NCBI GenBank assembly: GCA_018241125.1
Contig: JAFEEL010000003.1
Span: 57,972-121,971 of the forward strand
Length of the DNA: 64,000 nt
Source of the DNA: Pseudomonadota bacterium
GTDB lineage: Bacteria > Pseudomonadota > Gammaproteobacteria > Xanthomonadales > Xanthomonadaceae
Reading direction: 5' to 3'
Part shown: positions 1 through 64,000 of the stretch, in pieces
Layout of the letters: each line of letters starts with the position of its first letter
Position numbering within the stretch: position 1 is the stretch's first letter
Program-made: the position numbers and the translations under genes
Notes under the pieces: model-generated
What the model saw: only the letters and a program-made list of their open reading frames with translations
Databases searched by the model: none
What the model was told of the DNA's origin: nothing

Positions 1-327
1 ACCTTCGCTAGCAAGCTGTCCGTCGAGGGCGGCAAGGCCACGGTGGTGCGCGAGGTCGATGCCGGGCTGGAGACTCTGGAAGTCGATCTGCCCGCGGTGG
101 TCACCACCGACCTGCGCCTGAACGAGCCGCGCTTCATCAAGCTGCCCGACATCATGAAAGCCAAGTCCAAGCCGCTGGAAACCATCGCGCTCGAATCCCT
201 CGGCGTCGATGCCGGCCATGCGCTCGAAGCCGTGCGCTACGCCGCGCCGGCCAAGCGCCAGCGCGGGGTGATGGTGAAGACCGTGCCGGAGCTGATCGCG
301 GCGCTGAAGGCCAAGGGGTTGCTGTGA
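1..327 (+). CDS. etfB: Electron transfer flavoprotein beta subunit (C-terminal part)
   Basis: The first 108 codons of the window are open from base 1 and end at a TGA at 325-327, so the gene starts upstream. The visible part carries the conserved EtfB stretch with LPAVVTTDLRLNEPR and LPDIMKAKSKPLE, followed by a short tail. EtfB pairs with EtfA and carries electrons from acyl-CoA and other dehydrogenases to ETF-quinone oxidoreductase in the cytoplasm. The etfA partner follows on the same strand after a spacer of about 110 bp filled with two hairpins, as expected for an etfBA operon. The family call is secure; only the N-terminus is missing. Confidence 0.95.
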   Translation, partial: TFASKLSVEGGKATVVREVDAGLETLEVDLPAVVTTDLRLNEPRFIKLPDIMKAKSKPLETIALESLGVDAGHALEAVRYAAPAKRQRGVMVKTVPELIAALKAKGLL

Positions 328-330
328 TGC

Positions 331-420
331 TGTCGTCCCCGCGCAGGCGGGGACCCAGCGACTTTTGTGGGCCAATCTGAATGCTTAAAGACACTGGATT
401 CCCGCCTTCGCGGGAATGAC
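331..420. repeat. Two REP-like hairpins between etfB and etfA
   Basis: Two short hairpins fill most of the etfB-etfA gap. The first pairs GTCCCCGC at 335-342 with GCGGGGAC at 347-354 around a GCAG loop. The second pairs ATTCCCGC at 398-405 with GCGGGAAT at 410-417. A third relative lies at 1410-1435. Such dispersed hairpins are common between genes in Xanthomonadales and may stabilise or attenuate the etfBA message; that role is inferred. Confidence 0.75.
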
Positions 421-438
421 GAGCAAAGGCAAACATCT

Positions 439-1377
439 ATGTCCAAAGTCCTGATCGTCGCCGAACACCAGGGCGGCAAGCTCAACCCCGCCACCGCCAA
501 GTGCGTGAGTGCTGCCAAGGCGCTGAACGCGGAACATATCGACATCGTCGTGCTCGCCGCCGACCCGACCGGCATCGCCGCGCAAGCCGCGCAGATCGCC
601 GGCGTCACGCGCGTGCTGGCCGTCGCCAACGCCGCCAACGCGCATGCGCTGGCGCAGGTGCTGGCACCGCAAGTGGCGCAATTCGCCGCCGGCTACACGC
701 ATGTGTTCGGGCCATCGACGACCTTCGGCAAGGACTTGATGCCGTGCGTGGCCGCGCTGCTGAACGTCTCGCAGGTGTCGGACGTGATGAAAGTCGACGA
801 CGCCCACAGCTTCCAGCGCCCGATCTACGCCGGCAACGCCATCGTCACCGTGCGCGCGCCGGCCGCGGATACCGTGGTCGCGACCATCCGCATCGCTTCG
901 TGGCCGGCTGCCGGCAACGGCGGCAATGCGTCCATCGAAAACGTGACGGTCGATGCCGCCCTGCCCGCGCACACGCGCTTCGTCGAACTCAAGGCCGGCA
1001 AATCCGACCGCCCCGACCTGCAAAGCGCCGCGCGCGTGGTCAGCGGTGGCCGCGCGTTTGGTTCGGCTGAAAACTTTTCGATCCTCTACGCGCTGGCCGA
1101 CAAACTCGGCGCCGGCGTGGGCGCCTCGCGCGCGGCGGTGGATGCCGGCTACGTGCCCAACGACATGCAGGTCGGGCAGACCGGCAAGATCATCGCGCCC
1201 GAGCTGTACGTCGCGATCGGCATCAGCGGCGCGATCCAGCACCTGACCGGCATCAAGGACGCCGGCACCATCGTGGCGATCAACAAGGACGCCGACGCGC
1301 CAATCTTCGAGGTGGCCGACATCGGCCTCGTCGGCGACCTGTTCACCCTAGTGCCGGAGTTGACCGCGGCGCTGTAA
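439..1377 (+). CDS. etfA: Electron transfer flavoprotein alpha subunit
   Basis: A 312-residue EtfA, the usual family length. It forms the FAD-containing heterodimer with EtfB. The C-terminal FAD-binding half (about residues 190-312) shows [42 protein letters not shown] and [11 protein letters not shown], all hallmark segments. The frame is open from 367, but that part translates the upstream hairpin. ATG 439 gives the canonical [10 protein letters not shown] start and has AAAGG about 10 bases before it. The gene ends before a bidirectional REP hairpin and faces scoB convergently. In Xanthomonas etfA marks one border of the LPS locus, and the arrangement here is the same. Confidence 0.96.
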
Positions 1378-1407
1378 ACAAGACGCCGCTGTCGAGGATT
1401 TTGTTGC

Positions 1408-1436
1408 TCGTCATTCCCGCGCAGGCGGGGATGACG
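1408..1436. terminator. REP-type hairpin between convergent etfA and scoB
   Basis: An 11-bp stem, GTCATTCCCGC at 1410-1420 against GCGGGGATGAC at 1425-1435 with one wobble pair and a GCAG loop, lies between two converging genes. No clear T-tract follows on either side. It could act as a bidirectional terminator or mRNA 3' stabiliser, and it belongs to the same repeat family as the hairpins at 335-417. Confidence 0.55.
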
Positions 1437-1454
1437 ATCTCAAAATTCAAGCGC

Positions 1455-2087
1455 TTACGCCACCGTGAACTCGCATCCGGTCTTCGCGTGCAGTTCTTCG
1501 TCGGTGACGCCATCGACCTTTTCGATCAGCACCAAACCCTTGGGCGTCACGTCGAACACCGCCAGTTCGGTGATGATGCGGTTGACCACGCCCACGCCGG
1601 TCAGCGGCAGCGTGCATTCCTTCAGGATCTTGTGCTCGCCGTTCTTGGCGGTGTGCTCCATCAGGATGACGATGCGCTTGACCCCGGCGACCAGGTCCAT
1701 CGCCCCGCCCATGCCCTTGACCATCTTTCCGGGCACCATCCAGTTGGCCAGATCGCCCTTGTCGGTGACCTGCATCGCGCCCAGCACCGCCAGATCGATG
1801 TGCCCGCCGCGGATCATCGCGAAGCTGTCATGGCTGCCGAAATAACTGGCGCCCACGCGCGCGGTGACGGTCTGCTTGCCGGCGTTGATCAGGTCGGCGT
1901 CGAGTTCGGCGTCGGTCGGGAACGGGCCGATGCCGAGCAGGCCGTTCTCCGATTGCAGCCACACGTCCATCCCTTCCGGGATGTAGTTGGCCACCATCGT
2001 CGGCAGGCCGATGCCGAGATTGACATAGGCGCCGTCGGTGAGTTCGAGTGCGGCGCGTTGCGCCATCTGCTCGCGGGTCCAGGGCAT
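1455..2087 (-). CDS. scoB: 3-oxoacid CoA-transferase subunit B
   Basis: A 210-residue beta subunit of a family I CoA-transferase. The catalytic glutamate motif SENG is present (LQSENGLLG, Glu47), after the conserved [13 protein letters not shown] segment. It transfers CoA between succinyl-CoA and a 3-oxoacid together with ScoA, which is encoded 16 bp upstream on the same strand. ATG 2087 is chosen because the open frame upstream reads through the end of scoA. In Xanthomonas campestris homologous genes at the LPS locus have been called lpsJ and lpsI, which fits the position beside etfA. The true substrate cannot be read from the sequence. Confidence 0.9.
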
Positions 2088-2103
2088 GCTTGCGATCCTC
2101 TTG

Positions 2104-2832
2104 TCAGGCCGATGCGGCGCGCAAGGTGCGCTGCTCGATGCGTTTTTCCGGGTGCGCATTGATGACGATGCGGTCGACGTAGATGCCCGGCAGGTGCACA
2201 CAGTCTGGATCGATCGCGCCCAGCGCGACCAACTCCTCGACTTCCACCACGCACACCTTGCCGGCCATCGCTGCGGCCGGGTTGAAGTTGCGCGCGGTCT
2301 TGCGAAACAGCAGGTTGCCGGACGGATCGGCCTTCCACGCCTTGATCAGCGACACGTCCGGCCGCAACGCGGTTTCCAGCACGTAGTGGTGGCCGTCGAA
2401 CTCACGCGTCTCCTTGCCCTTGGCGACGACGGTGCCGTAACCGGTGCGGGTGAAGAACGCGGGAATGCCGGCGCCGCCGGCGCGCAGACGCTCGGCCAGA
2501 GTGCCTTGCGGGTTGAACTCCAGTTCCAGTTCGCCGCCCAGAAACTGCCGCTCGAACTCCTTGTTCTCGCCGACGTAAGACGAAATCATCTTGCGAATCT
2601 GCCGCGTGGTCAGCAACTGCCCGAGGCCGAACCCATCCACGCCGGCGTTGTTGGAGATCACCGTCAGCCCGTGCACGCCCGAATCGCGCAGCGCGGCGAT
2701 CAGCGCCTCGGGGATGCCGCACAGTCCGAACCCACCCACCGCGAGCGTCTGGCCGTCGGCGACGATGCCTTGCAGCGCGGCTTCGGCGCTGGGGAACAAC
2801 TTGCTGTGCGCAGACGCATGCGGATGGGTCAT
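2104..2832 (-). CDS. scoA: 3-oxoacid CoA-transferase subunit A
   Basis: A 242-residue alpha subunit with the glycine-rich CoA-transferase motif [10 protein letters not shown] at residues 33-42, and [11 protein letters not shown] and [15 protein letters not shown] further on. It pairs with the downstream scoB; the two form a two-gene operon. ATG 2832 gives [11 protein letters not shown] slightly longer frame exists upstream but has no better start. Ketone-body or acetoacetate metabolism is the family role. The location inside an LPS-type region suggests historic linkage rather than a direct role in polysaccharide synthesis. Confidence 0.9.
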
Positions 2833-2919
2833 CGATCGAGGCTCCACGGATCAGGTTTTCACGATACCACGCCGGCCACAGGCACCCAAAGCGACGGCGC
2901 CGCGATGCTGACATTGCGC

Positions 2920-4005
2920 TCAACCAGCAAGCGATCCCCGGGTTGTGTCCGGGTGCGCGTCGATCCACGCGCACAGGCGCTCCAGTCCGGCGTCCAGGCG
3001 AACGTGCGGCTGCCAGCCCAGATGCGCCCGCGCCGCATCGATGCGGGCGCAGGCTTGGCGTACGTCGCCGTGACGATACTGGCCAGTGATCGTCGGTGCC
3101 GGCGCGCCGTAACGGCGCGCGATCCACTGCGCCAGTTGCAAAATCGTGGTCGGGGTGCCGGATCCGATGTCGATCGGCGCCGTATGCTGGATGTCGGCAT
3201 CGATGGCGGCGAAGATCGCACGGGCGACGTCGTCCACGCACACGAAATCGCGCACGATCGCACCATCCTCGTACACCGGAATGGAGTTTCCGGCGCGCGC
3301 GATCTGGCAGAACAGCGGCACGATGCCGGTATAGGGATTGCCCAGCGACTGCCCAGGCCCGTACACGTTCTGCATGCGCAGCACCGACGCGCGCACGCCA
3401 ACCGCCTGCGCCCATGCCGAAAGAACGTGCTCTTGCGCCAACTTGGTCGCGCCATACACGCTGGTCGGATGCAGCGCGGTATGGCCGGCTTCGTGCGGCA
3501 GCGCGCGCAGGCCGGGGAAATCCCATTGCGCGGCCTCCAGCATGGCGCGGCCGCGCTGGCCCGGATCGACGATCGCGCCGTCCTCGTGCCGCTGCCACTC
3601 GCCCTCGCCGTACACCGCACGGCTGGATGCCAGCACGATGCGCTCGGGCAGCGCGGCGTGGCGCACCAGCGCATCGAGCATGCACGCCATGCCCGTGACA
3701 TTGACCTGCGCGTGCCGCGCCGATTCGGTCAGCGACTGCGCAGTGCCGGTCTCGGCCGCCAGATGCACGATCGCGTCGGGCCGCACCTGCGCCAGTACGC
3801 GCTCCCAGTCTGCGTGTGCGCACACATCGGCAACGATCAATTCCACGCGCGCATCCAGCGCCGTTGGTCGCGTTCGTGCTGCGTGGATCTGTGGATGCAG
3901 ATTGTCCATCGCCACGACGCGCTCGAAGCGATCGGCCAGCAACGGCGATAGCGCGCAGCCGATGAAGCCGGCACCACCGGTGAGCAGGCAGGTGGCCAGG
4001 GTCAC
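2920..4005 (-). CDS. NAD-dependent sugar epimerase/dehydratase (extended SDR)
   Basis: A 361-residue extended short-chain dehydrogenase/reductase. The Rossmann motif GGAGFIG is at residues 10-16, and the catalytic YxxxK is Tyr184/Lys188 (SVYGATK) with serines in LASSRAVYG near 127. MQNVYGPGQS and VRDFVCVDDVARA are typical of nucleotide-sugar epimerases. It is expected to act on an NDP-sugar in the cytoplasm for the polysaccharide exported by the neighbouring Wzm/Wzt. The start is a GTG at 4005 that overlaps the TGA of the upstream acyltransferase by 4 bp, which indicates translational coupling. It is the last gene of the five-gene unit. Exact sugar specificity is unknown. Confidence 0.85.
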   Translation of the reverse strand: MTLATCLLTGGAGFIGCALSPLLADRFERVVAMDNLHPQIHAARTRPTALDARVELIVADVCAHADWERVLAQVRPDAIVHLAAETGTAQSLTESARHAQVNVTGMACMLDALVRHAALPERIVLASSRAVYGEGEWQRHEDGAIVDPGQRGRAMLEAAQWDFPGLRALPHEAGHTALHPTSVYGATKLAQEHVLSAWAQAVGVRASVLRMQNVYGPGQSLGNPYTGIVPLFCQIARAGNSIPVYEDGAIVRDFVCVDDVARAIFAAIDADIQHTAPIDIGSGTPTTILQLAQWIARRYGAPAPTITGQYRHGDVRQACARIDAARAHLGWQPHVRLDAGLERLCAWIDAHPDTTRGSLAG

Positions 4006-5108
4006 GCGGGCGCTCCTTGTTCGGCAGGGCGTCGACGAAACAGGCCATGCGACAGGCGCAGGATCGGTGCTTCGATCCAGCGGAAACTGGCAAACCCCAC
4101 GCCCACCGCGATCGCGAACCAGATGACCAGCAGCAGGTGCGCCGGCACGGACTCGTAACCATGCACCCGCAGGGTGAGCCCCGCCAAGGCCGCGAACACG
4201 AGTTGATGCCAGAGGTAGAGCGAGTACGAGGCATCGCCGGTGCGCAGCAACCAGCCCGGCAGCGTCCATCCGCAGCCGCGCTCGATCGCAATCAATCCGT
4301 ACACGATCAGCGCCGACGGGATGCCGAAGCAGAAAAACCGCCACGCATGATCCCAGCTACCGTAGCGGGCGTTGAGCACCACGCCCACCGCAAAGCCGAG
4401 CAGGCCGAGCGCCAGCGCACCGATTCCAGCGCCACGGACGCCGCGCTGGATCACCAACGCGACCCCGATGCCCAGCGCGAACTCCAGCACCAGAGGGCTG
4501 GCGAATGGCCAATCCTTCCATGCCGGTATCAGGGTGCGCGCAAGCACCACGAGCACGCATTCCAGCCCGACCCAGGCCGCCAGCGCGGCGAACAAGCGGC
4601 GCGGTGCCAGCGCCACCAGCGCAGTGAGCACGGCGTAGAACATCACCTCGTAGCACAACGTCCACGCCGCCAGCACCTTGGTGTTGTTGCTGGTCAGCAG
4701 CGACACCAGCTCCCACGCACTGTTGCGCGGCAGCCACGCCGGCGCCAGCACCAGCACCGCGCTGGCTGGCACCGCGGCGGCCAGCACGCACCAGTACAAC
4801 GGATAGATGCGCAGCAGGCGGCGCACGCCGAAAGCCAGCGCCGCGCGATGATCCGCCGCACGCACGGCCGCGACGGTGACGATGCAGCCGGAAATCACGA
4901 AGAAGATGTCCACACCCGCCGGACCAAGCCACCAGTAGTGGTATTTCAACCAGTCCGCACCCATGCCGTCGCGCGTCGACAGCAGGTGGATGAACATCAC
5001 CATCACCGCCGCGACGCCGCGCAGGCCCTGGATATTGACGTAGGTGCCGTTCGTACCGCCGCTCGCGGGCCACACGCGCGCGATCGTCGGTGGAACCTGC
5101 GCGCTCAT
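4002..5108 (-). CDS. Acyltransferase 3 family membrane protein (O-acetylase type)
   Basis: A 368-residue multi-pass membrane protein of the OafA/YrhL-like acyltransferase family. The N-terminal signature around QGLRGVAAVMVMFIHLLS carries Arg30 and His41, residues used by this family. PAGVDIFFVISGCIV follows, and about ten hydrophobic segments run to residue 350. Members add acetyl groups to LPS or capsular sugars at the inner membrane. The ATG at 5108 overlaps the stop codon of the sulfotransferase/RgpF-like gene (ATGA), and the stop overlaps the GTG of the epimerase. It is therefore the fourth gene of a tightly coupled operon and probably O-acylates the exported glycan. Confidence 0.87.
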   Translation of the reverse strand: MSAQVPPTIARVWPASGGTNGTYVNIQGLRGVAAVMVMFIHLLSTRDGMGADWLKYHYWWLGPAGVDIFFVISGCIVTVAAVRAADHRAALAFGVRRLLRIYPLYWCVLAAAVPASAVLVLAPAWLPRNSAWELVSLLTSNNTKVLAAWTLCYEVMFYAVLTALVALAPRRLFAALAAWVGLECVLVVLARTLIPAWKDWPFASPLVLEFALGIGVALVIQRGVRGAGIGALALGLLGFAVGVVLNARYGSWDHAWRFFCFGIPSALIVYGLIAIERGCGWTLPGWLLRTGDASYSLYLWHQLVFAALAGLTLRVHGYESVPAHLLLVIWFAIAVGVGFASFRWIEAPILRLSHGLFRRRPAEQGAPA

Positions 5109-8056
5109 GGCCGCTTGCCCCTGAGCTTGTCGATGCGGAATCGCAGCGAGCGGCGCAGCGCCGCGTTCAGTTCATTGGCCGCACCGCGCACCTTGAATGG
5201 CCGCGGATCATCGCGGTAACCACGCACGGTGGTGATCTGACCACGGGTGTCGGCTTCGGGGAAGCACGCCGACAACGCCTGATGCCGATATTCGAGCTTG
5301 ACGTAATTGCGCGCCGCCGAGCGCACGGTCAGCGCACACCACACCAGATAGCCGCGGGCCTGCGCGCAGTACGGCAGCAGGCGTTCGAGCGCGTGCGGCA
5401 GGTCGCCATCGCCGTAACTCTCCCCTTCGAAATCCTGCCAACGCCACGCCTTGCTGAACAACGGCGCCAGCGCACCGGGGCGAAACCAATACATCGACCC
5501 CAGCGGCGCCAGCGGCGTGGATTCATCCAGCACCGCGCGCAGGCCCAGTTCATCGGCCAGTGCCTGCACGCGCGCACGGTTGCCGAACCACGCGTGGCCG
5601 AGCGTGGGATAGCCGACTTGCACCACCGTGGGCATCAGCACACCGATCATCGGCTCGCGCGCCAGCAGGTCGAACAGGTTGGCGACGTAGCCGGGCGAAT
5701 CGAGCAGGTTGGCGAACAGATGGCGACGAAACTCCGCGGCGCGCTGCGCGCCATCCTGCGGCGCGCGCTTGCCGTGCACGCGCACGATCGCATCGTAACG
5801 GCCGTGCAGCACGACATCGGCGCACTCGATCAGCAGGGCCGCGCAATCGCGCCCGGCGTTGGAGGCGAGCACGCGCACGTCCAGACAACGCAGGTTCGGC
5901 AGGTCGGCCAGCGCGGACTGGATCGCGACTTGTTTTTCCACGGTGTCGGTGGTGACGATCACGTCCAGCGGCAACGGCACGTTCGCCAGATAACGACCGA
6001 CCTCACCGGCCATCTCCGGGTAATACAGATGCACCAGCGCGGCGACCTTCCAGTGCCGCCACACCGGTTCGCCATCCGCGATGCGCACCGACGGGAACAC
6101 GTCGAGCAGTTCCAGGTTGGTGTACAGCGTGCGCGGTGGGGCGGTGCGCACCAGATTGCGCCAGATCAACTCCAGCGGGTAATCCGAATGCGCACGCACG
6201 AGGTCGAATGCGCGCCGCAGGTCGATGGCTTCGGCCTCGTGGTAGAGCGGGTCGTGGAAAAATGCGCGGCGCTTGAGGATCGGGCAGCGACGCACGATGG
6301 TGCGGTCGATCTCGATTAAGATCGGGTGGTCGGTGCCGAAGTCGGCCAGATCCATGTACGTCGCCCAGCGATAGCCGAGCGCGGCAAAATGGGCGGTGAA
6401 GCGTGCCTCGTGCAGGGTGATCGAGTCGCTGTAGGACGCGATCGGCGGCATCGTGCGCCAGTATTCTGCGAAGGCCTCGGCATGCAGCAACGGCGCACGC
6501 ACGGCCAGAAAGTGAGTCTGGATGTGTGCGGGCATGACCTGCCCGGCCTCGAACGGGCTGCCGGCCTGCGCATGTGCGCTGATGCCCCAGAAATCGACTT
6601 CGCGCGCGGCCATCGCGTCGAACATCTCGACCAGCGGGAAGATCGGGCCGAAAAAGGTGTAGTTGAGCAACAACAATTCGTCGTAGTCGGCCAACGCCTG
6701 CACGCCGACGTGGTTGATCGCTTCACGATAGCCGTGCACGTCGAATCCGAAGTTGTCGCGTATCAGCACCTCGACGCCGACCGCTTCCAGCGCGCCGATG
6801 CCGGCGGCGTCGGGCGCACCGTTGCAAACCACCAGCGTGCGCTGCACGTGCTGCGCCAAGGCGCGCAGGAAATGCGGGATGTAATCATCGACCACACCCT
6901 GCGCATCGTGGAACAGGTAAATGGCGATCCGGCGCAGGTGGCGCGGCGTAGCGGTCGCTGCGTTTGCCGGGGCTCGTGGCGGCTCGACCGCGGATGCATC
7001 GGTGGTCGGCGCCGGGAAGTGCCAGCGTGCGGCCGCCTCGTGCAGGCGCTGGCTTTCGACCAACCGCGCATCGAGTTGCCCGATTCGCGCGTCCCGCGCG
7101 GCCAGTTCCAGTTGCTGCGCAGCGATGAGATCGCGGTGCCCGGCCACCGCGGTCGCCGCGGCCTGTACCTGCGCCTGCGCATCGGCCACGCGCAGCGCGG
7201 CGGCATCGGCCATCTGGTGCAATCGATCCAGCAGTGGGTCGCAGAACGCGGCGATGCGGTCGAGCGAAGCTTGCGCCGATGCGATGAGAGGCCATGAGTG
7301 CGCGTCGTCGGTGGTTGTCAGTGTCGCGTACAGGACATCGGCCGGATCGCCGTCCAACATCCGCGGCGCGGTGTTCGATGATGGGGACAGATCGGCCTGC
7401 ACGAAGGCATCGATTGCGCTGCGACTTGCGTCTCCACTTTCCGGCCACGCCAGGCCCAGCGACCGGGCGATGTTTTCGGTCGATCCGTGGACATCGGCGA
7501 GCAGGCGATCGTGGTAGGCCAGCGCACGCGGATGGCCGCGGCTACCGGCTTCGGCCGCGACGAGCTGGCGCAGCCACAACAGGCGCGCCTGGGCGGCGTC
7601 CATGCCGGAAAAGCGCGCCAGCGACGCTGCCACCTCGCGTGGATCGCGCAGGCAGACGACCACGCGCACGTCGAAGCCCGACGAGGTAGCCACCTCGATC
7701 CACAGCGGCGCCAGCAGGCACAGTCGCGGGTCCTTCAGCACGGTCAACGGTTGCGTGGAAAACTCGTCATCGAGCAGCTGCGCGATTTGCTCGCGCGCGA
7801 CGGCGGCTGCCTCGCTGTGCAGCCAATCGGTCGGCAGCGCGCGCGGGTCGTCCCAGCTGCGTCCCAATGCCTTCAGCAGTTCCTCATCGATCGCCACCGC
7901 GCGGACGTTTTCCCAGTAACCGGTCGGGTTGCCTGCATTGGTCGCAAGCAACTCGCCGGGTAGCGCACAACCGAGCAAGTTCACGGTTCGAGCGAGCACC
8001 GAAGTTCCGCTGCGCTGGGTTCCCGAGACCAGAACGAGGATGCCGCGGTCAGTCAT
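5105..8056 (-). CDS. Sulfotransferase-like / RgpF-like (rhamnan synthesis F) fusion protein
   Basis: A 983-residue two-part protein. Residues 1-250 look like a PAPS-dependent sulfotransferase: the 5'-phosphosulfate-loop motif SGTQRSGTS is at residues 11-19, and VVVCLRDPREVAASLARF resembles the 3'-phosphate-binding segment. Residues 250-360 form an alanine- and glutamine-rich, probably coiled linker. From about 375 to 965 it resembles RgpF, a glycosyltransferase-like protein of rhamnose-glucan synthesis (IAIYLFHDAQGVVDDY, NFGFDVHGYREA, LLLLNYTFFGPI). It lies between wzt (8-bp overlap) and the acyltransferase gene (4-bp overlap). It probably builds or sulfates the polymer before export. The fusion is unusual, and which half is active is unknown. 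Confidence 0.8.
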   Translation of the reverse strand: MTDRGILVLVSGTQRSGTSVLARTVNLLGCALPGELLATNAGNPTGYWENVRAVAIDEELLKALGRSWDDPRALPTDWLHSEAAAVAREQIAQLLDDEFSTQPLTVLKDPRLCLLAPLWIEVATSSGFDVRVVVCLRDPREVAASLARFSGMDAAQARLLWLRQLVAAEAGSRGHPRALAYHDRLLADVHGSTENIARSLGLAWPESGDASRSAIDAFVQADLSPSSNTAPRMLDGDPADVLYATLTTTDDAHSWPLIASAQASLDRIAAFCDPLLDRLHQMADAAALRVADAQAQVQAAATAVAGHRDLIAAQQLELAARDARIGQLDARLVESQRLHEAAARWHFPAPTTDASAVEPPRAPANAATATPRHLRRIAIYLFHDAQGVVDDYIPHFLRALAQHVQRTLVVCNGAPDAAGIGALEAVGVEVLIRDNFGFDVHGYREAINHVGVQALADYDELLLLNYTFFGPIFPLVEMFDAMAAREVDFWGISAHAQAGSPFEAGQVMPAHIQTHFLAVRAPLLHAEAFAEYWRTMPPIASYSDSITLHEARFTAHFAALGYRWATYMDLADFGTDHPILIEIDRTIVRRCPILKRRAFFHDPLYHEAEAIDLRRAFDLVRAHSDYPLELIWRNLVRTAPPRTLYTNLELLDVFPSVRIADGEPVWRHWKVAALVHLYYPEMAGEVGRYLANVPLPLDVIVTTDTVEKQVAIQSALADLPNLRCLDVRVLASNAGRDCAALLIECADVVLHGRYDAIVRVHGKRAPQDGAQRAAEFRRHLFANLLDSPGYVANLFDLLAREPMIGVLMPTVVQVGYPTLGHAWFGNRARVQALADELGLRAVLDESTPLAPLGSMYWFRPGALAPLFSKAWRWQDFEGESYGDGDLPHALERLLPYCAQARGYLVWCALTVRSAARNYVKLEYRHQALSACFPEADTRGQITTVRGYRDDPRPFKVRGAANELNAALRRSLRFRIDKLRGKRP

Positions 8057-9425
8057 GCACTTGCACCTGTGGGGACACCTCGAAATCCACCAGCCCGGTC
8101 GCCAGTCGCTGCGGATCGGGCTGCACGCGGATCATCAGCACGTCCACCTCGCGGGCAATGAACTGTTCGCCATCTTCCAGCAGACCGACCAGACCGGCAT
8201 TGAGGAAGTAGGTTCCGGGCGCGAGCAGGCAACGAAAGGCGAAGCGTACCGAGGCCCGCGTCTGCCCGGTCATCAGCTCGCCTTCACCATACGGCGCGCT
8301 GGCCGCGCCGCCCAGTTCCACGCCGGCCACGGTCTTGATCATCATCCCGAAACGCACGCCCGGCAGTGTGCGTTCGAACACGACTTCGTAGCGATACACG
8401 TACTGGCCGCCGGCGCGCAGCACGTTGACGCGGCGGCCATCGGGCGTCTCCACGCGCGGGTGCTCGATGCGTGCGCCGGCGCCGGGATAACTCACGCCGG
8501 CACCATGCGGCAAGTTCGGGTCGAACCACTCGTTTGCGCCGTCGTGCGCTGCGCCGATCGGCGCGTCCGTGCGGCCAACGCCGGGAACATCGACATGCGG
8601 CGACTGGGCGATGATCCATGCGCGCACGTCCTCGGCTTTTTCCGCCGGCGCGTACAGCAGTTTTTGATAACGCGAAAGCACCTTGCGGGTGTCGCCAAGT
8701 GCCAACAGTTGGCCACGGTCGAGCAACAGCGCGCGGTCGCAGGATTCGGCCACGGTGGCCGCCGAGTGCGAGACGAACACGATGGTGCCGCCGTCGTCGC
8801 GGATCGCGCGGATGCGCGCGAAGCACTTGCGCTGGAAGGCCTCGTCACCGACCGACAACGCCTCGTCCACGATCAAGATATCCGGGCTCACGTTGATCGC
8901 CACCGCGAACGCCAAGCGCATGTACATGCCGCTGGAATAGGTCTTGACCGGCTGCTCGATGAAATCCCCGATATCGGCGAACGCCAGCATGGCATCCATG
9001 CGGGCGTCGATTTGCGCCGCATTCAACCCGAGGATGCCGGCGTTGAGGATGACATTCTCGCGGCCCGTGAACTCCGGATTGAAGCCGGCACCCAGCTCCA
9101 GCAACGCGGCGATGCGCCCGTTCACGCGCACGCTGCCGGTGCTCGACGCCAGCGTGCCGCAGATGATCTGCAACAAGGTGGACTTGCCGGCGCCGTTGCG
9201 GCCGACGATGCCGACCTGCTCGCCGCGGGCGATCTCGCATGACACGTCGCGCAGCGCCCAGTATTCGGAAAAGTGCCGCTTCGCTTCACGGCGCAGCGTG
9301 CGCGCCAGCGTCGGTGCGAAGAACTGCCGCAAGCGATCGAGCGGGCGCGCATAAACCGGATAGCACTTGCCGACACCGTCGATGCGGATCGCCGGTTCGG
9401 CATCGCGCGCGGTCTCAGAGGACAT
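8049..9425 (-). CDS. wzt: Polysaccharide ABC transporter ATP-binding protein with C-terminal Wzt domain
   Basis: A 458-residue ATPase of an O-antigen/capsule exporter. Walker A GRNGAGKST is at residues 75-83, the signature YSSGMYMRLAFA and Walker B ILIVDEALSVGD follow. Residues about 290-458 form an extra beta-rich domain like the glycan-binding Wzt C-terminus, ending in EVSPQVQVHD. Such a domain normally recognises a modified non-reducing end of the polymer, which fits the sulfotransferase and acyltransferase genes downstream. ATG 9425 overlaps the end of wzm by 11 bp. A TTG two codons earlier is in frame but less likely. Confidence 0.93.
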   Translation of the reverse strand: MSSETARDAEPAIRIDGVGKCYPVYARPLDRLRQFFAPTLARTLRREAKRHFSEYWALRDVSCEIARGEQVGIVGRNGAGKSTLLQIICGTLASSTGSVRVNGRIAALLELGAGFNPEFTGRENVILNAGILGLNAAQIDARMDAMLAFADIGDFIEQPVKTYSSGMYMRLAFAVAINVSPDILIVDEALSVGDEAFQRKCFARIRAIRDDGGTIVFVSHSAATVAESCDRALLLDRGQLLALGDTRKVLSRYQKLLYAPAEKAEDVRAWIIAQSPHVDVPGVGRTDAPIGAAHDGANEWFDPNLPHGAGVSYPGAGARIEHPRVETPDGRRVNVLRAGGQYVYRYEVVFERTLPGVRFGMMIKTVAGVELGGAASAPYGEGELMTGQTRASVRFAFRCLLAPGTYFLNAGLVGLLEDGEQFIAREVDVLMIRVQPDPQRLATGLVDFEVSPQVQVHD

Positions 9426-10278
9426 CGGCAAACCCGGCGCGCGTCTTCTGGAACCACCACCAGCCCGCGCAGGCCAGCGCGAAGCCTCCGATCCAGCACC
9501 ACGCCAGCGCGATCCAGTCCGGCGCGTTTCCGAAGATCAAGACCGCACGCGCGGCTTCCACCAACACGCTCAGGGGATTGACGGCCATCAGCGTGCGGTA
9601 CGGTTCGGGCACCGCCGCCAGCGGGTAAAAGATCGGCGACAAGAACAGCAACACGGTCGCGACGATGCCGGTGACCTGACCGATATCGCGCGCATACACG
9701 CCCAGCGACGCCAGCACCCACATCAGCCCCAGCGTGCCCAGCAGCAGCGGCGCCAGCACCAGCGGCAGCAGCAGCGCGGTCGCCGGCAAACCATGCAACA
9801 CGAAGATCGCCAGCGCCGCCCACGCCAGCAAGGCGACACACACATGGAATAGCGCCGCCAGCAGCGCCACCACCGGCAGCACTTCCAACGGAAAGACCAC
9901 GCGCTTGACGAAATTGACGTTGCCAAGGATCAATCCCGGCGCGCGGTTGAAACCTTCGGCGAACAGGTTGAACAACACCAGCCCGGCGAACGCGATCACC
10001 GCAAAACCGGCATGCCCACCCGCCGGCACCTGCCCCGGTCCGGCCCAGCGGGCGCCAAACACCACCGCGAACACGAAGGTGTAAACCGCCAGCAGCAGCA
10101 GCGGGGTGACCAGCGACCACGCCAGCCCGAGGATGGAACCGCGGTAACGACCCTGCACATCGCGGCGCGCCAGTTGCCAGATCAGCCGGCGGTGGGCGAC
10201 CAACGCGCGCAGCATGCCTGCCGGCGAGGTATCGAACGCCGGCATCGCCGGATGCGCATGGCGGGCAGCGCCGTGCAT
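9415..10278 (-). CDS. wzm: Polysaccharide ABC transporter permease
   Basis: A 287-residue ABC-2 type permease, the membrane partner of Wzt. After a short cytoplasmic N-terminus it has the conserved motif RRDVQGRYRGSILGLAWSL and about six membrane segments, including SLGVYARDIGQVTGIV and FLSPIFYPLAAVP before the last pair. The dimer with Wzt flips undecaprenyl-linked glycan across the inner membrane. ATG 10278 is used; ATG 10245 (MPAFDTSP) is an alternative and neither has a strong ribosome-binding site. It lies 19 bp downstream of metB and is the first gene of the polysaccharide unit. Confidence 0.92.
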   Translation of the reverse strand: MHGAARHAHPAMPAFDTSPAGMLRALVAHRRLIWQLARRDVQGRYRGSILGLAWSLVTPLLLLAVYTFVFAVVFGARWAGPGQVPAGGHAGFAVIAFAGLVLFNLFAEGFNRAPGLILGNVNFVKRVVFPLEVLPVVALLAALFHVCVALLAWAALAIFVLHGLPATALLLPLVLAPLLLGTLGLMWVLASLGVYARDIGQVTGIVATVLLFLSPIFYPLAAVPEPYRTLMAVNPLSVLVEAARAVLIFGNAPDWIALAWCWIGGFALACAGWWWFQKTRAGFADVL

Positions 10279-10297
10279 GGCAAGCCGCGTGGGCCGG

Positions 10298-11467
10298 TCA
10301 GTCGCCGCGCAAGGCGTGGTCGAGTTCGGCGCGCAGGTCTTCCACGTCCTCCACGCCCACCGACAGGCGCACGAGGTTGTCGTGGATGCCAAGCTGAGCG
10401 CGGCGCTCGGCGGGAATCGAGGCGTGAGTCATGATCGCCGGGTGGTTGATCAGACTCTCCACGCCGCCCAGCGACTCGGCCAATCCGAACAGGTGGCAGC
10501 GTTCCATCATCCGCCGCGCCGCCGGTAAACCGCCGCGCACATACACCGACACCAGCCCGCCGAATCCGTGCATCTGCCGCTTGGCCAGTTCGTGCTGTGG
10601 ATGCGACGGCAGTCCGGGATAGATCACTTTCTCGATGCCCGGGTGCGACTGCAACCAATGCGCCAGTTCCAGCGCATTGTTGCAGTGCGCGCGCATGCGC
10701 AGGTGCAGGGTTTTCAAGCCACGCAGCGCGAGGAAACTATCGAACGGGCCTTGCACGCCGCCCACCGCGTTTTGCAGGAAGGTCATCTGCTCGGCGATGG
10801 CCGCGTTGTCGCCGACGATGGCCACGCCGCCGACCATGTCCGAGTGGCCGTTGAGGTACTTGGTCGCCGAGTGCACCACGATGTGCGCCCCGTGTTCGAG
10901 CGGGCGTTGCAGCATCGGCGAGGCGAAGGTGTTGTCGACCGCCAGCAGCAGGCCGTGCGCCTTGGCGAACGCGCCCAGCGCGGACAAATCCACGATCTTG
11001 AGCAGCGGGTTGGTCGGGGTCTCGGCCCAGATCATCTTCGTGTTCGGGCGCAGCGCCGCGGCCAGTGCGGCCGGATCGGTGAGATCGACGAAGCTGAACT
11101 CCAGCCCGGCCGAACGCTTGCGCACGCGTTCGAACAATCGGTACGTGCCGCCGTACACGTCGTCCATGCAGATCACGTGGCTGCCCGAATCGAGCAATTC
11201 GAGCACGGTCGAGGTGGCGGCCAACCCGGAGGCGAACGCGAAGCCGTGCGTGCCACCTTCCAGATCGGCCACGCAGCGCTCCCACGCAAAGCGCGTCGGA
11301 TTGTGCGAGCGCGTGTACTCGTAACCCTTGTGCACTCCGGGGCTTTGCTGCACGTAGGTGGAGGTGGCGTAGATCGGCGTCATGATCGCGCCGGTCGATG
11401 GATCGGGGGATTGCCCGGCGTGGATGGCGCGGGTGCCGAGGCCTTGCTTGGCAGAGGTGTCAGTCAT
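10298..11467 (-). CDS. metB: Cystathionine gamma-synthase/lyase family PLP enzyme
   Basis: A 389-residue Cys/Met-metabolism PLP enzyme. The PLP lysine is Lys203 in VHSATKYLNGHSD. YEYTRSHNPTR, FASGLAATS and SLGGVESLINHPA are family hallmarks. The gene next to etf and the LPS locus is called metB in Xanthomonas. The adjacent cystathionine beta-synthase gene suggests that the pair could also run reverse transsulfuration, so cystathionine gamma-lyase activity is possible. ATG 11467 is preferred over upstream in-frame starts, which fall in a repeat. A G/C hairpin repeat separates it from the upstream synthase gene. Confidence 0.9.
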   Translation of the reverse strand: MTDTSAKQGLGTRAIHAGQSPDPSTGAIMTPIYATSTYVQQSPGVHKGYEYTRSHNPTRFAWERCVADLEGGTHGFAFASGLAATSTVLELLDSGSHVICMDDVYGGTYRLFERVRKRSAGLEFSFVDLTDPAALAAALRPNTKMIWAETPTNPLLKIVDLSALGAFAKAHGLLLAVDNTFASPMLQRPLEHGAHIVVHSATKYLNGHSDMVGGVAIVGDNAAIAEQMTFLQNAVGGVQGPFDSFLALRGLKTLHLRMRAHCNNALELAHWLQSHPGIEKVIYPGLPSHPQHELAKRQMHGFGGLVSVYVRGGLPAARRMMERCHLFGLAESLGGVESLINHPAIMTHASIPAERRAQLGIHDNLVRLSVGVEDVEDLRAELDHALRGD

Positions 11468-11498
11468 GTGGGTTGGATGTATGAGCCGTGGCGAGGTT

Positions 11499-11536
11499 GC
11501 CCCCACCCCAACCCTCCCCCGCCAGCGGGGGAGGGG
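11499..11536. repeat. C-rich hairpin repeat between metB and cystathionine beta-synthase
   Basis: CCCTCCCCCGC at 11512-11522 pairs with GCGGGGGAGGG at 11525-11535, preceded by CCCCACCCCAA. The same element recurs at 31327-31348, 31407-31430 and 62277-62300. On the minus strand it lies just after the stop codon of the beta-synthase gene and before metB, so it could terminate or attenuate read-through between the two. No T-tract supports a classical terminator. Confidence 0.7.
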
Positions 11537-11541
11537 GCGGT

Positions 11542-12912
11542 TTATTGCACTCGTCTGCGCAGGTAGTTCAGCAGGTCGATACGGGTGATCAATCCAAGGA
11601 AGATCGCGCCGTCCTTGACGATCGCCACCTGCCCGCGGTCGAACACCGGCAGCAGCGCCTCGATCGGCGATTTCACGTCGAGCACGTCGAGCTTGGTCAC
11701 CATCGCCGTGGATACCGGGTCGCGGAAGCGCGCCTCGTCGCCGTACACGTGCAACAGCACGTCGGATTCATCGACGATGCCGACCAGCTCCTCGCCGGCC
11801 ATCACCGGCAACTGCGAGATCTCGTACAGCTTCATGCGCTGGTAGGCGGTGACCAGCAGGTCGTTGGGGCCGATCACCACGGTGTCGCGCTGCGCGTACG
11901 GGCGCAAGATCAGGTCGCGCAGGTCGCCGTGGCGCTCACGCGCCAGAAAGCCGTTGTCGAGCATCCAGTAGTCGTTGTACATCTTCGACAGATACTTGTT
12001 GCCGGTGTCGCATACCAGCACCACCACGCGCTTTGGCGTGGTCTGCTCGCGGCAATATTTCAAGGCTGCGGCCAGCAAGGTGCCAGTGGACGAGCCGCCG
12101 AGCACGCCTTCCTTCGCCAGCAGTTCGCGGGCGGTCAGGAAGCTTTCCTTGTCAGTGATCGCGTAAGCCTTCTTCACCCGTGAAAAATCGCTGATCGGCG
12201 GCAGGAAATCCTCGCCGATGCCCTCGACCATCCAGCTGGCCGACTTCTCGCTGAGCGTGCCTTCGTTGATGTACTGCTCGAGGATCGAGCCGACCGGATC
12301 GGCCAGCACCAGTTCGACCTGCGGGGCGGCCTTGGCGAGGTAGCGCGACAGCCCGGTCATGGTGCCCGAACTGCCGCAACCGAACACGATGGCGTCGAGT
12401 TTGCCGTCCATCTGCTCGAAGATTTCCGGACCGGTGGTGGACTCGTGCGCGCGCGGGTTGTCGGGGTTGCCGAACTGGTTGATGAAGTAAGCGCCGGGCG
12501 TTTGCGCGGCGATCGACGCGGCCAGATCCTGATAATACTCCGGGTGACCCTTGGCCACATCCGAGCGGGTGAGCACGACCTCGGCACCCATCGCCTTGAG
12601 GTTGAAGATCTTCTCGCGGCTCATCTTGTCGGGCACGACCAGGATCAGCCGGTAGCCCTTCTGCTGCGCCACCAGCGCCAGGCCGATACCGGTGTTGCCG
12701 GCGGTGCCTTCGACCAGGGTATCGCCCGGCTTGATCTTGCCCGCCTTCTCAGCCGCTTCGATCATCGACAGGCCGATGCGATCCTTGATCGAGCCGCCGG
12801 GATTGGCCGATTCGAGCTTCAGGAACAGCTCGCAACAGCCGGTATCGAGATGGCGCGCGCGCACCATGGGCGTGCGGCCGATGAGTTCCAGCACGCTGTC
12901 GTGGACGGGCAT
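11542..12912 (-). CDS. Cystathionine beta-synthase with C-terminal CBS domain pair
   Basis: A 456-residue PLP enzyme that joins serine (or O-acetylserine) and homocysteine. The PLP lysine is Lys43 in NPGGSIKDRIG. The phosphate loop EGTAGNTGIGLA and the GGSSTGT segment are intact. Residues about 335-456 hold two CBS repeats (VIGPNDLLVTAYQRMKLYE; PIEALLPVFDRGQVAIV), which usually bind an adenosyl ligand. There is no N-terminal heme domain, as usual in bacteria. Together with metB it would allow cysteine formation from methionine. ATG 12912 starts 110 bp from the divergent thioesterase-like gene, so promoters for both should lie in 12913-13021. Confidence 0.93.
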   Translation of the reverse strand: MPVHDSVLELIGRTPMVRARHLDTGCCELFLKLESANPGGSIKDRIGLSMIEAAEKAGKIKPGDTLVEGTAGNTGIGLALVAQQKGYRLILVVPDKMSREKIFNLKAMGAEVVLTRSDVAKGHPEYYQDLAASIAAQTPGAYFINQFGNPDNPRAHESTTGPEIFEQMDGKLDAIVFGCGSSGTMTGLSRYLAKAAPQVELVLADPVGSILEQYINEGTLSEKSASWMVEGIGEDFLPPISDFSRVKKAYAITDKESFLTARELLAKEGVLGGSSTGTLLAAALKYCREQTTPKRVVVLVCDTGNKYLSKMYNDYWMLDNGFLARERHGDLRDLILRPYAQRDTVVIGPNDLLVTAYQRMKLYEISQLPVMAGEELVGIVDESDVLLHVYGDEARFRDPVSTAMVTKLDVLDVKSPIEALLPVFDRGQVAIVKDGAIFLGLITRIDLLNYLRRRVQ

Positions 12913-13021
12913 GGCGTTGAACCGAAGGCGGCGGCGTGCGCCGGACAGATGATTCTAACAGGGCCACCTCGCCGGGGCCGCAGCGGCGACGATCCTTCGT
13001 GGCGCGGGTTAGACTGCACCG

Positions 13022-13840
13022 ATGCCAGTCGCCAGCAATCGCCACCTCGGACACGACGGACACGCGTACCCGGAGGCTTACTTCGTCCGCACCGGCGAGC
13101 ACCGATTCGTTTCCACCTTGCATTCCCAAGGCGCGTGGCAGCCCGGCGAGCAGCACCTCGCACCGGCGTCAGGACTGGTGTTGGCGGAAGCCGAACACCG
13201 CTTGCCCAGTGACAAGCAGGTGTCGCGGGTATCCTTCGACGTGCTGGGCGTCATCGACTCGGGTGAGTTCAGCATCGACGTACGGATGCTGCGGCCGGGG
13301 CGTTCGATTGAACTGATCGAAGCGCAGATGCGCCACGGCGAGCGCGTCAGCATTCGTGCGCGTATCTGGCGGCTGGCCGCCATGGACACCGCAGCCATCC
13401 AGGGCCACGCATGGGAACCGCTGCCGCCGCCGGAGGCAATGCCACCGTTTGCGATGTCGCCCTTGTGGCCCGGCGGCTACATCGCGTCGCTGGATGCACG
13501 CCAGGCCAACGATGCGCGGCCCGGCCGCAGTCGCAGCTGGATTTGCTCGCGCCACGCGCTGGTAGCCGGCGAAGCCGATCCGCCGGTCGCCGGCTTCCTG
13601 AAGCTGATCGATACCGCCAATGGGCTGGCCGTGCGCGAACATCCCGGCCGGGTGTTTTTCGCCAACGTGGATCTGAGCGTGCACTTCCATCGTCTGCCGC
13701 AAGCCGGTTGGGTGGGATTCGACACCCGCGTGGCTTTCGGCCCGACCGGACTGGGCGAGACGTTTTCCGTGCTGAGCGATGTCCACGGGCCGGTCGGCAC
13801 CGCCGCGCAGAGCCTCACCGTGCGTTTGGGTCTGCCCTGA
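13022..13840 (+). CDS. Acyl-CoA thioesterase-like double hot-dog protein
   Basis: A 272-residue protein that resembles TesB-like thioesterases (4HBT_3 type). The first half has FVSTLHSQGAWQPGEQH, then RVSFDVLGVIDSGEF and VRMLRPGRSIELIEAQM, the central-helix and strand pattern of a hot-dog fold. The second half contains DTANGLAVRE and FFANVDLSVHFHR, a second hot-dog. It probably hydrolyses medium or long acyl-CoA in the cytoplasm. It is divergent from the cystathionine beta-synthase gene and followed by about 270 bp without a gene before tRNA-Arg. The substrate is unknown; fold assignment is by motif only. Confidence 0.78.
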   Translation: MPVASNRHLGHDGHAYPEAYFVRTGEHRFVSTLHSQGAWQPGEQHLAPASGLVLAEAEHRLPSDKQVSRVSFDVLGVIDSGEFSIDVRMLRPGRSIELIEAQMRHGERVSIRARIWRLAAMDTAAIQGHAWEPLPPPEAMPPFAMSPLWPGGYIASLDARQANDARPGRSRSWICSRHALVAGEADPPVAGFLKLIDTANGLAVREHPGRVFFANVDLSVHFHRLPQAGWVGFDTRVAFGPTGLGETFSVLSDVHGPVGTAAQSLTVRLGLP

Positions 13841-14042
13841 ACGGGCGCGGCCGCGTCAACACTCGCCCCGTCGCCGAACGCACGCACCGATCGGGAGCGT
13901 GGCGCCGCTCCCATCCACCCGCAGCGATCGTTTGCCCGTCCACATCGCGGGCATTATCCGGCCAGCGGCCAATCGACGCGCACCGCTCGCGGCCAGCCGC
14001 TGGCCCCTGTCCCAGCAGCCGGGCAGCACTTGGTTGCTGGGT

Positions 14043-14048
14043 TATACT
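14043..14048 (+). promoter_or_regulatory. Possible -10 box for tRNA-Arg
   Basis: TATACT lies 65 bp before the tRNA, in the only AT-richer spot of a 270-bp gap (13841-14113) where no gene is visible. The region 17 bp upstream has no good -35 match. It is a plausible but unproven promoter element. Confidence 0.35.
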
Positions 14049-14113
14049 ACCGCTCCGGGCATGGCACTTTTTCTCAGAAGCGGCCTCCCCGCGGCAAAAA
14101 GTTCTTGCACTAC

Positions 14114-14190
14114 GCGCCCGTAGCTCAGCTGGATAGAGTACTACCCTCCGAAGGTAGGGGTCACAGGTTCGACTCCTGTCGGGCGCGCCA
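14114..14190 (+). tRNA. tRNA-Arg (anticodon CCG)
   Basis: A 77-nt cloverleaf. The acceptor GCGCCCG (14114-14120) pairs with CGGGCGC (14180-14186), followed by discriminator G and an encoded CCA. The D arm has AGCTCAGCTGGAT. The anticodon stem CTACC/GGTAG encloses the loop CTCCGAA, so the anticodon is CCG and it reads CGG. The T loop is GGTTCGACTCC. No integrase or partial duplicate of its 3' end lies nearby, so it is not an occupied island attachment site here. Confidence 0.97.
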
Positions 14191-14511
14191 CTCCTGATTC
14201 ATGCACTCCGAGGCGCGATGAGCCCCGTCGCCATTTGCGAGATGAAAAACGGTCTCGCGGTGCAGTGACTGGAGCACGTCAGCGACGCCGATACGACACG
14301 GCCTTGCGGCGCGGCACCGTCGCTGGCCGGCAAGCGGCGGCGCGCGATGGCGACCGGCCACCGCCAGCGCTGGGCACCGGTACCGGCTGGGCTGGCCATG
14401 CCCACGGCCCGGCGCCGAACCCGGCGGCTCCGGATCGACCCGCGTGCGCTGGGTCGTGTCGATCGCGCATGCGGGCGCGTCTACAATGGCCACGACGACC
14501 CAGGTGCCCCC
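14191..14511. other. 321-bp gap between tRNA-Arg and the response regulator
   Basis: No convincing gene is seen. Several frames stay open on both strands because of the high GC content, but none has recognisable protein character or a good ribosome-binding site. The last 35 bases hold a TACAAT that may be the promoter of the downstream operon. Confidence 0.5.
14482..14487 (+). promoter_or_regulatory. Possible -10 box before the two-component operon
   Basis: TACAAT lies 24 bp before the response regulator ATG. Upstream, TGTCGA at 14457-14462 is a weak -35 with a 19-bp spacer. If real, it would drive a nearly leaderless transcript covering the regulator, sensor kinase and the genes that follow. 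Confidence 0.35.
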
Positions 14512-15210
14512 ATGAGCCAGCCGACCGCCAAACTGCGTGTGTTGCTGATCGAAGACCAGCGTGCGCAGGCTGAAAACATCTGGGAGTTCCTGGAGATGCA
14601 CGGGCAGGTGATGGATCACGCCGCCGACGGGCAGGCCGGGCTGCAGCTGGCGCTGGAGAACGACTACGACGTGATCGTGCTCGATCTGGGGCTGCCGCGG
14701 CTCGATGGCGTGGAAGTGTGCCGGCGCGTGCGTGCCGAGGGCAAGGCCACGCCGATCTTGATGCTCACCGCGCGCGAGCGGCTGGAGGACAAGCTGCTCG
14801 GATTCGAGGCCGGCGCCGACGACTACCTCACCAAACCCTTCGAACTGCGCGAGTTGGCCGCACGCGTGCAGGTTTTGCATCGGCGCATGCAGCGGCTGTC
14901 GCCGGCGGTGCTGATGGTGGGCGATCTGGAGCTGGACCTGGCCAACCGCATCGCCACCCGCGGTGGCCAGCAGATCGGGCTGTCGCCGGCCGGATTCCGC
15001 CTGCTCGAAGCGCTGATGCGCAAGGCCCCCCACGTGGTGCAGTACAACGAGCTGGCGCAGGCGCTGTGGGGCGACCCGGAACACGATCCGGCGCGCTTGC
15101 ACACGCACTTTTCGCTGCTGCGCAATGCCGTGGATCGTGGCTTCGCGCAGCCGATGATCCACACCGTCCACAGTTTCGGTTACCGCCTTGTTCCGCCTGC
15201 TGCCACGTAA
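14512..15210 (+). CDS. OmpR/PhoB-family response regulator
   Basis: A 232-residue regulator with an intact receiver domain (residues 9-120). The acidic pocket is in LLIEDQ, the phosphoacceptor is Asp58 in VIVLDLGLPRLDG, Thr86 lies in MLTAR and Lys108 in YLTKPF. A winged helix follows (about 133-228, ending HTVHSFGYRLVPP), so it should bind DNA. ATG 14512 fits the receiver start, and the upstream open frame adds only low-complexity arginine-rich residues. Its 3' end overlaps the sensor kinase start by 23 bp, so the two form a co-translated pair. The ten-gene same-strand arrangement suggests that it controls the acyl-carrier-protein pathway downstream; this is inference. Confidence 0.92.
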   Translation: MSQPTAKLRVLLIEDQRAQAENIWEFLEMHGQVMDHAADGQAGLQLALENDYDVIVLDLGLPRLDGVEVCRRVRAEGKATPILMLTARERLEDKLLGFEAGADDYLTKPFELRELAARVQVLHRRMQRLSPAVLMVGDLELDLANRIATRGGQQIGLSPAGFRLLEALMRKAPHVVQYNELAQALWGDPEHDPARLHTHFSLLRNAVDRGFAQPMIHTVHSFGYRLVPPAAT

Positions 15211-16546
15211 GACCAGCCTGCGCATGCGGGTGATGGTGTATTGCGCGGCGCTGGGCGGCGCGATCGGCATCTGCATGGCGTTCGTGGCCGAGGCCATCTC
15301 CGACCACAACGAACTGTTGTTGGTCAACGAGGAAATGGAGGCCGAACTGGGCGTGCAGATCGCCGAGCACGGCGAGGATCCGGACGACTCCCGGCTGCCG
15401 CGCGGCCCCTGGAAGAGCGTGTACATCGATCGCCGCAACCAACCGCCGACCTCGCCGACGTGGGCGCAGGCGATGCCGCCGGGGGTGACCGAACTCGACC
15501 CGGGCATCCACGGCAAGGACGACCGTTTCATCGCCATTCGCGATACGCCGATCGGGCGGGTGACGATGATCGCCGGGCTGCCCGATTCGCCGGCGCGCGA
15601 ACGCCGGTTCGCCGAGGAACTGGCTGCGATGGTGCTTCTGGGAGTGATCCTGGGCGGCTGGCTGGGGCGGATGCTGGCCGGCAGCATGCTCTCGCCGGTG
15701 CTGCGCCTGTCGCACGAGGTCGATCGGGCCGACCCCGGCGCCGATCTGCACGGCATCGCCGACGACCACCGCAGCGACGAAGTCGGCGCGCTGGCCAATG
15801 CATTCATCCGCTATCAGGGGCGCGTGAACGCGGCGATCGAGCGCGAGGTGTTGTTTTCGGCCGATGCCGGGCACGAACTGCGCACCCCGCTGAGCGTGCT
15901 CAACGGCGCGCTGGATCTGCTCGACGCGCAGACCGTGCAGGCGCCAGCGCGCCGCCGGATCGAGCGCATCCGTCGCAGCGCGGCCGAGATCGGCCTGCTG
16001 CTGGATGCATTGACCCTGCTGGCGCGCCCCGAGGAATCGCGCGATGCCGAGCCGCGCATCATCGACCTGACCGCAGTGCTGGGCTCGGTGGTCGGCGAGT
16101 TCCGCGACGAGTTGGCCGCTGCGGGCATCGCGTTGCGCCTGCGCTGTCCGCCCGACGCGGTGGTGCACGCACCGTCCGGCCTGCCGCGCACCGCCTTTCG
16201 CCTGCTGCTGCGCTCGATCGCCGGCGGCGCCTGGGGCGAGCGCCTGTGCCTGGAGGTGGATGCGAACGCGGTGGCCTTGCGGGTCGCCGAGGCGACCGCC
16301 GACGACCCTGCAAAGCCTGCCGAGCCCACCCCCGGCTCGCCGCTGCGCTCCGACGAATCCGGGGGCCTTGGCATGTTGCGCCGATTATGCGAACGCTACG
16401 GCTGGGCGTTCCACCTGAATGCGGCCAGCAGCGACGGATCCCTGGTCGCCTGGACGATGCCGAGCAACCCGGTTGCGCGGGCAAACGTTAAGACCCAGGT
16501 TAAGACCGGCATCACGCCCGCCGCGTCGCATGGCAGCCCCGCTTAA
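15188..16546 (+). CDS. Membrane sensor histidine kinase with a degenerate ATP-binding domain
   Basis: A 452-residue sensor kinase partner of the preceding regulator. Two membrane helices (about 14-36 and 145-168) enclose a periplasmic sensor of about 110 residues. A HAMP-like linker and the phosphoacceptor His229 in AGHELRTPLSVLNG follow. The C-terminal catalytic domain is eroded. Where the N box should lie (about 337-349) it reads TAFRLLLRSIAGGAWG without the Asn, and no DxGxG box is visible. Only a late GGLGMLRRLCERYGW resembles the G2 box. It may act as a phosphatase or depend on another kinase. The start is probably the TTG at 15188; ATG 15224 is possible. Confidence 0.85.
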   Translation: MFRLLPRKTSLRMRVMVYCAALGGAIGICMAFVAEAISDHNELLLVNEEMEAELGVQIAEHGEDPDDSRLPRGPWKSVYIDRRNQPPTSPTWAQAMPPGVTELDPGIHGKDDRFIAIRDTPIGRVTMIAGLPDSPARERRFAEELAAMVLLGVILGGWLGRMLAGSMLSPVLRLSHEVDRADPGADLHGIADDHRSDEVGALANAFIRYQGRVNAAIEREVLFSADAGHELRTPLSVLNGALDLLDAQTVQAPARRRIERIRRSAAEIGLLLDALTLLARPEESRDAEPRIIDLTAVLGSVVGEFRDELAAAGIALRLRCPPDAVVHAPSGLPRTAFRLLLRSIAGGAWGERLCLEVDANAVALRVAEATADDPAKPAEPTPGSPLRSDESGGLGMLRRLCERYGWAFHLNAASSDGSLVAWTMPSNPVARANVKTQVKTGITPAASHGSPA

Positions 16547-16572
16547 CGCTGCGGCGGCCATGCTCGCGCCCC

Positions 16573-17583
16573 ATGAGCGCCCTGCCCGCTTCCATCCTGG
16601 ACTCGTCTCCGGCCCCCGTGCGGGCGCCGCCGAAGGCACGCGCACGGCCGGAATCGCCGATGCACCTTGAAATCCTCGATCTGGACGGTTCCCTGGGCGG
16701 GCACGAAACCGGCTTCGAGCTGGGTTGGCGCAGCATCCGCCGCGTCGACCTGCGTGATCTGGGGCCGGCGCTGCGACTGTGGAGCCGGGCGGCCACCATC
16801 GAACGGGCACGGGTGCGCCTGCAGGCCTCCGGGGACCGGCCCGACCCCACCGTCACTCTGGTCGGCTCGGGTGATTTCCACCACTTGACGGCCTTGCTGC
16901 TCGAAGGCCTGCGCGAGCCGACCACCGTGGTGCACCTCGACAACCACCCGGACTGGGTGCGTCTGGCCCCGCGCTGGCACTGCGGTTCGTGGGTGAACCA
17001 AGCCCTGCGACTGCCGCAGGTGGCGCGCGTGGTCACCGTCGGGGTGTGCAGCGACGACCTGGTCTGGCCGGGGCTGAAGGGCGGCAACCTGCCGGCCTTG
17101 GTCGCCGGTCGGCTGCGCCTGTTGCCGTTGTCACACCCACCCTCGCGGGTACTGCGCCGCTTGCCCGACGGCCCGAGCTGGCGCTACCAGAGCGGGCACA
17201 TGGTGTGGAACAATCTGGCCGACATGGCCGCAGCCACCGCCATCGACACCGTTCTGACACAGATCGCCACGCCGCGGGTGTGGATCACCATCGACAAGGA
17301 CGTGCTGCGCGAGGCCGACGCGGTGTGCAACTGGGATCAAGGCCGCATGTCGTTGGCGTTCGCCCTCGAGCTGATCGCCGCGATCGGGCGCCGGCACGCC
17401 GTGGTCGGGGCGGATATCTGCGGCGAGTACGCGCCGCCGGGGTTTTCCAGTGCCGTCAAGCGCTGGGAGGCCCATCGCGACCAACCGCGCCGGCCGGCGC
17501 CGGACGCGCTGGCGCTCGAGCGCAATCGTCACACCAACCAGCGCCTGCTGCGCGCGCTCCTGCAAGCCGGCGCAGCATGCTGA
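16573..17583 (+). CDS. Arginase/ureohydrolase-fold metalloprotein of unknown substrate
   Basis: A 336-residue protein with diverged ureohydrolase metal motifs: GSGDFHH at 98-104, HLDNHPDW (Asp123, His125, Asp127) in place of DAHxD, and TIDKDVL (Asp241, Asp243) in place of SFDxDxxDP. GADICGEYAPPG follows. The dinuclear metal ligands seem kept, so hydrolysis of a guanidino or related C-N bond is plausible, but the loops differ from arginase and agmatinase. ATG 16573 lies 26 bp after the sensor kinase; ATG 16660 (MHLEILDLDGS) is a shorter alternative. It overlaps the next transporter gene by 7 bp. It begins the structural part of the acyl-product operon. Confidence 0.8.
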   Translation: MSALPASILDSSPAPVRAPPKARARPESPMHLEILDLDGSLGGHETGFELGWRSIRRVDLRDLGPALRLWSRAATIERARVRLQASGDRPDPTVTLVGSGDFHHLTALLLEGLREPTTVVHLDNHPDWVRLAPRWHCGSWVNQALRLPQVARVVTVGVCSDDLVWPGLKGGNLPALVAGRLRLLPLSHPPSRVLRRLPDGPSWRYQSGHMVWNNLADMAAATAIDTVLTQIATPRVWITIDKDVLREADAVCNWDQGRMSLAFALELIAAIGRRHAVVGADICGEYAPPGFSSAVKRWEAHRDQPRRPAPDALALERNRHTNQRLLRALLQAGAAC

Positions 17584-17945
17584 CCTTCCTGCTACTGCTG
17601 GGCTCGGTGCTGTGCGAGGTGGCCGGACAAGTCGCCTTCAAGCTCGGCGTGCCGGCGTTCGAAGCGGCCGGCGGCACCGGCATTTCCCGTTTTGCGCGCG
17701 GGCTGGCGAATTCACCGTGGGTTGTTACGGGCGTGTTAACATACGCAGTCGAGTTCGTGCTGTGGTTCGCGGCACTCTCGCGTGCGCCGCTGAGCATCGC
17801 CTTCGCCTTTGCGGCGCTGGCGTATTGCGGGGTGGTACTGGCGAGTCGGCTGTTCCTCCACGAGCACGTGGATTGGCGCCAGTGGCGCGCCACCGGCACC
17901 ATCGCGGTGGGCGTTACCTTGGTTTGCCTGCCACAAACCCATTGA
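17577..17945 (+). CDS. Half-size EamA/DMT-type membrane protein (ArnE/F-like)
   Basis: A 122-residue protein with four predicted membrane helices, one half of a usual ten-helix DMT transporter. LGSVLCEVAGQVAFKLGV, a central WFAALSRAPLSIAFAF and the closing GTIAVGVTLVCLP are typical of EamA units and of SMR/ArnE-type proteins. ATG 17577 lies inside the end of the arginase-like gene. A second, different half-size EamA protein is encoded at 19954 in the same operon. The two together recall ArnE/ArnF, which form a lipid-sugar flippase, so a heterodimeric exporter or flippase of the pathway product is a good guess. Confidence 0.82.
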   Translation: MLTFLLLLGSVLCEVAGQVAFKLGVPAFEAAGGTGISRFARGLANSPWVVTGVLTYAVEFVLWFAALSRAPLSIAFAFAALAYCGVVLASRLFLHEHVDWRQWRATGTIAVGVTLVCLPQTH

Positions 17946-17961
17946 GGCTGCGACCACGACC

Positions 17962-18810
17962 ATGAGCGGATCGAGCGAATTCTTCCTGCCCGGCGGTGGC
18001 GACGGCGTGCTGCTGATCCACGGCCTGACCGGCACCCCGGCCGAAATGCGCTTCGTCGGCAAGGGCCTGAACCGGGAGGGCTACTCCGTACTGGGCATGC
18101 AGCTGGCCGGCCATTGCGGCAGCGAGGACGACCTGCTCGCCACCGGCTGGCGCGACTGGTACGCCAGCGTGCGCGATGCGGCCGACCGGCTGGCTGCACG
18201 GGTGGATCGGATGTACGTCGGCGGGCTGTCGATGGGCGCGATCCTGGCCCTCAAGCTGGCTGCCGAGCGCCCGCAGCAGGTGCACGGGCTGGCCTTGTAC
18301 GGCACCACCTTCGCCTACGACGGCTGGACCATCCCGGCGATCGCCCGACTGTCCTTCCTGCTGCCGCTGGCCATGCGTCTGGGCATCGGTCGCAAGCGCA
18401 AGTTCATGGAAAAACCACCCTACGGCATCAAGTGCGAGCGCGTACGCCAGCGCATCGCCGGCAGCATGCTCGCCGGTGACAGCGCGGCCGGCGGTCTGCC
18501 CGGCAACCCGTGGCCATCGCTGGCCGAGTTCTATCGGCTCTCGGCGCGGGTGCGCCGCCAGCTCGACCGGGTACGCGCGCCGTGCCTGGTGGTGCACGCC
18601 AGCAACGACGACATCGCCAGCGTGCGCAACGCGCGCATCGTCGAGCAGCAAGTGCAGTCGGAAGTGGAAACGATGCTGCTGCACGACAGCTATCACATGG
18701 TCACGGTCGACCAGGAGCACCGACAGGTGGTGGCGCGTTCGGCCGATTTCTTCGCCCGCTGCACCGCCGCCCGGGTGTCCGGGCAGCGGGTGGCAGTCGC
18801 GGTGGCCTGA
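17962..18810 (+). CDS. Alpha/beta hydrolase, carboxylesterase/lysophospholipase type
   Basis: A 282-residue alpha/beta hydrolase. The oxyanion-side motif LLIHGLTGTPAEM comes first. The nucleophile is Ser90 in GGLSMGAIL, the acid Asp216 or Asp217 in ASNDDIAS and the histidine His245 in DSYHMVTVD, a triad like Est30-type carboxylesterases and monoacylglycerol lipases. No signal peptide is seen, so it acts in the cytoplasm. It starts 16 bp after the first half-transporter and ends 16 bp before the FemAB-like gene. In the operon it could release or edit an acyl chain, for example as a thioesterase for the ACP. That role is inferred. Confidence 0.86.
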   Translation: MSGSSEFFLPGGGDGVLLIHGLTGTPAEMRFVGKGLNREGYSVLGMQLAGHCGSEDDLLATGWRDWYASVRDAADRLAARVDRMYVGGLSMGAILALKLAAERPQQVHGLALYGTTFAYDGWTIPAIARLSFLLPLAMRLGIGRKRKFMEKPPYGIKCERVRQRIAGSMLAGDSAAGGLPGNPWPSLAEFYRLSARVRRQLDRVRAPCLVVHASNDDIASVRNARIVEQQVQSEVETMLLHDSYHMVTVDQEHRQVVARSADFFARCTAARVSGQRVAVAVA

Positions 18811-18826
18811 ACGGCGAGGACGCCCG

Positions 18827-19957
18827 ATGCAGATCGTGGTGACCGACACCGTCGAGGGGTTCTCCGGCAACGAATGGAATCGCCTGTTCCCCGGCGAGCT
18901 GGAAGATCACGCCTACCTGCGCGCCAGCGAGCGCGCCGGCCTGGATGGCATCGAGTGGCTGTATCTGGGGGTGCGCGTCAACGGGCAACTGCGTGCGGCG
19001 GCCACCGCGTTCGTCACCCGCTACAACCTCGACACCACGCTGGAAGGCCGCCTGCGTGCGGTCGCCAGCACGCTGGCACGCGCCGCCCCGGCGCTGCTGC
19101 GCCCGCGCATGCTGGCATTGGGCTCACCGGTCAGCGAGCGCTGCCTGCTCGGCTTCGCGCCCGATTGCGGACAAGCCGAGCGCAGCCACCTGCTGGGGGC
19201 ACTGCTGGAAGCGGCCGATGCGCAGGCGCAGCGCCGTGGTGCCCGCCTGTTGGCGCTCAAGGACCTGCCGCACCCGTCCGCCTCGGCATCCGAGTCCTTG
19301 CTGGCCCGCGCCGGCCTGCGCTGGCAACCCGGGCTGGCCACCGCCAGCCTCGCGCTGCCGTATGCCGATCTGGATGGCTATCTGGCCAGCCTCGGGCGCG
19401 CCACCCGCAAGGATCTGCGCCGCAAGCTGCGCACCCGTTCGCAGTTGCGCATCGAATGGCGCGGCTCGCTGGCCGGGATCGGCGCGCAGGTGATGGCGCT
19501 GTACCAGCAGACTCTGGCGCGCGCGCCGATGCGTCTGGAAACCCTCACCGAGGCCTGGTTTTCCGGCGTGCTGGCGGCAATGCCGGGACGGGCATTTTGC
19601 GTGTGCTACTGGCGTGGCGAACATCTGGTCGCGTTCAATCTGGTGCTCCACGACGGCCAGTGCCTGCTGGACAAGTACATCGGCATGGATTACTCCTGCG
19701 CACGCGAGCTGAACCTGTATTTCCTGAGCTGGCTGGAAAACGTGCGCCACGCCATCGCCCATGGCCTGCGCGTGTACCAGAGCGGACAAGGGTTGCCGGA
19801 CGAAAAGCAACGGCTGGGCTGCACGCTGGAAGCCAACCGGCTGTGGTACCGGCACCGCAACGGCCTGATCGATCGCACGATGGGCGCGGCCGAGCGCCTG
19901 TTCGGCCTGCACGAGGACGTACCGGCGAACACCGCGGCGGCGCGAATCCCGGCATGA
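18827..19957 (+). CDS. FemAB/GNAT-type acyltransferase (Acetyltransf_6/DUF482-like)
   Basis: A 376-residue protein with two GNAT-like halves. The second half has the segments LGRATRKDLRRKLRTRS, MALYQQTLARAP, FCVCYWRGEHLVAFNLVLH and LLDKYIGMDYSCARELNLYF, characteristic of the Acetyltransf_6 (FemAB-like) group. ATG 18827 follows GCGAGGA and lies 16 bp after the hydrolase gene. A much longer open frame upstream is the shadow of the hydrolase. In some pathways such enzymes N-acylate amines using acyl-ACP. The ACP and ketosynthase encoded just downstream make an N-acyl product a reasonable idea. It overlaps the second half-transporter by 4 bp. Confidence 0.8.
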   Translation: MQIVVTDTVEGFSGNEWNRLFPGELEDHAYLRASERAGLDGIEWLYLGVRVNGQLRAAATAFVTRYNLDTTLEGRLRAVASTLARAAPALLRPRMLALGSPVSERCLLGFAPDCGQAERSHLLGALLEAADAQAQRRGARLLALKDLPHPSASASESLLARAGLRWQPGLATASLALPYADLDGYLASLGRATRKDLRRKLRTRSQLRIEWRGSLAGIGAQVMALYQQTLARAPMRLETLTEAWFSGVLAAMPGRAFCVCYWRGEHLVAFNLVLHDGQCLLDKYIGMDYSCARELNLYFLSWLENVRHAIAHGLRVYQSGQGLPDEKQRLGCTLEANRLWYRHRNGLIDRTMGAAERLFGLHEDVPANTAAARIPA

Positions 19958-20388
19958 ACCCGCAAGCGGAGTCAGGTGCGCCATCGCCGCTGGGGCTGCT
20001 GGTGCCGTGGACGCTGCTGGTGTTCGTCGAGGTGCTGGCGCAGTTGGCGATCAAGCTGGCCGGCGAGCGCCTGGGTGCCTTCGATTTTTCTCTGGCGGCG
20101 GTGTCGGCGGCGCTGCGCAATGGATGGTTGTGGGTGGCGATCGGCAGCTACTGCGCCGGCTTTTTCGTGTGGATGACCATCCTGTCGCGTTCCAATCTTT
20201 CGCGCGCCTTCCCGACCAGCGCGATCGTGTTCGTGGCGGTGATGCTGGCCTCGTTCGTGGTGCTGAACGAAACATTCTCTGCCTTACAATGGCTGGGCGC
20301 GGCGATCATCGTTGCTGGTATCCTGCAACTGGGTGGCGACGAACCCGTAAACACACCCGCCGATCCGCCCGCACACCGCTCGGAGTGA
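19954..20388 (+). CDS. Second half-size EamA/DMT-type membrane protein
   Basis: A 144-residue protein with four predicted membrane helices: WTLLVFVEVLAQLAIKLAG, WLWVAIGSYCAGFFVW, AFPTSAIVFVAVMLASFVV and WLGAAIIVAGILQL. The N-terminus and the C-terminal 25 residues are polar. It is related in plan but not close in sequence to the protein at 17577. The ATG overlaps the FemAB-like stop codon (ATGA), and the stop lies 4 bp before the ACP gene, so it is clearly co-translated with them. It probably partners the first half-transporter. Confidence 0.82.
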   Translation: MNPQAESGAPSPLGLLVPWTLLVFVEVLAQLAIKLAGERLGAFDFSLAAVSAALRNGWLWVAIGSYCAGFFVWMTILSRSNLSRAFPTSAIVFVAVMLASFVVLNETFSALQWLGAAIIVAGILQLGGDEPVNTPADPPAHRSE

Positions 20389-20392
20389 CTCG

Positions 20393-20656
20393 ATGGAAAC
20401 CACCCAGGACGCCATTTTCGCGATCATCGCCAAGGAAGCGCACATTCCGCTGGAAACGATCACCCCGCAGTCGACCCTGAAGGACTTGCAGATCGACTCG
20501 CTGGACATCGTGCAGATCATCTTCGAGATCGAAGATCGCTTCGGCATCACCTTGCCGGACAAGGATCCGACCATCGACACCGACTCCGTCAGCGGCCTGA
20601 TCGCGGCGGTGGATCGGCTGGTAGCGGAGAAAAACGCCGCCCCGTCGGCGCCCTGA
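20393..20656 (+). CDS. Acyl carrier protein
   Basis: An 87-residue acidic carrier protein. The phosphopantetheine serine is Ser36 in LQIDSLDIVQI, within a four-helix pattern that ends LIAAVDRLVAEK. It is not the housekeeping acpP, which is normally beside fabF/fabD. It lies 4 bp after the half-transporter gene and 12 bp before a ketosynthase gene, so it is dedicated to this operon. It would hold a growing or modified acyl chain for the ketosynthase, and possibly for the FemAB-like transferase and desaturase. Confidence 0.93.
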   Translation: METTQDAIFAIIAKEAHIPLETITPQSTLKDLQIDSLDIVQIIFEIEDRFGITLPDKDPTIDTDSVSGLIAAVDRLVAEKNAAPSAP

Positions 20657-20668
20657 GGCAGGCCCGCG

Positions 20669-21880
20669 ATGCGCCGCGTCGCCATCACCGGCATGGGTGC
20701 GATCACCGCGCTCGGTCACGACGCCGCCAGCCATTGGGCGGGCATGCGCGAAGGCCGGGTCGGCATCGGCCCGATCGCCAACATCGCCACCGACTTGTTG
20801 CAGGTCAAGATCGCCGCCGAGGTGCGCGGGTTCGACCCGCTGGCGCATTTCGAATCCAAACGCCTGACCTTTCTGGATCGCGTTTCGCAACTGGCGCTGG
20901 TGGCCGCGCGTGAGGCGATCAAGCAAACCGGGCTGGATTTCCGAGGGCAAGGCTACGGCCAGCGCAGCGCCTGCATCATCGGCACCGGCATCGGCGGCGA
21001 GAACACCCACGACGAGACCGCGCGCCGTTTCTATGCCGACAAGAAGGCCAACGTCCACCCGTTGACCATCGTGCGCCTGATGGCCAACGCGCCGGCCTGC
21101 CAGATCACCATGGAATTCGGCATCACCGGCCCGTCGTTCGCGGTGGTCAGCGCCTGCGCCTCGGCCAACCACGCGATGGCGCAGGCGTTCGACATGGTGC
21201 GCAGCGGGCGGGTGGATTTTGCCGTCACCGGCGGCGCCGAGGCGTGCATCACCGTTCCGTGCGTGAAGGCGTGGGAAGCCGTGCGCGTCACCGCCGACGA
21301 CACCTGCCGGCCATTCTGCAAGCAGCGCCGCGGCATGGTGCTGGGCGAGGGCGCGGGCATCTTCGTGCTGGAGGAATGGGAACACGCCAAGGCGCGCGGC
21401 GCGCAGATCCTCGCCGAGTTCGCCGGCGCCGGGCTGTCGGCCGATGCCGCCGACATCGTGCTGCCGTCGATGGACGGCGCGGCGCGGGCGTTGTCCGGGG
21501 CGCTGGCCGATGCGCGCATGGACGCATCCGAGGTCGGCTATATCAACGCCCACGGCACCGGCACGCCGGCCAACGACCCGACCGAAACGGCGGCGATCCG
21601 CAAGGTGTTCGGCGCACACGCCGATGCGCTGGCGGTGTCCTCGACCAAATCCATGCACGGCCACGCACTGGGTGCGGCCGGGGCGATCGAACTGGTCGCT
21701 GCCATCGGCGCCCTGCGCGAGGGCGTGATCGCGCCGACTGCGAACTTCATCGACCCCGATCCGGCCTGCGATCTGGATTACGTCCCCAACGTGGCCCGCG
21801 AGAAGCCCGTGACCGCCGCGCTGAGCAACTCCTTCGCCTTTGGCGGCCTGAACGCGGTGCTGGCACTCAAGCGCGCCTGA
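20669..21880 (+). CDS. Beta-ketoacyl-ACP synthase (FabF/KAS II-like)
   Basis: A 403-residue condensing enzyme with a complete Cys-His-His triad: Cys163 in VVSACASANHAM, His295 in INAHGTGTPAND and His332 in KSMHGHALGAAG. MVLGEGAGIFVLEE and SNSFAFGGLNA are also present. It catalyses decarboxylative elongation of an acyl chain with malonyl-ACP. The pairing with a private ACP, without ketoreductase or dehydratase genes nearby, suggests that it makes one elongation step or borrows the housekeeping FAS enzymes. The sequence before the active Cys (ENTHDETARRFYADKK) differs from typical FabF, which hints at a specialised substrate. Confidence 0.93.
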   Translation: MRRVAITGMGAITALGHDAASHWAGMREGRVGIGPIANIATDLLQVKIAAEVRGFDPLAHFESKRLTFLDRVSQLALVAAREAIKQTGLDFRGQGYGQRSACIIGTGIGGENTHDETARRFYADKKANVHPLTIVRLMANAPACQITMEFGITGPSFAVVSACASANHAMAQAFDMVRSGRVDFAVTGGAEACITVPCVKAWEAVRVTADDTCRPFCKQRRGMVLGEGAGIFVLEEWEHAKARGAQILAEFAGAGLSADAADIVLPSMDGAARALSGALADARMDASEVGYINAHGTGTPANDPTETAAIRKVFGAHADALAVSSTKSMHGHALGAAGAIELVAAIGALREGVIAPTANFIDPDPACDLDYVPNVAREKPVTAALSNSFAFGGLNAVLALKRA

Positions 21881-21945
21881 CCGAGGAACGCGAGCTTTAA
21901 CGGGCGGTGGCGTAAAGTAATCACCCCGTCCGGTAGCCCCGCCCC

Positions 21946-22851
21946 ATGAGCACGCCCACCCTTGCCCCGATGCCGCCCGGCAGCTTTTTCGCCTATTCGC
22001 GATGGGATGTCGTGCCGGCGCTGATGGTGATCGGCCATCTGGTGTTCGTGGCCACGCTGTTCTTCGGATTCCATGTCATCCCGTGGGCAGTCTGGATTCC
22101 GCTGGCGCTGGTGTATTCGATCTCGATCTCGTGGTCGATCAACGGCTCCAGCCACAACCTGATCCACAACCCGTTCTTCCGCTGGAACTGGCTCAACCGC
22201 CTGTACAGCATCCTGCTTTCGCTCACCGACGGGTTTTCGCAGGAGTTCTACCACCACGTCCACCTGCGCCACCACGTGGGCAACATGGATCGGGTCAAGG
22301 ACGGCACCACCATCGACCCGTTGTCGATCTACCGCCACGGCAAGAACGGGCAGCCCGAGAGCGCGTGGACGTATACGTTCTACAGTTACTTCCGCGACGA
22401 CATCGGCGACGTCTATCACCGCGTCAAGGAAAAATTCCCGGACAAGGCGCGCTGGATCTGGCGCGAGATTTACATCGTGGTCGGTCTGTACCTGTGCTGC
22501 CTGGCCTACGACTGGCGCGCGTTCCTGGCGATGCTGCCGTTCTACTACCTCGGCCATTCGCTGTCGTCCCTGAACGGCTATTACGAGCACTTCAAGGGCG
22601 ACCCGGATACGCCGATGGCGTGGGGCGTGAGCACCCACAACAAGCTGTACAACTGGCTGTGGCTCAACAACGGCTACCACGCCGAGCACCACTACCGACC
22701 CAAGCTGCACTGGACGCTGATGCGCCCGTTCCAGCAGTCCATCGCCGATGAGCAACGTGCCAGAGGCGTGCACGTGATGGGCCATTGCCACGCGCTGGGC
22801 TTCCTCGATCGCACGCCGCCGACGTATCTCCAGGCGCGTGCGCCATCCTGA
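21946..22851 (+). CDS. Membrane fatty-acid desaturase/hydroxylase family protein
   Basis: A 301-residue integral membrane di-iron enzyme with all three histidine boxes: HNLIH (70-74), HLRHH (106-110) and HAEHH (245-249). Hydrophobic stretches at about 25-62 and 175-205 separate them. It belongs to the broad fatty-acid desaturase superfamily, which also includes hydroxylases and carotenoid-type enzymes, so the reaction is not certain. It follows the ketosynthase by 65 bp, a slightly larger gap than elsewhere in the operon. It faces a convergent gene 12 bp away. It probably introduces a double bond or hydroxyl into the product made by the upstream ACP/ketosynthase pair. Confidence 0.87.
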   Translation: MSTPTLAPMPPGSFFAYSRWDVVPALMVIGHLVFVATLFFGFHVIPWAVWIPLALVYSISISWSINGSSHNLIHNPFFRWNWLNRLYSILLSLTDGFSQEFYHHVHLRHHVGNMDRVKDGTTIDPLSIYRHGKNGQPESAWTYTFYSYFRDDIGDVYHRVKEKFPDKARWIWREIYIVVGLYLCCLAYDWRAFLAMLPFYYLGHSLSSLNGYYEHFKGDPDTPMAWGVSTHNKLYNWLWLNNGYHAEHHYRPKLHWTLMRPFQQSIADEQRARGVHVMGHCHALGFLDRTPPTYLQARAPS

Positions 22852-22863
22852 TCGCCGGAGCGG

Positions 22864-23448
22864 TCAGCCGGCCAACAGTCCCCACCCAAACAAGCCGCCA
22901 CCGGCCAGCCCCAGCAGCAGCGATCCCCACCACACCAGTCGCGCGCGGGTCAGCGCGGCGACCGCGCCCAGCGCGATCCCGACCTGCAACAGCGCGACCG
23001 CTTCGGAGAAGCCGTGGTGGCGTTGGATCAGGCGTTCGGCCTCGGCGGATTGATCGTCGCGCTGCTTTTCCAGTTCGCGCGCCTTGTCGCTGATCGCCTT
23101 TTGCTCGTTCAGGTAGCGCGCCTCCTTGCTCGCCAGTTCCGGTGGCGGCGCGAGCTTGCCGGCCAGCCACGGCCCCTGCGCATCGTGGGCGATGGCCGCC
23201 TTGATGCCCTTGGCTTGATAGTAGGCCCACTGATCGGACGCCTGCGCCTGCAAGCGGGTGGCCGCGGTCTTGAGCAACAGCGCTTCGTTGATGGTGCCGC
23301 CGGCTTCCATCGAGGCGATCGCAGCCAATGCGGCGAACAACGCCGTGCTCAGCGCGATCGTGCGCAGCAATGCCCCGCCCTCGCGTTCGATCTCTTCGTC
23401 GATCGTTTCGCGCAGCTTGTCGGTGTCGATTTCGGGGCCTTCGGGCAT
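22864..23448 (-). CDS. DUF4337-type membrane protein
   Basis: A 194-residue protein. A short acidic N-terminus precedes a first membrane helix (RTIALSTALFAALAAIAS), then comes a long charged and partly coiled region with WAYYQAKGIKAAI, and two C-terminal helices (VALLQVGIALGAVAAL; LVWWGSLLLGLAGGGLFGW). This plan and the DQWAYYQAK segment match DUF4337 proteins, whose role is unknown. ATG 23448 shares one base with the stop codon of the aminotransferase upstream, so the two are coupled. It ends 12 bp from the convergent desaturase gene. Confidence 0.8.
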   Translation of the reverse strand: MPEGPEIDTDKLRETIDEEIEREGGALLRTIALSTALFAALAAIASMEAGGTINEALLLKTAATRLQAQASDQWAYYQAKGIKAAIAHDAQGPWLAGKLAPPPELASKEARYLNEQKAISDKARELEKQRDDQSAEAERLIQRHHGFSEAVALLQVGIALGAVAALTRARLVWWGSLLLGLAGGGLFGWGLLAG

Positions 23449-24848
23449 CAGCGTTTGGCCTTGGTCAGCAGTTGATCGAGCAGCGCCAAGCCCAGATCGA
23501 TTTCCTCGGGGCTGATGTGCAGCGAGGGCGCCAAGGTGATGACGTTCTTGTAATAGCCGCCGACATCCAGCACCAGCCCGGTTTGCTTGCCGTTGTGCTG
23601 GAGTTCGCCGGCCAGGCCCATGTCGCACATGCGGTCGAGCAGCTTCTTGTTGGGCGTGAAACCGTCGGCCTCGCAGATCTCCGCACGCAGCGCCAGCCCG
23701 AGGCCATCGACATCACCGATTTCCTTGTGGCGCTTTTGCAGGTCGCGCAGGCCTTCGAGGAAGTGCTTGCCCTTGGCCATCACCATCGCTTCGTAATCGG
23801 TCTCGGCGAGCATCTTCATCGTCTCCAGCCCCACCGCGGTACCCAGCGGGTTGGAGGCGAAGGTCGAGTGCGTCGAGCCGGGCGGGAACACCGTCGGGTT
23901 GATGAGTTCCTCGCGCGCCCAGATGCCGGCCAGCGGGTTGAGGCCGTTGGTGAGCGCCTTGCCGAACACCAGCACGTCGGGCTTGACGCCGAAGTGCTCG
24001 ATGCTCCACAGCTTGCCGGTACGGAAAAAGCCCATCTGGATTTCATCGACCACCAGCAGCACGCCGTATTTGTCCAACACGCGCTTGAGGCCGGTGAAGA
24101 AGTTCGGCGGCGGGATGACGTAACCGCCGGTGCCCTGGATGGGCTCGACGTAGAACGCCGCGTACTCGCACTGTCCGGCCTTGGGATCCCACACGCCGTT
24201 GTATTCGGTTTCGAACAGGCGCTCGAACTTGGCCACGCAGTGCTCGCCGTACTCCTCTTTCGTCATGCCCCTGGGGCCACGGAAGTGGTAGGGAAATTCG
24301 ATGAACTGGGCGCGATCGAAATGGCCGTAGCGGCGGCGGTAGCGGTAACTCGAGGTGATCGCCGAGGCGCCCAGGGTGCGCCCGTGATAGCCGCCCTCGA
24401 AGGCGAACATCAGGCTCTTGCCGCCCTTGGCGTTGCGCACCAGCTTCATCGAGTCTTCCACCGACTGCGAGCCGCCGACGTTGAAATGCACGCGGCCGTC
24501 CAGCCCCCACTTCTTCTTCGCATCGACCGCGACCGCCTTGGCCAGCTCGATCTTGGTCGGATGCAGGTACTGGCTGGCCACCTGCGGCAGGATGTCGATC
24601 TGCTTTTTCAGCACGTCGTTGAGGCGGCGATTGCCGTAGCCGAAGTTGACCGCCGAGTACCACATCTGCAAGTCGAGAAACGGCGTGCCGGCGCCGTCGT
24701 ACAGCCAGCTGCCCTCGCAGCGCGCGAAGATTTTCGGCGGCTCGGAGTAGTGCACGGTGTCGCCGAAGGAACAATATTTCGCTTCGTCGGCGAGCAGGGC
24801 GGCATCGTGTTCGGCGGAAGTCTGCTGGGTCACGGCGGTATCAGGCAT
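23448..24848 (-). CDS. Class III (fold type I) PLP-dependent aminotransferase
   Basis: A 466-residue aminotransferase. The PLP lysine is Lys297 in VFGKALTNGLNP, with Asp268 in LLVVDEIQMGFFRTGK, and the phosphate-binding segment is FNVGGSQSVEDS. EGGYHGRTLGASAIT and STHSTFASNP complete the class III pattern of ornithine, GABA and diaminobutyrate aminotransferases. The long N-terminus with CSFGDTVHYSEPPKIF differs from ArgD or GabT. It overlaps the upstream HAD phosphatase gene by 8 bp and the downstream DUF4337 gene by one base. Substrate is unknown; an amino donor for a small phosphorylated compound is possible from the neighbour. Confidence 0.9.
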   Translation of the reverse strand: MPDTAVTQQTSAEHDAALLADEAKYCSFGDTVHYSEPPKIFARCEGSWLYDGAGTPFLDLQMWYSAVNFGYGNRRLNDVLKKQIDILPQVASQYLHPTKIELAKAVAVDAKKKWGLDGRVHFNVGGSQSVEDSMKLVRNAKGGKSLMFAFEGGYHGRTLGASAITSSYRYRRRYGHFDRAQFIEFPYHFRGPRGMTKEEYGEHCVAKFERLFETEYNGVWDPKAGQCEYAAFYVEPIQGTGGYVIPPPNFFTGLKRVLDKYGVLLVVDEIQMGFFRTGKLWSIEHFGVKPDVLVFGKALTNGLNPLAGIWAREELINPTVFPPGSTHSTFASNPLGTAVGLETMKMLAETDYEAMVMAKGKHFLEGLRDLQKRHKEIGDVDGLGLALRAEICEADGFTPNKKLLDRMCDMGLAGELQHNGKQTGLVLDVGGYYKNVITLAPSLHISPEEIDLGLALLDQLLTKAKR

Positions 24849-25557
24849 GGGTAGTCAGGGAGGACAGGCGGGATGGCTCGTGCGCCGGAGCGACCGGAAT
24901 CAGGCTGCCTTCGAGCAAGGAGGGCAGCAGCAAGGTGGCGTCGGCGAAGCTGGTGATGGGCACATAAGGCAGGCCCTGCATGCGGCAGTGTTCGATCAGG
25001 CGGTGCTTGGCAAACACCAGGTCCACCTGCCCGGCCGCGCAAAAATCCGAAGCGCCGTCGCCGATCAGCAGTACCTTGCTGCGCTGCTTTCGCGCCAGCA
25101 CGACCTGCGCGCACTTGCACGCACCGCTGCCGACGTGGCAATCGGGGCGCGCGTGCGGGAACTCCAGCCGCCAGCGCCGCTGCCCGTCGGCGATCAGGTG
25201 GTTGGCGGCGATCGGCAGGTGTTCGAGCTGCTGGCGCGCCAGAATGGCCTCGATGGCCATGTCCAGACCGTCGCTGACGATCCGCACCGGGATGCGCGCG
25301 GCCAGCGCGGCTTCGACGAATGCCGGAAAACTGCGGTCGATGCGCATCGAGGCGAACAACGCATCGAGCTGGCGGCGGTCGGCATCGAGCATCCCGATCT
25401 GCCCGTCCAGGCACTGGCGCGAGCCGATTTCACCGGCCTTCCAGCGGCGCTCCAAAGCCATCCAGTCCGGATGCGCGTGGTGTTCCAGCAGCGAATCGGT
25501 GACGTCCTCGACACTGATGGTGCCGTCGAAATCGCACAGGATGATCCAGTCGGACAT
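24841..25557 (-). CDS. HAD-family phosphatase (MtnX/SerB-like)
   Basis: A 238-residue HAD hydrolase. Motif I is CDFDGTIS with Asp9 and Asp11, motif II lies in RIVSDGLD, and motif IV is LLIGDGASDFCAAGQVD. The order and the helical cap after motif I resemble MtnX-like and phosphoserine-phosphatase-like enzymes. It overlaps the aminotransferase gene by 8 bp, so the pair is an operon. An aminotransferase plus phosphatase could finish a serine-like or methylthio-sugar path, but nothing else of methionine salvage is present. The start ATG 25557 precedes motif I by only 8 residues, as usual. Confidence 0.85.
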   Translation of the reverse strand: MSDWIILCDFDGTISVEDVTDSLLEHHAHPDWMALERRWKAGEIGSRQCLDGQIGMLDADRRQLDALFASMRIDRSFPAFVEAALAARIPVRIVSDGLDMAIEAILARQQLEHLPIAANHLIADGQRRWRLEFPHARPDCHVGSGACKCAQVVLARKQRSKVLLIGDGASDFCAAGQVDLVFAKHRLIEHCRMQGLPYVPITSFADATLLLPSLLEGSLIPVAPAHEPSRLSSLTTHA

Positions 25558-25704
25558 GCGTACCTCCTCGGCGTGTTGCGACAGTCTAGCGACCGAGTCA
25601 TTAAGGATTCCCTACGGAACCGCACGGTTTTGCACGCCGGAGGCGGCGGCGCGCAGGATACCGCATCGCCCCTGCCGGGGGTGCGCCATGGGCGGCGCTG
25701 CCGC

Positions 25705-25710
25705 TATACT
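25705..25710 (+). promoter_or_regulatory. Possible -10 box for the cytochrome c gene
   Basis: TATACT lies in the 272-bp divergent space between the HAD phosphatase gene and the cytochrome c gene. It would give an untranslated leader of about 110 bases. No clear -35 matches. The rest of the space holds no gene that can be supported. Confidence 0.35.
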
Positions 25711-25829
25711 TGCGCGCCGGAAACCTGCCCATCCCCGGTCATTCGATGCGCGGCGAGCGTTTGCGCCAGCCGCGGCTCCCGGGGAAACGTCTGGCTTTCG
25801 AGCGCCATTCCAGTGAAGGAACCGCCACC

Positions 25830-26351
25830 GTGCAGAGCAACCACGACATCGTCTTCCTCAAGCATTTCTCGATGGTGATCGGCGCACTGGTGTGCGTGGC
25901 GATCGGCCTGATCTTGTTCGCCAACTACCTCTACGGCACCGCGCCACACGACAGTGACCCGGCCAAACAGGCGCAGGTCGAAGCGCGCATCGCGCCGGTG
26001 GGCGCGGTGTACGCCGGTTCGACCGGCAAGGCGGCGATGGCTGCGGCGGCCGATGCGGCCAAGGCCGCCGCCGGCGCGCAGGTGGCCTACGGCGGCACGC
26101 TGGATGGCTCGGTGATCTTCGGGCAGCTGTGCACCGGCTGCCACAGCAGCGGCGCCAACGGCGCGCCCAAGCTCGAAAAAGCGGCGTGGGCCGCGCGCTT
26201 GCCGCAGGGCGAAGCGACCTTGATCAAGCATGCCATCGACGGCTACACCGGCCCGGACGGCAACCACATGCCGGCCAAGGGCGGCAATCCGGCGCTGTCC
26301 GACGCCCAGGTCGAGGCGACGGTGAAGTGGATGGTCGGGCAGATCAAGTAA
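25830..26351 (+). CDS. Membrane-anchored cytochrome c5-like protein
   Basis: A 173-residue c-type cytochrome. An uncleaved-looking membrane helix (about 14-34, MVIGALVCVAIGLILFANYL) anchors it. An alanine-rich linker of about 50 residues leads to a small heme domain with Cys101-Thr-Gly-Cys104-His105 and the likely axial Met147 in GNHMPAKGG. It should face the periplasm and carry electrons near terminal oxidases. The start is a GTG at 25830 with AAGGA eight bases before it. An upstream ATG frame is open but reads proline- and arginine-rich sequence. It stands alone between the HAD set and a hydrolase. Confidence 0.9.
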   Translation: MQSNHDIVFLKHFSMVIGALVCVAIGLILFANYLYGTAPHDSDPAKQAQVEARIAPVGAVYAGSTGKAAMAAAADAAKAAAGAQVAYGGTLDGSVIFGQLCTGCHSSGANGAPKLEKAAWAARLPQGEATLIKHAIDGYTGPDGNHMPAKGGNPALSDAQVEATVKWMVGQIK

Positions 26352-26427
26352 ATCCCGGGCCGGGCCGCCACGGCGCGGCTCGCGCCTGAATGCGCGATAG
26401 CGCGCACCCTCGGGGGAACACCCAGCC

Positions 26428-27102
26428 ATGTCGCCAGCCGCGACACCCTTCCCGCAAGCCACCGGCAGCCTGCTCTTGTCAGGCCCGGCCGGCGCATTGG
26501 AGGTGTGCGTGGATTTCCCCGACCCGGCCGAAGCGCGTGCCGGCGTGGTGGTGTTCTGCCACCCGCATCCGCTCGAGGGCGGCAGCATGCACAACAAGGT
26601 GGTCACCATGTCCTGCCGCGCGCTGCGCGAGCTGGGGCTGGTCACCGTGCGCTTCAACTTCCGCGGCGTCGGGCTGTCGCAAGGCAGCTACGACAATGGT
26701 CGCGGTGAGGCGCTGGATTTGCTCGCGGTGGCGCAATGGGCGCAGGCGGCGCGTTCGAAAGGCAAGCTGTGGCTGGGCGGGTTTTCGTTCGGGGCGTGGA
26801 TTTCGTTGCTGGGCTCGCGCGACTTGGCGGCCGCGCAGGTGATCTCGATCGCCCCACCGGCCGGGCGCTGGGATTTTTCCGCGGTGCATGCGCCGACCTG
26901 CCCGTGGCTGGTGGTGCAGGGCGATGCCGACGAGATCGTCTCGCCGCGGGCGGTGTACGACTGGCTGGGTACGCTCGACCGCCATCCGACGCTGGTGAAG
27001 ATGCCCGACACCGGCCACTTCTTCCATCAGCGCCTGATGGACCTGCGCGGGGCAATCAAGAACGGGGTGCGCCAGAACCTGCCGCCGCTGCTGCATGACT
27101 GA
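26428..27102 (+). CDS. Alpha/beta hydrolase (COG2945-like)
   Basis: A 224-residue compact alpha/beta hydrolase. VVVFCHPHPLEGGSMHNKVV near residue 45 is diagnostic of the COG2945 group. FNFRGVGLSQGSYDNGRGE follows, and the nucleophile Ser120 lies in GGFSFGA. The acid is in GDADEIVSP and the histidine in PDTGHFFHQ. It is cytoplasmic, with unknown substrate. Its 3' end overlaps zapE by 8 bp (ATG within the last codons), so the two are co-translated; this pairing recurs in Xanthomonadales to my knowledge. Confidence 0.88.
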   Translation: MSPAATPFPQATGSLLLSGPAGALEVCVDFPDPAEARAGVVVFCHPHPLEGGSMHNKVVTMSCRALRELGLVTVRFNFRGVGLSQGSYDNGRGEALDLLAVAQWAQAARSKGKLWLGGFSFGAWISLLGSRDLAAAQVISIAPPAGRWDFSAVHAPTCPWLVVQGDADEIVSPRAVYDWLGTLDRHPTLVKMPDTGHFFHQRLMDLRGAIKNGVRQNLPPLLHD

Positions 27103-28207
27103 GGGCGGCATCGACTCGCGCCCGTCGGCGCAGTACGCGCAAGGAGTCGCCACTGGCGCCTGGGTTGCCGATCCAGCGCAGCAAGCGGCGCTGGCCGAAC
27201 TGGATCGCATTCACGACCGACTGCTCGCCGCGCAGGTCGTGCGCTCCGGCGCGCTCGGTCGCCTGCTTGCACGCCTGCACCGGTCGCCGCCGGTGCGCGG
27301 CTTGTACCTGTGGGGTGCGGTCGGCCGCGGCAAGACCTTCCTGACCGAGTTGCTGTTCGAGCACATCCGGCTGACTGCCAAGCGCCGCCTGCATTTCCAC
27401 CGCTTCATGGCGCAGGTGCAAGCGCGCTTGCGCGACCTGCACGGGGTACGCGATCCGCTGCGCGTGGTCGCCGCCGATCTGGCCAGACAGGCGCGCCTGC
27501 TGGTGCTCGACGAGTGCATCGTCACCGACATCGGCGACGCCATGTTGCTCGGTCACCTGCTCGAATGCCTGTTCGATCAGGGCGTCACCCTCGTGGTCAC
27601 CTCCAACATCGCGCCGTCGGATCTGTACAAGGACGGCTTGCAGCGCTCGCAGTTCCTGCCCGCGATTGCCGCAATCGAACGGCATTGCGCGGTGCTGCAA
27701 CTGGACGGCGCGCAGGACTACCGCCTGACCCACCTGCGCAACACCACGACGTGGATCGTGCCGGCCGACGAGGAAGCCGAAGCGCGCCTGCAGGGCAGTT
27801 TCGAGACGCTGGCCACCGGATTGCCGCGCCTGCCCGAGACCCTGCACGTCAACGATCGCCCGATCGCCGTGCGCGCCCACGCCGACGGCATCGTGTGGTT
27901 CGACTTCGACCAGCTTTGCCTCGGCCCACGTGCGGTCGCCGACTACATCGAGATCGCCAAGGACTTCCACACCGTGCTGCTGTCGGGCGTGCCGGTGTTC
28001 GCGCGCGCCGACGAGGACGCCGCCAAGCGCTTCGTGCTGTTGATCGACGAACTCTACGACCGTCACGTCAACCTGATCGCTTCGGCCGCCGCCGCGCCGG
28101 CCGACCTGTACCACGGCCACCGCCACGGCGCCGAGTTCGCGCGCACGCAAAGCCGCTTGCTCGACATGCAGTCCGGCGATTACCTTGCGCTGGAACATCG
28201 ACCGTAA
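27095..28207 (+). CDS. zapE: Cell division ATPase ZapE (AFG1 family)
   Basis: A 370-residue AFG1-like AAA-type ATPase. Walker A GAVGRGKT is at 74-81 after RGLYLWG, Walker B is [16 protein letters not shown] and a sensor segment is [18 protein letters not shown]. ZapE interacts with FtsZ at the division ring in Escherichia coli. The usual DEF(F/Q)V Walker B variant is DECIV here, a mild substitution that keeps the Asp-Glu pair. ATG 27095 overlaps the hydrolase gene by 8 bp. queF follows 7 bp after the stop. Confidence 0.94.
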
Positions 28208-28214
28208 AGTCGAC

Positions 28215-29024
28215 ATGACTTCCCTCGACGAATCACCGCTCGGCAAGACCGTCGTCGCTCCCGTCGGCTGCGATCCATCGATCCTGTACGCCATCGCCCG
28301 CGACGCCTCCGGGCCGCGCCCGGACGCGCCGTTCGTCGGTGAAGACATCTGGAACGCATGGGAACTGACGTGGCTGGGCACGCACGGCAACCCGTGCGTG
28401 GCCACCGCGCAACTGCGGGTGCCGGCCGACTCGCCGCAGCTGATCGAATCCAAGAGTCTCAAGCTCTACTTGCAAGGCTACGGGCAAGAGCGCTTTGCCG
28501 ACGCCGAGGCGGTACGCACGCGCATCGCTCGCGACCTCAGCGCCACCGCCGGCGCGGACGTCGCGGTGACACTGTTCGCGCTGGCCGATGCGCCAATGTG
28601 CGCGACGCTGCACGGCGACCTGATCGACCACTTGCCGGTCGCCATCGATCACTACGGGCCGCCGCAGCCGGATGTGCTGAGTGCCGACGCGCGGGTGCCG
28701 GTTGGCGAAGTACTGCGCAGCGACCTGTTCAAATCCAACTGCCCGGTCACCGGCCAACCGGATTTCGCCAGCGTGCAGATCGCCTATCGCGGGCCGCGCA
28801 TCGAGCGCGCCGGATTGCTGCGCTATCTCGTATCGTTCCGCGAGCACCGCGAGTTTCATGAGGCCTGCGTGGAGCGCATCTTCGCCGACGTGCTGCGCCG
28901 CTGCGCGCCGACACAGTTATCCGTGTACGCCCGCTACACCCGCCGCGGCGGGCTGGACATCAACCCGTTCCGCGCCACCCCGGGCACGCCGATGCCGGAA
29001 AACACCCGCGTCGTGCGGCAGTAG
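28215..29024 (+). CDS. queF: NADPH-dependent 7-cyano-7-deazaguanine reductase (bimodular QueF)
   Basis: A 269-residue long-form (YqcD-like, bimodular) QueF. It reduces preQ0 to preQ1 in queuosine synthesis. The catalytic Cys176 and Asp183 lie in [12 protein letters not shown], spaced as in E. coli QueF. The first module carries [10 protein letters not shown] and the second holds [13 protein letters not shown] and [18 protein letters not shown] 28215 lies 7 bp after zapE. No preQ1 riboswitch fits in that gap, and none is seen elsewhere upstream. Confidence 0.96.
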
Positions 29025-29087
29025 TCATCTGCTTGCATCCTCAAGCATCGGGCCTGCAAGGCCCTCCCACAAGAGCAAGCAGCTCGT

Positions 29088-29190
29088 GGGAGCGGCTTGT
29101 GGGAGCGGCTTTGTGGGAGCTGCTTTGTGGGAGCGGCTTTGTGGGAGCGGCTTCTAGCCGCGATCGCATTCCCGAGCATCGGGCCTGTCG
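29088..29190. repeat. Tandem GTGGGAGCGGCTTT repeat with REP-like hairpin
   Basis: Five head-to-tail copies of a 13-14 bp unit GTGGGAGCGGCTTT, with small variants, run from 29091 to about 29155. They end in GGAGCGGCTTCTAGCCGCGAT, which can fold. The flanking 29040-29060 and 29175-29190 share GAGCATCGGGCCTG. This is the widespread GTGGGAGCGGCTT...AGCCGCGA type found in Pseudomonas and Xanthomonas relatives. It fills most of the 282-bp gap between queF and tpx. TACACT at 29225-29230 could be the tpx -10. Confidence 0.8.
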
Positions 29191-29306
29191 GCCATGCCCG
29201 CTCGTTCGACCCTGACCAAAGCACTACACTAGGCGGGCCTGCTGGCGTTCGTCGCGCAGCCAGCTCCAGTCCACCCCAGCTCCAGTCCATCCTGAGGAGA
29301 CACTGC

Positions 29307-29807
29307 ATGTCCAGCACCCATTTCAAAGGTCACCCCGTCCACGTCGATGGCCACTTTCCGCAAGTCGGCGCGCAAGCGCCGGCATTCACGCTGATTGCCG
29401 GTGACCTGTCGGAAAAATCGCTCGCCGACTTCGCCGGCAAGCGCAAGGTGCTCAACATCTTCCCGAGCGTCGATACCGGCGTGTGCGCGGCATCCGTACG
29501 GCATTTCAATCAGGATGCCGCCGGCCTCACCAACGCGGTGGTGCTGTGCATCTCGGCCGACCTGCCGTTCGCGCAGGGGCGTTTTTGCGGCGCAGAAGGC
29601 ATCAAGAACGTGGTGATGCTGTCGATGATGCGCGGCCGGCAGTTCCTGCACGATTACGGCGTGGCGATGACCGACGGCCCGTTGGCTGGGTTGGCCGCGC
29701 GCGCAGTGCTGGTGCTGGACGCCCACGACACCGTGGTACACGCACAGATGGTCGACGAGATCACCCACGAGCCCGACTACGCCGCCGCGCTCAAGGCGCT
29801 GGGCTGA
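29307..29807 (+). CDS. tpx: Thiol peroxidase
   Basis: A 166-residue atypical two-Cys peroxiredoxin. The peroxidatic Cys60 is in [14 protein letters not shown] and the resolving Cys94 in [11 protein letters not shown]; both match E. coli Tpx (61 and 95). [19 protein letters not shown] is the usual beta-sheet start. It reduces peroxides with thioredoxin in the periplasm or cytoplasm; no signal peptide is seen here. ATG 29307 follows GAGGAG by about 8 bases. It is a single gene, ending 118 bp before icd. Confidence 0.96.
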
Positions 29808-29925
29808 ACATCCACGCCGGATCGATCCGCGGCCGACCCGCCGTCCACAGCTTCCCCACCGTCGCGCAAACCGCGACAATGCGCGCTTGTGCCGTGCCCA
29901 TCGCGCGGCTTCCCCCGGAGCCTCC

Positions 29926-31254
29926 ATGACCGCATTCGTACCCGTACCGCCTGCCGGCGGGCAGCGCATCCACAAAAACCCGCACGGTCTGGTCGTGCCC
30001 GACAAGCCGATCATTCCCTTCATCGAGGGCGACGGCACCGGCCCGGACATCTGGCGGGCTTCCGTCAGGGTGCTCGACGCAGCCGTGGCCAAGGCTTACG
30101 GCGGTGCGCGCAAGTTGATGTGGATGGAAGTGCTGGCCGGCGAGAAGGCATTCGAGACCACCGGCAACTGGCTGCCGGACGAAACGGTCAATGCCTGTCG
30201 CGATTACCTGGTTTCGATCAAAGGGCCGCTGACCACCCCGGTCGGCGGCGGCATCCGCTCGCTCAACGTGGCGCTGCGGCAGCTGCTCGACCTGTACGTG
30301 TGCCTGCGCCCGGTACGCTGGTTCCGCGGCGTGCCCTCGCCGGTGAAAGACCCCGGCAAGGTGGACATGACCATCTTCCGCGAGAACACCGAGGACATCT
30401 ACGCCGGCATCGAGTTCGAGGCCGGCAGCGAGGACGCGCGCAAGGTGCTCGACTTTTTGCAGAAGGAATTCCCGAAATCCTTCGACAAGATCCGCTTCGG
30501 CACGCAGGCGAAAAACGACGCGTGGAACGCCGCGCTGGAAGGCATCGGCATGCCCCACCGCGTGAGCCCTGTGCAGGTGGGCGTGGGCATCAAGCCGGTG
30601 TCGTACTTGGGCACCGAGCGCCTCGTGCACAGCGCGATCGAGTACGCCATCCGCGAACAGCGCAAGTCGGTCACGCTGGTGCACAAGGGCAACATCATGA
30701 AGTATTCCGAGGGCGCGTTCCGCGACTTCGGCTACAAGGTCGCGCGCGAGTTCTTCGGTGCAGTCGAACTCGACGGCGGGCCGTGGCACGTCATCCCGGC
30801 AGGCAAGCCGGGCGCGGGCATCGTCATCAAGGACGCCATCGCCGACGCCTTCCTGCAACAGATCCTGCTGCGCCCAGCCGAATATCAAGTCGTGGCCACG
30901 CTCAACCTCAACGGCGATTACCTGTCCGATGCGCTGGCCGCGCAGGTCGGCGGCATCGGCATCGCCCCGGGCGCGAACATCAACTACGTCACCGGGCATG
31001 CGGTGTTCGAAGCCACCCACGGCACCGCGCCCAAGTACGCGGGCTTGGACAAGGTCAATCCCGGCTCGCTGATCCTCTCGGGTGAAATGATGCTGCGTTA
31101 CATGGGCTGGACGGAAGCGGCCGACGCCATCATCCGCGCGATGGACAAGGCGATCGGCGCCAAGCAGGTGACCTACGACTTCGCGCGGTTGATGGACGGG
31201 GCGACCGAGATCAAGTGCAGCCAGTTCGGCGATGCGCTGATCGCGGCGATGTAA
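29926..31254 (+). CDS. icd: NADP-dependent isocitrate dehydrogenase
   Basis: A 442-residue dimeric-type enzyme of the TCA cycle. The substrate loop [13 protein letters not shown] holds Ser112, equivalent to the serine that AceK phosphorylates in E. coli. [48 protein letters not shown] and [12 protein letters not shown] complete the active site. It is about 25 residues longer than E. coli Icd. ATG 29926 follows CGGAG. After the stop the region holds C-rich hairpin repeats that may serve as terminator. No glyoxylate-shunt genes are nearby. Confidence 0.95.
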
Positions 31255-31320
31255 GAGCATTGCGATGTAACACCGTGGCGATTTAGCCGCGGCATGATGC
31301 GATCCTGGAGTTCGCGGTAA

Positions 31321-31432
31321 CCACCTCCTCCCCCGCTCGCGGGGGAGGATCGAGGTGGGGGCGTCCACCGTGGCGACTACATACGTGCTACTGCCCCCCA
31401 TCCCAACCTTCCCCCGCACGCGGGGGAAGGGG
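31321..31432. repeat. Pair of C-rich hairpins after icd
   Basis: Two hairpins lie between convergent icd and the small 48-residue gene. CCTCCCCCGC 31327-31336 pairs with GCGGGGGAGG 31339-31348, and CCTTCCCCCGC 31407-31417 with GCGGGGGAAGG 31420-31430. They belong to the family seen at 11512 and 62277. They could terminate both genes, though no U-tract is present. Confidence 0.7.
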
Positions 31433-31478
31433 CTGCATTCACGATATACGCCGCTACTCGCAATGCAGGGAACACCGC

Positions 31479-31625
31479 CTACTTGTTGATGATGATCGGC
31501 GCAGGTTTGGACTGGGTCTTCGCACCGCCGGGGCGGCCCATCTCATCCACCTCGGGCATTCCTTCGGCCTGCTCTTCGCGATCTTCGGGTGCTTGCTCGT
31601 TTTCGTCTTCGTCGGGCGTGTACAT
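31479..31625 (-). CDS. Small acidic protein with IIINK tail
   Basis: A 48-residue protein. The first 30 residues are very acidic (YTPDEDENEQAPEDREEQ), and the tail GGAKTQSKPAPIIINK is basic and ends in Ile-Ile-Ile-Asn-Lys. The next gene upstream ends in exactly the same five residues. ATG 31625 has CAGGAG nine bases before it, which supports real translation. It has no signal peptide, membrane helix or recognised domain. It is the third gene of a unit with the TIR-TPR protein, after a 111-bp gap. I do not recognise a family; it could be a small effector, regulator or peptide precursor. Confidence 0.6.
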   Translation of the reverse strand: MYTPDEDENEQAPEDREEQAEGMPEVDEMGRPGGAKTQSKPAPIIINK

Positions 31626-31736
31626 GGCGTGCTCCTGATGGAGGATCTGCGCGCTGGATGTCAGTGACCGCACCGGAGAGTCCCGTCACGGAAGGACGGC
31701 CCGCGCGCGCGGCCGCCTGATTACATTCGGTCGATA

Positions 31737-32174
31737 TCACTTGTTGATGATGATCCCGCCGCCCGGTCCGCCCTGTTGTGCGATGGTGACGGCCGACGAC
31801 GTGGTGTACGTCTTGCCCTTGTATACGGCAGCCAGAACGTATGATCGGGTCATGACCATGGCGTGGTAATCCGTGACATGCACTTCATGAACCTTGGAGT
31901 CGACCGATGGCTTGCCGAATTCTCCCGACGTGGGCAACGGCGCCGAAAACGCGAACGCGCTGGTGCCGGCAGGAAGGCCGTCGAAGGTGGCGCCTGAGAG
32001 ACTATTGGGATCGAAATAAAAGATAATCGTCAACGGCATCGCGACGCAGATGTCCGGGATGGACAGCGTGTCATTTACCCGCGATACCGGTATCCGCAAT
32101 TCCGGCAGCGGCGGCGTCTTGCTCTTGTTGGCGGCAGGCTTCTTCGCGGCGGATCCTTTCTTCGCAGTGCTCAT
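31737..32174 (-). CDS. Unknown 145-residue protein with Lys/Ala-rich start and IIINK tail
   Basis: A protein of two parts. Residues 1-22 (MSTAKKGSAAKKPAANKSK) are histone-H1-like. The rest appears to be a beta-rich domain with DTLSIPDICVAMPLTIIFYF, VHEVHVTDYHAMVMTRSYVLAAVYKGKTY and a glycine-rich end GGPGGGIIINK. The final IIINK equals that of the 48-residue protein downstream. A GGAGA site precedes ATG 32174. It lies 65 bp after the TIR-TPR gene on the same strand. No catalytic motif is visible and I do not recognise the family. The basic N-terminus may bind nucleic acid; this is speculation. Confidence 0.62.
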   Translation of the reverse strand: MSTAKKGSAAKKPAANKSKTPPLPELRIPVSRVNDTLSIPDICVAMPLTIIFYFDPNSLSGATFDGLPAGTSAFAFSAPLPTSGEFGKPSVDSKVHEVHVTDYHAMVMTRSYVLAAVYKGKTYTTSSAVTIAQQGGPGGGIIINK

Positions 32175-32239
32175 CGGGCGTCTCCAGTCCCCAAGTGCGT
32201 CAGATAGTGCGCCATGACGGCGTGTCGCCGTGCTGACGG

Positions 32240-34351
32240 TCACGGGCGATGGATGGCGTCGCTGGGCGCGGCGAGAGTCGTCTTGTCGGTCGCTTGCGGC
32301 GCTTTACGCAAACCCTGCAACGCTTCGTCGCGCAACGCCAGCAGGCGCGGATCGCGCTGGCCGCTGGTCTGCGCCTGCACGGTCGTGAGCACCTGCTGGC
32401 GCAAGTGCATCGATTCGGCCTCGTCGTCGCTGCTGGCCGCCAGCGCCAACCGCGCCGCAAGTGCGGCCAGCACGATGGCGCGATCCTGCGATTTGGCCGC
32501 CAGCATCGGATCGAGCACGGCCAGCGCCGCGTGCGCGCCGGCGCGCGCTGCCGCATTGTCGCCGGCGGCATGATCTTGTACGGATTTTTCCACCAGTGCC
32601 TCGGCGCGCTCGAGTTGCCAGTCCGCGCGAGCGGGATCCTGATGCACCAGATCGTCGAACACCGCCAGCGACCGCGCCACCAGCTTTCCGGCTTCCGCCG
32701 TCTGCCCGCGCTGGCGCAACAGGCCCGCGAGCTGGGCGGCGTATAGCGCCGCGTCCTCGGCGAAGCCCATGTGCGTCTTGTCCAGCGCGTGCAGGCGTTC
32801 GGCCCCCGCCTGCGCGATGCGCAAGTGTGCAATGCCGCCGTCGAGATCACCGGCCAGCGCGAGCGCTCGTCCCAGCGCCGCTTGCGACAACAGGGGAGCT
32901 TCCATCTCCGCCACGTTGCGCGAGGCGCGATGCGCGATCGCGGTCTGGATCGCCAGGTCGGCACGGTATTCGGCCACTGCGGTGGGCAGTTCGCCGTCGA
33001 GTACGGCCATCTTGGCGAGGTTGTTGTGCGCCAAGCCCAACAACGAGTTCCATTGTTCGTTGGTGGCATCGATGGCCACCAGCGCCGTGCTCAGGTCGAG
33101 CAGGTGCCTGTACTGCGCGCGCGCCGCGTTGGTGCGTCCGCGAGCCTCCAGTATGTGCGCCGTGTTGTTGACAACGCCGGCTAGCTGGTAGAGCAGGGTG
33201 GGATCGCGTGGTGCGAGCGGGCGGGCGCGGTCGAGGATGGCTTGCACATCCTCGAAGCCGTGCTGCGCTCCAGCTAGGTCACCCTGGTACCAACGCATCA
33301 TGCCGACAAACATCAAATCGCTGGCGTACGCGAGTTGACGCGCCAGGTTGCGCGGTTGCGCCGCCGCCAGCCGCTGCGTGAGCGCGACCGCGGCCTGGTA
33401 GGACTCCAGCGCCTGCGGCAGGTGGCCTTGATTCTGACGCACGTCGCCGATCAAGACGTAGGCCTTGGCGCGCTGCTCCAGAGTCTGGTCGGTGACGTCG
33501 GCGACCGGCAACGACTGGAAGTAGGCCATTGCATGGTCATCCACCGCTTCCAGAATATCCTGCCGCGACACCTCGCGCAGCTTGTCGTTGAGATCGCCGA
33601 GCATGAAGCCCACCAGCGCCTCGGCCTGTTTCTGCCGGCGCTGCGCGTCGTTGCGCGCGATCACCGCCTGCACCGCGAGGAAGCTGGTCACCAGCATCGC
33701 CAGCACCGAAGCGGCGGTGATCGCCAGCATGCGCCGATTGCGCCGATGAACCTCGCGCCGGCGCAGCACGTCCAGTTCCACGCCCAGCAGCCCCGACAGC
33801 AGCTTGAGCCGCGCCAGCGGCCAGCCATCGCCGCCCGGGCGCAGATCGGCGGCGAGCGGTTCGGCCGGCCGCGTGCCGATCTGGCCGTCGGCATCCAGTT
33901 CGAAGCGCAGCGCCGGCGGGAAACACTCGTGGGTGGGGTCACCCGGCTCACCATCCACGATCAGGCAATAGATGCGGTGGGTGCGCCCGAGGCGCTTGAA
34001 CTCCAGCACTTCGTTGTTGACCCAATGCGAGCGCGCGGCCGCGCGCGAACACACCACGATCAGGGCATCGGAATCGATCAGCGCGGCACGGATGCTGGCG
34101 CCCAACTCATCGGCGCTGGCCAGATCCTCGCGATCCAGAAAGATCGGCGCAGCGCGCGTGGGCAAGGGGCCGAACGTGCCTTGGGTGCCACGCAGGCGCG
34201 AGGGCACGCGATAACTTTCGAGCTGGCGATGCAGCCGGGTGGCGATCGCCTTGTCGTGGTGGCCGTAGCTGATGAAGGCGCGATAGCGTCTGCGGCCCGA
34301 TTCGGCCGACGACTCCGCTGTTGCAACGTCAGGGCGAACCTGTACGTCCAT
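32240..34351 (-). CDS. Membrane-anchored TIR domain protein with C-terminal TPR repeats
   Basis: A 703-residue protein. Residues 22-160 form a TIR_2-type domain: YRAFISYGHHDKAIATRLHRQLE, PIFLDREDL, and SRAAARSHWVNNEVLEF, in which Glu114 matches the catalytic or structural Glu of bacterial TIRs. One membrane helix (208-230, AITAASVLAMLVTSFLAVQAV) follows. Residues 240-690 hold TPR-like helical pairs (YVLIGDVRQNQGHLPQALESYQAAVAL and others), by topology probably periplasmic. ATG 34351 is chosen over upstream in-frame starts because the sequence before it is low in protein character. It heads a unit with two small genes that share an IIINK tail. A signalling or defence role is possible; there is no ThsA, cyclase or NLR gene beside it. 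Confidence 0.82.
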   Translation of the reverse strand: MDVQVRPDVATAESSAESGRRRYRAFISYGHHDKAIATRLHRQLESYRVPSRLRGTQGTFGPLPTRAAPIFLDREDLASADELGASIRAALIDSDALIVVCSRAAARSHWVNNEVLEFKRLGRTHRIYCLIVDGEPGDPTHECFPPALRFELDADGQIGTRPAEPLAADLRPGGDGWPLARLKLLSGLLGVELDVLRRREVHRRNRRMLAITAASVLAMLVTSFLAVQAVIARNDAQRRQKQAEALVGFMLGDLNDKLREVSRQDILEAVDDHAMAYFQSLPVADVTDQTLEQRAKAYVLIGDVRQNQGHLPQALESYQAAVALTQRLAAAQPRNLARQLAYASDLMFVGMMRWYQGDLAGAQHGFEDVQAILDRARPLAPRDPTLLYQLAGVVNNTAHILEARGRTNAARAQYRHLLDLSTALVAIDATNEQWNSLLGLAHNNLAKMAVLDGELPTAVAEYRADLAIQTAIAHRASRNVAEMEAPLLSQAALGRALALAGDLDGGIAHLRIAQAGAERLHALDKTHMGFAEDAALYAAQLAGLLRQRGQTAEAGKLVARSLAVFDDLVHQDPARADWQLERAEALVEKSVQDHAAGDNAAARAGAHAALAVLDPMLAAKSQDRAIVLAALAARLALAASSDDEAESMHLRQQVLTTVQAQTSGQRDPRLLALRDEALQGLRKAPQATDKTTLAAPSDAIHRP

Positions 34352-34453
34352 CGCGTCCCCGTTCCGCGACTCGATGCGGGAGCCTTCAACTCTACTCCAA
34401 AACCTTCGCGGTTGCGTGCTGCCGCAGCCACACGGCAACCCGGGCCGCGGCGG

Positions 34454-35356
34454 TCAGTCCAGCGCCTGGTTCAGCACCGCCGCCAGCCGCACGCCGGCCT
34501 TCTGCAACTGCTCGCGCACCACCGGCCAGGCCCAATCCTGATAGGCGCGATCCCAGCCGGACGGGTAGTTTGCCGGCAAGCGCGCGTAGGCTTGCCGCGC
34601 CAGCGTGTGACCTTCGTCGGCCCATGCGATGGTGGCAGCGTCGATATTCGCGACGAGATTGGCTGCCGCCCACGCCGTACGCTGCGCCGGCGTGATCTGG
34701 CGGTCGAGCGCGGCAGCCTGGGCGCGCACCGCATCGTGGTCGAAGGAAAAGTTCCAACCCAGCCGCCAGTGGTAGTGGGTCTCGATGATGCCCATGTCCC
34801 ACAGCGCGTGCAGGTTCGTGCGTGCACCGTTGTAATACAGCACGCGCGCGTTGCCGCCGCCGTCGTGGTCGTCGGCGTCGTGCAGCGGCTGGTGGATGTC
34901 GCCGGTCAGGTGCACCACCCACTTGAGCGCTTCCAGCCGCTCGCCATCCGGGCGCGAGCGGTCACGCAAAATTCCGACGAAATACGGCAGCTTGGCGACC
35001 ACGCAATTCGTCACGTCGCGCTGGCGACGCCCGCGCCCGCGCCGGCAGTCGCGCGGCGCGTCGTAGCCATCGGCATCCAGCGGGATGTCCACGTAATGCC
35101 ACGGCCCGGTCTTGCGGCGCTGCGCGCGGATCGCGTCGGCCCACGAGGAAATCTCGTCCAGCGAGGTCTTCGCGCCGTCGTCGTCGTGCGCCAGCAGGCG
35201 AGCCACTTCGCGGCGCGCCGATGGATCCAGACGCGCCTGCGCGATGTCGGCGACGAGCGCGTGGCCTTCCGGGCCCCAGGCACGCGCGCACGGCACCACG
35301 CCCAGCGTCACGACGACGAGCACACCGGCCAGCATCGCGGCACGGATGCGGTGCAT
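34454..35356 (-). CDS. Secreted S1/P1-family nuclease
   Basis: A 300-residue exported zinc nuclease. A signal peptide of 26 residues ends CARA, so the mature protein starts at Trp27, the family's first zinc ligand, with His32 in WGPEGH the second. Further ligands lie in DEISSWAD, WHYVDIPL, HLTGDIHQPLHDADDHDGGGN and NLHALWDMGIIE. It cleaves single-stranded nucleic acid and 3'-nucleotides in the periplasm or outside the cell. ATG 35356 gives the signal peptide directly; an earlier frame start adds a tryptophan- and arginine-rich stretch. It lies 10 bp after glyS on the same strand. Confidence 0.92.
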   Translation of the reverse strand: MHRIRAAMLAGVLVVVTLGVVPCARAWGPEGHALVADIAQARLDPSARREVARLLAHDDDGAKTSLDEISSWADAIRAQRRKTGPWHYVDIPLDADGYDAPRDCRRGRGRRQRDVTNCVVAKLPYFVGILRDRSRPDGERLEALKWVVHLTGDIHQPLHDADDHDGGGNARVLYYNGARTNLHALWDMGIIETHYHWRLGWNFSFDHDAVRAQAAALDRQITPAQRTAWAAANLVANIDAATIAWADEGHTLARQAYARLPANYPSGWDRAYQDWAWPVVREQLQKAGVRLAAVLNQALD

Positions 35357-35366
35357 GTCGGCCTGC

Positions 35367-37553
35367 TCAGCCGGCGGCCAGCGTGGCGATCTGCGCCACC
35401 GCCGCAAAGCGGTCGGCGAGCAACATCAGCAGCGCCAGTCGGTTACCACGCACGCGCACGTCTTCGACGTTCACCATCACGCCCTCGAAGAACGCATCCA
35501 CCGCAGGGCGCAGCGCCGCCAGCCGCCGCAACACGCCGATATAGTCGCGCTGGGCGAGCAATGGATCGGTATCGGCGATGGCCGACTCCATCGCCGCGTG
35601 CAGGATGCGCTCGGCGTGATGGTCGAACAACGCCGGCTCGACCGCTGACGGGATCACGTCGCTGGATTTTTTCAGGATGTTGCCGATGCGCTTGTTCGCC
35701 GCCGCCAGCGCGGGGGCTTCGGGCAGCTTGGCGAACTCTCCGAGGGCTTTGAGGCGGCGGTCGAAATCGAGCAGCGAAACCGTCTGCCGCTCGTGGTGAG
35801 GAGCCGCCGAGCTTGCCGAGGCATCACTTGGAACCGGTTCGTGGTGAGGAGCCGCCGAGCTTGCCGAGGCGGCGTCTCGAACCACCCCCATCACCGCCTG
35901 CACCGCCTCGAACTGTGGCGCGGTGAAGCCTTGATCGGCGTAGTAACCGCGCAAGCGATCGAGGATGAAGTCCAGCAAGTCCTCGGGCGTGCCGGCTTTC
36001 GCGCCAACGAAGGCGACACTCGCGTGTGCGCGTTCGAGCAAGGCCCGCAAATCCAGATCCAACCCGCCTTCGATGATCGTGCGCGCCAACCCCAGCGCGT
36101 TTCGGCGCAGTGCGAACGGATCCTTGTTGCCGGTCGGCTTCAGCCCCGCCGCGAAACCGCCCGCGAGGGTATCGAGCTTGTCGGCAATCGCCAGCGCCTG
36201 CCCGAGTGGCGACGGCGCGATCCCATCGGCGGCAAAGCGCGGCATGTACGCGTGGTCGATGGCATCGGCCACCGCGCCCGCTTCGCCCATCGCGCTGGCG
36301 TAGTAGCGACCTGCGATGCCCTGCAACTCCGGAAACTCGCCGACCATGCGCGATTGCAGGTCGGCCTTCGACAGCTCGGCGGCGCGGCGCGCCTGCGCCG
36401 GATCGAGGCCCAGCTGATGCGCAATGGATTCGACCAGCACGGCCACGCGCGCGGTCTTGTCGGTGTAGCTGCCCAGCTTGTGCTGGTAGGTTACCGCAGC
36501 CAGCCCCGCGCCCATCGCGTCCAGACCCTGCTCGATGTCCTCGTCGTAGAAGAACTTGGCGTCGGCAAAGCGCGGGCGGATCACGCGCTCGTAGCCGGCA
36601 CGGATCTGTGCCGGATCGGCGCTATCGATGTTGGCCACGCCGACGAAGTGCGCAGTCAGGCGGCTTTGCGCGTCGAGCGCCGGGAAAAACTTCTGGTTGG
36701 CCTGCATGGTGGAGATGAGCGCCTCGTGGGGCACGCGCAGGAACTCCGCATCGAACGCGCAGACGATCGCATGCGGCCATTCGACCAGACCATTGACCTC
36801 CTCGAGCAGATCGGCATCCATGCGTGCTTGCGCATCGACCGCCGCTGCCGCCACGTGCACCTGCGCACGCACGCGCTCACGGCGCTCGTCCGGATCGACC
36901 AGCACTTGCGCTGCGCGCAGCGCGGTCACGTAATCACCCGGCTCGCCGATCCACACCTTGCCCGGATGGTGGAAACGGTGGCCGCGACTCATGCGGTCGG
37001 CGCGGATGCCGAACACCTGTGCTTCCACCACGTCCTTGCCGTGCAACAGCACCAGCCAATGCAGCGGACGGGCGAAGGCGAACTCGTGATCGCCCCAGCG
37101 CATCGGCTTGGGGATCGGCATGCCGGCGATCGCCTCGCGCACGATGTCGCCAAGAAGTTCGGTGGTTCGCGCACCGGCGGTGACGCGTCGCGCCGCGAAG
37201 CGCTCGCCCTTCGCGTCGCTCACGCGGACGAGTTGCGAAGCATCGACGCCGTTCTTCTGCGCGAAACCGCGCAGCGCCGGCGTCGGCTGACCGTTGCCGT
37301 CCAGCCCGATATTGAGATACGGGCCGAGCACTTCGCTGCGCTGCTCGGGCTGCTCGTCGGCCACCTGCGGCAGCAGCACGGCGAGCCTGCGCGGCGAGTA
37401 CAAGGGCTTGGCAGCGCCGGCTTCGCATTCAATCCCGCGCTTGGCGAGGCCCGCTTGCACACCCGCGAACAGCGACTGCGCCAACTGCGGCAGCGCCTTG
37501 ACCGGCAGCTCCTCGGTGCCCAGTTCGATCAGCAACGGCTTCATCGTGTTCAT
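35367..37553 (-). CDS. glyS: Glycyl-tRNA synthetase beta subunit
   Basis: A 728-residue beta subunit of the alpha2-beta2 GlyRS. It opens with [16 protein letters not shown] and carries [41 protein letters not shown] and the later [14 protein letters not shown] and [15 protein letters not shown]. The C-terminal anticodon-binding part holds [13 protein letters not shown] and [22 protein letters not shown]. Between about residues 556 and 588 an in-frame insert ([13 protein letters not shown] repeated) comes from an intergenic-type repeat. ATG 37553 overlaps the glyQ stop by 4 bp. Apart from the insert it is a normal housekeeping gene. Confidence 0.96.
35788..35885. repeat. Two REP-like copies inserted in frame in glyS
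   Basis: Two 33-bp copies of CTCGTGGTGAGGAGCCGCC plus GAGCTTGCCGAGGC lie at about 35790-35822 and 35838-35870. The second ends in CTCGAACCAC. The GTTCGTGGTGAG start and CGAACCAC end match the repeats at 48142-48335 and 62022-62083, which are outside genes. Here the element is read through as coding sequence of glyS and adds roughly 30 residues. Confidence 0.85.
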
Positions 37554-38464
37554 GCGTGCACCTGGCGCAAGCCCGGGAAGCCGAGCTTCTCGCGCTGCGC
37601 GAAGTATCCTTCCGCGCAGGCCTTGGCCAACGTGCGCACGCGCAGAATGTAGCGCTGGCGCTCGGTCACGCTGATCGCACGGCGCGCGTCAAGCAGGTTG
37701 AAGCTGTGGCTGGCCTTGCAGACCTGCTCGTAGGCCGGCAGCGGCAAGCCGAGTTCGACCAGCTTCAGCGCTTCCTTCTCGCTGGCGTCAAAACGGTGGA
37801 ACAGCTCGGCCACGTCGGCGTGCTCGAAGTTGTACGCGCTCTGCTCCACCTCGTTCTGGTGGTACACGTCGCGGTAATACACGGTGCCTTGCGGGCCATG
37901 CGTCCACACGATGTCGAACACCGAGTCGACGTTCTGCAAATACATGCACAGGCGCTCGAGGCCGTAGGTGATCTCGCCCAGCACCGGCTTGCATTCCAGC
38001 CCGCCGGCCTGCTGGAAATACGTGAACTGGGTGACTTCCATGCCGTTGAGCCACACTTCCCAGCCCAGACCCCAGGCGCCGAGCGTCGGGCTTTCCCAGT
38101 TGTCCTCGACCAGGCGCAGGTCGTGCACGAGCGGATCGATCCCCAGTTCCTTGAGCGACCCGAAATACAGCTCGACGATGTCGTCAGGGCTCGGCTTCAT
38201 CGCCACCTGATACTGGTAATAGCGTTGCAAGCGGTTGGGGTTGTCGCCGTAGCGGCCGTCGGTGGGGCGTCGGCACGGCTGCACGTAGGCGGCGTTCCAC
38301 GGCTCGGGGCCGAGTGAGCGCAGGAAGGTCGCCGGATGAAAGGTGCCGGCACCGACTTCCAGATCGAGCGGCTGGATCAACACGCAGCCGCGCTCGCCCC
38401 AGTAGGCGTTGAGGCGCTGGATGAGTTGCTGGAAGGTGGGTGCAGAGGATGCAGACGCGGCCAT
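37550..38464 (-). CDS. glyQ: Glycyl-tRNA synthetase alpha subunit
   Basis: A 304-residue catalytic subunit. [25 protein letters not shown] opens the class II core. [39 protein letters not shown] and GLEWEV-like [21 protein letters not shown] contain the class II motifs. With GlyS it charges tRNA-Gly. ATG 38464 gives the expected [11 protein letters not shown] start; the upstream open frame is proline- and arginine-rich. It is divergent from gspE with 68 bp between the start codons, and precedes glyS with a 4-bp overlap. Confidence 0.96.
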
Positions 38465-38495
38465 GCCGTGCGTGGGCGTTCGGGGGAAAGGCGCT

Positions 38496-38501
38496 AGTAT
38501 A
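38496..38501 (-). promoter_or_regulatory. Possible -10 box for glyQS
   Basis: Read on the minus strand, TATACT lies 32 bp before the glyQ ATG. It would start a transcript with a short leader. The -35 region (ATCGTG with a 17-bp spacer) is poor. The divergent gspE gene shares this 68-bp space. Confidence 0.4.
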
Positions 38502-38532
38502 GCTGGCACCCCTTCGCGCACGATCTGACGCT

Positions 38533-40356
38533 TTGGAACGCACGGCTTCCGCCCACCACTCCCATGCCGCGCGCAAGGCCGGCAAGCGCCTGCCGCAAGG
38601 ACGTCTGGGCATCGATCCGGTGCTGGCCGCACTGGTGGCCGATGGCGTGCTGGCATCGGCCGAAGCCACGCGCGCAGCGGCGGCGGCGCGCGAGACCAAG
38701 ATCGAGGTGCACCCGTTGGTGTTGCTGGCCAATCTCAAGCTGCCCGGACTGCAACCGCCGGGCGTGGAACTGAGCCTGGAGCGGCTGACCGAATGGCTGG
38801 CGCAGGAAGTCGGTTTGCCCTATGTGCGCATCGACCCGACCAAGGTGGACGTGCCGGCGGTGACCGCGCTGGTGTCGCAGGCCTACGCGCAGCGCTATCG
38901 CTTCTTGCCGCTGGACGTGCAGGCCGAGCGCGTGCGCATCGCCACCAGCGAGCCGCATGCGCTGGATTGGATGGGCGACGTGGCGCGCCTGAGCCGGCGC
39001 GAGATCGACCTGGTGGTGGTCAATCCGCTGGATCTGAATCGCTACACGATGGAGTTCTTCGGCGTCACCCGCTCGGTGCGCGGCGCGCGCGATGCGCGCG
39101 ACAGCAAGGACGCCAACGCCGGCATGCCCAACTTCGAGCAACTGGTCGAGTTGGGGCGCGCCGGCGAGCTGGGCGCCGACGATCGCCATGTCGTGCACAT
39201 CGTCGACTGGTTGCTGCAATACGCCTACGAGCAGCGGGCATCGGACATCCACCTCGAACCGCGCCGCGACGTCAGCCGGGTGCGCTTTCGCATCGACGGC
39301 GTGCTGCACAAGGTCTACGAGTTGCCCAGCGCGGTGATGACCGCGGTGACCGCGCGCATCAAGGTGCTCGGGCGCATGGATCTGGCCGAGCGCCGACGCC
39401 CGCAGGACGGGCGCATCAAGACCCGATCGCCGGGCGGGCGCGAGGTGGAGATGCGCCTGTCCACCATGCCCACCGCATTCGGCGAGAAGACGGTGATGCG
39501 CATCTTCGATCCGGATACTGCGTTCAAGAATCTCGAGCAACTGGGCTTCGAGCCCGATGAAGCGACGGCGTGGAGCGCGCTCACCGAGCGCCCGCACGGC
39601 ATCGTGCTGGTCACCGGCCCCACAGGATCCGGCAAGACCACCACCTTGTATTCGGCGCTGCGCCGGCTGGCGACCAGCGAGGTGAACGTCTGCACGGTGG
39701 AAGATCCGATCGAGATGATCGCCACCGAGTTCAACCAGATGCAGGTGCATCAGCAGATCGATCTGAGCTTCGCATCGGGCGTGCGTACCTTGCTGCGTCA
39801 GGATCCGGACATCATCATGATCGGCGAGATCCGCGATCTGGACACCGCGCAGATGGCGGTGCAGGCCTCGCTGACCGGCCACCTCGTGCTGTCCACCCTG
39901 CACACCAACGACGCGGCCTCGGCGATCACCCGCCTGCTCGATCTGGGCGTGCCGCATTACCTGATCGCGCCGACCCTCAACGGCGTGCTCGCGCAGCGGC
40001 TGGTGCGCACGCTGTGCCCGCATTGCAAGCAGCCGGCGGCGGTGGAAGAGGCCGCATGGGTGGCGCTCAACGATCCACGCCAGCCGCAGCCACGACCGAC
40101 CGCTGGCACGTTCGGCCCCAAGGGGTGTCTGGAATGCCGCAACACCGGCTTCCTCGGCCGCACCGGCCTGTACGAACTGCTCACGCTCACGCCAACCCTG
40201 CGCGGTCTGATCCGCGCCGACATGGATCTGGACGGCTTCATTCGCGCCGCCGCCGATCAGGGTATGCGCACGCTGCGCCAGACCGGCATGCGCAAGATCG
40301 CGCAAGGCCTGACCACCGCAGAAGAAGTCGTCGCCGTCCTGCCGCCCCGGGAATGA
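38533..40356 (+). CDS. gspE: Type II secretion/type IV pilus assembly ATPase (GspE family)
   Basis: A 607-residue hexameric secretion ATPase. An N-terminal MshEN-like domain (residues 25-200) precedes the core. The core has RASDIHLEP, Walker A GPTGSGKT at 362-369, the Asp box TVEDPIE, Walker [10 protein letters not shown] and the His box [13 protein letters not shown]. The zinc-binding pairs CPHC and CLEC with [14 protein letters not shown] mark the GspE/PilB group. The start is a TTG at 38533; no better one exists. No other gsp or pil genes are in the window, so it serves a machine encoded elsewhere. XpsE-like and PilB-like roles cannot be separated here. Confidence 0.9.
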
Positions 40357-40363
40357 CCCAGCA

Positions 40364-41092
40364 ATGAACCACCGGCATCCGTTCCTCATCATCGAAACCG
40401 GCGAACCGGCCCCGGAGTTGCGCCGGCACGGCCCGTTCGCACACTGGATTCGCGTGGCCGCGGGATTGCCCCGCGACGAGGCGGTGGTGTGCCGCGTGCT
40501 CGAAGGACAGGGCCTGCCCGACCGCGAAGGCTTCGCCGGCGCGATCATCAGTGGCTCGGGCGCGATGGTCACCGAGCGGCTGGACTGGTCCGAGCGCAGC
40601 GCGCACTGGCTGCGCGACGCCGCGCACGCAGGACTGCCATTGTTCGGCATCTGCTATGGGCACCAACTGATCGCACACGCGCTGGGCGGCGAAGTGGACT
40701 GGAACCCGTTCGGCCGCGAGATCGGCACGGTGCGCATCGAACGCTGCGCGCGGACCGGCGCCGATGTCCTGTTCGATGGCCTGCCCGATGCTTTTTGCGT
40801 GCACGCCACGCACATGCAGTCCGTCGTGCGCCTTCCCGAGGGCGCGGTGCGATTGGCGCGTTCGGAAAAAGACGCTTGCCACGCCTTCCGCTGGGGAACC
40901 AGCGCCTGGGGCGTGCAGTTCCATCCCGAGTTCAGCACCGCGATCATGCGTGGCTACATCGACGCGCGTCGCGAAAAACTGCACAACGAGGGCATCGACC
41001 GGGCCACGGTGCAGCGCACGGTGACCGCTGCGCCGCTCGCCCGCCGCCTGCTGCGGCGCTTCGTGCGCCACGCCCGCGCCACCACCCCCTGA
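40364..41092 (+). CDS. Class I glutamine amidotransferase-like protein
   Basis: A 242-residue stand-alone GATase. The catalytic triad is Cys97 in FGICYGHQL, His187 and Glu189 in GVQFHPEFS, with the oxyanion SGSGAMV. It resembles GMP-synthase-like GATase proteins that lack a synthetase half. It starts 7 bp after gspE and may be translated with it, though no functional link is obvious. Substrate unknown; gamma-glutamyl hydrolysis is possible. Confidence 0.87.
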   Translation: MNHRHPFLIIETGEPAPELRRHGPFAHWIRVAAGLPRDEAVVCRVLEGQGLPDREGFAGAIISGSGAMVTERLDWSERSAHWLRDAAHAGLPLFGICYGHQLIAHALGGEVDWNPFGREIGTVRIERCARTGADVLFDGLPDAFCVHATHMQSVVRLPEGAVRLARSEKDACHAFRWGTSAWGVQFHPEFSTAIMRGYIDARREKLHNEGIDRATVQRTVTAAPLARRLLRRFVRHARATTP

Positions 41093-41111
41093 TCGGCCCG
41101 AGGAGGCCTGC

Positions 41112-41969
41112 ATGGATTACAAGATCGCCTCGCCCAGTCGCGGCCTGGCGTGGTTCCGCGGCGGCGTGCGCATGCTCGACCGCGAGCCACGCGGGCTGCT
41201 GGCGGTAGCGCTGGGATTGCTGCTGCTCGAACAACTCCCGGGCCTGCTGATCGGCGTGCCGGCGCTGTCGGCCACGCTGTCGGTGTTGCTGCTGTTGTTC
41301 GGGCCGGCGCTGCTGGCGGGCCTGCTGTACGCCGTTGCGGAGGCCGAGGCCGGTCGACCGGTGCCGGTGACGTACCTGTTCGCGGGTTTGCGCCAGCCCG
41401 GCGCGCGCGCCCAGCTCATCGTCCTGGGCGTGGTCGCCTTGCTGGCGATGCTCGTGATGGGACTGGTGTTACAGCGCTTGCTCACTGCGGAGCAGTTGCA
41501 ACTGTTCGTACGCATCGCCAGCCAGCAGATCAAGGCCGACAGCCCGGAGTTTCAGGCCGCCGCACCGCAGTTGCTCAAGCCGCTGGCGGTGATGATGGCG
41601 ATCGTCTTCGTGTTGGTGGTCGGACTGTTCTTCGCCGTGCCACGGGTGATGTTCGACGGCAAGCCGGCACTGGCGGCGCTGCTGGAAAGCCTGGTGGCCT
41701 GCGTGGCGAACACGTTCGCGCTGCTCGTGTATGGCGTGATCTTCGTGGCCGCGATTTTCGCCGCCATGCTCGCGCTGGGCGTGGTGGCGATGTTCCTGGG
41801 CCTGCTCGGCCAACTGGGCATGATCTTGTTGCAACTGCTCGCGTTGGCGTTTTTCGTGGTGGTGCTGGTGGTGAGCGCGTCGGGCAATTACCTGGCCTGG
41901 CGTGAGGTGTTCGGGCGGCGCGACGGCCCGGCGCTGGCCGAGCCACCACGTACCGGGATCGTGGTGTGA
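41112..41969 (+). CDS. Multi-pass membrane protein (BPSS1780-like)
   Basis: A 285-residue protein with about six hydrophobic segments. The N-terminal PSRGLAWFRGGVRMLDREPRG resembles the BPSS1780 family of unknown function. Conserved-looking polar sites include FGPALLAGLLYAVAEAE and FFAVPRVMFDGKPALAALLES. A strong GGAGG ribosome-binding site lies 7 bases before ATG 41112. It follows the amidotransferase gene by 19 bp. Its stop codon runs directly into a heptamer tandem array. Confidence 0.75.
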   Translation: MDYKIASPSRGLAWFRGGVRMLDREPRGLLAVALGLLLLEQLPGLLIGVPALSATLSVLLLLFGPALLAGLLYAVAEAEAGRPVPVTYLFAGLRQPGARAQLIVLGVVALLAMLVMGLVLQRLLTAEQLQLFVRIASQQIKADSPEFQAAAPQLLKPLAVMMAIVFVLVVGLFFAVPRVMFDGKPALAALLESLVACVANTFALLVYGVIFVAAIFAAMLALGVVAMFLGLLGQLGMILLQLLALAFFVVVLVVSASGNYLAWREVFGRRDGPALAEPPRTGIVV

Positions 41970-42039
41970 GGTGAGCGGTGAGCGGTGAGCGGTGAGCGGT
42001 GAGCGGTGAGCGGTGAGCGGTGAGCGGTGAGCGGTGAGC
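41970..42039. repeat. Ten copies of heptamer GGTGAGC
   Basis: A perfect array of ten GGTGAGC units begins at the base after the stop codon of the membrane protein gene and decays to GGTGAAA at 42040. Perfect copies suggest recent expansion. It is the first item in a 313-bp stretch (41970-42282) with no gene, which holds this array, an inverted repeat at 42114 and a second heptamer array at 42223. Confidence 0.97.
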
Positions 42040-42113
42040 GGTGAAAGTGCAAATCAGCACACACAGCCTGTCAAGCCACTTGTCCCGAGTTCCGCATTCC
42101 GTCCCCCTCAGGC

Positions 42114-42197
42114 TGTCATCCTGAGCGCAGCGAAGGATCTGTTTGTGCCCGGCCAGTCAATGCGAACAGCAGATCCCTCACTGCGTTCGGGATGACA
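42114..42197. repeat. Dispersed imperfect inverted repeat
   Basis: TGTCATCCTGAGCGCAGCGA at the left and its imperfect reverse complement, ending TGCGTTCGGGATGACA, at the right flank a central part of about 35 bp that includes GGATCTG and CAGATCC. This CATCCTGAGCGCAGCGAAGGATCT type is a widespread intergenic element in many bacteria. It lies between convergent genes and may act as a terminator. Confidence 0.8.
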
Positions 42198-42222
42198 CAG
42201 GCTGGGGGCCGCACTGATCCCG

Positions 42223-42278
42223 CCCTCGTCCCTCGCCCCCCGTCCCTCGCCCCCCCGCCCCTCGCCCCTCGCCCTCAC
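42223..42278. repeat. Degenerate heptamer array CCCTCGY
   Basis: About eight units of CCCTCGT/CCCTCGC and variants (CCCCCGT, CCCCTCG, CCCTCAC) with a 7-bp period. It ends 5 bp before the stop of the RDD gene. Copies have diverged, so it is older than the GGTGAGC array 200 bp away. Confidence 0.85.
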
Positions 42279-42282
42279 CCCG

Positions 42283-42924
42283 TCACCCTGCCGCCGCCTG
42301 CACCGCCTGCCATGCCGCCACCATCGTGAACACGATCACCGCGACGAAGGCCAACGCGTTGGCCGCCACGACCAGCCAGCCCCACCACGGCATGCCCGGG
42401 CGCGACGGGTCGGCATTCACCACGCAGGTGCCGGCCAGATAATCGTGCAGGGCGCGGCGCTCGGGCTTCCACGCCGCCAGCGCGTGGCCGATGTTCATCG
42501 TCAGCCACGACAGGCCGGCGGCGGCGAAGCGCCCCAGCGCGCGCGCCGGCGTGATGCGATGGCCTGCGGCATCCACGACCTCGATGCCGACCAGCCGCTT
42601 GCCCAGCGTCGCCTGCCAGCGCGAGGACTCCATCAGGATGAAATACGCCCCGCCGAGCACGGCGTAGGCCAGCATCGTCGCCAGCATCAGGCCGGTGAGC
42701 ACGCTGCTGGCCTCCAGCACCACCGCGGTCGCATCGACCGGAGCGCCCTGCCCGGCCTGCAACTGGGCCAGCAACTCCCGCAGGTGTTCAAGTTCGGCAC
42801 TGCCGGCATTGCGAAACAACAACCACCACAGCGCTTCCAGCACGCTCCACACCAGCAGCGCATCGATGCAATAGGCGACGTAGCGCTTCCAGAACCCGGC
42901 CGGCGATGCGACCGCGGCGTTCAC
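42283..42924 (-). CDS. RDD family membrane protein
   Basis: A 213-residue protein. The RDD-like start AGFWKRYVAYCIDALLVWSVLEALWW is diagnostic, as are a middle membrane pair and the WQATLGKRLVGIEVVDAAGHRITPARALGR segment. A further membrane helix near the C-terminus is WWGWLVVAANALAFVAVIVF. The family function is uncertain, with transport proposed for some. The start is GTG 42924, which overlaps the tatC stop by 4 bp (GTGA). It is the last gene of the tatABC operon, a linkage that also occurs in Xanthomonas. Confidence 0.88.
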   Translation of the reverse strand: MNAAVASPAGFWKRYVAYCIDALLVWSVLEALWWLLFRNAGSAELEHLRELLAQLQAGQGAPVDATAVVLEASSVLTGLMLATMLAYAVLGGAYFILMESSRWQATLGKRLVGIEVVDAAGHRITPARALGRFAAAGLSWLTMNIGHALAAWKPERRALHDYLAGTCVVNADPSRPGMPWWGWLVVAANALAFVAVIVFTMVAAWQAVQAAAG

Positions 42925-43718
42925 GCGCTGGGGGCCGGCTTGGCGATGGCGCGGGCGGCGAGCACGCCGACTTCGTAGAGCACGCACAGCGGGATCGCCA
43001 GCATCAGCATCGACACCGCATCGGGCGGGGTGATCAGGGCGGCGATCACCGAGTTGCCGAGGATGGCGTAGGGCCTTGCCTTGGCCAGTTGCGCCGGCGT
43101 CACCCAGCCGACCAATACCAGGATCACCACCGCCACCGGCAACTCGAAGCTGGCGCCGAAAGCGATGAACATCACGCCGACGAAGTTCAGGTAGTGGCCG
43201 ATGTCGGTCATCATCGACACGCCCTCGGGCGTGACCGCGACCAGAAAGCGGAACGCCATCGGCAACACGAGGAAATACGCGAACGCGCAGCCGCCGTAGA
43301 ACAAGCCGGTGGCCGACACCAGCAACGGCAGCGCCAGTTTCTTTTCGTGCTTGTACAGGCCCGGCGCGACGAACGCCCACAACTGGTAGATCACCACCGG
43401 CATCGCCAGCGTGAGCGCGGCGAAGAAGGTGAGCTTGATCGGCACCAGGAACGGCGAAGACACATCGATGGCGACCAGATGCGCCCCCGGCGGCAGGCGC
43501 GAGAGCAGCGGCTGCGCCAGCCAGTGGTACAGGTGCTGGGAAAACGGCAGCAGCGCAAGGAACGCCACCAGGATCGCGGCGATCGCGCGCAGCAGGCGCG
43601 AGCGCAGTTCGACCAGGTGCCCGATCAGGCCCTGATCGGCCATCGGCGGCTCGGACGTGGCCGGCTCCGGCGGCGGCGGCCCGGCGGCGGCGGCCTCCGA
43701 AGGGTTCGACTCAGCCAT
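42921..43718 (-). CDS. tatC: Sec-independent translocase subunit TatC
   Basis: A 265-residue TatC with six membrane helices. After an unusual proline/alanine-rich N-terminal extension of about 28 residues it reads LIGHLVELRSRLLRA, with the conserved HL-ELR motif for signal-peptide binding. VSSPFLVPIKLTFFAAL, YQLWAFVAPGLYKHEKK and TPPDAVSMLMLAIPLCVLYE are hallmark segments. It exports folded proteins with twin-arginine signals. ATG 43718 overlaps tatB by 8 bp. Confidence 0.96.
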   Translation of the reverse strand: MAESNPSEAAAAGPPPPEPATSEPPMADQGLIGHLVELRSRLLRAIAAILVAFLALLPFSQHLYHWLAQPLLSRLPPGAHLVAIDVSSPFLVPIKLTFFAALTLAMPVVIYQLWAFVAPGLYKHEKKLALPLLVSATGLFYGGCAFAYFLVLPMAFRFLVAVTPEGVSMMTDIGHYLNFVGVMFIAFGASFELPVAVVILVLVGWVTPAQLAKARPYAILGNSVIAALITPPDAVSMLMLAIPLCVLYEVGVLAARAIAKPAPSA

Positions 43719-44208
43719 CGTGGCGCGGCCGGTTGTCGCTCGTGGTCGGGCCCGGTTCCAGCAAGCTCAGTTGCAGCGGGTCGCCGGCACTGGACTCGAG
43801 CGTCGCCGGGCCCTGCACATGCATCGTGCCGGTCGGCGTGCCAGCGACAGGATTTTCGGCATCGGCAAAAAAGGTGGGCGCAGCCCCAGCCGGATCGGCG
43901 GGCAGCCCTGCCGCCGGCGCGGCAACAGTCCGCGTCATCTGCCCGGCGGCATCGGTCAGCCCTGCATGTGCCTGCCGCAGCTGCTCACCGCCTTGGCGCA
44001 GCGCCCCGGCCGCCTCGCGCAGGTTGCGCCGCAGTTCTTCGTCGGCGATCTCGTTTTCCAGTTCGGCCTTGACCGAATTCCACTGGTTGCGGGCGCCGCG
44101 GATCCAGCGCCCGAGCAGGCGCGCGGCCACCGGCAGGCGCTCGGGCCCGAGCACCACCAGCGCGATCACGCCCAGCAGCAGCAGTTCACCGAAACCGAAG
44201 TCGAACAT
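43711..44208 (-). CDS. tatB: Sec-independent translocase subunit TatB
   Basis: A 165-residue TatB. The start MFDFGFGELLLLGVIALVVLGPERLPV has the Glu8-type residue and the Gly-Pro hinge typical of TatB. An amphipathic helix RLLGRWIRGARNQWNSVKAELENEI follows. The C-terminal half is low in conservation. It lies 27 bp after tatA and overlaps tatC by 8 bp. Confidence 0.95.
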   Translation of the reverse strand: MFDFGFGELLLLGVIALVVLGPERLPVAARLLGRWIRGARNQWNSVKAELENEIADEELRRNLREAAGALRQGGEQLRQAHAGLTDAAGQMTRTVAAPAAGLPADPAGAAPTFFADAENPVAGTPTGTMHVQGPATLESSAGDPLQLSLLEPGPTTSDNRPRHDG

Positions 44209-44235
44209 GCGCGCCCCCGCGGACGGCGCGGAGCA

Positions 44236-44499
44236 TCAACCCCGCGCGCCCGGATCGTTGCCCGGCGGTCGCGGCGGGCTCTCGACGCGGGTGACATCCG
44301 GCGGCGGCCGCGACGCGTCCACGCTGGACTGCGTCGGGTCGGTGGTCTTGCCGGCCGCCGGATCGTCGGCCATCGCCTTCTTGAACTCCTTCACCGCGGT
44401 TCCCAGATCCTTGGCGCCGGAAGTCAGGCGCCTGGTACCGAAGATCACCACGACGATGACCAGGAGAATCAGCAGATGCCAGATGCTGAAACCGCCCAT
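44236..44499 (-). CDS. tatA: Sec-independent translocase subunit TatA
   Basis: An 87-residue pore-forming subunit. The membrane helix [18 protein letters not shown] leads to the hinge FGTRRL and the amphipathic helix [18 protein letters not shown]. The acidic and proline-rich C-terminus is usual. It is first in the tatABC-RDD operon, and a promoter should lie in the 86 bp between it and the SYLF-domain gene. Confidence 0.96.
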
Positions 44500-44585
44500 G
44501 AAAGTACGCCTCGATCGCGTGGAAGTGGGGACTGCTTAGGATAACGCACGACGCGCGCGCGCCGACCGGCCCATCGAACTCGCGC

Positions 44586-45368
44586 TCAACCGCCCTTGAT
44601 CGGCGTGGTCTGCGCCGGTTGCGGGGCCGGGGCCTCGCTTTGGGGTGCCGGCGGGTTGCGATCGAGCGGGCGATAGCGCTTGCTGGCGCTGTATTCCTCG
44701 AGGCGGTCGCGGAAATCCACGATCGGTGCCGGCGGATTGCTCACCTTGCCATCGAAAATGCCCTGCGCGGTCGCGTACGAACCGTAGATCGCCTCGTTGG
44801 AACGGCGGTCGATTTGCAGCACCGCGCCGTCCAGTGCCACCCCGGCAAACAGGCCGCGGGCGCGCGAGTAGGAATAGATCTCGGCCTTGAGCTTCTCGTC
44901 GGTCGAGGCTTCGGCGGTGCGCCCGACCGGCCCGGCCGCGACCGACGCATCGACGCCAAGGGTGAACTTGCTGTGCACGATCGAATCCACGCCGTGCTGG
45001 GTGACGAACACCAGCACCACGTCGGTGCTCTGTACACCGGCCTGGAAGCCGAAGCTGCCGCCGGCGATGGTGACGAAACTCGGGTTCGACCACACCCCGT
45101 CCGGCCCGCGCACCGAGATCAGCCCGCGCCCGAAGCGCCCGCCGAACATGAAGCCGGCCTTGACCACGTTGGGGATGATGGCGATGGCGTGGGCGTTGTC
45201 GAGCATCGATTGCGGGATCGACTGCTCGGGGATGCGCATGACCTTGTCGAGCACGGCGATGGCGTCGCGCGCGCGCTTGAGTTCGGGCGCGGCGGCCAGC
45301 GCGGTCTGCGCCAGCAGGCACGAGCAGGCCAGCAGCACGCTGGCGAGGAAGACGAGTGATCGGCGCAT
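44586..45368 (-). CDS. Exported lipid-binding SYLF domain protein (Ysc84-like)
   Basis: A 260-residue protein with a signal peptide (MRRSLVFLASVLLACSCLLAQTAL, with cleavage near residue 25). The SYLF/Ysc84 domain follows: IPQSMLDNAHAIAIIPNVVKAGFMFGGRFGRG, VSIAGGSFGFQAG-like FVTIAGGSFGFQAGVQ and YSRARGLFAGVALDGAVL. These domains bind phosphoinositides or other lipids in eukaryotes; the bacterial role is unclear. The C-terminus is a proline-rich tail of about 25 residues. Same strand as tatA, with 86 bp between them. Confidence 0.9.
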   Translation of the reverse strand: MRRSLVFLASVLLACSCLLAQTALAAAPELKRARDAIAVLDKVMRIPEQSIPQSMLDNAHAIAIIPNVVKAGFMFGGRFGRGLISVRGPDGVWSNPSFVTIAGGSFGFQAGVQSTDVVLVFVTQHGVDSIVHSKFTLGVDASVAAGPVGRTAEASTDEKLKAEIYSYSRARGLFAGVALDGAVLQIDRRSNEAIYGSYATAQGIFDGKVSNPPAPIVDFRDRLEEYSASKRYRPLDRNPPAPQSEAPAPQPAQTTPIKGG

Positions 45369-45459
45369 GCAAGGGTCTCCGTCGGGGGATGGATGGGTGA
45401 AGTATGGCCTGAACCGATGAATCCGTCGTGAGTTGCGACGGCCTGGACGACCAGGCTGC

Positions 45460-45465
45460 TACAAT
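45460..45465 (+). promoter_or_regulatory. Possible -10 box for hemH
   Basis: TACAAT lies 22 bp before the hemH ATG, in the 118-bp divergent space shared with the SYLF gene. TTGCGA at 45433 is too far (21 bp) for a usual -35. Confidence 0.35.
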
Positions 45466-45486
45466 ACGCGCTGTTCCGGAGCGCCC

Positions 45487-46473
45487 ATGCCCACCAGCCC
45501 GCCCGCCGCCAGCGCCGTGCTGCTGGTCAACCTCGGCACGCCCAGCGCAGCCTCCACGCGTGCGGTGCGCCACTTCCTCGGCCAGTTCCTGCACGACCGC
45601 CGGGTGGTGGACATCAGCCCGTGGCTTTGGTTCCCGCTGCTGCACGGCCTGATCTTGCCGCTGCGGGTGCCACGGGTGGCGCGACGCTACGCCCACATCT
45701 GGATGGCAGGCCGCGGCTCGCCGCTGCGGGTTCACAGTGAAGAACTCGCCGCTGCCTTGGCGCAGGCCCTGCCCGAGCGGCGCGTGGCGCTGGCGATGCG
45801 CTACGGACAACCATCCATCGCCGCTGCCCTGCGCCCGCTGCGCGAAGCCGGTTTGCGCCGGCTGCTGGTGCTGCCTTTGTACCCGCAGTATTCGACCACG
45901 ACCAGCGAAAGCGTATTCGACGCGGTAGCGGCAGATCTGTCCGCCTGGCCGCAACGCCCGCAACTGCGCCTCGTGCACGACTACCACGACGATGCCGGCT
46001 GGCTGGATGCGGTGACGCAGCGGATCGCCGCCCAGCGCGCCGCTGCGCCGGGCGAGCGCCTGCTGCTGTCCTTCCACGGCATCCCCGAGCGCTTGATCGA
46101 CGCCGGCGACCCCTACCAGCGGCAGTGCGAGGCCAGCGCCAAGGCCATCGCCGCGCGCCTGCAACTGGCGCCCGACCAGTGGGCCATCGCCTACCAGTCG
46201 CGCTTCGGACGCGAGCGCTGGCTGGGACCTGCCACGATGGACGTGCTGCGCGACTGGGCGCGTCAAGGGATACGCCGGGTGGATGTGGCCTGCCCGGGGT
46301 TTGCCGCCGATTGTCTGGAAACACTGGAAGAAATCGCCATCCAGAATGCCGAAACCTTCACCGCCGCCGGCGGCGCGAGCTTGCGCTACCTGCCAGCGCT
46401 CAACGCCGACGCCGCGCACGTGCGGGCACTGGCCGGCATCATCCATCGGCACGACGCCGGATGGGCCGAGTGA
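45487..46473 (+). CDS. hemH: Ferrochelatase
   Basis: A 328-residue ferrochelatase that inserts iron into protoporphyrin IX. AVLLVNLGTPSAASTRAVRHFLGQFLHD is the N-terminal signature. The metal-binding His197 lies in LLLSFHGIPERLIDAGDPY, and CPGFAADCLETLEEI holds the catalytic glutamates. YPQYSTTTSESVFD is also conserved. No C-terminal [2Fe-2S] ligands are evident. ATG 45487 follows GGAG at a good distance. The next gene, a hydrolase, may start by overlapping its stop. Confidence 0.96.
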   Translation: MPTSPPAASAVLLVNLGTPSAASTRAVRHFLGQFLHDRRVVDISPWLWFPLLHGLILPLRVPRVARRYAHIWMAGRGSPLRVHSEELAAALAQALPERRVALAMRYGQPSIAAALRPLREAGLRRLLVLPLYPQYSTTTSESVFDAVAADLSAWPQRPQLRLVHDYHDDAGWLDAVTQRIAAQRAAAPGERLLLSFHGIPERLIDAGDPYQRQCEASAKAIAARLQLAPDQWAIAYQSRFGRERWLGPATMDVLRDWARQGIRRVDVACPGFAADCLETLEEIAIQNAETFTAAGGASLRYLPALNADAAHVRALAGIIHRHDAGWAE

Positions 46474-46526
46474 ACGCTCCACGCTCTTGCGGCATCGTGC
46501 CACCCTTCCCCGCGGAAACAGCAGTG

Positions 46527-47372
46527 ATGCAGGAAATCTTTCTCGACACCCCGCGCGGCCCGCTGGCAGCGTTGCGCGCCGGCGACCCGCAGGGCGCGCC
46601 GCTGCTGGCGCTGCACGGCTGGCTCGACAACGCCGCCAGCTTCGTGCCGCTGATGCCGCAGTTGGCAGAGTTTGACCTGGTCGCGCTCGACCTGCCCGGC
46701 CACGGTGCATCCGCGCACCGCGCCCCGGGCTACGAGTATTCCTTCTTCGACTGGATCCACGATGCACTCGATGCGCTCGACGCACTGGGCTGGCCGCGTG
46801 CACACCTGCTCGGGCACTCGATGGGCGCGGCGATCGCCACCATGCTCGCGTGTGCCGCGCCCGATCGGGTGGACAAGCTGGTGGCCATCGAGGCGCTCGG
46901 CCCGCTGGCCGGCGCCGCGGAAACCGCCGGCGAACGCCTGCGGGCGGCCATCACCGCCCGCCGTACCGCCGCACAGCGCCCGCGCAAGCCCATCGACAGC
47001 ATCGAGTCGGCGGTCAGGGCGCGACTGGCGGTCGGCGACATGCGCGTGGACGCGGCGCGGTTGATCGTCGAGCGCAATCTGGAAAAAGTCGCCGGCGGCT
47101 GGCGCTGGCGCTCCGACCCGCGGCTGGTGCTGCCCTCGCACCTGCGCATCACCGACGAAGCGGTGGTCTCGATCATCGCCGCAGTGGAAGCGCCGACCCT
47201 GCTGATCGCCGCCGACCCTGCCCCGCCGTACTTCACGCCGGAGATGCGCGAGGCGCGGGCGGCCAAGCTGCGCGATGGCCGCTGCATCGTGCTGCCCGGC
47301 GGCCACCACCTGCACATGGAACAGCCCGAGGTGGTCGGGCCGATCATCCGCGAGTTCCTGCGGAATCGCTGA
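46527..47372 (+). CDS. Alpha/beta hydrolase
   Basis: A 281-residue hydrolase. LLALHGWLDNAASFVPLMPQL and LDLPGHGASAHR lead to nucleophile Ser98 in LLGHSMGAAIA; the acid lies near IAADPAPP and the histidine in LPGGHHLHMEQPEVV. It resembles the MEST/YbfF-like group of unknown substrate. ATG 46527 is chosen. A GTG at 46470 that overlaps the hemH stop is in frame and would add 19 residues, so coupling to hemH cannot be excluded. Confidence 0.88.
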   Translation: MQEIFLDTPRGPLAALRAGDPQGAPLLALHGWLDNAASFVPLMPQLAEFDLVALDLPGHGASAHRAPGYEYSFFDWIHDALDALDALGWPRAHLLGHSMGAAIATMLACAAPDRVDKLVAIEALGPLAGAAETAGERLRAAITARRTAAQRPRKPIDSIESAVRARLAVGDMRVDAARLIVERNLEKVAGGWRWRSDPRLVLPSHLRITDEAVVSIIAAVEAPTLLIAADPAPPYFTPEMREARAAKLRDGRCIVLPGGHHLHMEQPEVVGPIIREFLRNR

Positions 47373-47492
47373 ACAAATCCATCGTGGATCTGTCAGCGAG
47401 CGCCATCCATGGCGTGTGGGAAACGCTGACAAATCAGCGTTTCCCTGAGTTGAACGGCGCCAGCGAACGACCCGACCATCACAGCCGCCGCC

Positions 47493-48014
47493 TCAGTTGC
47501 CCTTGGCGACCTGCAGATGCACGTCCGAGCCGCCGCCGTCGGCGGCCGTGATCGTCACCAGCGCGTTGCGCTGATCCTTGGTGAAGTTGAGCATCGACTC
47601 CTTGTCCGAGGTCTGCATCGCCACCGCCTCGGTCCAGCCGCTCGACTTCATGGCGCCGTCGTAGTCGGCATACACCGCCTGCACCGCGCCGGACACGTGC
47701 AGTTCGAGCACCGTGGCGCCAGCAACCGTGATCACGGACTTCAGCGTGTAGTTCGCCGGCAAATGCACGTCGGACGGGAAATCCTTGGGCAGCGCCACGT
47801 TGCCGCCAGCGTTCATCTGCATCACGTTGCCCTTGTCGTCCTTGATCGTCATCTGCGTGTGATCGCCGGACTGGCTGACCTGCACCTTGCCGCCGGTGGC
47901 GGCCGCAACCGCCGCTTCGGCAGCGCTCTGCGAGGGCGATTTGCTGCATCCGGCAAGCGCAAGCAGTACGGCCGAAGACACGATGGAAGCGAGCAACAGG
48001 TGGCGGGTGGTCAT
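47493..48014 (-). CDS. Putative outer-membrane lipoprotein
   Basis: A 173-residue exported lipoprotein. The signal ends in LLALAGCSKS, with Cys23 as lipid anchor. Ser at +2 suggests the outer membrane. The rest is beta-rich with repeated VQVSQSGDHTQMTIKDDKGN and a C-terminal domain containing ALVTITAADGGGSDVHLQV. The family is not recognised. It is a single gene. The next 424 bp (48015-48438) hold only repeats. Confidence 0.8.
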   Translation of the reverse strand: MTTRHLLLASIVSSAVLLALAGCSKSPSQSAAEAAVAAATGGKVQVSQSGDHTQMTIKDDKGNVMQMNAGGNVALPKDFPSDVHLPANYTLKSVITVAGATVLELHVSGAVQAVYADYDGAMKSSGWTEAVAMQTSDKESMLNFTKDQRNALVTITAADGGGSDVHLQVAKGN

Positions 48015-48141
48015 TGCGGACTCCAGTTGGCGCGATGTGGGCAGGCAAAAATGGTAGCGCACAGGCTGTTGTGCGTGCTGGTTAAAGAACGCGAAGACCG
48101 CCCGACCGCGGACATCATGCGCCAATCCAGTCCCCATGCCC

Positions 48142-48335
48142 CGTTCGTGGTGAGGCGCGGATCGAGGCCGCTGGCCTTATCAGCGGTCGAGGCCGCGATC
48201 GGATTTCCGTTCGTGGTGAGGCGCGGATCGAGGCCGCTGGCTTTATCAGCGGCCGCAATCGGATATCCGTTCGTGGTGAGGCGCGGATCGAGGCCGCTGG
48301 CTTTATCAGCGGTCGAGGCCGCGATCGAACCACGC
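48142..48335. repeat. Three direct copies of a REP-like element
   Basis: CGTTCGTGGTGAGGCGCGGA begins at 48142, 48208 and 48268, each followed by TCGAGGCCGCTGGC and TTATCAGCGG. Spacing is 66 and 60 bp. The array closes with ATCGAACCAC near 48335, the inverted mate of the start. It fills half of the 424-bp gap between a lipoprotein and a metallopeptidase gene. Relatives lie in glyS (35788-35885) and at 62022-62165. Confidence 0.9.
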
Positions 48336-48438
48336 ACAGGCAGTGCGCGCACCGCACGCACAGGCAGGGTTCGAGCCGGACGTGCTCGATCTTCGATCTC
48401 GGCACTTCCGCTCACCATGAACGGCGTGCTGGTTCGCG

Positions 48439-49233
48439 TCAGCCAGCGATCAGCGCCCGCAGCCGCGCCTTGAGCGCCGCGCCGTGGGCGTGCAGGTAGT
48501 CGCGTTGCGCGCGCCAGTCCACACCACGCGCTTCCACCTCGCGCCAGAACGCGCGCTGGTGGTGACGATGGATCAGGTGGCACAACTCGTGGACGAGGAC
48601 GTACTCGAACGCGGCCGGCTCGCCCAGCACCAGCGCCAGATCGAGCGAAAGCCCATCGCGCGCGCTCAGCGAGCCCCACAGCGAGGACAACGGGCGGATG
48701 CGGATCGCGCTGGGCGCACGCGGAAACGACGGCAGGTATTTCGGCAGCCAGCGGCCGACATCGGCGCGCGCTTGCGCCAGATAGAAATCCCTGAGCGCAC
48801 GCTGTCGGCACGCGTCGGTCGCCGTGGGCGGTAGCGCGAGCACCACCGCACCATCGACTGGATCGCATCGCACATGGGCATAGCGGCCGGCTTCCCGGCG
48901 CAGCGCCACGTCGACGGCGTGCAACGGGATGCTCGTCGCCTCTCTGGTCAGGCCGACGTCGCGCGTGTGCGCACTCCATCGTTGCCACTGCACCGCCAGC
49001 CAATCCCGGTGCGCGTGCACGAAGGCGTCGGCGGCGCGCAGCGAGGCGCGCATCGGCAAGGTCAAGCGCACACCGCGTTCGTTGACCGTCAGCTTGATCC
49101 GGCGCGCGCGCGGATGGCGGATCGGGTGGATGTCGATCCGACGGCCGTCGGGAAGTTGCAGCGCTATGGCTTCGACCCGGGCGACGGGAAGCGCTGGCGA
49201 CGGGGCGATCAGGCGGCGCAACAGTCCGTGCAT
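48439..49233 (-). CDS. YgjP-like (DUF45) zinc metallopeptidase
   Basis: A 264-residue protein. The zinc motif is His215-Glu216-x-x-His219 in LVHELCHLIHRHH, with a third histidine in the following HRHHQRAFW. RHPRARRIKLTVNERGVRLTLP at the start and SLWGSLSARDGLSLDLALVL are typical of the DUF45/YgjP group, related to SprT/WLM peptidases. It is probably cytoplasmic with unknown substrate. ATG 49233 is preferred to a GTG two codons earlier. It lies 46 bp after rdgC on the same strand. Confidence 0.88.
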   Translation of the reverse strand: MHGLLRRLIAPSPALPVARVEAIALQLPDGRRIDIHPIRHPRARRIKLTVNERGVRLTLPMRASLRAADAFVHAHRDWLAVQWQRWSAHTRDVGLTREATSIPLHAVDVALRREAGRYAHVRCDPVDGAVVLALPPTATDACRQRALRDFYLAQARADVGRWLPKYLPSFPRAPSAIRIRPLSSLWGSLSARDGLSLDLALVLGEPAAFEYVLVHELCHLIHRHHQRAFWREVEARGVDWRAQRDYLHAHGAALKARLRALIAG

Positions 49234-49279
49234 CGGCACAGCATGGCATCGACCTTGCGATCGTCAAGTGCCATCGACG

Positions 49280-50182
49280 TCATTGCACCGCCGACAGCTT
49301 GAAAGCCTTCTCGACCATTGCGAACACGCGCTTGAGTTCGGCCGACATCAGCGCGAAGCGGGCGTCAAGTTCGGCGTGAATGGACTCGCGTTCGGTATTC
49401 TCGAGTTGATCGACCGCGCCATCGAGGAACTTCAGCTTGCGCACGGTCAAGTCTTCGCCGAGCACGAAGGACACGTGATCGTCGAAGATCAACGCCAGCC
49501 GCGTGACCTGCTTGCCGGATTCCAGGTGCTTGGCGATCTCCTCACCCTGCAATTCCTGCCGCTGGCACTTGACCACCGCGCCGCGGTCGGCTGGATCTTT
49601 CAGTTCGCACTCGTCGCCCAGCGCCACGCCCTCGGGCAGCGGGTCGCCGGCGATCCAGCCGGTGAGCACGCCGCGCGGGCTGGTTTCGGGATTGGGCGGC
49701 AGCGCCGGGAAACTTCCCAATGCGCGGCGTACTTCGCCGACCACGTTCTCGGCCTGCTTGCGCGAGGACGTATCCACCGCGATGAAGCCGTGTTCGAGGT
49801 CGAGGTAGGCGTCGGTGCGCAGCGGCTTGACGAACGCGCGCGGCAGCAGATCGACGATCACTTCCTCCTTGATCTTCTTGCGGGCGCGACCGCCGAGCGT
49901 GCGGCCCTCGCGTTGTTCGATGGCGTCGACCTTCTTCGCGACCTCCTCGTGAACCACACTCGCAGGCAGCAGGCGCTCCTCACCGCCGCAGGTCAGCCAG
50001 ATGCAGTCGCCGACGCGATGCAGCAACGCTTCGGCGTCGCGACCGAACGGCGCGACGAAGCCGCGCGAGAACAACTCCAGGCCACCGACCGGCTTGAGCG
50101 CGCATTCGGGCAGGTGGGTTTCCAGATGGGTCAGATCGAGCGTGGTCGGGAAGCGAAAAAACGTCAGGTTGCGGAAGAACAT
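49280..50182 (-). CDS. rdgC: Recombination-associated protein RdgC
   Basis: A 300-residue RdgC, a ring-shaped dsDNA-binding protein that limits RecA filaments. MFFRNLTFFRFP, LPECALKPVGGLELFSRGFVAPFG and the LEHGFIAVDTSSRKQAENV segment are diagnostic. ATG 50182 matches the family start. The open frame continues into the heptamer repeat GTGAATA at 50192-50219, which is outside the likely gene. The ribosome-binding site would have to lie inside or next to that repeat. Confidence 0.95.
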   Translation of the reverse strand: MFFRNLTFFRFPTTLDLTHLETHLPECALKPVGGLELFSRGFVAPFGRDAEALLHRVGDCIWLTCGGEERLLPASVVHEEVAKKVDAIEQREGRTLGGRARKKIKEEVIVDLLPRAFVKPLRTDAYLDLEHGFIAVDTSSRKQAENVVGEVRRALGSFPALPPNPETSPRGVLTGWIAGDPLPEGVALGDECELKDPADRGAVVKCQRQELQGEEIAKHLESGKQVTRLALIFDDHVSFVLGEDLTVRKLKFLDGAVDQLENTERESIHAELDARFALMSAELKRVFAMVEKAFKLSAVQ

Positions 50183-50191
50183 TCGGAATCC

Positions 50192-50219
50192 GTGAATAGT
50201 GAATCGTGAATAGTGAATG
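50192..50219. repeat. Four copies of heptamer GTGAATN before rdgC
   Basis: GTGAATA, GTGAATC, GTGAATA and GTGAATG follow each other without gaps. The array starts 10 bp upstream of the rdgC ATG, exactly where its ribosome-binding region and leader should be. On the coding strand it reads ATTCAC units. Confidence 0.95.
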
Positions 50220-50348
50220 GACAAAGCGAGAGCCCGTTATGGGCATGCACGCGGATACGGGAAATCGCGGAACCTACACGGGCTATCCTCCTGAATGAAA
50301 CATCTCAACCTCACTCGCGCGCTCCCGGCTCCCGGCTCCCGGCCTACA

Positions 50349-50404
50349 AATCACCAATCACCAATCACCAATCACCAATCACTAATCACTAATCACCAAT
50401 CACG
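50349..50404. repeat. Eight copies of heptamer AATCACY, entering the ttcA 3' end
   Basis: Units AATCACC (x4), AATCACT (x2), AATCACC, AATCACG run with a strict 7-bp period. The last copies supply the stop codon (50393-50395) and final residues of ttcA. The remaining space to rdgC (50220-50348) shows no gene. Confidence 0.96.
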
Positions 50405-51295
50405 CTCGCAGGTATCGCCAGCCAGCCACGCATGCGCATCGGGCAGCGGAGTGTCGCCGCGACGGGCCAGACCGATGAAATCGAACAGCCTCGGATCGGC
50501 CAATTGCGAAGGGCGCACGTCGGCCAGCGCACTGGCGATCTGCTCGATGCGCCCGGGCACCTGCCGCTCCCATTCGTCGAGCATGCGCTTGATCTGCTTG
50601 CGTTGCAGGTTCTCCTGCGAGCCGCACAGGTTGCAGGGGATGATCGGGAATTGCTTGCCCGCCGCGTAGGCTTCGATGTCGCGCTCGGCCACCCGCGCCA
50701 ACGGCCGGATCACCACGTGCTTGCCGTCGTCGCTGCGCAGCTTGGGCGGCATCGATGCCAGCTTGGCGTGGTGGAACAGGTTGAGGAAGAAGGTCGCGAC
50801 CAGATCGTCACGATGATGACCCAGCGCGATCTTCGTGAAGCCCTCCGCTTCGGCGTACGCGTACAACGCGCCGCGACGCAGCCGCGAGCACAACGAACAC
50901 ATCGTCTTGCCTTCCGGGATGACGCGCTGGACCACCGAATAGGTGTCCTGCTCGATGATCTTGAACGGCACCCCGATCGAGCGCAGGTAATCGGGCAACA
51001 CGTGCTCGGGAAACCCGGGTTGCTTCTGGTCGAGGTTGACCGCGACCAGTTCGAAGCGCACCGGTGCCTTTGCGCGCAGTTGCAGCAGGATGTCCAGCAA
51101 GGTGTAGCTGTCCTTGCCGCCCGACAGGCAGACCATCACCTTGTCGCCGTCCTCGATCATGCCGTAGTCGGCGATCGCGCGCCCGACTTGATGGCGCAGG
51201 CGTTTGCCGAGTTTGTGCTGCTCGTGGCGCGCCCGCTCGCTCGCCGCCGCGTTGCGGTGACCGACGGCGCTGGCGGGGTGGAGCGAGGGTTCCAT
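50393..51295 (-). CDS. ttcA: tRNA 2-thiocytidine synthetase TtcA
   Basis: A 300-residue PP-loop ATPase that thiolates C32 of tRNA. The PP-loop SGGKDS is at 58-63. The iron-sulfur cysteines are Cys133/Cys136 (TMCSLC) and Cys221/Cys224 (PCNLC), and [17 protein letters not shown] is conserved. The last four residues (ERDW) and stop codon lie in an AATCACY tandem array, so the C-terminus has been set by the repeat. ATG 51295 follows the divergent DUF465 gene at 99 bp. Confidence 0.95.
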
Positions 51296-51393
51296 GATGA
51301 ATGCTGCGGCGGAAAGCCTGCCATTTTAGCGCGTGGCGATGCCGCGGCCACGGTGTAAGCTGCACGTTGATTCCGGCCGCGCCTGCCCGCCGC

Positions 51394-51600
51394 ATGATGA
51401 CCATCGATCCTGCGCAGATCGTCGAACGCCTGCAATCGCTGCGGCTGGAGCATCGCGACCTCGATGCGGCCATCGCGCGCCTGACGGCCGATCTGGCCAT
51501 GGACGAAGTGCAACTGCGCCGGCTGAAAAAGCGCAAGCTGCTGATCAAGGATGCGATCGCCAAACTGGAGAGCCGGCTGATCCCGGATCTGGACGCCTGA
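51394..51600 (+). CDS. Small DUF465 (YdcH-like) protein
   Basis: A 68-residue all-helical protein. VERLQSLRLEHRDLDAAIARL followed by LRRLKKRKLLIKDAIAKLESRLIPDL is the DUF465 pattern (short antiparallel coiled coil). Function is unknown. ATG 51394 or the next codon is the start. It is convergent with plsB, with 9 bp between the stop codons. Confidence 0.88.
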   Translation: MMTIDPAQIVERLQSLRLEHRDLDAAIARLTADLAMDEVQLRRLKKRKLLIKDAIAKLESRLIPDLDA

Positions 51601-51609
51601 GCGCCGCGC

Positions 51610-54129
51610 TCACGCCGCCGACGGCGCCGCGTTGCGCGTGGATTCTGGCGAGATTTTCAAGATGGTGTGGCGCAGTTCGCGCCCGAGGATGATCTTGGCG
51701 TCGCGCGCCCACGCCTCCAGATCGGCGCCGAAACCGAGCTTGCCGTTTTCGTCGGTCTTCACCACACCGGTCTCGCGCAGCTTGTGGATGAAGCCACGGA
51801 ACAGGGATTTGTCGAAGAACTCCGGGGCGGTGTCGGCGTACAGCAGCGACAGCCGCTGCGCGGCCATCTGGCACAGGTTCTCCAGTTCGCCCACCGACAG
51901 CGTACCGGCACCGTTCTTCACCAGCACCGCCACGGCGATGAAGTAACGCTCGAAGGCCTGTTGCAGGCTGTGGGCGATGGTGCGCAGGCGGAACACCTCG
52001 TCGGTCTGCCCGGGGCCGCGGCCCAGATACCCGGAGGCCGCGTCGAAGGTCAGCAGGCCCTCGCCGATGAACAGCTCGATCGTCGCCTGCACGCGCTGCA
52101 CGTATTCGTCCGGCGTCCACGGCAGGAACAACTCACCCTGCAGGAACGGATACAGCGTGCGCCCCAGACGCAGCACGGCGTCGCGGTGCATGCGCCGGTT
52201 GGTCTGGAAGCAGCACGCCACCCACGCGCTGGCAGTGAACAGGTGCAGCACGTTGTTGCGGTAATAGGTCTGCAACACCGCGGTCTGCTCGTCCATCCAC
52301 AGCACGTCGCCCAGCGGGTGCGCGGTGCGCTGCAAGATGCCCATCGACAGGCCGTAATCGACGACCTGAAATGGCTCCATGTGGGTGACGGTGACGCGAT
52401 CCGAGTACGGGATCGCCGTCAACAGCCGCTTGTAGAGCGCCAGCAGCTCCAGCAAGTCGGCCTCGGCCATCGCCCGCTTGGGCGCCGACAGCACGGTCAG
52501 CGCCAGCAGGTTGACCGGGTTGACGTCGGCGCAGCGATTGACATTGACCAGGATGCGCCCGGCCAGATCCTCCACCACGTCGCGCATCCATTTCGGGCGT
52601 TCGTCGCCGGCGATCGGTCGCCCGCGCCAGTCCGGCGCATGGGCGCCCAACACCGCGTCGAGTTTGATCGGCTCGCCGAAGCTCACCGCCACCTGCCCGT
52701 GGTTCTCGCGCAGCGCGGCGACCGTGCCACGGATCAGCGCCCAGATCGTTTCCTTCTGCTTGGGCCGGCCGGAGAGCTCGTCGAAGTAGCTCTTGCCCTC
52801 CATCAACTTTTCGTAGCCCAGATACACCGGCTGGAACACGATCGGCCGACGCGGCGCGCGCAGGTAGCCGCGCACGGTCATCGCCAGCATGCCGCCGTGC
52901 GCCTGCAGCAAACGGCCGGTGCGCGAGCGCCCGCCCTCGATGAAGTACTCCAGCGAAAAACCCTCGCCGACCAGCAGCGCCACGTACTCGCCCAGCACCG
53001 CCGAATACAGCGCGCTGCCGCGAATCGAGCGGCGGATGTAGAACGCCCCGCCCTTGCGCAGGATGGTGCCGATCACCGGCATGTTGAGGTTGACGCCGGC
53101 CACGATGTGCGGCGGCACGATGCCGTGCGCGTACAGCAGGTAGGACAGCAGCAGGTAGTCCATGTGGCTGCGGTGCGAGGGCACGTACACCACTTCATGC
53201 CCGGGCGCGATGTCCTTGAGCCGATCCAGATGGTGCACCTGCACGCCGTCGTACACCCGGTTCCAGAACGGGGTGAGCGCGAACGACAGCGAGCGCACCA
53301 TCGGATGCGAGTAGTCGGCGGCAATCTCCCACGCCATCGCATGCGCCTTGCGCCAGGCGTCGGCGACCGGCTTGTTGTCCCGGCGCGCCTGATCGGCGAT
53401 GGCCTGGCGGACGCTGTCGGTTTCCAGCACCTTGTCCACCAGCAGGCGCCGATGCGACAGGTCGGGGCCGATCACCGCCGCGCGGATGCGCGAAAAATGC
53501 ACCCGCAGCACGCGCGCCAGCTTGCGCACGGTGCGCTCGGGCGGCAATCCTTCCGCGATCGCCGCTCGCAGCGGTACCGGGGTGGCGAACTGCACGATGC
53601 TGTGGCGGCCATTGAGCAGGATCGAAACGAAACGCCGGAAGCGCCCGACCAGCACCCAGTTTTCCGAAAACAGCACCGAGAACCAGCCCGACTGCCGATC
53701 CGGCGCGCGGCCGACGAAAATCGACACCGGCACCAGTTGGATGTCCAGCTCGGGTTGCGTGCGCTGGCGCTCGAGCAGGCGCGCCAGCCCTTCGGAATGG
53801 GTGCGCGTGCGCGGCCGACCAAACCACGGGCTGCGTCGTCGCGAGAGCGCAATGTACGAGCGCGGACGACCGAGCGGATCGCCCGGCGCCGGTGTCAGCG
53901 GTGACGGCAGCCCGGCTTCACGGCAGGCGCGCTCGAGGATCAACGCATTGGACAGGCCGTAGCGCTCGAGCACGAAGCACAACGGGCGCGCATCGGCGGT
54001 GAGCGCCGCCACCACCTCTGGCGGCTCGATGCGCAGGCCGATCCACGGCGCCAGCAGCCAGCCCAGCAAACGTGCCCACCACGGCGCATGGAGCGGTGCA
54101 GGATTGGCAGTGGCGATGGCGTCGGTCAT
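51610..54129 (-). CDS. plsB: Glycerol-3-phosphate acyltransferase PlsB
   Basis: An 839-residue inner-membrane enzyme for the first acylation in phospholipid synthesis. The HxxxxD motif is His319-Asp324 in YVPSHRSHMDYLLLSYLLY. GAFYIRRS and SLEYFIEGGRSRTGRLL, then PIVFQPVYLGYEKLMEG, are the glycerol-phosphate-binding blocks. It is close to the length of E. coli PlsB (about 807) with a slightly longer tail. It is transcribed alone, 108 bp from the downstream end of a lipoprotein gene. Confidence 0.96.
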   Translation of the reverse strand: MTDAIATANPAPLHAPWWARLLGWLLAPWIGLRIEPPEVVAALTADARPLCFVLERYGLSNALILERACREAGLPSPLTPAPGDPLGRPRSYIALSRRRSPWFGRPRTRTHSEGLARLLERQRTQPELDIQLVPVSIFVGRAPDRQSGWFSVLFSENWVLVGRFRRFVSILLNGRHSIVQFATPVPLRAAIAEGLPPERTVRKLARVLRVHFSRIRAAVIGPDLSHRRLLVDKVLETDSVRQAIADQARRDNKPVADAWRKAHAMAWEIAADYSHPMVRSLSFALTPFWNRVYDGVQVHHLDRLKDIAPGHEVVYVPSHRSHMDYLLLSYLLYAHGIVPPHIVAGVNLNMPVIGTILRKGGAFYIRRSIRGSALYSAVLGEYVALLVGEGFSLEYFIEGGRSRTGRLLQAHGGMLAMTVRGYLRAPRRPIVFQPVYLGYEKLMEGKSYFDELSGRPKQKETIWALIRGTVAALRENHGQVAVSFGEPIKLDAVLGAHAPDWRGRPIAGDERPKWMRDVVEDLAGRILVNVNRCADVNPVNLLALTVLSAPKRAMAEADLLELLALYKRLLTAIPYSDRVTVTHMEPFQVVDYGLSMGILQRTAHPLGDVLWMDEQTAVLQTYYRNNVLHLFTASAWVACCFQTNRRMHRDAVLRLGRTLYPFLQGELFLPWTPDEYVQRVQATIELFIGEGLLTFDAASGYLGRGPGQTDEVFRLRTIAHSLQQAFERYFIAVAVLVKNGAGTLSVGELENLCQMAAQRLSLLYADTAPEFFDKSLFRGFIHKLRETGVVKTDENGKLGFGADLEAWARDAKIILGRELRHTILKISPESTRNAAPSAA

Positions 54130-54237
54130 GGGTCGGGTCGTGGCTGGCGCGACGCTGGCGCCGTCGGCCCAACAAACCGATGGCGCAACCAGTGCGCCAT
54201 CGGAAGGGTACCCGAAAGATCGACGGCAGGCGGGTCG

Positions 54238-55242
54238 TCAGTTGTTGCCGCCCGCATCACTGGCCGGGGACTGATCCTCCGGAAGCGATCCGACCGCCGG
54301 CGCTTGCCCGTTGGCATCGCCCGCGCCCGACGCGTCCGGCGCTGCCGCTGCATCCGGAGCGACCGGCGCTTCGGGCGCAGCCGCCGGCGCGGCGTCATCG
54401 GCCTTGCCGCTCAGCGAATCCTCCACCGACTTGACCAGATCGGCGCTGTACCAGCGGCCGTCGCGGCGCACCATCTTCACATCGGCGGTCACCGGCGCGC
54501 CCAGGATGGTGTAGCTGATCGTCACCACCGCGTTGTCGCCATCCTCGGACTTCTTGTCCACCTTCACGCTGGACAGCGACTGGTCGATGTCGAAGCCGTA
54601 TACGGCCAGCGCCTTCTTCAGGCCGCCAAAGCCGGTGCCGGCCTTGCCCATCACCTCGGCGAAGCTCATCTTGTTGGCAGCGTCCAGGGTGGTCAGGTTG
54701 AGGTCGCGAACGGTGGCCACGACGATACCGATGGCCTGCTTGGCCTTGGCTTCGTCGGCCAGCGGGGCGGTGGTCGCCCACTTGGTGACCGCGGTCAGCA
54801 CCGCCTTGGCCTGTTCCTTCTCGGCCGGCGAGTACTTGGGATTTTGTTCAATCCCCTGCCCCAGCATGCCGCTCATCATCGCCACGCCCATCGGGATCTG
54901 CGGGCCCATCTGCGCCAGCTTGGGCTGGATTTCGGCGAACAGCTTGTCTTCGGCGCCCTTCTCCGTGAACTTGGCCAACTGGTCGGCGAACTGTTTGCTG
55001 GCATCGGCGGTGGGCGCCGGCTCCTTGGACTGCTTGTCCTTGAAGCGCGCCTCCAGCTTGGCGTAGTCGTCCGGCGGCACCATGATGTGGCTGAAGCGGC
55101 CGATGTCGTTGTCGTGCAGCGCGACCGACAGATCCTTGGCGGCAGTGACCGGATCCTTGGCGGCCTGGTTCTTGTCCATGTTGCAGGCCGACAGCAGCAG
55201 CGCGCTCAGGGCGGCCGCGGACAGCAGTTTCAGACGATTCAT
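54238..55242 (-). CDS. Putative lipoprotein of unknown function
   Basis: A 334-residue lipoprotein. The signal MNRLKLLSAAALSALLLSAC places the lipid anchor at Cys20; Asn at +2 suggests the outer membrane. The middle is mostly helical with FSHIMVPPDDYAKLEARFKDK and MSFAEVMGKAGTGFGGLKKALAVYGFDIDQSL. DGRWYSADLVKSVEDSLSG precedes a disordered alanine/proline-rich end. The family is not recognised. Its neighbours are plsB and rep, with no shared function evident. Confidence 0.8.
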   Translation of the reverse strand: MNRLKLLSAAALSALLLSACNMDKNQAAKDPVTAAKDLSVALHDNDIGRFSHIMVPPDDYAKLEARFKDKQSKEPAPTADASKQFADQLAKFTEKGAEDKLFAEIQPKLAQMGPQIPMGVAMMSGMLGQGIEQNPKYSPAEKEQAKAVLTAVTKWATTAPLADEAKAKQAIGIVVATVRDLNLTTLDAANKMSFAEVMGKAGTGFGGLKKALAVYGFDIDQSLSSVKVDKKSEDGDNAVVTISYTILGAPVTADVKMVRRDGRWYSADLVKSVEDSLSGKADDAAPAAAPEAPVAPDAAAAPDASGAGDANGQAPAVGSLPEDQSPASDAGGNN

Positions 55243-55367
55243 GGTGTGCCCTCCGGGGCGATTTGGCGGCAAACGGCCGAACAGCATACCCGCTGCGCGC
55301 AGCGCAGGGAAGCAAACACCGGCGCGCCCGCTCCCCGAGTCCCGCTTCCCGAGTCCCGAGTCCCGCG

Positions 55368-57344
55368 TCAGTCACGCAGCAGCGCGGCGATCGCATCGAG
55401 GTGGACGCGACCGCGTTCGCGGCGTGCCGCGGCCTCGCGTTCCGGATCGGCGCCATCGCGCAGCAGATCGGCGGCCGGCAACTCGTCGAGGAACCGGCTC
55501 GGACGCTGGCTCTCGATGCCGCCCCAGCGCTTGGCCTGCCGGCAATGGGCCAGGTACAGGCACTGCTTGGCGCGGGTGATGCCGACGTAGAACAATCGGC
55601 GTTCTTCCTCCAGCCGGCCCTCGTCGAGGCTGGCCTCGTGTGGCAGCGTGCCGTCCTGGCAGCCGACGATGAACACGCAGGCGAACTCCAGACCCTTGGC
55701 CGCGTGCAGGCTCATCAGCCGCACCGCATTGCCGGCGTCGCCACGGTCGGCGTGCGCCAGCAAGGCCAGTTGCGCGGCCAGCGAGCCGCCACCGGCGGGC
55801 GCGTCGGAGAACCACTGCGCCAGTTCGTCCAGATGCCCCTTGCGACGCTGGAACTCGGCCTCACCCTTGCACCCGGCGCGCAATGCCGACAGCAGGCCGC
55901 TGCGTTCGGCGGCGTGCCGGCACAGATCGGCTGGCGTCAGGCGATCAGCAGCATCACGCAGGCGCCCCAGGATGTCGGTGAACTCCGCCAAGCCAGCCGC
56001 GCCGCGCGCCGGCAAGTTCTTCAACAACGATGCCTGCATCGCCGCGTGCGCCAGCGGCAGCTTGGCCTGCCCTGCCATTTGCGCCAGCCTGGCCAGCGTG
56101 GTCGCCCCGACTTCGCGCTTGGGCGCGGCGATGGCGCGCAGGAACGCTGCATCGTCCTCGGGGTTGGCCAACACCCGCAGCCAAGCCAGCAAATCCTTGA
56201 CCTCACCGCGATCCAGGAACGCCGTGCCGCCGGTGAGGTGGTAGGGGATGCGCAGCAGTTGCAACGCTTTCTCCAGCGGCCGCGACTGGTGGTTGCCACG
56301 GAACAGCACCGCGAAGTCGCACGGTTCGAGCTTGCGGGCGGTGCGCAGGTAGGCGATTTCCGCGGCCACGCGCTGCGCCTGCACCTCGTCGTCCTGGCAC
56401 GCCCACACGCGGATCGGCTCGCCCTCGTCGAGCCGGCTCCACAGTTGTTTTGGATGCGCGTGCGGGTTGTTGGCGATGAGCCGGTTGGCCGCGCGCAGGA
56501 TGCGCGCCGCGCAACGGTAGTTCTGTTCGAGCTTGACGATGGTCAGGTTCGGGTAGTCGCGGGCCAGCGCGTCGAGGTTTTCCGGGTTGGCGCCGCGCCA
56601 TGCGTAGATGCTCTGGTCGTCGTCGCCCACGCAGGTCAGGTTGCCGCGGGTTCCGGCCAGCACCTTGAGCAAGCGATACTGCGCACCGTTGGTGTCCTGA
56701 CATTCGTCCACCAGCAAGTAGCCGATACGCTCCTGCCACGCCGCAGCAAGCTCCGCGTCGGCTTCGAGCAGTTGCAACGGGATGCGGATCAGATCGTCGA
56801 AATCCACCGCATTGAAGGTGGCCAGCCGCTGCTGGTAGCGCTCGTACAGGGCCGCAGCTTCACGTTCGCGGATGCTGCGCGCCACCGCTTGCGCCTGTTC
56901 CGGGGACAATCCCTCGTTCTTGGCGCGCGAAATCAACTGCCGCAACGCATCCACCGCGTCCGGACGGGTGCCCGCACCAGCCAGCTCGCGGATCTGCGCC
57001 AGCGCATCGTCGGCGTCGAATACCGAAAAGCCGCGGCGCAGGCCGGCGCGCTCGTGCTCGATGTGCAAAAAGCGCAGGCCCAGCGCGTGGAAGGTGCACA
57101 CCGTCAGCCCTTGGCCGGCTTCGCCGGGCAGCAGCTTGCCCACGCGCTCGCGCATCTCGCGGGCGGCCTTGTTGGTGAAGGTGATGGCGGCGATGCGCGC
57201 CGGCGCCACCCCGCGCTCGCGCACCAGATGCGCGATCTTCTCGGTGATCACGCGGGTCTTGCCGCTGCCGGCACCGGCCAGCACCAGCAGCGGCCCGTCG
57301 CAGTGACGCACGGCGGCGAGTTGGTCGGGGTTGAGTCCGCGCAT
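55368..57344 (-). CDS. rep: ATP-dependent DNA helicase Rep
   Basis: A 658-residue superfamily 1A helicase. The Q-motif LNPDQLAAVRH and Walker A GAGSGKT (24-30) open it. ITFTNKAAREMRERV, LLVDECQDTNGAQY, GDDDQSIYAWRGANPEN, FRGNHQSRPLE, LMSLHAAKGLEF and RRLFYVGITRAKQ are motifs Ia-VI. Its length and motif details match Rep more than UvrD. ATG 57344 is chosen. A GGCAACGGCCACCGCC duplication lies just upstream at about 57386-57420. Confidence 0.94.
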   Translation of the reverse strand: MRGLNPDQLAAVRHCDGPLLVLAGAGSGKTRVITEKIAHLVRERGVAPARIAAITFTNKAAREMRERVGKLLPGEAGQGLTVCTFHALGLRFLHIEHERAGLRRGFSVFDADDALAQIRELAGAGTRPDAVDALRQLISRAKNEGLSPEQAQAVARSIREREAAALYERYQQRLATFNAVDFDDLIRIPLQLLEADAELAAAWQERIGYLLVDECQDTNGAQYRLLKVLAGTRGNLTCVGDDDQSIYAWRGANPENLDALARDYPNLTIVKLEQNYRCAARILRAANRLIANNPHAHPKQLWSRLDEGEPIRVWACQDDEVQAQRVAAEIAYLRTARKLEPCDFAVLFRGNHQSRPLEKALQLLRIPYHLTGGTAFLDRGEVKDLLAWLRVLANPEDDAAFLRAIAAPKREVGATTLARLAQMAGQAKLPLAHAAMQASLLKNLPARGAAGLAEFTDILGRLRDAADRLTPADLCRHAAERSGLLSALRAGCKGEAEFQRRKGHLDELAQWFSDAPAGGGSLAAQLALLAHADRGDAGNAVRLMSLHAAKGLEFACVFIVGCQDGTLPHEASLDEGRLEEERRLFYVGITRAKQCLYLAHCRQAKRWGGIESQRPSRFLDELPAADLLRDGADPEREAAARRERGRVHLDAIAALLRD

Positions 57345-57434
57345 GGCGTGGCGTCGTAGCGGAAAGCCCGTCAGTGTAGCGCCGCCGGCAACGGCCACCG
57401 CCGGCAACGGCCACCGCCGGCATCAAGCGCCACG

Positions 57435-60233
57435 TCAATCGCCGCAGCTCGCCACCGCCGCCGCCACTTCGCGAGCCACCACCCCCACCGGCATCTCGGC
57501 GGTTACTTCGGCCTGTACCTTGGCCAGCACCGCCTTGCCCGCCGTCAGCGTCGCCGGCTGTTGGCACTGGATCTGCGCGGCCAGGGCGCGCGCCTGCCAG
57601 CGCAGACGCCGGCGTTCGGCATCGACCGGCTGGAAACGGGCCAGGATGTCGGCCAGCAGGCGCGAGGCTTCGTCCGGCCGCTGTTGCGCCAAGCGCAGGC
57701 GCGCCAACGACAGTTGCGCCTGCCCGGTGACGGTGTGGTCGGGGCCGAAGCTGCCGACCAGCACCGCGAGCGCCCGCACCAGCAAGACTTGCGCGGCGGG
57801 CAAATCCCCCTGCGCGAGCTTGATCTGACCCAACTGCCGCAAGCTGGCCCCGACCAGCCCGCTGCCGGGGCCGAACTGCTTTTCACGCAGCGCCAGCGCC
57901 CGTTGCGCCAGCGGCTCGGCTTGCGCGGTGCGCCCGGCTTCGAACAAGACCATAGCCAGGTTGAATACGCCGCCTTGCAGGCGCGGCGAGTCCTTCCACA
58001 GCACGAGCGCCCGGCGCAGGCGTGTCTCGGCCGTCGCGTAATCGCCACGCTGCATCGCGATGATGCCTAGCGAGTTCTCGATCGATCCCAGCTCGGGATG
58101 GTCCGGGCCGAGCAACACCACCAACTGCGCCTGCGCCTGCCGGAACAATGCCTCGCCCGCATCGAGCTTGCCCTGATCGACGAAGATCGCCGCCAGGCCG
58201 CGCTCGGCGTCGATGCTGGCCGGATGACCGCTGCCATACAGCGCCAGCGCCAGCCGCTGCGAAGCGGCATAGGCATTTTGCGCTGCCGCTTCGTTGCCGA
58301 TCTCACGGTACAGCGTGCCCAGGTTGAGCCAGATCGATGCCGCCAGCGGGCCGGCGTCGTTGTGCCGGGCGCGCAACCGCGCCAGCGCATCGAGCATGCC
58401 CTTGAGCGCCACCGGGTTGTTGCCGCGGTCGGCTTCCAGCGAAGCCAGATCGACCAGACTCTCGGCCGGCTCGCCGCCGGTGTCCACGGTCGCCTCGCGC
58501 AGCGCCAGCGCACGCTGGAAGTGCTGGCGCGCCACCTTGCGGTTCTGCAAGGCGCGCTCGCATCGACCCAGTGTCGATTCATAGTCGGCGGCATCGCGCT
58601 TGGCGGCATCCCCCCGCTCATCGAGTTGATCCTCGTGGCGCGCCAGCAGGTCGCGGCATTGCGCCGGATGGCCGAGCAAGCGCAGCGCATCGGCGCGCAA
58701 CTGCAAGGACTCGATTTGCACCGATGCCGGGGCGGTCATCAGTGCGCCTTTTTGCTGGTCGAGCACCGCCATCGCCGCCGCGTAATCGCCCAGGCGCAGA
58801 CGAATGCGCGCGATCAGCGCCAGCAGTTCGACGCGCATGACCGGTTGCTGCGCGAACTCGGCGTGCGTACGGCGGGCACCGGCGTCGAGCAGCTTGCGGA
58901 TGTCCACCGTCTGCCCGGGCCCGGCCTCGCGCTGCGCCTGCTCGAACAGGCCGATCACGAAATCGTGCATCGCCTGCGCGCGTTGCGCTTCGGCCCGCGC
59001 CTGCTGCTGCTGCAGCCACATGACGTACAACCCGGCACTGAGCACCACGATCACCAGCGAAATGGCGGCGATCGACCAGGCATTGCGGTGCACGAACTTG
59101 CCCAGCCGGTAACCGAAGGTCTTGCCGTGCGCCACCACCGGCCGACCATCGAGGTAGCGTTTGACATCGGCGGCCAACGCTTCGACGGACTGGTAGCGAT
59201 CGTCAGGCTTCTTGTGCAGGGCCTTGAGGACGATGTTGTCCAGATCGCCGGCCAGCACGCGCGCCAGCCGACGCTCGGATCGCGTCATCGGGTCGCTGCG
59301 GTCGCGCGCCCTCGCCGAGGGCCGGGTGGGTTCGACCGCGACGATCGCCTGCTCCCACTCGGCGTCGGTATCGCGGCGAATGCGGTAGGGTTTGCTGCCG
59401 GTCAGCATTTCGTACAACACCACGCCCAGCGAGTACACATCGGTGGCGGTGGTGATCGGCTCGCCGTTGATCTGTTCGGGAGCGGCGTAGTGCAAGGTGA
59501 ACGCGCGCGCGCCGGTGCGCGTGCCGTCCGAGCTGGTGTCGCGTCCGGGCGCGTCGAGCAGCTTGGCGATGCCGAAATCCAGCAGGCGCACGGCTCCGGC
59601 CGCCGTGACCAGGATGTTCGAGGGCTTCAGGTCGCGGTGCACGACCAGACTGGCGTGGGCGTGGCTGACCGCGCTGCACACTTGCAAGAACAACTGCAAT
59701 CGCTGCACCACGGTCAGCCGGTGCTCGCGCGCGTAGGCGGTGATCGACAGGCCCTCGACATACTCCAGCGCAAGATAGGGCTGGCCGTCGGCGGCGATGC
59801 CGGCGTCGAGCAGTCGTGCGACGTGCTCGTGACCCAGACCGGCCAGAATCTGTCGCTCGCGATCGAAGCGCATGCGCAAGCCCGCGCCGGCCAAGCCCGG
59901 ATGCAGCAGCTTGAGCGCCAGCGTGCGCTCGAACAAGCCGTCGGCGCGCTCGGCCAGCCAGACCTGGCCCATCCCGCCCTCGCCGATCATGCGCAGCAAG
60001 CGGTACGGCCCCACGCGCATGCCGGGCACCGGCGCGCGCAGCGCGACCAGGGGCGCCGGGGTGGCGAGGAACTGCGGATCGGTACTCTCGAAGGACAACA
60101 GGCGGCGCAGCTCGATCGCCACCTCGGGCTGCTCGCGTTCGATCGCCCGCAAGCGCTCGCCGCGCACCTCCGGCGTGGCTTCGAGCAACTCGTCGAGCAA
60201 GGGCGCCACTTGCGCCCACAGTTCGGGTTCCAT
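57435..60233 (-). CDS. Membrane Ser/Thr protein kinase with C-terminal TPR domain
   Basis: A 932-residue Hanks-type kinase. The glycine loop GEGGMGQVWLA (84-94), Lys108 in LALKLL, the catalytic loop HRDLKPSN (199-206), DFG (219-221) and APE (251-253) are all intact, so it should be active. A membrane helix (386-406, WSIAAISLVIVVLSAGLYVMW) divides it from about 500 residues of TPR-like repeats outside the cytoplasm. It lies downstream of an ECF sigma gene on the same strand, 103 bp apart. Kinase-ECF pairs exist in Xanthomonas, where the kinase (PknS) activates the sigma factor (EcfK). The same logic is likely here. Confidence 0.92.
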   Translation of the reverse strand: MEPELWAQVAPLLDELLEATPEVRGERLRAIEREQPEVAIELRRLLSFESTDPQFLATPAPLVALRAPVPGMRVGPYRLLRMIGEGGMGQVWLAERADGLFERTLALKLLHPGLAGAGLRMRFDRERQILAGLGHEHVARLLDAGIAADGQPYLALEYVEGLSITAYAREHRLTVVQRLQLFLQVCSAVSHAHASLVVHRDLKPSNILVTAAGAVRLLDFGIAKLLDAPGRDTSSDGTRTGARAFTLHYAAPEQINGEPITTATDVYSLGVVLYEMLTGSKPYRIRRDTDAEWEQAIVAVEPTRPSARARDRSDPMTRSERRLARVLAGDLDNIVLKALHKKPDDRYQSVEALAADVKRYLDGRPVVAHGKTFGYRLGKFVHRNAWSIAAISLVIVVLSAGLYVMWLQQQQARAEAQRAQAMHDFVIGLFEQAQREAGPGQTVDIRKLLDAGARRTHAEFAQQPVMRVELLALIARIRLRLGDYAAAMAVLDQQKGALMTAPASVQIESLQLRADALRLLGHPAQCRDLLARHEDQLDERGDAAKRDAADYESTLGRCERALQNRKVARQHFQRALALREATVDTGGEPAESLVDLASLEADRGNNPVALKGMLDALARLRARHNDAGPLAASIWLNLGTLYREIGNEAAAQNAYAASQRLALALYGSGHPASIDAERGLAAIFVDQGKLDAGEALFRQAQAQLVVLLGPDHPELGSIENSLGIIAMQRGDYATAETRLRRALVLWKDSPRLQGGVFNLAMVLFEAGRTAQAEPLAQRALALREKQFGPGSGLVGASLRQLGQIKLAQGDLPAAQVLLVRALAVLVGSFGPDHTVTGQAQLSLARLRLAQQRPDEASRLLADILARFQPVDAERRRLRWQARALAAQIQCQQPATLTAGKAVLAKVQAEVTAEMPVGVVAREVAAAVASCGD

Positions 60234-60336
60234 CCTCCGCTACCCCCGACACCATCGCCGACCATCGTGACCGGCCGCTTGCGCGCTGACGCGCATGCAG
60301 GCCCACGGATGCGTGCGCACCGCCATCGTGCCGCGC

Positions 60337-60897
60337 TCAGCCCGGTTGCAGTTCGGCCAGCAGGAACATCCGTGCCTTCTGCCAGTCGCGGCGCACGGTG
60401 CGCTCCGAGCAACCGAGCAGCTCACCGATCTGCAGTTCCGACAGCCCCGCGAAATACCGCAGTTCCACCACCTTGGCCAGGCGCTCGTCGAGCGCGGCCA
60501 ACTTTTCCAGTGCCGCATCCAGATGCAGCATGTCCTCGCCCAGCCCGACCCCGCCGGTGATGTCCTCGGGCAAGTCGGTCACCCGCTGCTGATCGCCGCC
60601 GCGCTTCTGGCTCAAGCGCTGGCGCGCGTAATCGACCACCACCGAACGCATCGCGGTGGCGGCGTAGGCGAAGAAATGCGCGCGGTCGGCGAACTGCGCG
60701 TTGGGGTTGCCGATCAGCTTGAAATACGACTCGTGCACCAGCGCCGTGGTATCGAGCGTGCCGCCGCGCTGACCATGCAGCTGGCGGCGCGCCATCGCGT
60801 GCAGCTCTCGATACAAGGTGGCCAGCACGGTGTCGAGCGCCACGCGATCGCCGCCGCGCGCCGAGCTCAGCAACCGGGTGATCTCCGCATCAACCAT
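60337..60897 (-). CDS. ECF-family RNA polymerase sigma factor
   Basis: A 186-residue sigma factor with region 2 (YRELHAMARRQLHGQ, TALVHESYFKLIG, FFAYAATAMRSVVVDYARQRLSQKRGG) and region 4 (KVVELRYFAGLSELQIGELLGCSERTVRRDWQKAR). This form resembles the TIGR02999 group, often linked to Ser/Thr kinases rather than anti-sigma factors. No anti-sigma gene is near. ATG 60897 is supported by GGAAGGAG eight bases upstream; a GTG 8 codons earlier is weaker. Phosphorylation by the kinase encoded next to it is a reasonable control model. Confidence 0.93.
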   Translation of the reverse strand: MVDAEITRLLSSARGGDRVALDTVLATLYRELHAMARRQLHGQRGGTLDTTALVHESYFKLIGNPNAQFADRAHFFAYAATAMRSVVVDYARQRLSQKRGGDQQRVTDLPEDITGGVGLGEDMLHLDAALEKLAALDERLAKVVELRYFAGLSELQIGELLGCSERTVRRDWQKARMFLLAELQPG

Positions 60898-60984
60898 GTC
60901 CGCTCCTTCCGGGCAGGACACTATACCTGCCGCTGGCCGCTTCTGGCCGCTTCTGGCCGGGTCTTGCGTTTGCCGGTGCCGCCA

Positions 60985-61797
60985 TCAACGCTGGCAGCGC
61001 GGGCACCACACGCTGGCACGTTGGCCGAGCATGCGCGAACGCAAGATCGCCCCGCAGGCCATGCAGGCCTGCCCGGCGCGGCCGTACACCGCCAGATCCT
61101 GCACAAAATACCCGGGCGCGCCGTCGGGAGCGCTGAAATCGCGCAAGGTGGTGCCGCCGCGCGCGATGGCCTGGGCGAGGATCGCCTTCACTGCTTGCGC
61201 CAACGCGACGTAACGCTCGCGACTGACCTTGCCGGCGGCGCGAAACGGCGCGATCCGTGCGCGAAACAGCGCCTCGGCGGCGTAGATGTTGCCGACCCCG
61301 ACCACCACCGATTGATCCATCAGGAAAGCCTTGACCGGCGCGCTGCGGCCGCGACTGGCGCGCCACAGGTGCTCCCCGTCGAAGTCGGCCTCCAGCGGCT
61401 CTGGCCCCAGATCGGCCAACAGCGGGTGCACGGTTCCCGCAGGTTGCCAGAGCAGGCAGCCGAAACGGCGCGGATCGGTCAAGCGCAGAACGCGACCCGA
61501 GTCCAGCGCGATATCGACGTGGTCGTGGCGGCCCGGCGGCACATCACCAGCCAGCACGCGCAGCCTGCCGGACATCCCCAGATGCAGCAGCACCGAGCCG
61601 GTTTGCGCGTCGAGCAACAGGTACTTGGCGCGCCGACGTATCGCCATGATGCGCTGCCCGGGCAGCTCGTCGGCGATCTGCCGCGCGATCGGCCAACGCA
61701 GATCGGGCCGGCGCAAGGTCGCCCCGGTCACCTGCCGGCCGAGCAGATGGGGCAACAAGCCGCAGCGGGTGGTTTCGACCTCGGGCAGTTCGGGCAT
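60985..61797 (-). CDS. mutM: Formamidopyrimidine-DNA glycosylase
   Basis: A 270-residue MutM/Fpg that removes 8-oxoguanine. It begins PELPEVETTRCGL, with Pro1 of the mature protein as nucleophile and Glu2. LLLHLGMSGRLRV, DPRRFG and VGVGNIYAAEALF are catalytic and intercalation segments. The C-terminal zinc finger is CMACGAILRSRMLGQR with CPRC. It is followed upstream (on the plus map) by an 830-bp stretch of repeats with no gene. Confidence 0.96.
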   Translation of the reverse strand: MPELPEVETTRCGLLPHLLGRQVTGATLRRPDLRWPIARQIADELPGQRIMAIRRRAKYLLLDAQTGSVLLHLGMSGRLRVLAGDVPPGRHDHVDIALDSGRVLRLTDPRRFGCLLWQPAGTVHPLLADLGPEPLEADFDGEHLWRASRGRSAPVKAFLMDQSVVVGVGNIYAAEALFRARIAPFRAAGKVSRERYVALAQAVKAILAQAIARGGTTLRDFSAPDGAPGYFVQDLAVYGRAGQACMACGAILRSRMLGQRASVWCPRCQR

Positions 61798-61802
61798 GGT
61801 GG

Positions 61803-61983
61803 GGCCGGGAGACGGGAGACGGGAGTCGGGGGATCGGAGACGGGAGAGGGGAGAGGGGAGAGGGGAGATGGGAGTCGGGGGATCGGAGACGGGAGATCGG
61901 AGATCGGAGACGGGAGATCGGAGATGGGAGATCGGAGATCGGAGATGGGAGATCGGAGATCGGAGACGGGAGATCGGGAGACG
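61803..61983. repeat. Heptamer-based array GGGAGAY/TCGGAGA
   Basis: About 25 units of 7 bp, mixing GGGAGAC, GGGAGAG, GGGAGAT and TCGGAGA, with a few 8-bp slips. Higher-order 21-bp repeats (GGGAGAT, TCGGAGA, TCGGAGA) are visible near its right end. It lies just before the mutM start codon, so it overlaps that gene's leader and promoter region. With the arrays at 62342-62558 it makes up much of a gene-free stretch of 830 bp (61798-62627). Confidence 0.93.
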
Positions 61984-62021
61984 GATGAAACGTGCGGGCG
62001 ATGGCCTCCAGTATGCAGGCC

Positions 62022-62165
62022 GTTCGTGGTGAGCCGGGTCGGTCGAGAACGAAGTTCGAGCCGGCCCGCGTCGAACCACCAGCGGCAAAGTCATCCTGAA
62101 CGTGCGGGTACCGGGGTTTGATCGCGGACTCGGCCTTCGGCCTCGATCCACGCCTCACCATGACC
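62022..62165. repeat. REP-like element(s) of the GTTCGTGGTGAG family
   Basis: CCGTTCGTGGTGAG at 62022 and GTCGAACCACC near 62083 bound a 60-bp element with inner inverted parts (CGAGCCGGCCCG; GGTCGGTCGAG). A second, reversed-looking part follows at about 62130-62165, with CTCGGCCTTCGGCCTCGA and CACGCCTCACCATGA. The family also occurs at 48142 and inside glyS. Confidence 0.8.
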
Positions 62166-62204
62166 GGCATTTGCATCACGCTGGCGACGCGAAAATTGGA
62201 GGCG

Positions 62205-62300
62205 GCTTTCCCTTCCCCCGCTTGCGGGGACGGCGGAAATGGGGGCTGTACTGCGCATAGGCGCCCCCCACCCCAACCCTCCCCCGCTTGCGGGGGAGGG
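62205..62300. repeat. Pair of C-rich hairpin repeats
   Basis: A first hairpin CCTTCCCCCGC at about 62211 pairs with GCGGGGACGG. A second, perfect one pairs CCCTCCCCCGC 62277-62287 with GCGGGGGAGGG 62290-62300 after CCCCACCCCAA. It is the same family as at 11512 and 31327-31430. Confidence 0.8.
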
Positions 62301-62341
62301 AGTTGCAATGCCGGCTTGCCGATCAGGATGCACAACCGTCT

Positions 62342-62558
62342 CCCTGCTCCCTGCTCCCTGCTCCCCGCTCCCTGCTTCTTCTGTCCTCTGTCCTCTGTCC
62401 TCTGTCCTCTGTCCTCCGTCCTCTGTCCTCCGTCCTCCGTCCTCTGTCCTCCGTCCTCCGTCCTCTGTCCTCTGTCCTCCGTCCTCCGTCCTCCGTCCTC
62501 CGTCCTCCGTCCTCTGTCCTCCGTCCTCTGTCCTCTGTCCTCTGTCCTCCGTCCTCTG
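62342..62558. repeat. Two adjoining heptamer arrays, CTCCCTG then 25 copies of TCCTCYG
   Basis: About five CTCCCTG units (62342-62376) are followed by exactly 25 uninterrupted units of TCCTCTG or TCCTCCG (62384-62558). The T/C difference at one position makes an irregular two-letter pattern. The array ends 69 bp before the ATG of the desaturase gene. All three frames are open through it on both strands, which produces spurious 7-residue protein repeats. Confidence 0.97.
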
Positions 62559-62627
62559 ACAGCACTGGCATCCCCGCCTTGCAAGCGGCATGATGGGCGG
62601 CCCGTCGCACCCGTCCCGGAGCCCGTC

Positions 62628-63839
62628 ATGGCCCCCGAGCTGCCTCCGACCCTGTACGCCTGGCTGACCCGCGGCGTGAGCGGTTTCGAATGGCTGGAAA
62701 TCCTCGTGTACCTGCTGATCGTCACCCAGTTGACGATCTTCTCGGTCACCTTGTACCTGCACCGCAGCCAAGCGCACCGCGCGGTGGATTTCCATCCGCT
62801 GCTGGCGCACTTCTTCCGCTTCTGGTCGTGGCTGACCACCTCGATGATCACCCGCGAGTGGGCGGCGATCCACCGCAAGCACCACGCCAAGTGCGAGACC
62901 GAGGACGATCCGCACAGCCCGCGCATCGTGGGCATCAACGCGGTGATGTGGAAGGGCGTGGAACTGTACCGCGCCGCCCGTGCCGATCGCCCGTCGATCG
63001 AAAAATACGGCAAGGGCTGCCCGGACGACTGGATCGAACGCCATCTGTACACCGCGCACCCGGACTGGGGCCCGATTTTGATGTTGGTGATCGACGTGGC
63101 GCTGTTGGGCGTGATCGGCGTGGCGGTGTGGGCGGTGCAGATGCTGTGGATCCCGTTCTGGGCCGCCGGCGTGGTCAATGGCCTGGGCCACTGGTGGGGT
63201 TACCGCAACACGCAAACCACCGACACCTCCACCAATCTCACGCCGTGGGGCGTGTGGATCGGCGGCGAGGAGCTGCACAACAACCACCACGCCTTCCCCA
63301 GTTCGGCCAAGTTCGCGCTGCGCCGATGGGAGTTCGACATCGGCTGGGTGGCAATCAAGACGCTGGAAAAACTGCGTCTGGCAACAGTGTTGCGCGTCGC
63401 GCCGACGCTGGATATCCGCCCGAACATCGCCCTGCCCGACAGCGAAACCCTGCGCGCCCTGCTCGCGCATCGCTTTGCGGCGATGACCGACTACTGGCGG
63501 CACGTGATGCGCCCGGCGCTGCGCGCGCCGGCTGACGATGGCGACGACGCGCCGGCCAAGCTTCCGCGGCGACTGCGCAAGGGCTTGGCCGACGGCGGCC
63601 GCTGGCTCGACGCCAGCGCACGCGAACGCCTGCAAGCATTCGTCGCGCGGCGTCCGCAGCTCGCCACCTTGGTGGAGTTCCGCGCTCGTCTGGCCACCGT
63701 GTTGGAAGAACGCTCGACCGACGCGGCTGCGTCGCTGCAACGCCTGCAAGCGTGGTGCGAGCAAGCCGAGGCCACCGGTATCCGCGCGTTGCAGGAGTTT
63801 TCCGCGCGCATGAAGGGCTACGCGATCGCCGTGCATTGA
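62628..63839 (+). CDS. Acyl-lipid/acyl-CoA desaturase (delta-9 type)
   Basis: A 403-residue membrane desaturase. The histidine boxes are HRSQAH (45-50), HRKHH (82-86) and HNNHH (217-221), spaced as in delta-9 acyl-CoA and acyl-lipid desaturases. Membrane helices at about 22-43, 58-72, 150-170 and 172-190 frame them. A C-terminal helical, charged tail of about 130 residues is longer than in short family members. It would unsaturate membrane fatty acids aerobically. ATG 62628 is the natural start; the frame upstream is open through the heptamer array but has no gene character. A long heptamer array close upstream may affect its expression. Confidence 0.93.
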   Translation: MAPELPPTLYAWLTRGVSGFEWLEILVYLLIVTQLTIFSVTLYLHRSQAHRAVDFHPLLAHFFRFWSWLTTSMITREWAAIHRKHHAKCETEDDPHSPRIVGINAVMWKGVELYRAARADRPSIEKYGKGCPDDWIERHLYTAHPDWGPILMLVIDVALLGVIGVAVWAVQMLWIPFWAAGVVNGLGHWWGYRNTQTTDTSTNLTPWGVWIGGEELHNNHHAFPSSAKFALRRWEFDIGWVAIKTLEKLRLATVLRVAPTLDIRPNIALPDSETLRALLAHRFAAMTDYWRHVMRPALRAPADDGDDAPAKLPRRLRKGLADGGRWLDASARERLQAFVARRPQLATLVEFRARLATVLEERSTDAAASLQRLQAWCEQAEATGIRALQEFSARMKGYAIAVH

Positions 63840-64000
63840 TGCGCGCGGCTTGACAGTCACCCGCACCGCTATTAACCGCGCGGCGGCGCGGGCTTCCTAA
63901 ACTTGCCGAAGGCCATCGCCGGGGCGTGGCTCGCGCCTCTTGCCGGCGCGCTTTGCGCGCGTCGAGAATTGGCTTCGATGCCGAATTGCCGGCAAGCACG
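63840..64000. other. Gene-free end of the window
   Basis: No gene can be supported. TTGACA at 63850-63855 and TATTAA 14 bp later resemble promoter boxes but with too short a spacer. A possible next gene would lie beyond the window. Confidence 0.4.

Follow-up and report, generated by a model that had tools for sequence, protein, structure and literature searches.

Small proteins with a common C-terminal PxIxN tail are encoded beside transmembrane TPR receptors bearing TIR and other heads

A three-gene cassette within a 64,000-nucleotide stretch of a Xanthomonadaceae genome (the window, meaning the whole stretch analyzed) carries a C-terminal tail that recurs, in the form P-x-I-x-N, on small proteins encoded behind TIR-TPR genes and behind genes for related TM-TPR proteins with other heads. 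The domain folds concerned are already known; our analysis confirms and extends an earlier sequence-only reading, and what it adds is the receptor-and-tail operon with exchangeable heads. We propose that these loci form a family of receptor operons in which the tail would act as a short linear ligand of a shared juxtamembrane-TPR module, a reading to which we assign a probability of roughly 0.55.

The three-gene cassette of the window

An ORF check bore out three same-strand genes encoding 703, 145, and 48 residues, with two IIINK tails, as the sequence-only reading had described, and located them on the minus strand (Table 1). The 145-residue protein ends in PGGGIIINK and the 48-residue protein, which contains 13 Asp/Glu, in PAPIIINK, with IIINK abutting the stop codon in both. 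The TIR-TPR protein exceeds the Pfam cut-offs for TIR_2 (39.9 bits; cut-off, 28) and ThsB_TIR (25.6 bits; cut-off, 21.2) and matches TPR families weakly. No Pfam or NCBIfam family was found for either small protein; for the 145-residue protein, the Pfam search returned nothing up to an E value of 1. The flanking genes encode an S1/P1 nuclease (34454-35407) and, on the plus strand, an isocitrate/isopropylmalate dehydrogenase-like (Iso_dh-type) protein (29929-31254).

Table 1. Features of the cassette, in window coordinates
Feature	Position	Strand	Basis
TIR-TM-TPR gene, 703 aa, ATG start	32240..34351	-	ORF list and Pfam
TIR domain, residues 22-190 (ends approximate)	33782..34288	-	Pfam, alignment
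Single predicted TM helix, residues 209-227, Lys/Arg-richer on N side	33671..33727	-	Crude hydropathy
Juxtamembrane segment and first TPRs, residues 241-363, QAExLVxFMLGDLxDKL...	33263..33631	-	Module common to kinase- and nSTAND1-headed proteins
TPR solenoid, residues 264-682	32306..33562	-	Fold comparison
145-aa beta-sandwich protein, Lys-rich N terminus, SO1698 fold	31737..32174	-	Model and alignment
Tail GIIINK of 145-aa protein, residues 140-145	31740..31757	-	Sequence and model
48-aa acidic, probably disordered protein	31479..31625	-	Sequence
Tail PIIINK of 48-aa protein, residues 43-48	31482..31499	-	Sequence

The tail is concentrated directly downstream of TIR-TPR genes

A search with the TIR-TPR protein, made without use of the tail, covered 299 genomes of the order and gave matches at E ≤ 1e-10 in 100 of them, some covering only the TPR half. 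For the tail counts, 77 loci were taken from named records (Rhodanobacter, Dyella, Luteibacter, Frateuria, Thermomonas, and MAGs) with the TIR-TPR alignment as the query; the 73 with a complete TIR-TPR ORF were counted, and the pattern P.[IV].N.{0,4}$ was scored on ORFs of at least 30 aa. The tail was found on 84 of 588 same-strand ORFs whose stop lies 0 to 1.6 kb after the TIR gene, versus 5 of 608 upstream, 7 of 594 inside the TIR span (which includes the intergenic gap where one locus has two TIR genes), and 4 of 2,431 farther away. On the opposite strand, tailed ORFs numbered 1/1,429 near the gene, 1/872 inside, and 3/2,456 far from it, and each of six control motifs occurred in 0 or 1 of the 588 downstream ORFs. 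The downstream enrichment and the control motifs rule out a chance origin. A DNA-level tail pattern run over 185 genomes matched in every genome and was dropped as far too noisy.

A tailed protein by the strict pattern is present in 61 of the 73 loci. The supposition of the sequence-only reading that the shared tail is a genuine signal within a conserved cassette held; tails were not scattered at random, and the TIR-TPR homologues did not always stand alone. Its shared end tag also proved real, with one amendment: across genera, the recurring motif is P-x-I-x-N, of which IIINK is just the local spelling. In same-genus relatives, both small genes recur and their tails co-vary (PIIINKKQ/PIIINKRE in L132 and L133; GPIIINKAA/GPIIINKDK in L134); elsewhere, among the homologues with flanks read, the paired spellings are NPIIIND/NPIIINH (genome G160), TPTIKNN/RPTIKNN (G022), and DPTIKNR/EPMIKNR (G275), the last accompanied by a secreted-looking protein ending in NPSIKNN. 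In the window, the strict pattern P-x-[IV]-x-N occurs in the 48-aa protein (PIIINK) and is missed by the 145-aa protein, which has G140 at the position of the P, with P137 three residues earlier, and which is a member of the beta family described below despite that miss.

Among the 12 loci that failed the strict pattern, six have degenerate tails (L155, VPRIKPT; L161, KPRIKPS; L175, NPRIKST; L186, NTGVKNN; L202, DPLIPVIGEPR; L205, DPMVENEGVSIR) and six (L157, L179, L180, L204, L206, and L207) have no recognizable tail. Two of eight distant TIR-TPR loci missed by the pattern have the motif with a longer end (L124, SLDPRIVNKPSS; L100, YDPRIDNRGSP), and no tail was seen in the other six (L098, L119, L126, L127, L129, and L131). 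Two tailed beta genes (L106 and L110) have no receptor within ~9 kb, and a full cassette lies elsewhere in their genomes. Of 96 tails near TIR genes, 83 have exactly one residue after the N and 13 have three; ends of 0, 2, or 4 residues, which the pattern also permitted, did not occur.

Unrelated proteins carry the tail

The carriers are unrelated to one another: some are beta-sandwich proteins, others are short acidic strings, and a few are short and secreted. With the tail columns removed, the beta-domain profile retrieved 59 ORFs at E < 1e-5 from the 77 loci, and all 59 have the tail (background, 92 of 5,564 ORFs of at least 60 aa, the 59 included); because the rows of the underlying alignment (A1) had been chosen by tail, this count shows tail retention among relatives and does not extend to all such domains. 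The beta alignment has 47 rows and 130 scored columns, with a mean column identity of 21%; the P and N of the tail are present in all 47 rows and the I in 46. Repeated beta paralogues were seen at some loci. The short proteins span ~42 to 71 aa, with starts partly chosen by eye; most are acidic, and Pro, Asn, and Gln are abundant in them. A signal-peptide-like start was called in 4 of the 96 tailed proteins by a crude rule, and two more (L173 and L190) look similar by eye.

The beta protein and the unrelated short protein of a locus tend to spell the tail alike: 28 pairs from 20 loci scored 51 versus 24.0 in a test of 20,000 permutations, in which kinship between the remaining loci was not fully removed. 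The scores were 51 versus 23.4 (27 pairs; P = 5e-5) without one partner that was another beta type, 45 versus 21.7 (24 pairs; P = 5e-5) without near-duplicate loci, and 37 versus 23.0 (21 pairs, 15 loci; P = 5e-5) when the IIIN clade was also removed.

In the predicted model of the window's 145-aa protein, residues 140 to 144 form a beta-strand after a low-confidence linker (residues 129 to 137), and the tail packs on the protein's own sandwich, so that in this protein it could be only structural. Extended to the whole family, such a reading would have the tail complete the beta-sandwich and the short proteins be relics of duplicated 3' ends. The modeled tail strand and the repeated paralogues fit this account, which we consider highly improbable: the motif persists in the short proteins of many genera, these proteins co-vary with the beta protein of their locus, and a few of them begin with a signal-peptide-like stretch of their own.

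The modeled strand also bears on a strand exchange, in which the tail forms an edge strand in the sandwich, the short acidic protein competes for that place in trans, and the TPR reads the complex and not the tail. The tail overlies the segment that follows the cut site of the structural relative SO1698 (see below), and both carrier types are encoded in 22 of the 61 tailed loci, as this exchange would have it. Against it stand 30 loci with A1-type beta proteins only and, among the 9 loci without an A1-type beta gene, 6 whose sole tailed partner is a short acidic protein (the other 3 have another beta-like protein). We regard strand exchange as unlikely.

DP-EP proteins bear a similar tail, and their relative SO1698 is reportedly cut ahead of it

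The model of the 145-aa protein matches the beta-sandwich of SO1698 of Shewanella oneidensis, tail strand included. DP-EP (PF08985), formerly DUF1888, is the Pfam family that leads to the same structures: one DP-EP protein matches PDB chain 3njh and others (E = 8e-16), and the PDB titles identify 3njh and related chains (3n55 and 3njf-3njn) as SO1698, released in 2010 as an aspartic peptidase. A search for DP-EP in 299 genomes of the phylum gave 6 genes in 5 genomes, each a member of the window's class. Every one of the six terminates in DPx[IVM]xN with a few residues after it, and in 5 of 5 loci they lie directly behind a gene for a Trans_reg_C-nSTAND1 protein; three of these five nSTAND1 loci give Pfam TPR matches at an E value of 1e-4, and the juxtamembrane module is visible in the three nSTAND1 proteins extracted. 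One partner of a kinase-headed receptor has a sub-threshold DP-EP match (18.2 bits; cut-off, 25). The window's 145-aa protein shares the fold of SO1698 but has no PF08985 match above the curated cut-off, and where DP-EP proteins have Asp-Pro before the tail, it (GGPGGGIIINK) has no Asp. A search of solved structures by sequence with the A1 profile or the L227 protein as the query gave nothing up to an E value of 1, and the searchable literature gave no link between DP-EP proteins and either TPR receptors or a tail that other proteins share.

The SO1698 chains comprise 119 residues in the wild type and the Y26F, K98A, P115A, and Q118A mutants and 128 residues in the D37A, S114A, D116A, and P117A mutants, and the Asp-Pro bond that precedes QIIN has chain residue 119 as its Asp. 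These lengths agree with self-cleavage at Asp-Pro, which Osipiuk and colleagues are said to have described for SO1698 in 2012. SO1698 has also been employed as a self-cleaving sequence (PMC11655445).

The tail might be a processing or export signal that marks self-cleavage before the P or secretion. Besides the chain lengths by mutant, the N or D that precedes the P in 70 of the 96 tails (among the 59 beta relatives, N in 36 and D in 9) would suit such a signal. In the other 26 tails, the residue is G, T, E, S, Q, R, A, L, H, K, or V, and G or A precedes the tails of the window; the cut-site residue thus varies while PxIxN is kept. Moreover, processing leaves the linkage to TPR receptors unexplained, and we judge this explanation quite improbable.

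TM-TPR receptors with other heads also have tailed partners

Weaker matches of the TIR-TPR search that cover only the TM-TPR half supplied a set of receptors with other heads. Forty regions were taken, not every match; L209 to L238 were counted, and L239 to L248 (TIR-headed or fragments) were left out. Of the resulting 30 genes, L229 and L235 have no downstream room, leaving 28 that could be assessed. Behind 17 of the 28 lies a gene for a small protein whose C terminus reads DPx[IVM]xN followed by at most 15 residues; the other 11 have no tailed neighbor. The motif occurs in 17 of 45 next-downstream ORFs versus 4 of 1,576 other ORFs, and three scrambled motifs occurred in none of the 45. Heads were scanned in five receptors with tailed partners: three are Ser/Thr kinases, one is Trans_reg_C-nSTAND1, and one is nSTAND1. 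At several of the tail-less loci, an ECF-sigma-like gene was seen by eye in the place of the partner.

The co-occurrence of the tail with TM-TPR proteins that have TIR, kinase, and nSTAND1 heads supports the earlier guess that the TPR part may use the tail. Peptide-binding TPRs include the Hsp90 EEVD clamp and PEX5-PTS1; the up to ~15 residues after the motif in other-headed loci argue against a carboxylate clamp here. The nearest folds of the solenoid, with LGN/Pins and OGT at the top of the list, include peptide-binding solenoids of the LGN/Pins type, which have the TPR superhelix in common with the window receptor but are eukaryotic and lack a TM or signaling head; a common fold shows no function.

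Domains, topology, and distribution of the TIR-TPR receptor

The S-x-W-V-x-x-E motif of the TIR domain has a Glu (E114) that is invariant in 26 sequences and that we take to be catalytic; the head is presumably an NAD+-consuming or NAD+-converting enzyme. The window protein matches the model of a head, one TM helix, an FMLGDL juxtamembrane segment, and TPRs at E = 1.9e-45, being itself a row of that model. By crude hydropathy, 25 of the 26 receptors have one TM helix, and the more positive side is N-terminal in 25 of 26; the TPR is therefore predicted to be periplasmic. This conflicts with the near absence of recognizable signal peptides among the tailed proteins: either these exit in some other way, or the tail works as a peptide once it has been released, or the topology has been miscalled.

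In 274 genomes sampled across the class, a profile of the receptor module found it in only 3; two of these, one being the window's genome, belong to the same family as the window. In this sample, the module is rare outside the window's order. PADLOC gave only two weak matches for the TIR-TPR protein (E = 0.0081 and 0.08) and none for three small proteins scanned (the window's 145-aa protein among them, the 48-aa protein not), which rules out a known defense family. Searches of phage and plasmid collections likewise ruled out phage or plasmid cargo: 50,697 phage records gave no matches, and 72,556 plasmid records gave 9 with partial matches (≤60% of the query) and no near-identical DNA. A role in antiphage defense is a guess from the TIR domain.

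A ~560-aa protein with weak DUF4231/SLATT matches is encoded in 52 of the 77 loci and is absent from the window; the window's genome encodes it on a different contig, next to a second receptor-module protein. At E ≤ 1, DUF4231 and SLATT matches were obtained in 12/12 and 10/12 scanned members (best, 1.5e-6 and 5.9e-5, respectively). Its N-terminal half presumably resembles a SLOG domain, with no family match. Neither this frequent neighbor nor the DP-EP-like sandwich of the 145-aa protein had been noted earlier.

Relation to known systems

Thoeris ThsA is a SIR2-SLOG protein. Like Thoeris, the cassette has a TIR domain of the ThsB_TIR type by the Pfam cut-off and, commonly, a SLATT-like neighbor, and, speculatively, Thoeris logic would be echoed if a TIR product acted on a SLOG/SLATT partner. 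Unlike Thoeris, it has a membrane TPR receptor and tailed partners; ThsA is absent from the two genes flanking the window cassette, and the NCBIfam ThcB4 score (23.6 bits) is far under the cut-off of 220.

Fxs systems comprise variable small proteins, conserved in a C-terminal motif, beside TIR and TPR/STAND proteins, and a metallopeptidase cuts the precursor; the motifs are FxSxx, RxD, and acidic (PMC7159879). Small proteins with a tail motif beside TIR/TPR proteins are common to both, but the window tails are IIINK and not FxSxx-COOH. The related peptide-plus-TPR conflict systems described in the same source are other than the TIR-TPR/PxIxN cassette (PMC7159879). The tail-and-receptor logic was not found in searches of open-license papers; other print may have it.

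A proposed tail-and-receptor mechanism

In the ligand reading, the receptor would consist of a cytoplasmic head (TIR here), one TM helix, and a TPR solenoid, and its partners would be small proteins with unrelated bodies and the common tail. The juxtamembrane/TPR module would read the tail as a short linear ligand. The beta-sandwich body may hold the tail in place as one of its edge strands and so cage it, and in the relative SO1698 the chain appears to be cut just ahead of the tail; the short acidic proteins would present it on a flexible string. The head would presumably be switched when tails are exposed or removed.

Several observations count against the ligand reading. The window's 145-aa protein lacks the P of the motif at its place, and its modeled tail packs on its own sandwich; the periplasmic prediction for the TPR sits badly with the few signal-peptide-like starts; and there are loci that fail the strict pattern (12/73 with TIR) or have no tail at all (6 of those 12, and 11/28 with other heads) as well as the two receptor-less tailed beta genes.

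More broadly, and with considerable doubt, the PxIxN tail might be a general bacterial peptide ligand by which many small sensors report to one class of TM-TPR receptor, with TIR, Ser/Thr kinase, and nSTAND1 NTPase heads freely exchanged and self-cleaving DP-EP as a caged-release form. Since the tail peptide has only ~6 to 9 residues and the TPR is predicted to be periplasmic, tails from lysing neighbors might even enter through porins as an alarm peptide.

If the ligand reading is true, the orphan self-cleaving DP-EP proteins would be tied to TM-TPR receptors with TIR, kinase, and STAND heads by one short tail, bacterial TIR-TPR proteins would gain a first ligand candidate, and a sequence rule would be at hand for finding the sensor partners of TM-TPR receptors. 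The recurrence of the pairing in many bacteria, with quite different heads, suggests a so far undescribed means of coupling several sensors to a single receptor.

Tail spacing and its carriers

In all 96 tailed proteins of the 77 loci around TIR-TPR homologues (L132-L208), the chain runs on past the N of the motif for either 1 or 3 residues; ends of 0, 2 or 4 residues do not occur, a spacing in these sequences that looks as if strand register would matter. The same tail was seen on short proteins that look secreted and contain a spaced pair of cysteines (FACAIGSQSC). No receptor gene lies within about 9 kb of the lone tailed beta-sandwich genes of L106 and L110; the full cassette is present elsewhere in their genomes. 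Tandem TIR-TPR pairs occur within single loci (L139, L150, L178, L190, L195, and L112), at several of which the tail partners are spelled differently.

Features in the extracted regions and the window's own genome
Feature	Location	E value
Lone tailed beta-sandwich gene	L106:8498-8935	
Lone tailed beta-sandwich gene	L110:8825-9265	
Two-cysteine tailed protein	L147:8798-8995	
Two-cysteine tailed protein	L167:9161-9361	
Two-cysteine tailed protein	L173:9218-9400	
Second FMLGDL-TPR receptor module	G000:C4:40368-40697 (L265); L261:6953-11832	6.4e-13
SLATT-like ~560-aa protein gene, window's own genome	G000:C4, L261:5164-6945	

SLATT-like neighbor

A ~560-aa protein with weak SLATT/DUF4231 matches, and with what we take to be a SLOG-like N-terminal half, is encoded near the TIR-TPR gene in 52 of the 77 loci. 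SLATT-like genes also adjoin the lone L106 gene and a second FMLGDL-TPR receptor-module protein encoded in the window's own genome. No tailed gene was seen beside the latter (L261/L265 locus), whose long frames appear, by eye, nSTAND- and SIR2-like. The SLATT/DUF4231-like cassette neighbor may be the receiver of the TIR product.
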